A stretch of DNA of 40,558 nt. Origin: Bordetella parapertussis (GTDB lineage: Bacteria > Pseudomonadota > Gammaproteobacteria > Burkholderiales > Burkholderiaceae_C). Each line of letters opens with the position of its first letter. Within the stretch, counting starts at the first letter, position 1. The stretch is taken from contig CAMDKR010000003.1 in assembly GCA_945901225.1 (NCBI GenBank), positions 1 through 40,558 of the forward strand. Reading direction: 5' to 3'. Made by a program: the position numbers and the translations under genes. The notes under the pieces were generated by a model. The model was not told the origin of the DNA, made no database searches, and saw only the letters and a program-made list of their open reading frames with translations. Shown here piece by piece: positions 1-40,558 of the stretch.

Positions 1-588
<588 letters not shown>

Positions 589-1080
589 TTAAACACGCAA
601 CACGCGTTCGCCGCGTCCAATGCCGCAAGCGCCAGTGCGCACAGTTTCCAAAATAGCGCTGTGTTCAATGGCTTCCAAGAAAGCATCGTTTTTGGACACA
701 TCGCCAGTCAGTTCAATGGTGTAGCTTTTGTCTGTGACATCAATCACGCGGCCACGAAAAATATCGGCCATGCGTTTCATTTCTTCGCGTTCTTTGCCCA
801 CCGCACGCACTTTGACCATCATCAATTCACGTTCGGTGTAAGCGCCTTCAGTCAGGTCAACCACCTTGACCACCTCGATCAGGCGGTTCAAGTGCTTGGT
901 GATTTGCTCGATTACATCGTCCGAGCCAGAAGTTTGCAACGTGATACGCGACAAACTGGGGTCCTCAGTGGGAGCAACGGTTAAAGATTCAATGTTGTAG
1001 CCGCGAGCAGAGAACAAGCCCACCACTCTGGACCAGGCGCCAGGTTCGTTTTCAATCAGTACTGCAATGATATGTTTCAT
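589..1080 (-). CDS. ilvH: Acetolactate synthase small (regulatory) subunit
   Basis: Regulatory subunit of acetohydroxyacid synthase; it binds the IlvB catalytic subunit and confers valine feedback inhibition. The protein is 163 aa, the usual IlvH/IlvN length, and opens MKHIIAVLIENEPGAWSRVV, the N-terminal ACT domain. The central region SLTVAPTEDPSLSRIT and the C-terminal half fit the family. A longer reading frame extends seven codons upstream (MRKEGSL), but the ATG at 1078-1080 matches the family start and has an AGAGGG ribosome binding site just upstream. It sits between ilvB (88 bp gap) and ilvC (24 bp gap), all on the minus strand. Confidence 0.96.
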   Translation of the reverse strand: MKHIIAVLIENEPGAWSRVVGLFSARGYNIESLTVAPTEDPSLSRITLQTSGSDDVIEQITKHLNRLIEVVKVVDLTEGAYTERELMMVKVRAVGKEREEMKRMADIFRGRVIDVTDKSYTIELTGDVSKNDAFLEAIEHSAILETVRTGACGIGRGERVLRV

Positions 1081-1107
1081 AAGGGATCCCTCTTTTCGCA
1101 ACCCTCC

Positions 1108-1129
1108 CCCACGAGCGGTAACCCGTGGG
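1108..1129 (-). other. Small hairpin in the ilvB-ilvH intercistronic gap
   Basis: In the 88-base ilvB-ilvH gap the arms CCCACG (1108-1113) and CGTGGG (1124-1129) can form a six-pair stem with a 10-base loop. On the minus strand no U-run follows it, so it does not look like a terminator. It could stabilise the upstream ilvB message or be incidental. Confidence 0.3.
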
Positions 1130-1168
1130 CTTGGTTGTCAATAGATTCGTCTGGAAAATTAAAAAGGG

Positions 1169-2950
1169 TTAGAGGTCTTCACTGCCCAAAAGCATTTCTG
1201 TGATGCCTTTGCCAGCTTGAACCATGGGGAAGACGTTTTCAGTTGGGTCAGTGCGGAAATCCATGAACACGGTTCGGTCCTTAAGTTTTCTCGACTCGCG
1301 AAGCGCGGGTTCGACATCCTCTGGGCGTTCAATCAGCATGCCCACGTGGCCATAGGCTTCGGCAAGCTTCACAAAGTCGGGCAAGGCATCCATGTAACTG
1401 TGGCTGTAGCGACCGGAATATTCAATTTCCTGCCACTGACGCACCATGCCCAAATAACGGTTGTTCAGCGCCACGATTTTGATGGGCGTGTTGTATTGCA
1501 AACAAGTGGAAAGCTCTTGAATACACATTTGCACAGAGCCTTCACCAGTGACGCAATACACCTCGCTGTCTGGTTTGGCCAATTTGATGCCCATGGCATA
1601 GGGAATGCCCACGCCCATGGTGCCCAAACCACCCGAATTGATCCAGCGGCGCGGTTGATCGAAGCGGTAGTATTGCGCGGCCCACATTTGGTGCTGACCG
1701 ACATCAGAGGTGATGTAGGCATCAGCATCTTTGGTCATATTCCATAAAGTTTCAACCACATACTGAGGCTTGATGACATCAGAACTGCCATGGTCGTATT
1801 TCAGGCAATCGCGTGAGCGCCAAGCTTCAATGGTTTCCCACCAAGCAGCCAAACTTTGCGGGTCGGGCTTAGCAGGCAACTCGCGCAACATGCCAATCAT
1901 TTCAGTCAGTACTTCTTTGACGTCACCGACGATGGGAATATCTACTTTCACGCGCTTTGAAATGCTAGAAGGATCGATATCGATGTGAATAATCTTGCGC
2001 TCGTTTTGCGCGAAATGCTTGGGGTTGCCAATCACCCGATCGTCAAAACGCGCACCCACTGCCAACAACACATCGCAGTTTTGCATAGCGTTATTAGCTT
2101 CAATCGTGCCATGCATGCCCAGCATGCCTAGGAATTTTCTGTCGCTGGCCGGGTAGGCCCCAAGGCCCATCAAGGTGTTTGTACAGGGGTAACCCAACAT
2201 ATCCACCAAGGTGCGCAACTCGGCAGATGCTTCACTCATGAGCACGCCACCGCCCGTGTAAATAAAAGGTCTTTTAGCACCAACCAAAAGCTGCAAAGCT
2301 TTGCGGATTTGACCGCTATGGCCTTTGCGAACTGGGTTGTAGGAACGCATGTCTACGGATGTTGGATATCCGGTGTACATGGTTCTTTTGAAGGACACAT
2401 CTTTCGGGATATCGACCACCACGGGACCAGGACGGCCGGTACGCGCAATGTGGAAGGCCTTTTTCATGATGTCAGCCATCTCTCGCACGTCTTTGACCAA
2501 GAAATTGTGCTTGACGATGGGGCGGGTGATGCCAACGGTGTCGCATTCTTGAAATGCATCCAATCCGATGGCATGTGTAGGAACTTGGCCGGTGATGATG
2601 ACCATGGGTATGCTGTCCATGTAGGCCGTGGCAATACCTGTCACCGCGTTGGTCACGCCAGGACCCGATGTGACCAGCGCTACACCGACTTCACCGGTGG
2701 CACGGGCATAGCCATCAGCCGCATGAACGGCTGCCTGCTCGTGCCGAACAAGCACATGTTCTATGGTGTTTTGTTTATAAAGCGCGTCGTAAATGTGCAA
2801 AACAGCGCCGCCTGGGTAGCCCCAAACGAATTGGACACCTTCAGCCTGCAAAGATTTGACCAAGATATCGGAGCCATTGATTTCGACGGGGGTTTGGCTC
2901 AGCGCACTGGCTTGAGCTGCGGATTGGAGTTCCGCTTTGGAGATTTCCAT
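1169..2950 (-). CDS. ilvB: Acetolactate synthase large (catalytic) subunit
   Basis: ThDP-, FAD- and Mg-dependent acetohydroxyacid synthase, which condenses two pyruvates, or pyruvate with 2-oxobutyrate, at the entry to branched-chain amino-acid synthesis. It has 593 aa, a normal length. The N-terminal ThDP (Pyr) domain has WGYPGGAVLHIYDALY and the catalytic Glu71 in RHEQAAVHAADGYARATG. The central domain follows, then the C-terminal ThDP-binding part with GEGSVQMCIQEL and NNRYLGMVRQW. The start at 2950 is preceded by AAAGG. About the first 25 residues are a variable extension before the conserved GSDILVKSLQAEGV. It is first in the ilvB-ilvH-ilvC order; the promoter must lie in the gap shared with the divergent sigma-factor gene at 3222, but I could not assign it. 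Confidence 0.97.
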   Translation of the reverse strand: MEISKAELQSAAQASALSQTPVEINGSDILVKSLQAEGVQFVWGYPGGAVLHIYDALYKQNTIEHVLVRHEQAAVHAADGYARATGEVGVALVTSGPGVTNAVTGIATAYMDSIPMVIITGQVPTHAIGLDAFQECDTVGITRPIVKHNFLVKDVREMADIMKKAFHIARTGRPGPVVVDIPKDVSFKRTMYTGYPTSVDMRSYNPVRKGHSGQIRKALQLLVGAKRPFIYTGGGVLMSEASAELRTLVDMLGYPCTNTLMGLGAYPASDRKFLGMLGMHGTIEANNAMQNCDVLLAVGARFDDRVIGNPKHFAQNERKIIHIDIDPSSISKRVKVDIPIVGDVKEVLTEMIGMLRELPAKPDPQSLAAWWETIEAWRSRDCLKYDHGSSDVIKPQYVVETLWNMTKDADAYITSDVGQHQMWAAQYYRFDQPRRWINSGGLGTMGVGIPYAMGIKLAKPDSEVYCVTGEGSVQMCIQELSTCLQYNTPIKIVALNNRYLGMVRQWQEIEYSGRYSHSYMDALPDFVKLAEAYGHVGMLIERPEDVEPALRESRKLKDRTVFMDFRTDPTENVFPMVQAGKGITEMLLGSEDL

Positions 2951-3221
2951 GATGTAACCTTTGTGAATTTCGCAAACGAAAAAACTAGGGTGCCTTTTTG
3001 CAACTTCTTATGAAAGTGCATCAAGACTTTGGATTACAAGCTACAGGCGTTTAACACCAAACTTGAACCCTTTTAGTTCTACAGCCAGATATTATGACAT
3101 TGAATTCCTCGTGATAGACCCTATTCGCCAGAGTCAATGCCCAATGCCATAATGAAAAAATTGTTTTTGCACCCCCCACTGTCCCTATTCCCACGTGTTG
3201 CAATAAAGTTTCACTACATCC

Positions 3222-3779
3222 TTGGCTTCTGACAAAGAACTTTCTGACTTTTTGGTTGGCATAGAAAAACGCGCGTTCAAACGAACTGTCTTTCATGTCC
3301 GCGACGACGAGTCGGCGCTTGATATCGTTCAAGACAGCATGATGAAATTGGCCGAACATTACGGAGACAAACCTGTCACAGAGCTGCCGATGCTCTTTCA
3401 AAGAATCTTGTCCAACACCACACTGGACTGGTTCAGGCGACAAAAGACCCGTAAAGCCCTTTTTTCCAATTTCAGTGACTTCGGGACGGATCAAGGTGAT
3501 GATGAATTTGATGTTTTAGACTTCTTAACATCTCATTTAGGTACCGAAAGCGCCTTAGATGCATTCATTAGAACCCAAACATTTGAAAAAATTGAGAAAG
3601 AAATACAAAATTTACCTGGACGTCAACGAGAAGCCTTTCTGTTGCGTTATTGGGAGGACTTGGATGTGGCTGAAACTGCAGCAGCCATGGGGTGCTCCGA
3701 GGGCAGTGTCAAAACACATTGCTCTAGAGCCGTGCAATCCTTGTTCAAAGCTTTGAGTTCCAAGGGAATCCGACCATGA
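3222..3779 (+). CDS. ECF-like sigma-70 family RNA polymerase sigma factor
   Basis: A 185-aa alternative sigma factor. The first half is sigma region 2 (about residues 10-75: DDESALDIVQDSMMKLAEHY, then NTTLDWFRRQKTRK). The second half is region 4 (about residues 125-180: NLPGRQREAFLLRYWEDLD, then a helix-turn-helix with MGCSEGSVKTHCSRA). The start is a TTG at 3222; no ATG fits in frame with the conserved N-terminus, so initiation is probably weak. It heads a chain in which the next genes overlap by 1-4 bases. The directly overlapping membrane gene is a natural anti-sigma candidate (inference). Its target promoters are unknown. Confidence 0.9.
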   Translation: MASDKELSDFLVGIEKRAFKRTVFHVRDDESALDIVQDSMMKLAEHYGDKPVTELPMLFQRILSNTTLDWFRRQKTRKALFSNFSDFGTDQGDDEFDVLDFLTSHLGTESALDAFIRTQTFEKIEKEIQNLPGRQREAFLLRYWEDLDVAETAAAMGCSEGSVKTHCSRAVQSLFKALSSKGIRP

Positions 3780-4213
3780 AACATTTAACATCCGCGCCAT
3801 CTGCGCAAGACTTGCTTGGCAAGCGGCTTACCAAGATGCTCGATGACAATACCCCTTTGTCATACGAGGTCACAGAACGCTTGCGCGCGGCTCGCACACG
3901 CGCTTTGTCGCTCAGGCGCATCACACAGCCCCAATTGCAGACATCTGAAGAGATACAAACGAAAAATGGCCATGCGCTGCTGAAGTTTCCCAGCCAAATT
4001 CAGTTGTTTTTTCAAACTTTTGGCTCCATCATTCCCTTGTTAGGGTTGGTTGCAGGTCTGATTTTGATCAACGAGTTTCATAATGACCAATCTGCACTCG
4101 AGTTGGCAGAAATAGATTCGGCACTCTTGATTGATGACTTACCCCCCAATGCCTACACCGACCCTTCATTTCTCGACTACCTCAAATACCAGGTCGATTC
4201 ACAGCAAAATTGA
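3776..4213 (+). CDS. DUF3619 family one-pass membrane protein, possible anti-sigma factor
   Basis: A 145-aa protein resembling the DUF3619 family. About 80 N-terminal residues are soluble and charged (KRLTKMLDDNTPLSYEVTER). One hydrophobic helix follows at about residues 82-102 (GSIIPLLGLVAGLILINEF), then about 40 acidic residues. Its ATG overlaps the sigma-factor stop as ATGA, so the two are translationally coupled. A cytoplasmic N-terminal region plus one membrane helix, coupled to a sigma gene, is the usual anti-sigma architecture. I see no zinc-binding HxxxCxxC motif, so this function is inferred from topology and position only. Confidence 0.75.
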   Translation: MKHLTSAPSAQDLLGKRLTKMLDDNTPLSYEVTERLRAARTRALSLRRITQPQLQTSEEIQTKNGHALLKFPSQIQLFFQTFGSIIPLLGLVAGLILINEFHNDQSALELAEIDSALLIDDLPPNAYTDPSFLDYLKYQVDSQQN

Positions 4214-4869
4214 TGCTTGATTCCATGTGCCGCGAAAATAATCTTAGAATTCTCAGTTTCAAATCATGGATGACTTGTGCTTTGATGGCATATTTTTTTG
4301 TTTTCGCCTCTGCACATGCGGCAGATCCTGTTGAAAGAACAGACAACAAGCCAAGCGCTGTTGAAACCTCGCCTCGCTGGTCGGAATTGAGTGAATCTCA
4401 ACAAAAAGCACTGTTGCCTTTGCAAAACCTTTGGTCAACACTTGAAGTCAACCGAAAACGCAAATGGTTGGTCATTGCTCATAATTTTTCCGATATGAGC
4501 GAATCCTCCCAACTTTTGGCTCAAGAGCGTATGCGTGAGTGGGCGGCACTAAGCCCGCTTCAGCGCTCACAAGCCCGTTTGAATTTTGCCCAAACAAAGC
4601 AACTCTCCCCTGACGAAAAAATGGCCAAGTGGGAAGCCTACCAAGCCCTGAACGATGAAGAGAAGCAAAAATTACCTTCTTCTCGCCTACCCTCGCCAAA
4701 GGGTGCAGCCTTGGCTGTCAAGCCTATTTCAGCTGCAAAATTAACCATGCCTCCAACGAAAAAAGAAGGTCAAAGCTCTTCACCTCGCATTGACACAGGG
4801 CAACTCAACCCTTTCACTTTATTGCCAGCAAACCTGCCAGCCACTAACAGGCCCACTGCGGTCCAATGA
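4213..4869 (+). CDS. DUF3106 family exported protein
   Basis: About 218 aa with a signal peptide at the N-terminus (hydrophobic SWMTCALMAYFFVFASAHA, likely cleavage after ASAHA). The mature part has three repeats of a short helical pattern: WSELSESQQKALLPL, then WAALSPLQRSQARLNF, then a degenerate LSPDEKMAKWEAYQAL. This is the DUF3106 pattern. The tail (about residues 155-218) is low-complexity, rich in Pro, Ser, Thr and Lys. The ATG at 4213 overlaps the previous stop by one base; a TTG immediately upstream at 4210 would add one residue. Likely periplasmic. Function is unknown; its place behind a sigma/membrane pair suggests an envelope-sensing or structural role (inference). Confidence 0.8.
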   Translation: MLDSMCRENNLRILSFKSWMTCALMAYFFVFASAHAADPVERTDNKPSAVETSPRWSELSESQQKALLPLQNLWSTLEVNRKRKWLVIAHNFSDMSESSQLLAQERMREWAALSPLQRSQARLNFAQTKQLSPDEKMAKWEAYQALNDEEKQKLPSSRLPSPKGAALAVKPISAAKLTMPPTKKEGQSSSPRIDTGQLNPFTLLPANLPATNRPTAVQ

Positions 4870-5410
4870 TTCTGCCAGCTGATCCTGTTGACCTAAGCGA
4901 CCCAAGACTGCCAAGTGCTTCTTTGTTGAAAAGAATGAGTTGTTGGATTTATGAAGGAATTCTGCTTTTTGGTGTCATATTTATTGCAGGCTATCTTTTT
5001 GGAACTTTGACACAAACCAGGCATGCCATGAATAACCGTCATGGACTGCAAGTGTTCGTGTTTTTGGTGCTTGCGCTTTATTTCTGTTTTTTTTGGCATA
5101 AAGGCCAAACCCTTGCCATGAAAACTTGGCATTTAAAAATCACGCGACTCGATGGGCAAGCCCTTTCGCAAAAACAAGCCCTCATAAGGTATGTATTTGC
5201 CTGGATTTGGTTTGTCCCCCCACTGACGCTGACATGGCTATTGAATGGCTCTAGCCTGCTAGGGTTGTTGGCGGTGTTCGTTTGGGTGGTCTTCTGGGCG
5301 CTGCTGAGCAAATTCCATCCAGACAAACAGTTTTGGCACGACGATTGGTCGCAGACCCGGGTGGTGGATACTCGACAAAAAACTTCCTCCCATCCAACCC
5401 CAGCGAATCC

Positions 5411-5414
<4 letters not shown>
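4866..5414 (+). CDS. RDD family membrane protein
   Basis: A 182-aa integral membrane protein. It has the RDD-family layout: a first helix at about residues 28-48 (YEGILLFGVIFIAGYLFG), a second at about 62-80 (LQVFVFLVLALYFCFFW), the conserved loop HKGQTLAMKTWHLKI, and further helices around 105-145 (VFAWIWFVPPLTLTWLL and LLGLLAVFVWVVFWALL). The ATG overlaps the stop of the DUF3106 gene as ATGA. The family is poorly characterised; some members act in ion transport, but nothing here fixes a substrate. The charged C-terminus (QTRVVDTRQKTSS) is probably cytoplasmic. Confidence 0.85.
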
Positions 5415-8032
<2,618 letters not shown>

Positions 8033-8039
8033 AGGTCAT

Positions 8040-9209
8040 ATGCAAAAAGAGCTGAACGATTATGGCATCCGGGTGCACCCGCATCTTCAAGAGATCGCCG
8101 CCAAAGACTGGGATGGTTTGCTTTTCCAGCAACACAGTCCTACCCCATTTATGCAACATGCCTATTTGCTGGCCATGCAAGAAAGCGCCAGCGCCATTGC
8201 TGCTACGGGGTGGCAAGCGCAGTTCATCAGCTTATGGCAGGGCGAGGAATTGGTGGGCGTTTGCCCCTTTTACCTGAAAGACCACTCCTATGGGGAGTAT
8301 GTTTTTGACTGGGCTTGGGCCAACGCCTACCACCAACACGGGCTCAACTACTACCCCAAAGCACTGATTGCAGTGCCTTTTACACCAGTGCCAGGCTCGC
8401 GTTTATTGGCAAAAGACGCCGCGAGCCGTGCGCTTTTGCTGCAAGCTGTGATTGGCTGGTGTCAGCAAGAAAAGCTGTCTTCTTTACATATGCTGTTTGG
8501 CAGCGATGACGACATGGCAGCGGCCCAAGCACTGGGTTTGCTGCAAAGGCAAACGGTGCAATTTCACTGGCAAAACCAAGCATGGCCTGATTTCGACGCC
8601 TTTCTGGTCAGTCTCACCCAAGAGAAGCGCAAAAAAATTCGGCAAGAGCGACGCCGCGTGAGCGATGCAGGGGTGAAGTTCCGATGGTCTTTAGGCAGTG
8701 ACATCAGCGCCGAAGACTGGCGTTTTTTTTACCAATGCTATGAACGAACTTACCTAGAGCATGGCAACTCACCCTATTTGACGCCTGACTTTTTCCACCG
8801 AATGCAAGCGGGCATGCCTGAGAACTGGCTTCTCTTCATTGCCGAACGCGAGGGAAAGCCCATTGCCAGCAGTTTGATTGGGGTGTATGGGCTGGGCAGT
8901 ACCCATGCAGTGGCTTATGGCCGCTATTGGGGCGCCTTAGAACGAGTCGATTGTTTGCACTTTGAGGCTTGCTATTACCAACCCCTGCAATGGTGCATGG
9001 CGCATGGTGTGCAACGGTTTGAAGGGGGTGCACAAGGCGAGCACAAAATGGCCAGAGCCTTGATGCCTGTCAGCACGCACAGTGCGCACTGGTTGGCTGA
9101 CCCGCGATTTGCTAATGCAGTGGAGCAATTTCTAGAACGAGAAGGCGCTGGTGTTGATAAATACTTGGCGCATTTGGACGAACGCAATCCGTTCAAAGCA
9201 AGCCCTTAA
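8040..9209 (+). CDS. GNAT/FemAB-like protein (former DUF482, peptidoglycan biosynthesis/recognition family)
   Basis: A 389-aa cytosolic protein matching the FemAB-like PF04339-type family. The N-terminal part has SPTPFMQHAYLLAMQESASA and CPFYLKDHSYGEYVFDWAWA. The C-terminal acyltransferase-like half has FLVSLTQEKRKKIRQERRRV, IAEREGKPIASSLIGVYG and the family ending GVQRFEGGAQGEHKMARALM. The reading frame is open upstream, but that part is antisense to nadE; the ATG at 8040 gives the normal family length. No substrate is established for the family; transfer of an aminoacyl or acyl group to a cell-envelope precursor is often suggested. No operon partner is visible. Confidence 0.88.
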   Translation: MQKELNDYGIRVHPHLQEIAAKDWDGLLFQQHSPTPFMQHAYLLAMQESASAIAATGWQAQFISLWQGEELVGVCPFYLKDHSYGEYVFDWAWANAYHQHGLNYYPKALIAVPFTPVPGSRLLAKDAASRALLLQAVIGWCQQEKLSSLHMLFGSDDDMAAAQALGLLQRQTVQFHWQNQAWPDFDAFLVSLTQEKRKKIRQERRRVSDAGVKFRWSLGSDISAEDWRFFYQCYERTYLEHGNSPYLTPDFFHRMQAGMPENWLLFIAEREGKPIASSLIGVYGLGSTHAVAYGRYWGALERVDCLHFEACYYQPLQWCMAHGVQRFEGGAQGEHKMARALMPVSTHSAHWLADPRFANAVEQFLEREGAGVDKYLAHLDERNPFKASP

Positions 9210-9213
9210 AGTT

Positions 9214-9750
9214 TCAGCCTTTGGCTTTTTTGTAGTTGTTCAAACCGTCTAGCACTTCTTGGCGTGCAGCTTCTGGCCCTTCCCAGCCCAAAATCTTCAC
9301 CCACTTGCCCAACTCTAGGTCTTTGTAGTGCTCAAAGAAATGTGCAATGGTTTTCAAGCGCATAGGGTTCAGGTCTTCGGGTTTTTGCCACTGGGTGTAG
9401 ATGGACAAAATTTTGTCGGTGGGCACCGCCAGCACTTTGCCATCCATGCCGGCTTCGTCTTCCATTTTCAAAATACCAATGGGGCGGCAAGGCACGACCA
9501 CGCCAGGAATCAAGGGAACAGGGGTGATGACCAGAACGTCAACAGGGTCGCCGTCGCCGCTGATGGTTTTAGGTACATAGCCATAGTTGGTCGGGTAGTG
9601 CATGGACGTGCTCATGAAGCGGTCCACAAAAATCGCGCCGGTTTCTTTGTCGACTTCGTACTTGATAGGGTCGGCGTTCATCGGTATTTCGATGATCACA
9701 TTGAACTCGTGGGGGGCGTTTTTTCCGGCGGTGACGTTATCGAGGGACAT
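9214..9750 (-). CDS. ppa: Inorganic pyrophosphatase, soluble family I
   Basis: Hydrolyses pyrophosphate to two phosphates in the cytosol, pulling biosynthetic reactions forward. It has 178 aa, the usual bacterial family I length. Visible signature parts are [19 protein letters not shown], the segment [12 protein letters not shown] and the metal-binding motif DGDPVDVLV. Near the C-terminus is [17 protein letters not shown]. It converges on the FemAB-like gene with a 4-bp gap and is divergent from the membrane pyrophosphatase gene at 9989, so two different pyrophosphate-consuming enzymes sit side by side. Confidence 0.97.
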
Positions 9751-9926
9751 GAAGAAAATCTCTTAATTTAAAAATGAAAAGGGAAAACTGCACTATTTTG
9801 TCAGTAATTACCCTGATTTTACTTCCACCAAACCATTGTTTGAAGCAATGCGTGCAATCTCATCCCTTACAGTCACGCCGTTGGCCAATCACCCTCCCTC
9901 GTGAGCGTGTGAGGAAGCAACGCAAA

Positions 9927-9961
9927 GGTGGTGTCAAACAACCCTGTTGCGTGACTCCACC
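9927..9961 (+). promoter_or_regulatory. Imperfect hairpin in the hppA leader
   Basis: Arms GGTGGTGTCA (9927-9936) and TGACTCCACC (9952-9961) pair with one mismatch. The loop contains a further AACA/TGTT pairing. It lies 16 bases before the ribosome binding site AAGGAGC (9978-9984) of hppA. It could affect translation or message stability. No U-run follows, so it is not a terminator. Confidence 0.35.
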
Positions 9962-9988
9962 TCATCGCGAAACAATAAAGGAGCTTTT

Positions 9989-12067
9989 ATGACTGGCATT
10001 TCAGCGCTGTACTTTGCGCTTTTCTGTGGCCTCATCGCCGTGATCTACGGGGTCTGGGCCCGCAGCTGGATTCTTTCCCAAGACGCAGGCAATGCCCGCA
10101 TGCAAGAAATTGCAGCGGCCATTCAAACGGGCGCATCTGCCTATTTGGCTCGGCAATACAAAAGCATTGCCATGGTGGGTGTGGTACTGACCGTACTCAT
10201 TGCTTGGTTCTTAGACCCCTTGAGCGCTGTTGGCTTTGTGCTGGGTGCTGTTCTCTCGGGCGCCTGCGGTTTTATTGGCATGAACGTGTCGGTCAAAGCC
10301 AATGTGCGCACTGCCCAAGCTGCCACCAAGGGCATTGGCCCTGCGTTAGATGTCGCATTTCGTGGCGGCGCCATCACCGGCATGCTGGTGGTCGGACTCG
10401 GCCTTTTGGGCGTGACAGGTTTTTACTGGTTCCTCACCGCAGGCGGTGTTCCCGCAGACGGTAAAGCGCTGGCTGGCATGCTCAATCCCTTGATAGGCTT
10501 CGCCTTTGGTTCCTCGCTGATTTCTATTTTTGCTCGACTGGGCGGCGGTATTTTCACCAAAGGTGCTGACGTCGGCGCCGACTTGGTGGGCAAAGTTGAA
10601 GCTGGTATTCCTGAAGATGATCCTCGCAACCCTGCTGTGATCGCTGACAACGTCGGTGACAACGTGGGTGACTGCGCCGGTATGGCCGCTGACTTATTTG
10701 AAACCTATGCAGTGACCCTGATCGCCACCATGGTACTGGGTGCGTTGCTGGCAGGTACCGCAGGTCCCAATATGGTGATCTACCCGCTCGTACTGGGTGG
10801 CGTGTCCATCGTGGCCTCCATCATCGGTTGCTTCTTTGTCAAGGCAAGTCCTGGCATGACCAATGTGATGCCTGCGCTCTACAAAGGTCTGGCTGTCGCT
10901 GGCATCTTGTCATTGATCGCGTTTTACTTTGTGACGCAGTCGTTCTTTCCCGCGCCAGTGGCATTGCCCGATGGCACGGCCTTGAGCGCCAGCGGACTGT
11001 TTGGCGCTTGTGCCATTGGTTTGATCCTGACCGGTGCGCTGGTTTGGATCACCGAGTACTACACCGGTACCCAATACGCGCCTGTGCAACACATTGCGCA
11101 AGCGTCGACCACAGGTCACGGCACCAACATCATTGCAGGCCTTGGTGTATCCATGCGCTCCACCGCTTGGCCTGTACTGTTTGTGTGTGCTGCGATTTAC
11201 AGCGCCTTTGATCTCGGTGGCTTATATGGCATCGCCATCGCGGCGACCTCCATGCTGAGCATGGCCGGTATCGTGGTCGCCTTGGACGCTTACGGCCCCA
11301 TCACCGATAACGCTGGTGGCATTGCCGAAATGGCCGAACTCCCAGACAGTGTTCGTGACATCACAGATCCGCTTGACGCTGTTGGCAACACCACCAAGGC
11401 TGTGACCAAAGGCTATGCGATTGGCTCGGCTGGTTTGGCTGCGCTGGTGCTGTTTGCCGACTACACCCACAAGCTCGAAGGTTTGGGTGCGCAAATCAAA
11501 TTTGATTTGAGCGACCCTAATGTCATCATCGGCCTGTTCATCGGCGGACTGATTCCTTACCTCTTTGGTGCGATGGCGATGGAGGCCGTAGGCCGTGCCG
11601 CCGGTGCTGTGGTGGTCGAAGTGCGTCGCCAGTTCAAGGAAATCAAAGGCATCATGGACGGTACTGGCAAGCCCGAGTACGACACTGCGGTAGACATGTT
11701 GACCACAGCGGCCATCAAAGAAATGATGATCCCCAGCTTGTTGCCTGTGGTTGCCCCCATCTTGGTTGGCTTGATCCTTGGGCCAGCGGCTTTGGGTGGC
11801 TTGCTGATGGGCACTATCGTGACCGGTCTGTTCGTAGCCATTTCCATGTGTACCGGTGGCGGTGCTTGGGACAACGCCAAAAAGTACATTGAAGACGGAC
11901 ACCATGGCGGCAAAGGCTCTGAAACCCATAAAGCTGCTGTTACAGGCGACACCGTGGGCGACCCCTACAAAGATACTGCTGGACCTGCGATCAACCCCTT
12001 GATCAAGATCATCAATATCGTGGCCTTGCTGATCGTGCCAGTGATGATGTCTATTCACGGCGCTTAA
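9989..12067 (+). CDS. hppA: Membrane-bound proton-translocating pyrophosphatase (K+-independent type)
   Basis: A 692-aa integral membrane enzyme with about 16 helices that couples pyrophosphate hydrolysis to proton export. The start ATG at 9989 follows AAGGAGC and gives [20 protein letters not shown]. The substrate-binding signature [11 protein letters not shown] is followed by the acidic stretch [12 protein letters not shown]. The segment [17 protein letters not shown] begins at residue 466; Lys470 stands where K+-dependent enzymes have Ala, so this should be the K+-independent, H+-pumping subtype. Such enzymes are common in phototrophs, where light-made pyrophosphate can be stored or used. 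A clear intrinsic terminator follows at 12102. Confidence 0.97.
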
Positions 12068-12101
12068 ATCACCTGCTCTCTGAGGTGGTTTTAGCTTTAA
12101 A

Positions 12102-12124
12102 GCCCGCTTCGGCGGGCATTTTTT
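12102..12124 (+). terminator. Rho-independent terminator of hppA
   Basis: Perfect stem GCCCGC/GCGGGC (12102-12107 and 12112-12117) around a short TTCG loop, followed by A and a run of six T. It lies 35 bases after the hppA stop codon. Confidence 0.9.
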
Positions 12125-12140
12125 CGCCCATGCTCATGCT

Positions 12141-12166
12141 GTCATTGCGAGCGCAGCGAAGCAATC
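12141..12166 (-). repeat. 26-base ATTGC repeat, copy 1 (reverse orientation)
   Basis: Read on the minus strand this copy begins GATTGCTTCGCTGCGC and ends CTCGCAATGAC. It differs from copy 2 at one base and is identical to copy 4, but in opposite orientation, so copies 1 and 2 form 26-bp inverted repeats around a 163-bp core. ATTGC and GCAAT at its ends make each unit a partial palindrome. Confidence 0.85.
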
Positions 12167-12203
12167 TTTCATGGCATCGAAACATGACGCTACGCCACCC
12201 GGC

Positions 12204-12249
12204 CTGGGGACGCATTTTGCTGCTCTTTCGCTCACAAAATGGTCCCCAG
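12204..12249. repeat. Long inverted repeat (hairpin) inside the hppA-moaA gap
   Basis: Left arm CTGGGGACGCATTTTG (12204-12219) and right arm CAAAATGGTCCCCAG (12235-12249) are complementary except for one bulged G, with a 15-base loop. It lies between copies 1 and 2 of the 26-base repeat. No T-run follows, so it looks like a structural element or transposon remnant rather than a terminator. Confidence 0.7.
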
Positions 12250-12329
12250 ACCGATTGGCTTAGACGATATATCCCGGTTTTCGGAGGAATCACTTCAGCG
12301 AACGAACCGCTAGGCTCGGCAAGCAGCTA

Positions 12330-12355
12330 GATTGCTTCGCTGTGCTCGCAATGAC
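12330..12355 (+). repeat. 26-base ATTGC repeat, copy 2
   Basis: Begins GATTGCTTCGCTGTGC and ends TCGCAATGAC; one base different from copies 1 and 4 (T instead of C after GCTG). Confidence 0.85.
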
Positions 12356-12363
12356 AGGGGATA

Positions 12364-12388
12364 GCTTCGTTGCTGTGCTCGCAATGAC
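12364..12388 (+). repeat. 26-base ATTGC repeat, copy 3 (degenerate)
   Basis: Reads GCTTCGTTGCTGTGCTCGCA then ATGAC. The right half matches the other copies; the left half lacks the GATT end and has a rearranged TTGC. It follows copy 2 by eight bases. Confidence 0.7.
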
Positions 12389-12407
12389 GGTATGAGCGAT
12401 AGGGGGG

Positions 12408-12433
12408 GATTGCTTCGCTGCGCTCGCAATGAC
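12408..12433 (+). repeat. 26-base ATTGC repeat, copy 4
   Basis: Same sequence as copy 1 in the opposite orientation. It ends 22 bases before the moaA start codon, so it lies in the moaA promoter/leader. Apart from the four copies, the hairpin and the hppA terminator, I see nothing else in the 388-base gap 12068-12455. Confidence 0.85.
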
Positions 12434-12455
12434 GAGCTTCGGGCAAAATAGGGGG

Positions 12456-13613
12456 ATGTCTGAACGTGTGATCCCCCTGCTTGACCAGCGCAACCGCCCT
12501 GCCGTTGTCCCAGCTATTGCCATTGCGCCCAACGGCCTGTTGGGCGACCAACGCGGGCGCCCGCTGCGCGACCTGCGCATCAGCGTCACAGACCGCTGCA
12601 ACTTTCGCTGCAACTACTGCATGCCCAAGGAAGTATTCAACAACGATTACAAATACCTGCCGCATTCATCGCTTTTAAGCTTTGAGGAAATCACCCGCAT
12701 CGCTTCTCTGTTTGTGGCGCATGGTGTGCAAAAACTGCGCTTGACGGGCGGCGAACCGCTGCTGCGAAAAAATTTAGAAGTGCTGATTGAGCAACTGGCC
12801 GCACTGCGCACCCCCGAGGGCAAGCCGCTTGACCTGACCCTCACCACCAATGGTTCGCTGCTACGGCGCAAAGCCGCTGGTTTGAAGGCCGCCGGTTTGC
12901 AGCGTGTGACGATCAGCTTGGATGGATTGAACGACGATATTTTTCGCGCGATGAACGATGTGGATTTTCCTGTGGCCGATGTGTTGGACGGTATCGAAGC
13001 GGCCAAAGAAGCAGGTTTAGGGCTTGATGCCAAAGGCGGCTTCAGCGGCCTGAAGATCAATATGGTGGTGAAGAAAAGCACCAACTTGAGCGAGATCATC
13101 CCCATGGCGCGGCACTTTCGCGGCAGCGGAATCACTTTGCGCTTCATCGAGTACATGGACGTGGGCGAAACCAATGGCTGGCAAATGGACGAGGTGCTGC
13201 CATCCGCAGAACTTATCCAACTGCTGCAAACAGAATTCCCTTTGGTGTCGCTGGAGGCTTCTGCGCCAGGTGAAACTGCGCAGCGCTGGGGCTATGCCAA
13301 TGCGCAAGGTGTGTTTGACCCTTCATTGGGTGAAGTGGGTGTTATCAGCAGCGTGACGCAAGCGTTTTGCGGCGACTGTAACCGCGCTCGTTTGTCGACA
13401 GAGGGGCAGTTGTACCTGTGTTTGTTTGCAGCAAAAGGTCATGACTTGCGCAGCCTGTTGCGCAATGGCGCCTCTGACGCTGACATTGCTTCGGCGATTG
13501 GCCTTATCTGGAACGAGCGTGACGACCGCTACTCGGAGTTACGGGGCCTGAACCTTCAGCCCCAAGCCGTGGCAGGTCAAAAGCGCGTCGAAATGAGCTA
13601 CATCGGCGGGTGA
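12456..13613 (+). CDS. moaA: GTP 3',8-cyclase (molybdenum cofactor synthesis)
   Basis: Radical-SAM enzyme that, with MoaC, turns GTP into cyclic pyranopterin monophosphate, the first step of molybdenum cofactor synthesis. It has 385 aa. The SAM cluster is Cys48, Cys52 and Cys55 in [13 protein letters not shown]. The C-terminal second 4Fe-4S cluster is [24 protein letters not shown]-binding segment near [12 protein letters not shown] is intact. The ATG at 12456 has a G-rich site (GGGGG) directly upstream; about 30 N-terminal residues precede the conserved core. The family ending with a Gly-rich tail is changed to VEMSYIGG, as in many proteobacteria. mobA overlaps its stop. Confidence 0.96.
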
Positions 13614-14239
13614 TGATCGCCCCAACGCCTGACAATATCACCGGCTGGGTATTGGCTGGCGGTCAAGCGCAACGCATGGGCGGGGTAGACAAAGGCCTGC
13701 AACTGTTCCAAGGCCAAGCTTTGGCTTTACTCGCTGCAAAGCGTTTAGAGACCCAAGTCCATGTCGTGAAACTCAATGCCAATCGTCATCTCTCAGATTA
13801 CGCAAGATGGGGCTACGACGTCCACACCGACAGCGTGAGCGGCTTTGCAGGGCCCTTGGCTGGCATGCTGACAGGCCTACAACATTGCGACACAGAATGG
13901 TTGCTGTGCGTGCCTTGTGACAGTCCTTTTTTTCCGCTGGATTTGGCTTACCGCCTTGGCATGGCGGTGGATGCAGAACAAAGCGAGATCGCAACGGCTT
14001 GGGCTCCCGAGCTCAACGCCAAAGGTGAAACTGTGTGCCGACCACAACCGGTGTTTTGCTTGCTACACCGTTCTTTGCGCCAAAGCCTGCTTGATTTTTT
14101 ACAACAAGGCGGTCGCAAGATAGACGCATGGACCAAGCAACACGCCAATGCCCGAATGGATTTCACCCTGCCTCACGATGCCCGCCATGCGTTTGCCAAC
14201 GCCAACACATGGCAGGAATTGAAAGACTTGGAAGGCTAA
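13613..14239 (+). CDS. mobA: Molybdenum cofactor guanylyltransferase
   Basis: Transfers GMP from GTP to molybdopterin-Mo to give the bis-MGD cofactor of the DMSO-reductase family. It has 208 aa. The nucleotidyltransferase signature LAGGQAQRMGGVDKGLQ lies near residues 14-30, and the metal-binding region CVPCDSPFFPLDLA is present. The ATG at 13613 overlaps the moaA stop (TGATG), showing translational coupling; a GTG one codon earlier is also possible. It converges on the RND pump gene with overlapping stop codons. Confidence 0.93.
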   Translation: MIAPTPDNITGWVLAGGQAQRMGGVDKGLQLFQGQALALLAAKRLETQVHVVKLNANRHLSDYARWGYDVHTDSVSGFAGPLAGMLTGLQHCDTEWLLCVPCDSPFFPLDLAYRLGMAVDAEQSEIATAWAPELNAKGETVCRPQPVFCLLHRSLRQSLLDFLQQGGRKIDAWTKQHANARMDFTLPHDARHAFANANTWQELKDLEG

Positions 14240-17200
14240 GCGGTTTTTGTTGAAACCGAGTCGTCGTCTTCGAAGACGGTTTGAATCGGCCCAGGCGTTG
14301 CCTTGCGGGCAAACAAGGAGTACATGGTGGGCACCACGAAGATGGTCAGCAAAGTACCCAAGGACATACCGCCCACGATCACCCAACCGATTTGTTGACG
14401 GCTTTCCGAGCCGGCACCTGTGGCCAAAGCCAAAGGAATGGCACCTAAAACCATGGCACCAGTGGTCATCAAAATGGGGCGCAAACGCAAGGTGGCCGAT
14501 TTGTGAACAGCCTCCAAAGCACTCATGCCTGTCATGCGCAATTGGTTGGCGAACTCGACAATCAAAATGCCGTGCTTGGTGATCAGCCCCACCAAGGTGA
14601 TCAACCCAATTTGGCTGTATACATTCAAGGTACTGCCTGTCCATTGCAAGGCCAATAAGGCGCCCACCATCGACAAAGGCACCGAGAGCAAGATGACAAA
14701 TGGGTCGACAAAGCTTTCAAACTGCGCCGCCAACACCAAGAATATGAACACCAAGGCCAGTACAAACACGCCGGTGAGCGATCCAGAGGACTGCACAAAC
14801 TCACGCGAATTGCCGTTGACATCGGTGGAATAACCAGTTTTCAGAACTTTGCCCGTGACCTCCTTCATGAAGCTCAGCGCCTGCCCCAAAGAATAGGTAG
14901 GTGCCAAATTGGCCGTGAAGGTGACACTGCGGCGTTGTGCAAAGTGATTCAGTTCACGCGGCACCACCACTTCCTTCATTTTCACCAAGGCCGACAAAGG
15001 CACCATGGTGTCAGCACGGCCTCGAACAAAAATCTTCTCCACATCCATGGGCGAATTGCGGTCCTTGGCCTCAGTTTGCACCACCACGTCGTATTTTTCG
15101 CCTTCGCGTTTGTACTGGGTGACACTGCGCCCACTCATGGCAGTTTCCACCGCACGGGCAATGACGTCGACAGGAATGCCCAAATCAGCGGCACGCTCAC
15201 GGTCAACCTCTAAGCTGATCTCGGGCTTGTTCAAGCGCAAATCCACATCCAAGCTGACGATGCCGGGGTTTTTAGCGATTTCATCTTGAAGGGTCTTGGT
15301 GACTTTGGCCAAGTTTTCATAGCTGTCGTTGGTCAACACCACGAAATTGAAAGGACGCTCGCGAAAGGCTTGTCCCAAGGAAGGCGGCGTGATCGGAAAG
15401 GCCATCACGCCAGACATGCCACCCATGGCGGGCATCATTTCACGCGCCATGTCCAAGGTGCTGCGCTTGCGTTGGTCCCATGGCAAAGCGCCCAAAAACA
15501 CCGCGCCCTGGGCCACCGTGGGGTTACCCACCACCGCAAAGAATTTATCGAACTCGCTGTACTTGCGGCCGATTTTCTCCAACATATTGACGTATTTTTG
15601 GGTGTATTCCAGCGTCGCGCCATCAGGTCCGTTGATGATGACCAAGATCACACCTCGGTCTTCCATAGGGGCTAACTCGCTCTTGGCATTGATGAACAAA
15701 TGGTAAGAGCCATAGGCTGCTAACAGCATGACGCCCACCACCAACCAGCGGCGTGAAAACTCGACACCGCCAAAGCGCCAGCCGGTCAAGGTCCAACGCA
15801 ACACATGACCATAGCCTCGGGTGAGCGAATCAAGCACCTGCCCCATGCCTCGGTCAAAGAAAGAGGGCTTGGGATTGTGTTTAAGCAGTTTGGAACACAT
15901 CATGGGCGAAAGCGACAAAGCCACCACGCCTGACACCATGACAGAACCAGCCAAAGCCAAAGCAAACTCGGCAAACAAGCGGCCCGTTCGCCCCGGCGTA
16001 AAGGCCAAGGGGGCAAACACTGCGACCAAAGTCAGGGTCATGGCAACTACTGCGAAACCAATTTCGCGCACCCCTTTGATGGAAGCCGCAAATGGCTCCA
16101 TGCCCTCTTCGATATAGCGGTAAATGTTTTCCAGCACAACGATGGAATCGTCCACCACCAAACCAATGGCCAGGACCAGCGCCAACAGGGTAAGTGAATT
16201 GATGGAAAAGCCAAACAAGGCCATCAGCGCAAAAGTGCCGATCAGTGACACCGGAATGGTGATGAGCGGGATGATGGAGGCTCTGAGGGTTCGCAAAAAC
16301 ACAAAGATCACCAAAGAAACCAAAGCAGCTGCTTCAAAAATGGTGATGAAAACCGCTTCAATAGATTTTTCAATGAACACCGATGAGTCGTTGGCGACCT
16401 CGATGTTCACCCCGGGTGGCAGGCTTTCCTTGATGCGCGGCATCATGGCTGTAATGGCTTTGCTCAACTCTAAGGGGTTGGCGGTGGAGTTGCGAAGAAC
16501 GCCCAGCGCAATGGATTCGTTGCCGTTGTAGCGAACCGAAAACCGCTCGGCCAATGGGCCTTGCTCGATTCGGGCCACGTCACTCAATCGAATGGCCATG
16601 CCATTGACATTGCGAATCACAATATCGCCGAACTCTTCGGGCTTGCGCAAATCGGTGGCTGTCGTGATGTTGAACTCACGCATCTGGCTCTCTACCCTGC
16701 CAGCAGGCACTTCAACATTGGACTTGCGCAAAGCGTCCTCAATGTCTTGGGTGGTCAAGCGGTAGGCAGCGAGTCGGTCGGTATCGAGCCAAACCCGCAT
16801 TGCGTATTTGCGCTCACCAAAAATACGCACATCCGCCACACCAGGCGCGGTTTGCATCATTGGCTTGGCAATGCGGTTGGCCAAGTCGGTGAGTTGCAAG
16901 GTGTTCATGGTGTCGGAACTGAAGGACAACCAAATCACCGGTTGTGCATCTGCCTCCACCTTGGCGATGACGGGCTCATCAATGCCCACGGGTAGGCGCT
17001 GGCGAACACGTGAGACTTTGTCGCGTACATCGGAGGCAGCAGCATCGGGGTCACGCGTCAACAAAAACTTGACGGTGATTTGGCTTTGCTCTTGACGGCT
17101 GATGGAGGTGATGACGTCCAAGCCCTCTACACCCGAGAGCGAGTCTTCCAGCACTTTGCTGACCTGCGACTCCACCACTGCGCTTGACGCACCGACGTAA

Positions 17201-17349
17201 CGGGTTTCCACCGTCACCGTGGGGTTGTCAATCTTGGGGTACTCACGAATCACCAAGCTGTTGAAAGACACCACGCCGACCAACACAATCAGCAAGGACA
17301 AGACGGTGGCGAATACCGGCCGGCGTATCGACAGCTCAGGCAGTTGCAT
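14236..17349 (-). CDS. Efflux RND transporter permease (HAE1 family, MdtB/MdtC-like)
   Basis: Inner-membrane proton-driven drug exporter of 1037 aa. The N-terminus MQLPELSIRRPVFATVLSLL is typical of the MdtB/MdtC/MexK branch. Twelve helices with two large periplasmic loops are expected. Helix 4 shows the proton-relay pair Asp400-Asp401 in AIGLVVDDSIVVLENIYRYI. The frame extends 22 codons upstream, but the ATG at 17349, one base past the adaptor stop, fits the family. It forms an operon with the adaptor at 17351. No outer-membrane channel gene is in the window, so a TolC encoded elsewhere is probably used. Substrates cannot be read from sequence. Confidence 0.95.
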   Translation of the reverse strand: MQLPELSIRRPVFATVLSLLIVLVGVVSFNSLVIREYPKIDNPTVTVETRYVGASSAVVESQVSKVLEDSLSGVEGLDVITSISRQEQSQITVKFLLTRDPDAAASDVRDKVSRVRQRLPVGIDEPVIAKVEADAQPVIWLSFSSDTMNTLQLTDLANRIAKPMMQTAPGVADVRIFGERKYAMRVWLDTDRLAAYRLTTQDIEDALRKSNVEVPAGRVESQMREFNITTATDLRKPEEFGDIVIRNVNGMAIRLSDVARIEQGPLAERFSVRYNGNESIALGVLRNSTANPLELSKAITAMMPRIKESLPPGVNIEVANDSSVFIEKSIEAVFITIFEAAALVSLVIFVFLRTLRASIIPLITIPVSLIGTFALMALFGFSINSLTLLALVLAIGLVVDDSIVVLENIYRYIEEGMEPFAASIKGVREIGFAVVAMTLTLVAVFAPLAFTPGRTGRLFAEFALALAGSVMVSGVVALSLSPMMCSKLLKHNPKPSFFDRGMGQVLDSLTRGYGHVLRWTLTGWRFGGVEFSRRWLVVGVMLLAAYGSYHLFINAKSELAPMEDRGVILVIINGPDGATLEYTQKYVNMLEKIGRKYSEFDKFFAVVGNPTVAQGAVFLGALPWDQRKRSTLDMAREMMPAMGGMSGVMAFPITPPSLGQAFRERPFNFVVLTNDSYENLAKVTKTLQDEIAKNPGIVSLDVDLRLNKPEISLEVDRERAADLGIPVDVIARAVETAMSGRSVTQYKREGEKYDVVVQTEAKDRNSPMDVEKIFVRGRADTMVPLSALVKMKEVVVPRELNHFAQRRSVTFTANLAPTYSLGQALSFMKEVTGKVLKTGYSTDVNGNSREFVQSSGSLTGVFVLALVFIFLVLAAQFESFVDPFVILLSVPLSMVGALLALQWTGSTLNVYSQIGLITLVGLITKHGILIVEFANQLRMTGMSALEAVHKSATLRLRPILMTTGAMVLGAIPLALATGAGSESRQQIGWVIVGGMSLGTLLTIFVVPTMYSLFARKATPGPIQTVFEDDDSVSTKTA

Positions 17350-17350
17350 A

Positions 17351-18667
17351 TCAGTTCCTAGATTCGGCGACACGCAAAGCGGTGCCATCTTTTTGCAGTC
17401 GATGCTGTCCAGCAACCACCACCGTGTCCTGCGCTGTCAAGCCAGACAAAATTTCAACCCGTCCGGGGCGACGAGCACCCAACTTGACCTCGGTTCGCAA
17501 AGACACCAGCTTGGTGTCTGGCGGCAGAGGGCCAGCACCAGGTACGTCTTCGGGCGGCACCGCACGGATGACAAATTGCTTGCCTCCCATGGGAACGATC
17601 GCCTCTTCTGGTATGGACAAGGCCTCATTCTTCAGTGCAAACAAGGCATTGACACGGGCAAACATGCCTGGGCGCAATGGACCTGCAGGGGTAAATTTGT
17701 CCATGGCTTGCAATGGCCTTGGCGGACAGGCTGCGTCTGGGGGGGTGGGGCTGGGGGTCGCCACTGCAGGTTCCAAGGGTTTGAGTGATGCAGCGGGTCC
17801 ATCGTTGCGCAGCACAGCTCTGACACTGATAGAGCGGCTATTGGCATCAATCAAGGGGTCGATTGCCTCCACACGAGCTTGGAAACTACTTCCCGACAAG
17901 GCGTCAATCACCACCTCAACGGGTTGCTTGGGCGACAGCTTGCTTTGGTAACGTTCTGGCAAGCGGAAATCGACATACAGCTGGGTGAGGTCTTCCAAGT
18001 TCACCAAGTCTGCGCCATCTTTGGCGAAGTCACCTAAGTTGATATTGCGTAATCCCACGGTACCGCTGAAAGGCGCCACGATACGCATGCGCTCCCAACG
18101 CGCACAGGTCAGCGCCACCTGCGCTTGTGCCACTTGCAAACTGGCTTGACTTTCATCAAGCGATCGCTGGGCAATAAAGCCTTTCTCGACCAACTCTTGG
18201 TTGCGCTTGTGGTTGGCTTGAGCGATGGACATTTGCGCTTGCGCTTGTTGGATCTCAGCACGCTGCAAGGTGTCATCGAGTTGCACCAACATCTGGCCTT
18301 TACGCACTTGGCTGCCATCGGCAAAACCCAAAGCAACGACACGACCCGCAACTTCGGGTCGCAGCATGGTGTTTTGACGTGACTTCAATGTACCCACAGT
18401 CTGAGCGTCGTCGCGCAAGGTGGATTGTTCGACTTTGGCGACTTCAACACCCATGGCGCGAGGCGGTCCAGCAGGAGCACCACCAGGCCCGGACGCAGGT
18501 GCACCCGGTTTGGCGCCAGCAGCAGGACCGGCTGGCGGCCCCCCAGCGGGCGCATTGGCAGCCGGAGCGGAAGAAGCAACGGGTTTGTTTTGATACCACC
18601 AGCCGCCTACAGCAGCCACCGCAATGCCAGCAACCGCTACAGCAGTGATCATGTTTTTCGAAGCCAT
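17351..18667 (-). CDS. Efflux RND periplasmic adaptor (membrane fusion protein)
   Basis: A 438-aa periplasmic adaptor linking the RND pump to an outer-membrane channel. Residues 5-25 (NMITAVAVAGIAVAAVGGWW) are a membrane anchor or uncleaved signal. Residues 30-70 are a Pro/Ala/Gly-rich linker. The lipoyl half-motifs VVALGFADGSQVRKGQMLVQ and RIVAPFSGTVGLRNINLGD flank a coiled-coil hairpin (EIQQAQAQMSIAQANHKRNQ). The beta-barrel part has DFRLPERYQSKLSP. An unusual insertion rich in Pro and Cys (VATPSPTPPDAACPPRP) lies in the C-terminal third. It has no lipobox cysteine. It is translated just before the pump gene. Confidence 0.94.
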   Translation of the reverse strand: MASKNMITAVAVAGIAVAAVGGWWYQNKPVASSAPAANAPAGGPPAGPAAGAKPGAPASGPGGAPAGPPRAMGVEVAKVEQSTLRDDAQTVGTLKSRQNTMLRPEVAGRVVALGFADGSQVRKGQMLVQLDDTLQRAEIQQAQAQMSIAQANHKRNQELVEKGFIAQRSLDESQASLQVAQAQVALTCARWERMRIVAPFSGTVGLRNINLGDFAKDGADLVNLEDLTQLYVDFRLPERYQSKLSPKQPVEVVIDALSGSSFQARVEAIDPLIDANSRSISVRAVLRNDGPAASLKPLEPAVATPSPTPPDAACPPRPLQAMDKFTPAGPLRPGMFARVNALFALKNEALSIPEEAIVPMGGKQFVIRAVPPEDVPGAGPLPPDTKLVSLRTEVKLGARRPGRVEILSGLTAQDTVVVAGQHRLQKDGTALRVAESRN

Positions 18668-18704
18668 AAGTGATCAAAAACCCTTGAAAGATATCAAGTC
18701 ATTA

Positions 18705-19151
18705 TCAACCCGATTGAACCGTCAGGACGCCTTGGTTTGCCAAGGCATCGGCGCGTTCATTCCCGGGGTCACCCGAATGGCCCTTGACCCAGCGCCACTC
18801 GATGTGGTGTCCGCTTTGAGACACCACCTCGTCCAAAACTTGCCAAAGGTCGGCATTTTTCACAGCTTGCTTAGCAGAGGTACGCCATCCCCGCGCTTTC
18901 CAACTGGGCAGCCATTCGGTGATGCCTTTGCGCACATATTCGCTGTCAAGGTACAAATGCACATGACAAGGGTGCTTCAGGGCTTGTAGCGCTTGAATCA
19001 CCGCCATCAATTCCATGCGGTTGTTGGTGGTGAGGATTTCGCCCCCAAACAAATCACGCTCGGTTTCGCCATAGCGTAAAAAAGCGCCCCACCCGCCGGG
19101 ACCAGGGTTGCCTTTACAAGCACCATCGGTGTAAATGGTGACCAGCTTCAT
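18705..19151 (-). CDS. rnhA: Ribonuclease HI
   Basis: Cleaves the RNA strand of RNA-DNA hybrids. It has 148 aa and all four catalytic carboxylates: Asp9 ([17 protein letters not shown]), Glu47 ([10 protein letters not shown]), Asp69 ([10 protein letters not shown]) and Asp134 (NERADALAN). A longer open frame reaches 19298, but the ATG at 19151 overlaps the stop of the methyltransferase gene as ATGA and gives the family length. The pair methyltransferase-rnhA is the same neighbour pair as yafS-rnhA in enterobacteria. Confidence 0.97.
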
Positions 19152-19921
19152 GGGCTGTGCTCGCTCGAGTTCACAGTGGGAACAGCGCTGACCGCTGTCT
19201 TTCGAGCCACCTTTTTCCATTGCGGACTGATGAGATGCATGCCGCGTACACGTTTGATAGCTACCAAAAAATACACCGAGCCGAAGATGGGCCACCACCG
19301 GTCACCCGCTTTGTCCATCCAAGCAAAGCGCTGCAACCATTTGTCTGACTCAAATGAGGGTCTGTAAGCACCAAAACACCCACCCTCAATATCAAAACTG
19401 AGCAAACGCAACCAATCCCGCAGCCGCCATGAGGCAAGGAAGTCCACATGGGCGGGCAAAAAATAATCATGCCAACCCAAACGGGCATAAAGCCTTGCAC
19501 GTTGTTGGCGCATTCCCCAAAGACTGAGCGGGTTGAAACCACTGATGACGACTCTGCCATCGGGCACCAACACGCGTTCAACCTCGCGCAAGCAACTGTG
19601 CGGATCACGGCTGAGCTCTAGGGTGTGTGGCATGACCACCAAGTCAAGACTTTGGTCGGAAAACGGCAAGGCCACGTCTTCGCTGAACAAAGCGGGTGCA
19701 GGGCCAGTGGTCGATTGGTTCTCACTCACCCAACAATGGCGTATGCGACTGCTTTGCAATGCAGGAATGGCTGACAAACCCAATTGCAAAGCGTGGTAGC
19801 CAAATATGTCTGCGATGACCTTGTCAAACTGACGCGACTCCCATTCGAGCAGGTAAGCGCCAGCCGGTGTTTGCAGCCAATCATTCAAGTCGCAAGAGGT
19901 TTCTATAATTTGAGCATCCAT
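19148..19921 (-). CDS. Class I SAM-dependent methyltransferase, YafS-like
   Basis: A 257-aa methyltransferase. The SAM-binding core is partly degenerate ([20 protein letters not shown] instead of a clear GxGxG). Conserved later parts are [20 protein letters not shown] and [20 protein letters not shown]. Its position next to rnhA and mltD matches yafS of E. coli, whose substrate is unknown. The start ATG at 19921 overlaps the mltD start on the other strand: together they share the palindrome CATG at 19919-19922. Confidence 0.88.
19904..19909 (+). promoter_or_regulatory. Possible -10 element of mltD
   Basis: A perfect TATAAT lies 10 bases before the mltD ATG. No convincing -35 is seen at the proper distance (TCATTC at 19881-19886). 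If used, transcription would begin about 4 bases before the ATG, giving an almost leaderless message; no Shine-Dalgarno sequence is present. Confidence 0.4.
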
Positions 19922-21350
19922 GAAAAACCAATATCACCGTCAACGCTTGGGCGCTTTGTATTTGCTGCCCATTCTATTCAGCCTTCTTTCGCTTACATCT
20001 ATCAAGGCCAATGCTGAGTCCAGCCAAGCCGATACACCGATAGAAGCCACCGAACTGCAAGCCCTGCCGGAGACGGCGTCAAGCAGCCATAAGGTCGCCG
20101 AGGTAGAAATTCCTGCTGATTTGTGGATACGCATACGTCGTGGTTTTGCCATGCCCGACCTGCAAGTCGATTTGGTACAAGACCGCGAGCAGTGGTATGC
20201 CAACCGCCCCGATTACATCGAACGCATGACGGCACGTTCAAGCAAATACCTGTACCACATCGTTGAAGAAATTGAACGACGCGGCATGCCCACCGAGTTG
20301 GCTTTGCTGCCCTTCATTGAAAGTGCGTTCAACCCACAGGCGGTGTCTTCGGCCCGTGCCAGTGGCATGTGGCAGTTCATGCCGCGTACCGGCAAAGACT
20401 TTGACTTAAAACAAAACGCTTTTCGTGATGACCGCCGTGATGTGCTGGCCTCGACCCGTGCAGCCCTGGACTATTTACAGCGCCTGTATGGCATGTTTGG
20501 CGACTGGCACCTGGCTTTGGCCGCTTACAACTGGGGCGAAGGCAATGTAGGCAAAGCCATCAACCGCAACCAGCGTGCGGGTCAACCCGTGGCTTATACC
20601 GACTTGCCTATGCCTGCAGAGACTCGCATGTATGTCCCCAAGCTACAAGCCATGAAAAACTTGGTGGCAAATCCACAAGACAAAGGCGTTCAACTTCCCA
20701 GCATTCCTAACCATCCTTACTTTCAAACCGTGCCCTTGCCACGTGACATGGATGTGGCCTTGGTTGCCCGATTGGCTGAAGTGCCCTTGGAGGACTTCAA
20801 AGCGCTCAACCCTTCAGCCCATCGCCCTGTGTTGCTGGCTGGTGGTACCCCGCATATTTTGTTGCCCTGGGACAGTGCGGAAATTTTCCAGCGCAACAAA
20901 GATGCTTATGAAGGACGATTGGCAAGTTGGACGGTCTGGGTAGCTCCTAAAAACATGAAAGTACCGGAAGCGGCCAAAAAAGTGGGGATGAGCGAAGACG
21001 AACTGCGAAGCGTCAATAAAATTCCCCCGCGCATGTTGATCAAAGCTGGCTCAGCCTTGTTGGTGCCACGCTCAACCCGACAAGACAACGACGTCACCTC
21101 TAAAGTGGCAGACAACGGTCAACTGAACTTAGCGCCTGAAGTGACCCTGCGCAAGCGAACCATCAAGGCGCGTAAAAAAGACAACCTGGCCAGCGTGGCC
21201 AAGCGCTACAGGGTCGCCATTGCCGATGTGGCGAAATGGAACAATCTGTCGCCTGACAGTGCCTTGAAATCGGGACAAAAACTGGTGCTCATGCTTCCTG
21301 CCAAATCCGGTGGCAAAGCTAAAAAAGCCAGTCAACGCAACAAAGGCTAA
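19920..21350 (+). CDS. mltD: Membrane-bound lytic murein transglycosylase with LysM
   Basis: Cleaves peptidoglycan between MurNAc and GlcNAc, forming anhydromuropeptides. It has 476 aa. Residues 1-32 are a signal peptide (YLLPILFSLLSLTSIKANA); no lipobox Cys is seen, unlike E. coli MltD, so it may be soluble in the periplasm. The SLT domain has the catalytic Glu134 in LLPFIESAFNPQAVS, then ASGMWQFMPRTG and the AAYNWGEGNV motif. One degenerate and one clear LysM domain (ARKKDNLASVAKRYRV) occupy the C-terminal 140 residues. The ATG overlaps the methyltransferase start on the other strand. Confidence 0.95.
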   Translation: MKNQYHRQRLGALYLLPILFSLLSLTSIKANAESSQADTPIEATELQALPETASSSHKVAEVEIPADLWIRIRRGFAMPDLQVDLVQDREQWYANRPDYIERMTARSSKYLYHIVEEIERRGMPTELALLPFIESAFNPQAVSSARASGMWQFMPRTGKDFDLKQNAFRDDRRDVLASTRAALDYLQRLYGMFGDWHLALAAYNWGEGNVGKAINRNQRAGQPVAYTDLPMPAETRMYVPKLQAMKNLVANPQDKGVQLPSIPNHPYFQTVPLPRDMDVALVARLAEVPLEDFKALNPSAHRPVLLAGGTPHILLPWDSAEIFQRNKDAYEGRLASWTVWVAPKNMKVPEAAKKVGMSEDELRSVNKIPPRMLIKAGSALLVPRSTRQDNDVTSKVADNGQLNLAPEVTLRKRTIKARKKDNLASVAKRYRVAIADVAKWNNLSPDSALKSGQKLVLMLPAKSGGKAKKASQRNKG

Positions 21351-21352
21351 GG

Positions 21353-22417
21353 CTACATTCGAAAGCGTTGCTTGGCCGCTCGAACAAAGTCATTTCGCGC
21401 AGTGCCCTGCCAAGCCAGTGTGGCAGACAAGAGTTTGGGGTCGAGCAGCCTGAGCATACGCAGGCTGACCTGCTGCGCCTCGGGGGTGAGCAAGCCGTCC
21501 AAGGAAAAACTCTCACGCAGGTTGTCAACCGCATTCAGGTAAACCAATCGGTCTGGCACTACTGGGTTGTCCACCATGTAGCGCAAAAGGTCGGAGGGGC
21601 CCGCGGTTTTTAACCACTTAAGACAGCGCACCACGGCCGATACAAGGGCCTGGCAAACCAGAGGATTCTCTTGCGCCAAGGCGTTGGAAACCATCAAGCA
21701 GTTTCCAGGCAAAAGCCCACCAAACACCTGCTGTGTTTGCTTGAGGGTTCGGAAATTTCTGACCACGACCAAATCGTCCTTCTTCTCCAGTGCTGTCATC
21801 AAGGGGTCTGAAGCAAACAGCGCATCCAAAGAGCCACTGCGAACAGCCTCCAAGGCATGCAGCGGTGAATTGAGATAGACGCATTGAATGTCATTGGGCC
21901 CAAGCCCTGAACGCATCACACTGAACGACAGGCAACGTTGTGCAGTGCCATCTGCATCCAAAAGGCCTATGCGCTTGCCGCGAAGATCCGTCATGGTTTT
22001 GAAATTGGGGATGTTTTTATTCGAGATGCCCAAAGCCCATTGTGGCGTGCGCGCAATTTGCACGATGCTGACCGCATCAAACCCTTTTTGTTTCAGCAGC
22101 AATGCGTTGTCATAGGAAGCGCACAGCACATCGGCGCTGCCTTGCGTCAAGGCAGACAAGGCTGCGGTTTGGCTGGCTTGATCGACAAACTCAACCGTCA
22201 AGCCTTCGGCTTTGAAAAACCCCAATTGCTCGGCAAGCAACAAGGGCAAATGGGACAAGGATGCACGGTCGTCTAAGACCAAGCTCAAGCGGGATTTTTC
22301 AGGGCTGGCCAGGGCGGCCAAAGGCGAGAGTGATAAGCACGCAGCCAATGCCGAGCAACCCATCAGCCATTGGCGTCGGTGGCTCAAAGAAAGATCGGTC
22401 AATCGCGAATCTGTCAT
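21353..22417 (-). CDS. ABC transporter substrate-binding protein, SsuA/THI5-like, with Tat-like signal
   Basis: A 354-aa periplasmic binding protein of the nitrate/sulfonate/taurine/thiamine-precursor class. The N-terminus has a twin-arginine-like signal (SHRRQWLMGCSALAACLSLS) ending near ALAS. The mature part has LLLAEQLGFFKAEGLTVEFV, a QGSADVLCASYDNALLLKQ segment and TDLRGKRIGLLDADGTAQRC, as in NMT1/THI5-like proteins. No permease or ATPase gene is adjacent, so it is an orphan and its ligand is unknown. It converges on mltD with a 2-bp gap. Confidence 0.88.
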   Translation of the reverse strand: MTDSRLTDLSLSHRRQWLMGCSALAACLSLSPLAALASPEKSRLSLVLDDRASLSHLPLLLAEQLGFFKAEGLTVEFVDQASQTAALSALTQGSADVLCASYDNALLLKQKGFDAVSIVQIARTPQWALGISNKNIPNFKTMTDLRGKRIGLLDADGTAQRCLSFSVMRSGLGPNDIQCVYLNSPLHALEAVRSGSLDALFASDPLMTALEKKDDLVVVRNFRTLKQTQQVFGGLLPGNCLMVSNALAQENPLVCQALVSAVVRCLKWLKTAGPSDLLRYMVDNPVVPDRLVYLNAVDNLRESFSLDGLLTPEAQQVSLRMLRLLDPKLLSATLAWQGTARNDFVRAAKQRFRM

Positions 22418-22478
22418 GCTTCAAGCATAAGCATTCACAACATTGAGCGCATCAGGTGCACCCCTGTTGGTAAAAACC

Positions 22479-23075
22479 TTAGGTGCTGCGCCTGTCCATC
22501 AAAGCATGGGCAATCGTGCCTAAATCCACATATTCCAATTCGCTGCCAACCGGCACCCCACGTGCCAAGCGGGTCACTGCCAAGCCTTGGCGTCTAAAGA
22601 CCTCACTCAAAACATGGGCAGTGGCCTCCCCCTCAGCGGTGAAATTGGTGGCCAAGATCACCTCTTGCACCAAGCCATCGTCCACCCTTTGAATCAGCTT
22701 TTGCATGCCGATGTCATGCGGTCCAATGCCTTCAATAGGGCTGAGTTTGCCCATCAATACAAAGTAAAGCCCCTGATAGGCCAAGGTTCGCTCTAAAGCG
22801 GATTGGTCCGCGGGTGTCTCCACCACACACAAACGTGTGGCGTCACGCTGCGAGTCTTGGCAGGTTGCACAGATCTCAAACTCGGTCAGGGTATGGCAAC
22901 GTTGACAATGCTTGACGGCCTCTACGGCATTCATCAAGGTTCGCGCCAGCAATTGCGCACCTTCTGGGTCGTGTTGCAACAAGTGGTAAGCCATGCGTGA
23001 GGCAGAGCGCTGCCCCACCCCAGGCAAACGCCTGAGGGCTTGAACCAAGGCCTCTAGGGCGCTGTTGTCGCGCAT
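22479..23075 (-). CDS. recR: Recombination protein RecR
   Basis: RecFOR pathway component that helps load RecA at gaps. It has 198 aa. The helix-hairpin-helix [19 protein letters not shown] is at residues 15-33. The zinc finger is Cys57, Cys60, Cys69 and Cys72 ([16 protein letters not shown]). The Toprim domain has [13 protein letters not shown] and [19 protein letters not shown], and the C-terminal part [12 protein letters not shown] is intact. It abuts ybaB, giving the widely conserved dnaX-ybaB-recR order. Confidence 0.97.
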
Positions 23076-23407
23076 TAAAAGGGCAGCTTCATGCCGCCGG
23101 GCAAACCGGGCATTCCACCGGTCAGTTTGCCCATCTTGGCTTCGGTAGCTTCTTCAGCTTTGCGAGCGCCATCGTTGAATGCGGCGGCAATCAGGTCCTC
23201 TAACATGTCTTTGTCGTCGCCCATGAGGCTGGGGTCAATCGTGACGCGTTTGACTTGGTGTTTGCAGGTCATGAGGATTTGCACCATGCCTGAGCCGGCT
23301 TCGCCAGTCACTTCGATAAAAGCCAATTCCTCTTGGGCTTTTTTCAAGTTTTCTTGCATGGCTTGGGCTTGTTTCATCAGGCCCGCGAGTTGTCCTTTGT
23401 TGAACAT
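23075..23407 (-). CDS. ybaB: YbaB/EbfC family nucleoid-associated protein
   Basis: A 110-aa DNA-binding protein that forms tweezer-like dimers. The N-terminal helix [20 protein letters not shown] and the segment [20 protein letters not shown] are typical. The C-terminus is Gly/Pro/Met-rich ([14 protein letters not shown]). Its stop overlaps the recR start by one base, and dnaX ends 9 bp before its start, so the three are probably one transcript. Confidence 0.96.
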
Positions 23408-23416
23408 GGTGGTCTT

Positions 23417-24967
23417 TCAGTGGTCTAGAAGTCTTAGAGTGCCAGGAATGATCTTGGCGTCGTATTCTTGAATCAGGCGTTGTACGCTTGGGTGGTTGAG
23501 GATATCTGCTTCGGCTTGCGCCATGCGTTGCTGTTGCAGCGCGGTGATGCGCCTGGCCGGCGAGTCTTTCACAGGACCTTGCATGACTTGCAAACTCACC
23601 GCATGACCCAGCGATTGCAGGGCCAGTTGCAGTCGATCACGGTTGCTGGCACTGTTGAGGGACTCGCTTTCAACCTGCAAATGCCACACCCCATCGGCTT
23701 GGGCCATCAGTTGTGACTGCATGGCCAGTTCGCGTGTCATGGCTTGAATCAATTGGGCTTTGACCATGTCTTGCACCGCCGACAGCCATTGCTCACCTAA
23801 GGGAGAGTCGCTTGGTGGCTGGGCGACTGCGACAGGCTCAGGCGCTGTTTTCAGAGTTTTTTTTTCAGCCTCAGCCTTGGCTGGCTTGAAGGCCAGCAAG
23901 CGCAACAGCACCATGGTCAGCGCCGCATATTCATCGGGGGCCAAGCCCAAATCAGCGCGACCATGCAAGCAAATGCTGTAAAGCAACTGGGTTTCATCTG
24001 CAGGCATCAACTGCGACAAGCCAGCAATACGCTGCACATCGGGATCAGGGTCATCGCTGGCAGTGGTTTGCGCCACGGCTTGGTTGACCGCCATGCGTTG
24101 CAAGACCATGCCCATTTCTTCTAATAAAGAGCTGGCGGAAAGGCCCAAGTGACGCAACGACTCGCAGGTGTTCACCACCAAAGCACCATCGCCGTGGGCC
24201 AAAGCTTCGATCAAGGTGAACACATGGCTGCGGTCCACGCTGCCCAACATATCGCGCACCACGGCTTCGGCCAATGCGCCGTTGCCAAAGGCGATGGCTT
24301 GGTCGGTTAAAGACAAAGCGTCGCGCATAGAGCCGCGAGCGGCACGGGCGAGCAAGCGCAGGGATTGCACATCGGCTTGCACCTGTTCGTCGGCCAACAC
24401 CTGCGTCAGGTGCTCAACGATGGTCTCAGGGGCCATGGGGCGCAAATTGAATTGCAAGCAACGCGACAGCACAGTCACAGGGACTTTGTGCGGATCGGTG
24501 GTGGCCAAAACAAACTTCAAATACTCGGGCGGCTCTTCCAAGGTTTTCAGCATGGCATTGAACGCGGTGTTGCTGAGCATGTGCACCTCGTCAATCATGA
24601 AGACTTTGAAGCGCCCTTGCACCGGTTTGTAAGCGGCTTGTTCGAGCAGCTGCTGCACCTCATCCACGCCTCGGTTCGATGCCGCGTCCAGCTCGGTGTA
24701 ATCAACAAATCGGCCTGAATCAATGTCTAAGCAGGCAGAACACACGCCACAAGGCTCGTCTGTGATGCCAGTTTCACAGTTCAAGGACTTGGCCAAAATA
24801 CGTGACACCGTGGTTTTCCCCACGCCGCGGGTGCCGGTGAACAAATACGCATGGTGCAGACGCTGTGAGCGCAGCGCATTGGTCAGGGCCTGCACCACAT
24901 GCGACTGGCCCACCAACTGGGTGAAGGTCTTGGGACGGTATTTACGAGCGAGCACCAAATAGGACAT
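23417..24967 (-). CDS. dnaX: DNA polymerase III subunits tau/gamma
   Basis: Clamp-loader ATPase of the replicative polymerase. The full frame is 516 aa. The AAA+ module has Walker A GTRGVGKT at 45-52, a zinc-binding set Cys64, Cys73, Cys76, Cys79, the Walker B region FMIDEVHML and the SRC motif LSRCLQFNLRP. Domain III ends near residue 365, followed by a linker rich in Lys, Glu, Ala and Pro. In this linker the codons GAA AAA AAA (368-370) form an A9 run that can slip to a stop six codons later (see separate entry). The C-terminal part is short compared with E. coli tau (643 aa). ffs starts 33 bp away on the other strand. Confidence 0.97.
   Translation of the reverse strand: MSYLVLARKYRPKTFTQLVGQSHVVQALTNALRSQRLHHAYLFTGTRGVGKTTVSRILAKSLNCETGITDEPCGVCSACLDIDSGRFVDYTELDAASNRGVDEVQQLLEQAAYKPVQGRFKVFMIDEVHMLSNTAFNAMLKTLEEPPEYLKFVLATTDPHKVPVTVLSRCLQFNLRPMAPETIVEHLTQVLADEQVQADVQSLRLLARAARGSMRDALSLTDQAIAFGNGALAEAVVRDMLGSVDRSHVFTLIEALAHGDGALVVNTCESLRHLGLSASSLLEEMGMVLQRMAVNQAVAQTTASDDPDPDVQRIAGLSQLMPADETQLLYSICLHGRADLGLAPDEYAALTMVLLRLLAFKPAKAEAEKKTLKTAPEPVAVAQPPSDSPLGEQWLSAVQDMVKAQLIQAMTRELAMQSQLMAQADGVWHLQVESESLNSASNRDRLQLALQSLGHAVSLQVMQGPVKDSPARRITALQQQRMAQAEADILNHPSVQRLIQEYDAKIIPGTLRLLDH
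23838..23866 (-). promoter_or_regulatory. Candidate programmed slippage site in dnaX (gamma subunit)
   Basis: On the minus strand the zero-frame codons GAA AAA AAA ACT contain nine A in a row (23857-23865), including the heptamer A_AAA_AAA in the phase needed for -1 slippage. After -1 slippage, or insertion of one A by RNA polymerase, the frame reads Asn-Ser-Glu-Asn-Ser-Ala and stops at TGA (23838-23840). The product would have about 376 residues and end at the domain III/IV border. Comparable A-rich dnaX sites are known in E. coli (ribosomal) and Thermus (transcriptional). I could not find a strong downstream stem-loop. Confidence 0.65.
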
Positions 24968-24986
24968 GGCTTCATTCTACGGGGCG

Positions 24987-24992
24987 TACAAT
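24987..24992 (+). promoter_or_regulatory. Likely -10 element of ffs
   Basis: TACAAT lies 7 bases before the predicted 5' end of the SRP RNA at 25000. No good -35 is visible at the right distance, where the dnaX start codon lies. Confidence 0.5.
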
Positions 24993-24999
24993 TTGCCTC

Positions 25000-25093
25000 G
25001 ACGGGCCTTCCCACATGGGGAAGCGGCCAACCGGGTCAGGTGGGGAACCAAGCAGCCCTAACTGTGGAGCCAGTGCTGGGGTCAAGGCTCGTC
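25000..25093 (+). ncRNA. ffs: Small signal recognition particle RNA (4.5S type)
   Basis: The conserved SRP core is visible as GGGTCAGGTGGGGAACCAAG followed by CAGCCCTAAC: the symmetric and asymmetric internal loops around a GGAA tetraloop that bind Ffh. The ends GACGGGCCTT (25000-25009) and AAGGCTCGTC (25084-25093) pair over ten positions, closing a single long hairpin of about 94 bases. The placement next to dnaX is common in beta- and other proteobacteria. Exact ends may differ by a few bases. The bases from here to 25197 show no other gene. Confidence 0.92.
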
Positions 25094-25197
25094 ACCTTTG
25101 CCAATTCATGGCATATTTCATCCAAGCTACTCCCCATGCACACGCCTATCCTCCAGCCAGCCAATCACTGCTCAAGAACCAACCACATGGTTAAACC

Positions 25198-26502
25198 ATG
25201 AGCTTGCTGTTAGGTTGCATTGCCGACGACTTCACAGGTGCCACCGATTTAGCCAACAACTTGGTGCGCGCAGGTATGCGCGTGGTGCAAACCATTGGCG
25301 TTCCCACCAGCCTACTTCCTGCCGATTGCAATGCGGTGGTGGTGGCGCTGAAATCTCGCACCATTTCGCCTGCTGATGCTGTGCAGCAGTCGCTTCAAGC
25401 TTTGGCTTGGTTGCAAGCCCAGCAAGTAGAGCAGGTGTATTTCAAATACTGCTCCACCTTTGACAGTTGGTACAGCGGCGATGTGCGCGGCAATATTGGC
25501 CCGGTCACCGAGGCGTTGATGGACGCACTGAGCTGCCCTTTCACCATTGCGACCCCCGCTTTCCCCGACAACCAACGAACGGTATTCAAAGGCCATTTGT
25601 TTGTAGGAGACGTTTTGCTGAGCGAGAGCGGTATGAAAAACCACCCGCTCACCCCCATGCGCGACGCCAATTTGGTGAATGTGCTGCAAGCGCAGTGCCA
25701 GCGCAAAGTGGGCTTGATTGACTTTAAAACCCTAGCGCTTGGCGCTACTGCTGTCACCGCACGTATCGCTAAGTTGCAAGCCCAAGGCGTGTCAATTGCC
25801 GTGGTCGATGCCTTGTCGAATGACGATTTACACAAGCTCGGACCCGCGCTCAAAGACATGCGTTTGCTCACCGCAGGCTCGGGTGTGGCCATCGCCTTAC
25901 CCGCCAACTGGGGCATACAGCCCTCGGCGGCCAGTGCCCAGTTACCCCCTGCGATGGGTTTGAAAGCCATCGTCAGCGGCAGCTGCTCGCTGGCCACCCA
26001 AGAGCAGGTTGCGCATTTCTTGCAACACCACCCCCAGCAAGCTTGGCAACTTGACCCGCTGAAGTGGGCACACAACACCCCCGTGGCCGAGCTTGCCGCG
26101 CCCATGCTGCAGTGGGCCCAAAAACATCTGCCGCTGGGGCCAGTGTTGGTCTATTCCACCGCCGATGCAGAGCAGGTGAAAGTGGTGCAAGCCCAACTTG
26201 GTCAAGCCCAAGCGGGTGAACGCATGGAGCAGCTGTTGGCGCACATTGCCCAAGGCTTGGTGGCCATGGGCGTTGCGCAGTTGGTGGTGGCTGGGGGCGA
26301 AACTTCGGGCGCATGTGTGCAGGCTTTGCAAGTCACCCAAATGCATATCGGAGCGCAAATCGACCCGGGCGTTCCTTGGTGCCATGCGCACAGCCCCTCG
26401 GCTCCAGCCTCGGGTTTGCACCTAACTTTAAAGTCTGGCAACTTTGGCACCTCGAACTTTTTCACCAAGGCCTTTCAAAACTTGCACGGCCCAGTGCTTT
26501 AA
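25198..26502 (+). CDS. otnK: 3-oxo-tetronate kinase
   Basis: Four-carbon acid sugar kinase (former DUF1537), which phosphorylates 3-oxo-tetronate in the catabolism of threonate/erythronate-type acids. It has 434 aa. The N-terminus LLGCIADDFTGATDLANNLV is the substrate-domain signature. YFKYCSTFDSWYSGDVRGNI and ATPAFPDNQRTVFKGHLFV follow, and the C-terminal nucleotide-binding domain ends with VVAGGETSGACVQAL, IDPGVPWC and LKSGNFGTSNFF. The ATG at 25198 begins the family N-terminus. otnC follows after 8 bp and otnI after that, so substrate and pathway are well supported by context. Confidence 0.95.
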   Translation: MSLLLGCIADDFTGATDLANNLVRAGMRVVQTIGVPTSLLPADCNAVVVALKSRTISPADAVQQSLQALAWLQAQQVEQVYFKYCSTFDSWYSGDVRGNIGPVTEALMDALSCPFTIATPAFPDNQRTVFKGHLFVGDVLLSESGMKNHPLTPMRDANLVNVLQAQCQRKVGLIDFKTLALGATAVTARIAKLQAQGVSIAVVDALSNDDLHKLGPALKDMRLLTAGSGVAIALPANWGIQPSAASAQLPPAMGLKAIVSGSCSLATQEQVAHFLQHHPQQAWQLDPLKWAHNTPVAELAAPMLQWAQKHLPLGPVLVYSTADAEQVKVVQAQLGQAQAGERMEQLLAHIAQGLVAMGVAQLVVAGGETSGACVQALQVTQMHIGAQIDPGVPWCHAHSPSAPASGLHLTLKSGNFGTSNFFTKAFQNLHGPVL

Positions 26503-26510
26503 TCACACCT

Positions 26511-27197
26511 ATGAACTTCTCTACAGACAGTAACGCTGTTCGCGAAGAAATATGCCGCATTGGTCAAAGCCTGTTTGCGCGGGGCTATGTGCATGCCAGC
26601 GCAGGCAATATCAGTGTGCGTTTGGACAATGGTTTCCTCATCACACCGACCGACGCTTGTCTTGGTTTTTTGCAACCCGATGAGCTGGCTTTTGTGGACG
26701 CCAGTGGCACCCAACGCAGTGGACAGCGGGCCAGCAAAACGCTTGCTCTTCACCAAGCCATTTACAGCGCCTCGCAGACCTTGTCACCCCATACCCGCTG
26801 CGTCATTCACACCCACAGCACCCATTTGGTAGCACTCAGCCTGCGCAACACCCCATTGCCCACCGACTTGGGCGCAGAGTTGCTCCCGCCCATCACGCCC
26901 TACTTTGTGATGAAAGTCGGTCATGTGCCCTTGATTGCTTACCACCGCCCCGGCGACCCCGAGGTCGCCAAAGTGGTGGCTTCCACCATAGCGCGTTATG
27001 CCCAGCAAAGTCTTGCATTGCGTTCGGTCATGCTGTCTAGGCTGGGGCCCAATGTGTGGCATGACACACCCGCGCAAGCCATGGCCACGCTGGAAGAACT
27101 GGAAGAAACCGCACGCTTGCAGCTGCTGTGCCCTGCACCTGAATTGACGGCTGCGCAGAATGACGAATTACGCCAAACCTTTGGCGCCCACTGGTAA
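26511..27197 (+). CDS. otnC: 3-oxo-tetronate 4-phosphate decarboxylase (class II aldolase family)
   Basis: A 228-aa zinc enzyme that decarboxylates 3-oxo-tetronate 4-phosphate to dihydroxyacetone phosphate. The start ATG at 26511 follows otnK by 8 bp; a longer open frame into otnK is antagonised by the family length. Class II aldolase features are [17 protein letters not shown], the zinc-binding [14 protein letters not shown] and the family segment [17 protein letters not shown]. At residues 75-77 the sequence is Ser-Lys-Thr; from memory, related enzymes have Ser-Lys-Glu, with the Glu as catalytic acid/base, so Thr77 may be an unusual substitution. Operon context still supports OtnC. Confidence 0.9.
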
Positions 27198-27211
27198 CCC
27201 CCGGAGCCCCC

Positions 27212-28093
27212 ATGCTGCACTTTGCTGCCAACCTGTCCTTTTTGTATAACGATGTGGCGTTCACCCAGCGCTTTACGGCGGCGGCCCACGATGGCTTCAA
27301 AGGTGTTGAGTATTTGTTTCCCTACGAATTCGACTCCCTCGATTTAGCCAAGGCACTCAAGGACAACGGCTTGCAACAAGTGTTGTTCAACGCTCCTCCC
27401 GGCGGCACCGACCGCGCCAGCATGTCACTCGCTTGGGAGCAAGGGGTAAGAGGCACCACCTGTTTGCCCGGCCACGAGGCCGAGTTTCGCAGCGGCTTTT
27501 TGACTGCGCTGGAATATGCCGAGGTGATGAACTGCCCGCGCATCCATGTGATGGCAGGCTTGGTGCCGCCCGAGCTGCGAGTTGCCAGCCCCCTGCCCCC
27601 AGAGCTGACCACCAGCGGTCCTTATGCCCGAACCCCAGGCCCCTTGCGAGACACCTACATCAGCAACCTGCGTTGGGCCTGCGAGCAGGCCGCCAGCGCG
27701 GGGCGTGATGTCTTGATCGAACCCATCAACACCCGCGACATTCCACACTTTTTCTTGAACCGCCAAGACGATGCCCACGCCATCGCCAAAGAGGTGGGCA
27801 TGCCTAACCTGAAAATGCAGTTCGATCTTTACCACTGCCAAATCGTCGAAGGCGATGTGGAGAAAAAAATCCGCCATTACCTGCCCATCGGTCAAGTGGG
27901 GCATTTCCAAATTGCCGGTGTGCCCCAGCGCCACGAACCCGATACCGGTGAGTTGCATTACGACACGGTGTTCAAGGTCATGGAAGAAGTCATTGCTGCG
28001 AACAACTGGCAAGGCTGGATAGGCTGCGAGTACCGCCCGGCTCTCGGTGCCGCTGGCACTTCAGCAGGCTTGGGTTGGATGAGGAAGCGGTGA
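27212..28093 (+). CDS. otnI: 2-oxo-tetronate isomerase (hydroxypyruvate isomerase family)
   Basis: TIM-barrel isomerase, interconverting 2-oxo- and 3-oxo-tetronate in the same pathway. It has 293 aa, longer than the usual about 258. The opening [18 protein letters not shown] is typical. Expected metal/catalytic residues are Glu170 ([16 protein letters not shown]), Asp205 and His208 ([13 protein letters not shown]) and Glu273 (GWIGCEYRP). Extra residues are a Pro-rich stretch at about 118-146 ([18 protein letters not shown]...) and a tail after EYRP. The start is the ATG at 27212 after a weak CCGGAG site, 14 bp after otnC. The plain Hyi function (hydroxypyruvate to tartronate semialdehyde) is an alternative; the neighbours favour OtnI. 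Confidence 0.88.
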
Positions 28094-28872
28094 ACCCTGC
28101 GCTGCCTGTTTTAAACATCTCGTCCTACCTGTTCACCAAACTCAAGGACGCCGAGGCTTTGCGTGAGGCTTGCCACGCACAAGCCAGCGCACTTTCTCTC
28201 AAAGGCACCGTCTTGATTGCAGAGGAAGGCATCAACCTTTTTTTAGCGGGTCCACCAAAAGCCGTGCAGGAGTTTGTGGCGTGGTTGCAGCTAGACCCTC
28301 GATTGGCCGCCCTTGCACCCAAAGAAAGCTGGTCTGAGAGTCAGCCCTTTCGCAAACTGTTGGTGAAGGTGAAAAACGAAATCATCCGCATGAACCACCC
28401 CGCTATTCAGCCGCAAACCGGCCGTGCGCCGTCGGTCTCTGCGGCCACCTTGAAGCGCTGGCTAGACGACGGCCATGATGACCAAGGTCGCCCCGTGGTG
28501 ACGCTGGACACCCGCAATGCTTTTGAGGTGGACCAAGGCAGCTTTGTGGGTGCACTTGACTGGCGCATCGACAAATTCAGCGAGTTTCCTGCCGCTGCCG
28601 GCCCGCATTTGAACGCCTTGCAGGGCAAAACCGTGGTGAGTTTTTGCACGGGTGGCATCCGATGCGAAAAAGCGGCTATCTATTTGCGAGAACAGGGTTT
28701 GGACACGGTTTACCAACTGGAGGGCGGCATTCTTAAATACTTTGAGGAGGTGGGCAACGCCCACTACATTGGCAATTGCTTTGTTTTTGATGAGCGCCGG
28801 GGCGTGAACCCTGATTTAACGCCTTTGCTTAAAGAAACACTCAAGAAAATACCATCTCAAGCCGATCATTGA
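28090..28872 (+). CDS. trhO: tRNA uridine(34) hydroxylase, rhodanese family
   Basis: Oxygen-dependent hydroxylation of U34 in tRNA to 5-hydroxyuridine (former YceA). About 260 aa. The N-terminal half has [18 protein letters not shown]. The rhodanese domain contains [16 protein letters not shown] and the active-site loop [16 protein letters not shown], and then [12 protein letters not shown]. The start is uncertain: GTG at 28090 overlaps the otnI stop as GTGA and has GAGGAA a few bases upstream, while an in-frame TTG at 28075 would add five residues. It overlaps otnI and is probably read from the same transcript, though unrelated in function. Confidence 0.9.
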
Positions 28873-28875
28873 GGT

Positions 28876-29229
28876 ATGAATGCTGAACAATTTATTGAAT
28901 TTGCAAACAACTTTGCAAAAGCCAGTGCCAAAACTTCGACTGTCCAAATCCAGCAAGCCTTTGAGGACAACTTAGATTGCCTTGCTCGACCTGGCGATCG
29001 GGTGGTTGTGATCCGAAAACCTTGGCATATTGGGCGCTGGGGTACGGTCATTGCTTTTCACGAACTTGACCCTTGCTATTTCCGTGTGGAAGTTGACATA
29101 GAGGGAAAGCGCATACACATTCCAGCTTCAGCATTGGCGCGTTGGGTAGGGGCACCCGACTGCGAAAAGGCCGAACTTCAACACATCTACCTGCTGATGA
29201 AGATCAATGGCTTGCAGTTAGCACACTGA
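28876..29229 (+). CDS. Hypothetical protein with an SH3/KOW-like segment
   Basis: A 117-aa soluble protein I do not recognise. The N-terminal 40 residues look helical (NAEQFIEFANNFAKASAKTS). Residues 38-90 (RPGDRVVVIRKPWHIGRWGT, then VEVDIEGKRIHIPASALARW) have the alternating pattern of a small beta barrel of the SH3 or KOW type, which often binds nucleic acid or protein. The ATG is 3 bp after the trhO stop with GAGGT just before it. It is AT-richer than its upstream neighbours. It may be co-transcribed with trhO. Confidence 0.75.
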   Translation: MNAEQFIEFANNFAKASAKTSTVQIQQAFEDNLDCLARPGDRVVVIRKPWHIGRWGTVIAFHELDPCYFRVEVDIEGKRIHIPASALARWVGAPDCEKAELQHIYLLMKINGLQLAH

Positions 29230-29238
29230 CGGATTCAA

Positions 29239-29502
29239 CTAAACAGGATTCGAATTTTTAAGGGCAAGTTTTTTTCGTTTTGAAAGAACCCAAGCGGTGT
29301 TCAAGCCGGTAATGACCATGATGGGCCAAAGCCATGTGCAAATCAAAACCCAAAAAACTCGACCCTCTAGTGGCGAGGTTTGATCTGAACCCTCTGGCTT
29401 TTCTGGTCCTTCGCTAAACAGGTGTCGATGGGTAAAAGTGGCAAAACCAAAACAGACACCGAAGAACAAAAATAAGCTGATAACAATCAATTCATTGGTC
29501 AT
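29239..29502 (-). CDS. Small two-helix membrane protein, hypothetical
   Basis: An 87-aa protein with a first helix at about residues 4-22 (ELIVISLFLFFGVCFGFAT) and a second at about 48-68 (GRVFWVLICTWLWPIMVITG). Between them is a hydrophilic loop rich in Glu, Pro and Ser; a Lys/Arg-rich tail (SKRKKLALKNSNPV) suggests a cytoplasmic C-terminus. The start at 29502 has AAGGA nine bases upstream. Not recognised. It lies downstream of bioD on the same strand (53-bp gap), but there is no functional hint of a biotin role. Confidence 0.7.
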   Translation of the reverse strand: MTNELIVISLFLFFGVCFGFATFTHRHLFSEGPEKPEGSDQTSPLEGRVFWVLICTWLWPIMVITGLNTAWVLSKRKKLALKNSNPV

Positions 29503-29555
29503 GTTGATCCTTCAGAGTTGGTGTTTTGCATCTTAAGAGGCCTTGATAGACAGTG

Positions 29556-30260
29556 TCAATTCAAGCCCACATCCGAAAAGTTGAGATAAGCTGCGACTGA
29601 AGATGCATTGGCCACATCAAGTCTAGGAATTGTTCCCAACAGCGGCGCATTGATTCTGCGCGCTATGGTTTCGATATTTTCCTGCGGATACAACATATGC
29701 GGGTCTACGCTGTTGGCGACCCAACCCATCAGCTTTAACCCTCTTGCGGCAATGGCTTCTGACGTCAACAAGGCTTGATTGATGCAACCCAGACGCATGC
29801 CCACCACCAGCACGACCGACAAATTCAGGTCTTTGGCCATGTCTGCCGTGTCATAGCTGTCATTCAATGGCACACAAAACCCGCCGACACCTTCGACCAC
29901 CACGGCATCTGCCTGCGCCCTTACCTGCTCATAACAACCCAGTATGTGCAAGGGGTCTATCACCTTGTTTTCCAAACTTGCAGCAATATGCGGCGCTGCA
30001 GGCGCTTTGAATAAATAAGGCGTCGTGACCTCCTGCGGCAGTGAGACAGAAACACATGCCGCGAGATGGTCCACATCTTCATTGCACCAGCGTCCATCGC
30101 GCCACTCTGTACCGGCGGCCACCGGCTTCATGGCTGCCACACGATGCCCTTGTTGCGCCTGGAGGTACACCAAGGCAGACGCCACCAAGGTCTTACCAAT
30201 CTCCGTGTCGGTACCAGTGACAAAGCAGGAAAAGGCATGCTCAGGCCATGCGTTATGCAT
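29556..30260 (-). CDS. bioD: Dethiobiotin synthetase
   Basis: ATP-dependent ring closure of 7,8-diaminopelargonate with CO2 to dethiobiotin. It has 234 aa from the ATG at 30260. Walker A is GTDTEIGKT at 16-24, followed by the substrate lysine region AAMKPVAAGTEW and the EGVGGFCVPL loop. The open frame continues 12 codons upstream into bioF; the ATG at 30260, overlapping the bioF stop by 8 bases, gives the usual length and is coupled to bioF. Third gene of bioA-bioF-bioD. Confidence 0.95.
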   Translation of the reverse strand: MHNAWPEHAFSCFVTGTDTEIGKTLVASALVYLQAQQGHRVAAMKPVAAGTEWRDGRWCNEDVDHLAACVSVSLPQEVTTPYLFKAPAAPHIAASLENKVIDPLHILGCYEQVRAQADAVVVEGVGGFCVPLNDSYDTADMAKDLNLSVVLVVGMRLGCINQALLTSEAIAARGLKLMGWVANSVDPHMLYPQENIETIARRINAPLLGTIPRLDVANASSVAAYLNFSDVGLN

Positions 30261-31440
30261 ATTCACAAAGTGCTCCCACCAACTGGTCAACGTCATGTGC
30301 TGTATGGGCGGCCGACAAGGTGATTCGCAATCTGGCCGTGTTGACAGGGACAGTCGGTGCGCGAATCGCGCTGATCCAAATACCTTGCTTATGCAACTCC
30401 GCAGAAGCCTTTAACACCTGCGCGTTGCTGCCCAATACCATGGGCTGAATCGGCGTTATTGAATGCAAGCGCGTCCATGATGCAGGAACAGGCGCAGTCG
30501 ACAGTTGTTGAATCAATGCATTCAGATGCGATCGCCGTCTTTGGCCCTCTTCACCACGAATGATGCGCAGACTGGTCAACAACGCATGCGCCAGTGCCGG
30601 TGCTGCCGCAGTGGTGTAAATATAGGGGCGAGAACGTTGCACCATCCATTCAATGAAGTGTTCATGAGCGGCAACAAACGCCCCAGACACGCCAGCAGCT
30701 TTGCCCAGGGTGCCCATGTAAATGATTTGAGAAGAGTTCAGATTGAAATGCTGCAACACACCAGCGCCGGTTTCGCCTAAAACACCAAAACCATGCGCAT
30801 CATCCACCAGCAACCATGCGCCATGTTGCTCGCACAAGCGCAGCAAATCTGGCAATGGTGCAATATCGCCATCCATGCTGAACACCCCATCGGTCACCAC
30901 GACCTTGGTGCCACTTTGACAAGACGACAGCTTCAACGATAAATCAGCCAAGTCTGCGTGGGCATAAACATGGAAAGGTTCACGTGTCAGACGTATGCCG
31001 TCAATCAAGGATGCGTGATTCAGTTGATCCGAGAAAAAGCCAATGTCACCTGCTGCAGTGCCAGCCAATGCTGTCAATACGCCCAAGTTCGCCATGTAGC
31101 CCGTGCTGAAATACAGTGCCCGCACCGAAGGCAAATGCGGCCATAAAAACGTGGCCAGCAATTCTTCCAGCCGATCATGTGCTTGGGAGTGACCGCTGAT
31201 CAAATGCGATGCGCCGCTGCCTGCTCCATACAAAGAGGCGCCTTCCTTGAGGGCTTCGACGACCTGTGGATGTGAGGCCAGGCCTAAGTAATCGTTGCTG
31301 TTGAACGTCAGCAGACGACTGCCATCCACCACCATATACCCTTGAGAGACAGACTCCACAGTACGCCTTGCCCGACGCAAACCCTGGGTCTCCAATGCCG
31401 ACAGATTTAATGCCAATGCATCCAGTTGAGGAAAGATCAT
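30253..31440 (-). CDS. bioF: 8-amino-7-oxononanoate synthase
   Basis: PLP enzyme that joins pimeloyl-ACP (or -CoA) with alanine. It has 395 aa. The opening FNSNDYLGLASHP and the segment GAGSGASHLISG are typical of alpha-oxoamine synthases. The PLP residues are Asp213 and His216 (LLVDDAHGFGVLG) and Lys247 (MGTLGKAAGVSG). The start ATG at 31440 overlaps the bioA stop by 4 bases. Identification is secure. Confidence 0.97.
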   Translation of the reverse strand: MIFPQLDALALNLSALETQGLRRARRTVESVSQGYMVVDGSRLLTFNSNDYLGLASHPQVVEALKEGASLYGAGSGASHLISGHSQAHDRLEELLATFLWPHLPSVRALYFSTGYMANLGVLTALAGTAAGDIGFFSDQLNHASLIDGIRLTREPFHVYAHADLADLSLKLSSCQSGTKVVVTDGVFSMDGDIAPLPDLLRLCEQHGAWLLVDDAHGFGVLGETGAGVLQHFNLNSSQIIYMGTLGKAAGVSGAFVAAHEHFIEWMVQRSRPYIYTTAAAPALAHALLTSLRIIRGEEGQRRRSHLNALIQQLSTAPVPASWTRLHSITPIQPMVLGSNAQVLKASAELHKQGIWISAIRAPTVPVNTARLRITLSAAHTAHDVDQLVGALCEYA

Positions 31441-32753
31441 GCACCCATCACTTCATCAAAAACAGTTTGCAAACGCTCTGCCAATAAATCGGCGTCAGCA
31501 TCGCTCAGTACATAGGGCGGCATCACATAAACCGTTGTACCGATAGGTCGCAACAGCAATTCATGTTTCAAAGCACTGGCAAAGAAGCGCCTGGAAAACG
31601 TCGCCGCAAGCTGCGGGTCTTCCACTTGCGCATCGAATGCCCAAATCATGCCCTGCTGGCGAAAGTGGCGCACCTGCGAATGAATGGCCAGCGGTGCAAG
31701 CCCATGGCTCAATCGCTTGGCAAGCACTTGGTTTTGGGCAAGCACATCGTCTTGCTCGAAAATCTCCAGCGTGGCCAAAGCAGCTCGGCAAGCCAGTGGG
31801 TTTCCAGTGTAGGAATGCGAATGCAAAAAGCCGCGCGCCATGCTGTCGCTGTAGAAAGAGTCATAGACATAGTTGCGCGTCATCACCAAGGACAAGGGCA
31901 AATACCCGCCGCTGATGCCTTTGGATAAACATAAAAAATCAGGCCACACACCTGCATGCTGGCAAGCAAAAAAACGGCCAGTTCGACCACAGCCCACCGC
32001 AATTTCATCCGCGATCAAATGCACATTGAAGGCAGTGCATAAACGACGAACCTCCTGCACATACACAGCGCTGTGCATGGCCATGCCACCAGCGCATTGC
32101 ACCAAGGGCTCGATGATCACGGCACTGATATTCGCCGCCCGTGCCTGAAGCAAGGTTTCAAGTTCGCCTGCAGCACGCAAGGCCACTTGGTCTGCAGACT
32201 CACCCACCACAGACTGTCTGGCATCGGGCGACATGATGGTGTGAGCGGGCTTGAGGAGTGCGTCATAAGCGTTACGAAAAATGGGCACATCGGTCACACC
32301 CAGCGCCCCCACAGTTTCTCCGTGGTAGCCACCTTTCAAACACACAAACTCTTGTTTGCTGCTGTGCCCCTGGTTGCGCCAACTGTGAAAACTCATCTTG
32401 AGGGCAATCTCTACCGCGGAAGCGCCGTCTGAGGCATAAAAACAATGACCCAGTTCACCATCAGTTAAGGCCGAGAGCTTTTCGGACAACACCACCACCG
32501 GTTCATGGGTAAAGCCAGCGAGCATGGCATGTTCCAAGGTGTCCAGTTGATGTTTCAATGCATCGTTGATGCGTGGGTTGGCGTGACCAAACAGATTGAC
32601 CCACCACGAACTGATGGCGTCTAGGTAGCGGTTGCCATCGTGGTCATACAGCCAAGCACCTCTGCCGCGTTGAACGGCCACCAATGGCACAGTCTCGTGG
32701 TGCTGCATTTGGGTACAAGGGTGCCAGACACTGCGCAAACTGCGCTCAACCAA
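31437..32753 (-). CDS. bioA: Adenosylmethionine-8-amino-7-oxononanoate aminotransferase
   Basis: PLP transaminase using SAM as the amino donor to make 7,8-diaminopelargonate. It has 438 aa. The N-terminus VERSLRSVWHPCTQMQHHET is the family signature. SSWWVNLFGHANP and FYASDGASAVEIALKM follow; Asp249 (LIADEIAVGCGRTG) and Lys278 (LCLSKGISGGYLPLS) bind PLP. The only suitable start in the short upstream frame is a TTG at 32753, directly before VERS; the usual family start lies a few residues earlier, so the true start may be another rare codon. Divergent from bioB. Confidence 0.95.
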   Translation of the reverse strand: MVERSLRSVWHPCTQMQHHETVPLVAVQRGRGAWLYDHDGNRYLDAISSWWVNLFGHANPRINDALKHQLDTLEHAMLAGFTHEPVVVLSEKLSALTDGELGHCFYASDGASAVEIALKMSFHSWRNQGHSSKQEFVCLKGGYHGETVGALGVTDVPIFRNAYDALLKPAHTIMSPDARQSVVGESADQVALRAAGELETLLQARAANISAVIIEPLVQCAGGMAMHSAVYVQEVRRLCTAFNVHLIADEIAVGCGRTGRFFACQHAGVWPDFLCLSKGISGGYLPLSLVMTRNYVYDSFYSDSMARGFLHSHSYTGNPLACRAALATLEIFEQDDVLAQNQVLAKRLSHGLAPLAIHSQVRHFRQQGMIWAFDAQVEDPQLAATFSRRFFASALKHELLLRPIGTTVYVMPPYVLSDADADLLAERLQTVFDEVMGA

Positions 32754-32790
32754 TTGTGAAGAATGCGTACTCAGGAAAAACCTCTTGTGG

Positions 32791-32831
32791 TTACTTCAAT
32801 TTATTTGTTGCTATATTCACAACATTCAGTT
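32791..32831 (+). promoter_or_regulatory. bioA-bioB divergent control region
   Basis: The 93-bp gap between the bioA and bioB starts contains a possible -10 TATATT (32812-32817) for bioB. Overlapping it is the inverted repeat TGTTG-N9-CAACA (32807-32825). It does not match the classical BirA operator, so assignment as a biotin operator is only a guess. No clear -35 is present. Confidence 0.3.
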
Positions 32832-32846
32832 CATCTATTTTCAATT

Positions 32847-33851
32847 ATGCCTACCGCAGTGACTCAGCAAGTACAGCCTCTTCATTTCCTCAAGCCCTCT
32901 AAGCCCTTAGAAAATACTATTGAAGTGTGGAGCCGTCAATCGATTGAGGCGCTGTTCAATTTGCCTTTCAACGACTTGATGTTCAAGGCGCAACAAATTC
33001 ACCGTGAACATTTCAATCCCAACGAAGTCCAACTCTCCACGCTTTTGTCGATCAAAACCGGGGGTTGCCCGGAAGACTGCGGCTACTGCCCCCAGTCTGT
33101 TCACTACAACACCGGCGTGGAAGCTTCCAAATTGCTGGATGTCGAAGAGGTCAAAGCCGCGGCACTTGAAGCCAAAAAGAATGGTGCGAGCCGTTTTTGC
33201 ATGGGCGCGGCATGGCGTGAACCCAAAGACCGCGATGTCGAAAAAGTCGCTGAACTGGTTCGCACTGTCAAGTCGCTGGACATGGAGGCCTGCTGCACCT
33301 TGGGCATGTTGACGCAATCACAAGCTGATATGTTGAAACAATCCGGCTTGGACTATTACAACCACAACCTTGATACTGCGCCCGAGTTATACGGCGACAT
33401 CATCACCACGCGCGATTACCAAGAACGTCTTGATACGCTGGCCCATGTACGCGCTTCAGGTATGCATGTGTGCAGCGGGGGCATTGTTGGCATGGGTGAA
33501 AGCCGTGCACAGCGCGCAGGTCTGGTGCATCAACTCGCCAACTTGACCCCTTACCCAGAATCAGTACCGATCAACAACCTGGTTCAAGTGGAGGGAACAC
33601 CCTTGCACGGTACCGAGTCCCTTGACTTGCTGGAGTTCGTTCGAACCATTGCAGTGGCTCGCATCACCATGCCTAAAGCGCGTGTGCGTTTGTCGGCTGG
33701 TCGTCAGCAAATGGGCGAAGCCATACAAGCACTGTGCTTCATGGCGGGCGCCAATTCCATTTTTTACGGCGATAAATTACTCACCACGGGCAACCCAGAT
33801 TGGCAAAAGGATCAGGCTTTGCTGAACAAGTTGGGAATGGCAACCAGCTGA
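32847..33851 (+). CDS. bioB: Biotin synthase
   Basis: Radical-SAM enzyme that inserts sulfur into dethiobiotin. It has 334 aa from the ATG at 32847. The 4Fe-4S cysteines are Cys74, Cys78 and Cys81 ([19 protein letters not shown]). The segments [31 protein letters not shown] and [13 protein letters not shown] are family-specific; the C-terminal [12 protein letters not shown] has the Arg that helps hold the 2Fe-2S cluster. A longer frame reaches 32763, but those residues overlap the promoter gap and do not match the family. Divergent from bioA. Confidence 0.97.
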
Positions 33852-33861
33852 GTAAGTGCCT

Positions 33862-34563
33862 TCAATTACCGTCGTTCAGCACCCCGAGTACATCGGAGCG
33901 GAATTCGCGGTTGTACAAAATCGCCACGATCAACAACGTGGTGAGCACAAAAGCCATGGGTGAGAAAAACCAGCCCATCACCGCAAATGAAAAGTAATAA
34001 GCTCGAAGTCCATCATTGAAGGTTTCAGCGGCCAGTCCTGTCATGGCGGATACACGTTCGGCGTAATCGTCTTCCCTCTCGGGTTGAGCTGCAAAAAACT
34101 CGGGCGACGGCAAAGCGCCGATCATCAAGGCGACAAAAGTGTATTGCCGCATCGACCATGAAAAGCGGAAAAAGGCGTACACAAAAATCGCAATCAAGAC
34201 CAGTATCTTGAACTCGAACACCAAAATAGGCGTCGCCTGCGAAAAAGGAATTTCACGCACCAACTCAGCCGCCTTGTCTGTGGTGCCCATGAGGGCCAGC
34301 AAACCACCAATGATCAGAATGGTGGTAGAGGAGAAAAAAGCGGGGGTGTTGGACAGGGTCTGGGTGATGATCCCATCAAGCACTCTTGGGTCGCGTGACA
34401 AAGACACCTTGATCCAGCGCAGTCGAAAGCGGTTGGTGGCGGCCAAAATAGAGGGACGCTTGAGTGACCAGCGGCTGGCAAATTGGGCATAGCCAATCCA
34501 CACCAGTGAAAAAAACACCAAAACCAACCAATCTGCCCACGGCAGTATGCTCAAAATCTTCAT
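33862..34563 (-). CDS. DUF599 family membrane protein
   Basis: A 233-aa integral membrane protein. There are helices at about residues 10-28 (WLVLVFFSLVWIGYAQF), 78-96 (STTILIIGGLLALMG), 112-135 (ILVFEFKILVLIAIFVYAFF) and 190-222 (YFSFAVMGWFFSPMAFVLTT). The polar loop FRLRWIKVSLSRDPRVLDGI and the segment MRQYTFVALMIGALP are typical of DUF599. Function is unknown. It converges on bioB with a 10-bp gap; no operon partner is seen. Confidence 0.85.
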   Translation of the reverse strand: MKILSILPWADWLVLVFFSLVWIGYAQFASRWSLKRPSILAATNRFRLRWIKVSLSRDPRVLDGIITQTLSNTPAFFSSTTILIIGGLLALMGTTDKAAELVREIPFSQATPILVFEFKILVLIAIFVYAFFRFSWSMRQYTFVALMIGALPSPEFFAAQPEREDDYAERVSAMTGLAAETFNDGLRAYYFSFAVMGWFFSPMAFVLTTLLIVAILYNREFRSDVLGVLNDGN

Positions 34564-34584
34564 GGCTTCATGCTACCCCATCGT

Positions 34585-34619
34585 AAAAAAAAACCGCTTG
34601 GCACTCGCGTACCAAGCGG
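34585..34619 (-). terminator. Rho-independent terminator of the pirin-wrbA transcript
   Basis: On the minus strand the stem CCGCTTGG (34612-34619) and CCAAGCGG (34594-34601) has a 10-base loop and is followed by nine T. It lies 22 bases after the stop of the wrbA-like gene and in front of the DUF599 gene. Confidence 0.9.
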
Positions 34620-34640
34620 CTTAAAGCGGTCAGTGAACAA

Positions 34641-35174
34641 TCAAGCGCGCAATTTGGCAGCCACTTGAGCTACGCGTTCGCCATAGGCTTTGGCGGTGTC
34701 CAAGTCACCTTGGGGAATATCAGCTGCGGGGCTGGTGGGGCCCACTTGCGCCATCACGCCAGAGTTGGAGCCAATGCGGTTGATGTTGCCGTCGTTCATG
34801 GCAGGTTGACCCACCCACACCATGCCTTGCTGCATCGCCAAGGTGATGAAGTATTGGATGGTGGAGAGCTTGTCACCGCTGGGGCTGGCAGAAATGGTGA
34901 AACCACCAGCGACCTTGTCTTTCCATGCGCCGCTCATCCATTGCTTGGAAGTGGCATCGGCGAATTTTTTGAATTGCCAAGAAGCCATGCCCATGTAAGT
35001 GGGTGAGCCAAAGATGATGGCGTCCGCCGCATTGATGGCGGTCCAATCGGCTTCGCTGATATTGCCTTCAGCATCGATGGCAATGATTTGCGCCTTGGCG
35101 CCTTCAGCCACAAATTGGGCTACGCGCTGGGTGTGGCCGTAGCCAGAGTGGTAAACAACAACAGTTTTGCTCAT
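34641..35174 (-). CDS. WrbA-like flavodoxin family NAD(P)H-dependent oxidoreductase
   Basis: A 177-aa flavodoxin-fold protein. The FMN phosphate-binding loop is VVYHSGYGHTQRVAQFVAEG at the N-terminus, and the second flavin loop is FGSPTYMGMASWQFKKFADA. The third, FTISASPSGDKLSTIQYF, matches WrbA-type quinone reductases, though the protein is somewhat shorter than E. coli WrbA (198 aa). The ATG at 35174 has GGAG seven bases upstream; a longer frame to 35219 lacks family similarity. It follows the pirin gene by 28 bp. Quinone detoxification is the likely role. Confidence 0.9.
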   Translation of the reverse strand: MSKTVVVYHSGYGHTQRVAQFVAEGAKAQIIAIDAEGNISEADWTAINAADAIIFGSPTYMGMASWQFKKFADATSKQWMSGAWKDKVAGGFTISASPSGDKLSTIQYFITLAMQQGMVWVGQPAMNDGNINRIGSNSGVMAQVGPTSPAADIPQGDLDTAKAYGERVAQVAAKLRA

Positions 35175-35202
35175 GATTTCTCCTTGGTAAGCAACAAAAA
35201 AT

Positions 35203-35904
35203 TCAGGGGGCCAGATCAAACACCAAGACTTCTGCGTCTTGGCCCTTGGTCAGCTCGATTCGAGATTCCCCATCTAACAACAAGGCGTCGCCAGCTTGCA
35301 GCTGCTGGCCGTTGACTTGCAGCTGGCCACGAATCAGGTGGACATAGGCTTTGTGGTCAGCGCCTAGGGTTAAGTTCGCTGTTTCATTGCCATCGAATAA
35401 ACCGGCATACAGCTGGGCATTCGCATAAATCTTCACGGCGTCGCCCGTGGGGTTGTGGCTGGCAATCAAGGCCAGGGCGCCGCGCTTGCTGGCAGAGGCA
35501 ATGGTTTTTTGCTCGTAGCCGGGGGTCACGCCGCGCTGGTTGGGCTCAATCCAGATTTGCAAAAAATGGGTTTCTTGGCCCTCGGCATGGTTGAACTCAC
35601 TGTGTTTAACGCCGGTGCCGGCACTCATGCGCTGCACGTCCCCTGGCGGAATGCCTTTGACGTTACCCATGCTGTCTTGGTGGGCCAAATTGCCCGACAG
35701 CACATAGCTGATGATTTCCATGTCTTGGTGGCCATGGGTGCCAAAACCAGTACCCGGGGCAATGCGGTCTTCGTTGATGACGCGCAAATTGCCCCAGCCC
35801 ATGTAGGCAGGGTCGTAGTAGCCAGCAAAAGAAAAACTGTGAAATGACTTCAACCAACCGTGGTCGGCATAGCCTCTGTCTTGGGAGCGTCGAATAGTGA
35901 GCAT
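35203..35904 (-). CDS. Pirin family protein
   Basis: A 233-aa bicupin. The metal ligands are His57, His59 (GFGTHGHQDMEIISYVLSG), His101 and Glu103 (GTGVKHSEFNHAEGQ), matching the pirin set. The N-terminus RRSQDRGYADHGWLKSFHSF is the YhhW/pirin signature. Several bacterial pirins are quercetinases; this fits the adjacent quinone reductase. It is divergent from a LysR regulator at 36009 with a 104-bp gap, and wrbA is next on the same strand, so LysR control of pirin-wrbA is likely. Confidence 0.94.
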   Translation of the reverse strand: MLTIRRSQDRGYADHGWLKSFHSFSFAGYYDPAYMGWGNLRVINEDRIAPGTGFGTHGHQDMEIISYVLSGNLAHQDSMGNVKGIPPGDVQRMSAGTGVKHSEFNHAEGQETHFLQIWIEPNQRGVTPGYEQKTIASASKRGALALIASHNPTGDAVKIYANAQLYAGLFDGNETANLTLGADHKAYVHLIRGQLQVNGQQLQAGDALLLDGESRIELTKGQDAEVLVFDLAP

Positions 35905-35979
35905 AGTTTTTATCTTATTAAGTATTAAATTTTATAGACGTGAAAGCTGCTGTGGTTTCAGCGAAATTGATGGCATCAT

Positions 35980-35992
35980 TCAAATAATTTGA
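35980..35992. promoter_or_regulatory. LysR-type box (T-N11-A) between pirin and the LysR gene
   Basis: TCAAATAATTTGA is a perfect 13-bp palindrome of the form T-N11-A, the classic LysR-type recognition pattern. It is 16 bp before the LysR start codon and about 75 bp from the pirin start. Confidence 0.55.
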
Positions 35993-36008
35993 TTAATAAG
36001 CCATTTTT

Positions 36009-36989
36009 ATGTCCTCCGCCCGAGATGTTCTGACCCCCGACGCCCTCTTCATGATCAACGCGATCGCTGAAACAGGCAGTTTTGCGGGGGCTGCCCGCGA
36101 GATAGGCTTGGTTCCCAGTGCCTTGAGCTACCGCGTACGTCAGATGGAGGAAGCCTTGGACGTGTTGCTGTTCACCCGCTCATCGCGCCAAGCCAAGCTC
36201 ACGGCGGCGGGTCGTGAACTGCTGAACGAAGGCAGCCGTTTGTTGCTGGACATGGACAGCATCGCGCACCGCGTCAAGCGGGTGGCCACCGGCTGGGAGA
36301 GCCAGCTCACCATCGCAGTGGACGCCATCATCGATTTTCAAACCATGATGGAGCTGAGCGAGACCTTCTTTTCGCTCAACCCGCCTACGCGTTTAAAGCT
36401 TCGCAATGAAACTTTGAGCGGCACCTTGAGCGCTTTGACCTCAGGCCAAGCCGATTTGGCCGTGGGTGTGAGCGACCAATACAGCAATAACGCGGGACTG
36501 CGTTTTGCCCCCTTGGGCGAGGTGGCGTTTGTTTTTGCAGTGGCGCCTCAGCATCCCTTGGCTCGAATGGTGCAACCGCTGAGCGACAGCTTGATACAAG
36601 CCCACCGTGCGGTTGCCGTGGCCGACTCGGTGCCCCAAGGCAGTGGCCTGACCGTCGGTCTGCTCGCAGGCCAAGACGTGTTCACCGTGCCCAGCATGCA
36701 AGCCAAATTGGACGCGCAGTTGCGTGGTTTGGGGGCAGGCTTTTTGCCCTACCCTTTGGCCCAGCCTTATATTGAGCAAGGCTTGCTCAGTGTTTGCGAG
36801 GTGATGCGCCCTTTGCGACTTGCCACCTTCAGCTATGCATGGCGTGAAAACCCCAGCCCCAAGGGTCAACCCGCAGGTGACAAAGCCTTGCAATGGTGGT
36901 TGCAACAACTCAGCCACAGCAACACACGCAACGCCTTGTTGCGCAAAGCTCCCCAAAGCCCCCGACTCGGTGTAGAGTCAGACCTATGA
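36009..36989 (+). CDS. LysR family transcriptional regulator
   Basis: A 326-aa regulator. The winged helix-turn-helix is in residues 8-67 (FMINAIAETGSFAGAAREIG, then PSALSYRVRQMEEALDVLLF). A type 2 periplasmic-binding-like effector domain follows from about residue 95 (ESQLTIAVDAIIDFQTMMEL) to 295. It is divergent from pirin-wrbA, which is the usual arrangement for a LysR activator and its target; the effector may be a quinone or flavonoid-like compound (inference). Its stop overlaps the next gene as ATGA. Confidence 0.95.
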   Translation: MSSARDVLTPDALFMINAIAETGSFAGAAREIGLVPSALSYRVRQMEEALDVLLFTRSSRQAKLTAAGRELLNEGSRLLLDMDSIAHRVKRVATGWESQLTIAVDAIIDFQTMMELSETFFSLNPPTRLKLRNETLSGTLSALTSGQADLAVGVSDQYSNNAGLRFAPLGEVAFVFAVAPQHPLARMVQPLSDSLIQAHRAVAVADSVPQGSGLTVGLLAGQDVFTVPSMQAKLDAQLRGLGAGFLPYPLAQPYIEQGLLSVCEVMRPLRLATFSYAWRENPSPKGQPAGDKALQWWLQQLSHSNTRNALLRKAPQSPRLGVESDL

Positions 36990-38023
36990 AAAAAATCGCT
37001 GTCATCGGTGCTGGCATGGCCGGCATCACCGCCGCAAGAACCTTGGTCCAAGCTGGTCACCACGTCAGCGTATTTGAAAAGAGCAAAGGCGCTGGGGGCC
37101 GCATGGCCACACGTGACACGCCCTACGGCGGCTTTGACCATGGGGCCCAATATTTCACGGTGCGCGATGAACGCTTCATGAAAGCCTTGAACGAGGTCCC
37201 TGGCACACAAGCTTTGTGCAAACCTTGGAGCGCCAGCTCAGTCCAAGTACGTGACCCGCTGGGCAGGGTGATCGAAGTGCCCAAGCCACCGCGCGAGCTG
37301 CATTTTGTGGGTGCACCTGCCATGAATGTTGTGGTTCGGCACTGGGCCCAGCCATTGGCCGATGCCGGTGCGCTCCACTTCAATACCAGCGTCAAAGCCC
37401 TGCGCCGACAAGCCAAGCAATGGCAGTTGGTAAGCGCTGACGACAAAGTGCTGGGCAGCTTTGACAGCGTGGTCTTGGCCATTCCCAATGTGCAAGCGGC
37501 CTATTTGCTGCGCCAGTCTGGCGCACCTGCGGCGCAATTCAAAGCTTTGACTGCCACCGAGGCCGTGAGCGTCGCCCCTTGCTGGACGCTGATGCTGGCC
37601 TTCCCCTTGGTGCAACCAGGGCTTGGGCAAATGGGTCCTCAATGGAATGTGGCGCAAAGCACCCATCACCGCATCGCATGGGTGGCGCGTGAATCTTCCA
37701 AGCCCGGCCGCTCACCGATTGAACGCTGGACAGTGCAAGCCAGCGCCGAGTGGTCGCAAGAGCATGTAGAAGACGATGAGGCCCGAGTCGAGGCCAAGTT
37801 ATTGAAAGCGTTTGCGGAACTAACGGGTATCAGGGCAGAGCCGGGGTTCAGCCAAATCCTTCTGTGGCGTTACGCGAAAACCTTGAAACCTGCTGGGCAA
37901 GCTTTTTTCTGGGACGACGAGCAACACATAGGACTGTGCGGTGACTGGCTGATCGGTCACCGTGTCGAAGACGCTTTTGTCAGCGGACTGAGTCTGGCGC
38001 TCAGCCTACAAGCGCCAGCCTAA
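36986..38023 (+). CDS. FAD-dependent NAD(P)-binding oxidoreductase, renalase/amine-oxidase-like
   Basis: A 345-aa flavoprotein. The Rossmann motif VIGAGMAGITAARTLVQAGH at the N-terminus is followed by VFEKSKGAGGRMATR and GGFDHGAQYFTVRDERF, typical of the renalase-like group. The C-terminal FAD motif is GLCGDWLIGHRVEDAFVSGL. The ATG at 36986 overlaps the LysR stop as ATGA, so the two are co-translated. The substrate is unknown. Proximity to the LysR gene might make it part of the same regulon. Confidence 0.92.
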   Translation: MKKIAVIGAGMAGITAARTLVQAGHHVSVFEKSKGAGGRMATRDTPYGGFDHGAQYFTVRDERFMKALNEVPGTQALCKPWSASSVQVRDPLGRVIEVPKPPRELHFVGAPAMNVVVRHWAQPLADAGALHFNTSVKALRRQAKQWQLVSADDKVLGSFDSVVLAIPNVQAAYLLRQSGAPAAQFKALTATEAVSVAPCWTLMLAFPLVQPGLGQMGPQWNVAQSTHHRIAWVARESSKPGRSPIERWTVQASAEWSQEHVEDDEARVEAKLLKAFAELTGIRAEPGFSQILLWRYAKTLKPAGQAFFWDDEQHIGLCGDWLIGHRVEDAFVSGLSLALSLQAPA

Positions 38024-38040
38024 GGAATTTACTTTTTCTT
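37994..38040 (+). terminator. Possible terminator at the end of the FAD oxidoreductase gene
   Basis: Perfect eight-pair stem CTGGCGCT (37994-38001) and AGCGCCAG (38011-38018) with a nine-base loop, inside the last codons. A T-rich but interrupted tract (ATTTACTTTTTCTT) follows from 38027. It could end this transcript before the convergent puc operon. Confidence 0.4.
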
Positions 38041-38121
38041 GTAGGGCTTGTTGAACCAATTGGCCAACATAAACAACATCAAAAGGACCCACATAATCAA
38101 TAGGATGTGGTGTATTTGCAT
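38029..38121 (-). CDS. 30-residue single-helix membrane peptide downstream of pucC
   Basis: A short open frame of 30 codons, not recognised by me. It begins with ATG at 38119-38121 after the strong site AAGGAG at a normal distance, 36 bp behind the pucC stop. Residues 5-22 are one hydrophobic helix (ILLIMWVLLMLFMLANWF), two His at 4-5 lie at the N-terminal side, and the tail NKPYKKK is strongly basic, so the C-terminus should be cytoplasmic. Position as the last gene of the puc operon and its size recall small antenna-associated polypeptides (gamma-type subunits, PufX-like). The function is inference only. Confidence 0.7.
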   Translation of the reverse strand: MQIHHILLIMWVLLMLFMLANWFNKPYKKK

Positions 38122-38157
38122 GGTGTGTCTCCTTGGTTTAAAAAATGAGGCTGAATG

Positions 38158-39519
38158 TTAGCGAACTTTTTTGGCGATGAGCGGATACATGGCATAAAGG
38201 GTGATCAGCAACAACACCACTTCTAGGCTGTACACAAAGGCATAAGCCGTTCCAGAATCCACCACCAAAGCCATCAAGTCGCGAATGATACCGCCCAAAC
38301 CCATGGCCAAACCGGCGGCGGTGGCCTGCACAGCCCCCCACGCGCCCAAGGCCAAACCAGCCTGACCTGGGGGGGCATGGTTCATGGTGGCGGTCAAGGT
38401 GCCATGACCAAACAAACCCGCACCAAAGCCAATCAGCAAGGTACCCAAAGCAAATAGCAGCAACGAGGCTTGGGGTGCCGACACCAACACAGCCAAGAAA
38501 GCAGGAATGCCTACCCAAACGCCGCCGCAAGCCATGCGAAACGGGTCGGCGCCTCGGCCAAGCACACGCGAAGCCCAAGCAAAACCAGTTAAGCCGCCCA
38601 AGGCCAACAAAGCAGTCAATAAGGTGGTGTCTGACACCTCTAAATGCAAAATTTCGCCGCCAAAGGGTTCTAGCAACACATCGCCCATGCTGAACGCCAT
38701 GGTGCCCACCCCCACCGCCAGCAAACGCCTGAGCGCGTTCTCACCTTGGGTGAAGTGCTTCATGGCAGCCACAAAGTCGACATCTTCCTCGTGCGGGTCG
38801 CCCAATCGCCTTGTGCGGGCTTCTTGTTTCCATAAGGCGGTGATGTTGAGCACCAAGGTCAACACGGCGGCGGCTTGTACCGATCGGATCAAGGCGCCAG
38901 GTGAAAAGTCACGCAGCCAATAGCCAAACAACAAGGCGCTGAGAATCATGCCGACCAACAGCATGAAGTACATCAAGCCAACGACTTTGGGGCGGGACTC
39001 GGGGGGAGATAAATCGGTGGCCAAAGCTAAGCCAGCCGTTTGGGTGGTGTGCATACCTGCACCCACCAACAGAAAAGCGACTCCCGCTGCCAAATGGCCC
39101 ACCCAATCTGGGGCATGGGCAGACTGTCCTAAGCGACCCAAGACCAGCAAAGCAAAGGGCATGATGGCAAAACCACCAAACTGCAGCAAAGTGCCCATCC
39201 AAATATACGGAACGCGACGCCAGCCCAAGGCCGAGCGGTGGTGGTCAGAGCGAAAACCTATCAAGGCACGAAAAGGTGCAAACAACAAAGGCAAAGCAAT
39301 CATGATGGCCACCAAAGCAGCGGGTACTTTGAGCTCGACGATCATGACGCGGTTGAGGGTACCAATCAGCATGGCCAAAGCCATGCCTACAGAAATTTGA
39401 AAAAGCGATAAACGTAAAAGCCGGCTTAGTGGCAGCGTATCGGTGGCTGCGTCAGCGAAAGGCAGGAACTTCAGGCTGATATGCAACCAACCACGCGAGA
39501 GTTTGGAAGACCCAGTCAT
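38158..39519 (-). CDS. pucC: PucC/BCH-family MFS protein, LH2 assembly factor
   Basis: A 453-aa, 12-helix major-facilitator protein of the bacteriochlorophyll delivery/LhaA-PucC family, needed for LH2 formation. Recognisable parts are RLSLFQISVGMALAMLIGTL, NRVMIVELKVPAALVAIMIA, FAPFRALIGFRSDHHRSALG and WRRVPYIWMGTLLQFGGFAI. The ATG at 39519 is preferred; a TTG at 39543 would add eight residues that overlap the upstream hairpin. No Shine-Dalgarno sequence precedes the ATG, only the T-run of that hairpin, so expression should be low compared with pucBA. It follows pucA by 58 bp. Confidence 0.94.
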   Translation of the reverse strand: MTGSSKLSRGWLHISLKFLPFADAATDTLPLSRLLRLSLFQISVGMALAMLIGTLNRVMIVELKVPAALVAIMIALPLLFAPFRALIGFRSDHHRSALGWRRVPYIWMGTLLQFGGFAIMPFALLVLGRLGQSAHAPDWVGHLAAGVAFLLVGAGMHTTQTAGLALATDLSPPESRPKVVGLMYFMLLVGMILSALLFGYWLRDFSPGALIRSVQAAAVLTLVLNITALWKQEARTRRLGDPHEEDVDFVAAMKHFTQGENALRRLLAVGVGTMAFSMGDVLLEPFGGEILHLEVSDTTLLTALLALGGLTGFAWASRVLGRGADPFRMACGGVWVGIPAFLAVLVSAPQASLLLFALGTLLIGFGAGLFGHGTLTATMNHAPPGQAGLALGAWGAVQATAAGLAMGLGGIIRDLMALVVDSGTAYAFVYSLEVVLLLITLYAMYPLIAKKVR

Positions 39520-39521
39520 AT

Positions 39522-39557
39522 AAAAAATGGACCGGAAAGACAAGCCATCCGGTCCAT
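39522..39557 (-). terminator. Attenuator-like hairpin between pucA and pucC
   Basis: On the minus strand ATGGACCGG (39549-39557) pairs perfectly with CCGGTCCAT (39527-39535) around a 13-base loop, followed by a run of T (39522-39527). This is an intrinsic terminator shape, 20 bases after the pucA stop and ending 2 bases before the pucC start codon. It probably ends most transcripts after pucBA and protects their 3' end, letting only a fraction reach pucC. Confidence 0.8.
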
Positions 39558-39577
39558 CCTAAATGAAATACCCGAAC

Positions 39578-39769
39578 TTAAACCGTTGGCGTCGCAACGG
39601 TCTGTGTGACCGCAGCTGTCGCCGCACTGCCATTCAGGAATTTCTTGACCCAAGTGGTGTTGAGGGTCAGCGCCAAATGCACCGAGAACGATGCAATAGC
39701 GACTGCAGCGATGAAAATAGGAATGCCCACTGAGGGCTTGACCACTGTCCAAATTTTTCCGTAGATCAT
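39578..39769 (-). CDS. pucA: Light-harvesting LH2 alpha subunit
   Basis: A 63-aa antenna polypeptide. It aligns without gaps to LH2 alpha from residue 1 to 47: MIYGKIWTVVKPSVGIPIF, the membrane helix with the B850-type ligand His31 (ASFSVHLALTL), then TTWVKKFLNG. Met1 would supply the B800 ligand. At 44-45 it has Phe-Leu, where B800-850 antennae have Tyr-Trp and B800-820 (LH3) antennae have Phe-Leu. A tail of 16 residues rich in Ala, Thr and Val follows, as in Rubrivivax-type alpha chains. AGGAG precedes the ATG; pucB ends 12 bp upstream. Confidence 0.95.
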   Translation of the reverse strand: MIYGKIWTVVKPSVGIPIFIAAVAIASFSVHLALTLNTTWVKKFLNGSAATAAVTQTVATPTV

Positions 39770-39781
39770 GTGGTGCTCCTA

Positions 39782-39928
39782 TTATTTCAGCCAAGGGGAG
39801 TAGATGTACGCAAGCAAATGCGCCAGCGCGGCAATCATTCCAAAGATTTGAGTTCCCTGGATGAGGTGCCGATGAATCTCTTCTGACTCGGCTTCTGTGA
39901 GGCCTGTTGGCCCTACTTTATCTGACAT
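39782..39928 (-). CDS. pucB: Light-harvesting LH2 beta subunit
   Basis: A 48-aa antenna polypeptide. The pattern GLTEAESEEIHRHLIQGTQI then FGMIAALAHLLAYIYSPWLK is a near-perfect LH2 beta sequence. His37 is the BChl ligand of the ring pair; His19, 18 residues before, is the conserved upstream His. The ATG at 39928 has AAGGAG eight bases upstream. First gene of pucB-pucA-pucC, with a leader of about 100 bases. Confidence 0.95.
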   Translation of the reverse strand: MSDKVGPTGLTEAESEEIHRHLIQGTQIFGMIAALAHLLAYIYSPWLK

Positions 39929-40028
39929 GTTGTTATCTCCTTGAAAGATCTTCACGTCCGTGCTGAACCCGCACGAGGGTTATTTATGACCCCCATGGCC
40001 ACAAATTCTTAAAACCCTATTATCCTAG

Positions 40029-40046
40029 TGTTATTTTAAGTTTACA
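40029..40046. promoter_or_regulatory. PpsR/CrtJ operator 1 (covers the puc -10)
   Basis: TGT-N12-ACA palindrome (TGTTATTTTAAGTTTACA), the consensus of the redox/light repressor PpsR (CrtJ). On the minus strand it contains the -10 element TAAAAT (40033-40038). Confidence 0.8.
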
Positions 40047-40060
40047 TATTAATCTGTCAA
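40033..40060 (-). promoter_or_regulatory. puc operon sigma-70 promoter
   Basis: On the minus strand: -35 TTGACA (40055-40060, perfect), a 16-bp spacer, and -10 TAAAAT (40033-40038, five of six). Predicted start of transcription is near 40026, about 98 bases before the pucB ATG. The leader can form a CGTGC/GCACG hairpin before the ribosome binding site. Confidence 0.8.
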
Positions 40061-40072
40061 TCTAAATTTACA
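40055..40072. promoter_or_regulatory. PpsR/CrtJ operator 2 (covers the puc -35)
   Basis: Second TGT-N12-ACA palindrome (TGTCAATCTAAATTTACA), 8 bp from the first. On the minus strand its end is the TTGACA of the -35. A tandem pair at this spacing is the arrangement that allows cooperative CrtJ binding at bchC-type promoters. Confidence 0.8.
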
Positions 40073-40140
40073 TGCTTAGGGGTTTACCATTGGGTTAAAG
40101 TCCTGTGTCTCGCTAAGCCATTGAAAATAATCAATATTCC

Positions 40141-40558
40141 ATGTACATAGGACGCTTCGCCCCCTCTCCAACCGGCCCTTTACACGCCGGTTCTTTGGTT
40201 GCGGCACTGGCCAGTTGGCTGGATACGCGTCATCACGGGGGGCTATGGCAGGTGCGCATCGAAGACCTTGATACGCCTCGCTGCGTGGCTGGCGCGAGTG
40301 ACATCATCTTGAAACAATTGGCTGATTTCGGCTTGCTGCCAAACAGCGAAGTCCTTTACCAATCGACACGCGGGGCTGCCTACCAACATGCCCTAGAGAG
40401 TTTGGTGACCAAGGGCTGGGCCTATGCCTGCGCTTGTTCTCGCAAAGACATTGAAGATGCGCAAGGTGAACGCCTTCGCCACAGTGCGGCGGTCTACCCC
40501 GGCACATGCCGAGAAGGCTTGAAGGGCAAAGCTGCCCGTGCATGGCGCTTGAACGTGC
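40141..40558 (+). CDS. gluQ: Glutamyl-Q tRNA(Asp) synthetase, N-terminal part (cut by window edge)
   Basis: Paralogue of glutamyl-tRNA synthetase that attaches glutamate to the queuosine of tRNA(Asp). The visible 139 codons begin [20 protein letters not shown] with the HIGH-like motif, then [16 protein letters not shown]. The zinc site CAC with a later Cys ([11 protein letters not shown] ... YPGTCREG) is characteristic of GluQ and of the short non-discriminating form. The gene runs off the right edge, so the absence of the anticodon-binding domain cannot be shown, but the close start-to-HIGH distance and the zinc site support GluQ over GltX. Divergent from the puc promoter. Confidence 0.9.

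Follow-up and report, generated by a model that had tools for sequence, protein, structure and literature searches.

The pucA gene of the window (the whole stretch of DNA analysed here, 40,558 nucleotides long) encodes an LH2-type antenna alpha chain in which no known alpha hydrogen-bond donor is left at positions 41, 44 or 45, because position 41 is Val and the pair at 44-45 is Phe-Leu. The B850 band of the resulting ring is predicted at about 813 nm, in a range of 803–826 nm, and we put the probability of this donor-free reading at roughly three in four. In this Limnohabitans-related freshwater bacterium, an aerobic anoxygenic phototroph, pucBAC encodes the one peripheral antenna found to date. 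Its alpha and beta chains would assemble into an LH2-type ring, probably a nonamer, carrying B800 and strongly coupled B850-site bacteriochlorophylls. In the solved rings of this alpha type, Tyr or Trp at alpha 41, 44 and 45 bond the C3-acetyl groups of the pigments; with Val, Phe and Leu in these places the acetyl groups would be free, which would raise the site energies and move the B850 band to about 813 nm. The features that carry this reading are the following.

39578–39769, minus strand: pucA, LH2-type antenna alpha chain of 63 aa (open reading frame; PF00556, E = 6.9e-07; diagnostic residues)
39635–39640, minus strand: pucA codons 44-45, TTC CTG (Phe-Leu), from the sequence and the alignment
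39647–39649, minus strand: pucA codon 41, GTC (Val), from the sequence
39785–39928, minus strand: pucB, LH2-type antenna beta chain of 48 aa (PF00556, E = 4.8e-09; Gln at His-10, Trp at His+9)
38158–39543, minus strand: pucC, a major-facilitator-type protein for antenna assembly (PF03209, E = 2e-150), with the start given as TTG at 39543 and an ATG present at 39519

Numbered with His31 and Trp40 as anchors, PucA has Ser27, His31, Trp40, Val41, Phe44 and Leu45. Both antenna chains pass the curated PF00556 cut-off of 23 bits, PucA with 29.8 and PucB with 36.7 bits. In a MAFFT alignment, PucA is ungapped against the LH2 alpha chain of Rhodoblastus acidophilus (1kzu) and the LH3 alpha chain of strain 7050 (1ijd) across all 53 of their residues. 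Residues 44-45 are Tyr-Trp in 1kzu, where they bond the B850 acetyl groups, and Phe-Leu in both 1ijd and the window. The first-pass annotation, which gave no strand, had claimed this Phe-Leu pair, an ungapped alignment with the Rbl. acidophilus chain and the same two replacements in strain 7050, and all three claims are borne out by the register set by the two anchors on the minus strand and by the solved chain 1IJD.

A comparison of nine LH2 structures relates the number of C3-acetyl bonds to the absorption maximum: two bonds correspond to ~850 nm, one to ~825 nm and none to ~800 nm (PMC9618040, Table 1). The strain 7050 LH3 (B800-820), described as a low-light form, belongs to the one-bond class, since Tyr41, the donor that remains, bonds the C3-acetyl of the alpha-side pigment (PMC9618040). 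The window shares Phe44-Leu45 and the ungapped register with this LH3 but has Val41 where it has Tyr41, and one puc pair was found in its genome. The annotation had predicted a band near 820 nm, like that of the 7050 LH3. A blue-shifted B850 is indeed expected because there is no hydrogen-bond donor at 44-45, but the direct equation with the 7050 LH3 is rejected as stated, in view of Val41 and of the 813-nm value of Limnohabitans planktonicus.

L. planktonicus, the nearest relative with a listed spectrum, and two solved chains that have no donors at these positions, 7ZE3 and 9LT4, are better guides to the wavelength than the 7050 LH3. The 813-nm value is the main basis of the prediction. It is taken from a table in a 2025 review, which cites a 2018 paper and lists peaks of L. 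planktonicus II-D5 at 799, 813 and 865 nm (PMC12654162). The PucA of this strain has the same Ser27, His31, Val41, Phe44 and Leu45 and is 75% identical to that of the window over residues 1-60; Gln at beta His-10 and the pucBAC order are also shared. Our literature search, mostly of titles and conducted without the primary 2018 paper, returned no link of the Limnohabitans 813-nm peak to alpha 41, 44 or 45.

The best solved alpha match of the window PucA is the PucD-LH2 of Rhodopseudomonas palustris (7ze3, E = 6.3e-16). Its alpha chain is Val41-Phe44-Met45, so that Val41, Phe44 and a donor-free position 45 are shared, and both chains are without Tyr or Trp at 41, 44 and 45; the PucD chain differs in having Met45 and Val27 where the window has Leu45 and Ser27. 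The ends of the beta chains are nearly the same (YVYSPWL in PucD-LH2 against YIYSPWL in the window). PucD-LH2 has no C3-acetyl bonds and a single peak at 803 nm, and it is one of several puc pairs and contains a gamma chain (PMC9618040). This source prints Met44/Phe45 in one passage and Phe-44/Met-45 in a legend; the 7ze3 chain itself reads Phe44-Met45. A more distant match, the 9LT4 alpha chain (E = 2.7e-08), also has Ser27 and no Tyr or Trp at 41, 44 or 45, but reads Phe41-Phe44-Phe45; the entry is named 'B-800/814', which is a label and not a spectrum.

The exact wavelength is set less firmly than the blue shift. In Rba. sphaeroides, a Phe44-Leu45 double mutant that keeps Ser27 absorbs at 826 nm, and a change of Ser27 alone leaves the maximum unmoved (PMC8775250). 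Position 41 of the Rba. sphaeroides alpha chain is Leu; the 826-nm band thus arises without Tyr41, so the loss of donors is not by itself enough to place the band at 813 nm. Given this mutant, a band at about 820 nm may still be produced by the window's ring. Ser27, kept in the 826-nm mutant, is also present in the window, and PucD is without it. Taken together, the residues speak more strongly against an 850-nm band than for any exact wavelength.

A classic LH3, in which one bond is left from a residue other than Tyr41 and the band lies near 820–826 nm, is the strongest of the alternatives, although we regard it as improbable. The Phe44-Leu45 pair of 1ijd, the 826-nm mutant (PMC8775250) and Rhodoferax antarcticus, whose Phe44-Phe45 antenna absorbs at 819 nm (PMC5374385), speak for it. 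It is opposed by Val41 in place of Tyr41 and by the 813 nm listed for L. planktonicus, in which the residues are the same (PMC12654162). Rather less likely is a PucD-like or LH4-like ring, in which B850 would merge with B800 into one peak at 803–806 nm. The closeness of 7ze3, with no bonds and one 803-nm peak (PMC9618040), favors such a ring, but the two separate L. planktonicus peaks at 799 and 813 nm (PMC12654162) do not fit a single peak, and the window has Ser27 where PucD has Val27.

The 2025 review also raises for Limnohabitans, because of similar peaks, the possibility that such chains surround RC-LH1 as a second ring, the arrangement of Gemmatimonas phototrophica, and do not make separate LH2 rings (PMC12654162). 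The window alpha chain is ungapped against the alpha chains of nonameric LH2s, N-terminus included, and ring size is said to depend on N-terminal length (PMC9618040), which makes a second ring quite unlikely here. Among the 16 PDB alpha matches at E 10, none is from 7o0u–7o0x, which we take to be the G. phototrophica entries; a beta chain from them matches the window beta chain weakly (E = 7.3e-06). Very little weight is given to a rescue of the bonds by another donor, such as the beta Trp at His+9, which would return the ring to near 850 nm. This Trp is present in the window and in 73/73 distinct beta chains, and a beta Trp of Phs. molischianum bonds the beta-side pigment (PMC9618040, Table 1). 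Rescue is thought unlikely because PucD has the same Trp and a nearly identical beta C-terminus and yet shows no bonds (PMC9618040); moreover, no 850-nm peak is among the values listed for L. planktonicus (PMC12654162).

The host genome, of which the window is contig C3, is a draft with 195 contigs and a total of 1.77 Mb, and its completeness is 77%. Four PF00556 matches exceed the cut-off in this draft: pucB and pucA of the window and two chains on contig C10, flanked by pufL and bchZ, that are taken as pufB and pufA. Contig C10 also carries pufM, pufC, bchY and crtD, and the host genome as a whole has pufLMC, bchY, bchZ, crtD and ppsR. A second puc pair was not found by the PF00556 profile search of the 195 contigs, so the annotation's view of this as the only puc pair holds within the 77%-complete draft. 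In the genus, at least one match at E 0.01 was obtained in 51 of 84 genomes, with 56 places listed. The 50 same-genus loci that were read account for 51 of these places; of the five omitted, three match only in part (G004, G079, G080) and two are weak hits within long frames (G019, G030). A full-length PucA is present in 49 of the 50 loci, which represent 48 of the 84 genomes. One same-genus genome (G011) has two full-length pucA genes (L026, L053), both Phe-Leu, and is the only such case; G079 and G080 each have an extra pucA fragment at a contig end beside a full copy. At L055 (2151–2273), a PucA of 41 aa without the His31 region lies between intact pucB and pucC, due to either gene decay or an assembly error.

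Most near relatives share Phe44-Leu45. The combination Ser27/Val41/Phe44/Leu45 is found in 46/50 same-genus loci and in 79/80 named loci (the best 80 of the 288 relatives found by the named-genome scan), two sets that share genomes. This conservation indicates that the pair is more than chance, and an 'unusual antenna' is rejected on the same counts. In wider samples the combination occurs in 8/23 loci of the family, 19/28 of the order and 6/10 of the phylum. The window and one genome of the genus are part of the family set; three places were dropped from the order set (two read before, one lacking a locus) and two, also read before, from the phylum set. Matches were obtained in 23/399, 30/399 and 12/398 genomes, respectively, with a query profile built mostly of Phe-Leu chains, which may favor such chains. 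In the family sample, Tyr-Tyr is the commonest single pair (9/23) and donors are present at 44 or 45 in 12/23 loci. Two of the named loci (L067 and L123) come from genomes titled Rickettsia typhi and Akkermansia muciniphila; their pucBAC is near-identical to that of comamonads and the names look wrong. Outside the order of the window, the PucA chains of one family (f95; L198–L200, L205–L207) are also Ser27-Val41-Phe44-Leu45. We take these chains to be Roseobacter-like; a search of plasmids returned no named relative of them, and PMC5783997 and PMC5313593 yielded no Roseobacter residue data.

The residues were also set against a PucC tree (FastTree; 42 of 142 inner branches open). Of the 145 chains placed on it, 129 have Phe and 16 have Tyr at position 44, and 127 have Leu at position 45; Tyr, Trp and His are all absent from positions 41, 44 and 45 in 128. 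Not included in the tree are the window itself (L001), L147, L148, exact duplicates, loci whose state could not be read, and 16 loci in which PucC is short or missing. A division into Phe-Leu and all other states needs at least 14 changes on this tree, 8 of them forced by starred branches. Within a single genus (g103; L150, L158, L160, L162, L164), Phe-Leu, Tyr-Tyr and Phe-Phe PucA chains are interleaved on the tree. This pattern suggests that the antenna color has been switched repeatedly.

In the beta chain of Rba. sphaeroides, the residue at His-10 is an Arg that bonds B800 (PMC8775250). This position is Gln in the window's PucB and in 58/73 distinct beta chains, and Arg in the remaining 15/73. 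As this Gln is shared by L. planktonicus, for which a peak at 799 nm is listed, it may serve B800 in place of Arg.

Upstream of pucB there are two palindromes of the form TGT-N12-ACA, which we presume to be a PpsR/CrtJ site.

40029–40046, no strand assigned: PpsR-like palindrome 118 bp before pucB, shared by 5/12 distinct clade genomes that could be read, the window not counted
40055–40072, no strand assigned: PpsR-like palindrome that precedes pucB by 144 bp; 12/12 distinct clade genomes that could be read, the window not counted, have it at -142 to -146

The 144-bp site is kept in 23/23 readable clade loci, which amount to 12 distinct genomes, 11 of them counted twice. For the 119 other loci, a set that includes the window itself, a site lies within 300 bp upstream in 85 and none is present in 34; as a background, across all loci plus the window, 295 of 4207 tiles of 300 bp contain one (7%). 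A ppsR gene is present in the host genome on contig C22, and pucBAC is probably under PpsR control.

By Pfam, the neighbors of pucBAC in the window are a Glu/Gln-class tRNA synthetase gene (gluQ-like) on one side and FAD oxidoreductase, lysR, pirin and flavodoxin genes on the other; a DUF599 gene is also present. The operon is thus not inside a photosynthesis gene cluster, as its neighbors are non-photosynthesis genes and the puf, bch and crt genes are on contig C10. Such neighbors, together with two PpsR-like sites upstream, are the less expected feature of the locus. In the 19 other same-genus loci with this setting (L007–L024, L055), gluQ adjoins pucB in 14 and 5 end first; the FAD oxidoreductase gene is present in all 18 named clade loci (L067–L084) at 64% identity or more. 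Three puc settings are found among the relatives (window span compared, 33862–40557), with the neighbor genes family-scanned at the window, L128 and L059 only: that of the window's clade, that of L. planktonicus (L128) and that of L059. Unlike in the window, pucBAC of L. planktonicus comes after pufC, a crtA-like gene, crtD and crtC, and the review's statement on the Limnohabitans puc setting agrees with this arrangement (PMC12654162). At L059, from the same genus but outside the clade, the two scanned neighbors encode a substrate-binding protein and a cobalamin-binding-like protein.

An LH3-like complex as the sole antenna is not new in itself. It was published in 2017 for Rfx. antarcticus, which resembles the window in its single puc operon and in having no donor at 44-45, but differs in its Phe44-Phe45, its 819-nm band and the place of its puc operon, which lies in the photosynthesis gene cluster with crt genes around it (PMC5374385). 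An LH3-like antenna with peaks at 804 and 821 nm was described in 2013 for Pseudohaliea (Haliea) rubra (PMC3679898).

For the group as a whole, the chances are about even that many freshwater Burkholderiales have a donor-free ~813-nm ring with Ser27-Val41-Phe44-Leu45 as their standard and usually only peripheral antenna, that one or two substitutions at alpha 44/45 have repeatedly changed its color, and that in the window's clade its pucBAC sits among non-photosynthesis genes with the PpsR-like sites kept. The present comparison ties the listed Limnohabitans 813-nm peak to specific residues and shows that position 41 must be read together with 44 and 45. The ring would also provide a natural series for testing site-energy shifts of bacteriochlorophyll without any C3-acetyl hydrogen bond, and the natural 41/44/45 variants would allow a test of color tuning among close relatives. 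If this is right, many freshwater phototrophs of the group would harvest light near 800–815 nm and not at 850 nm.
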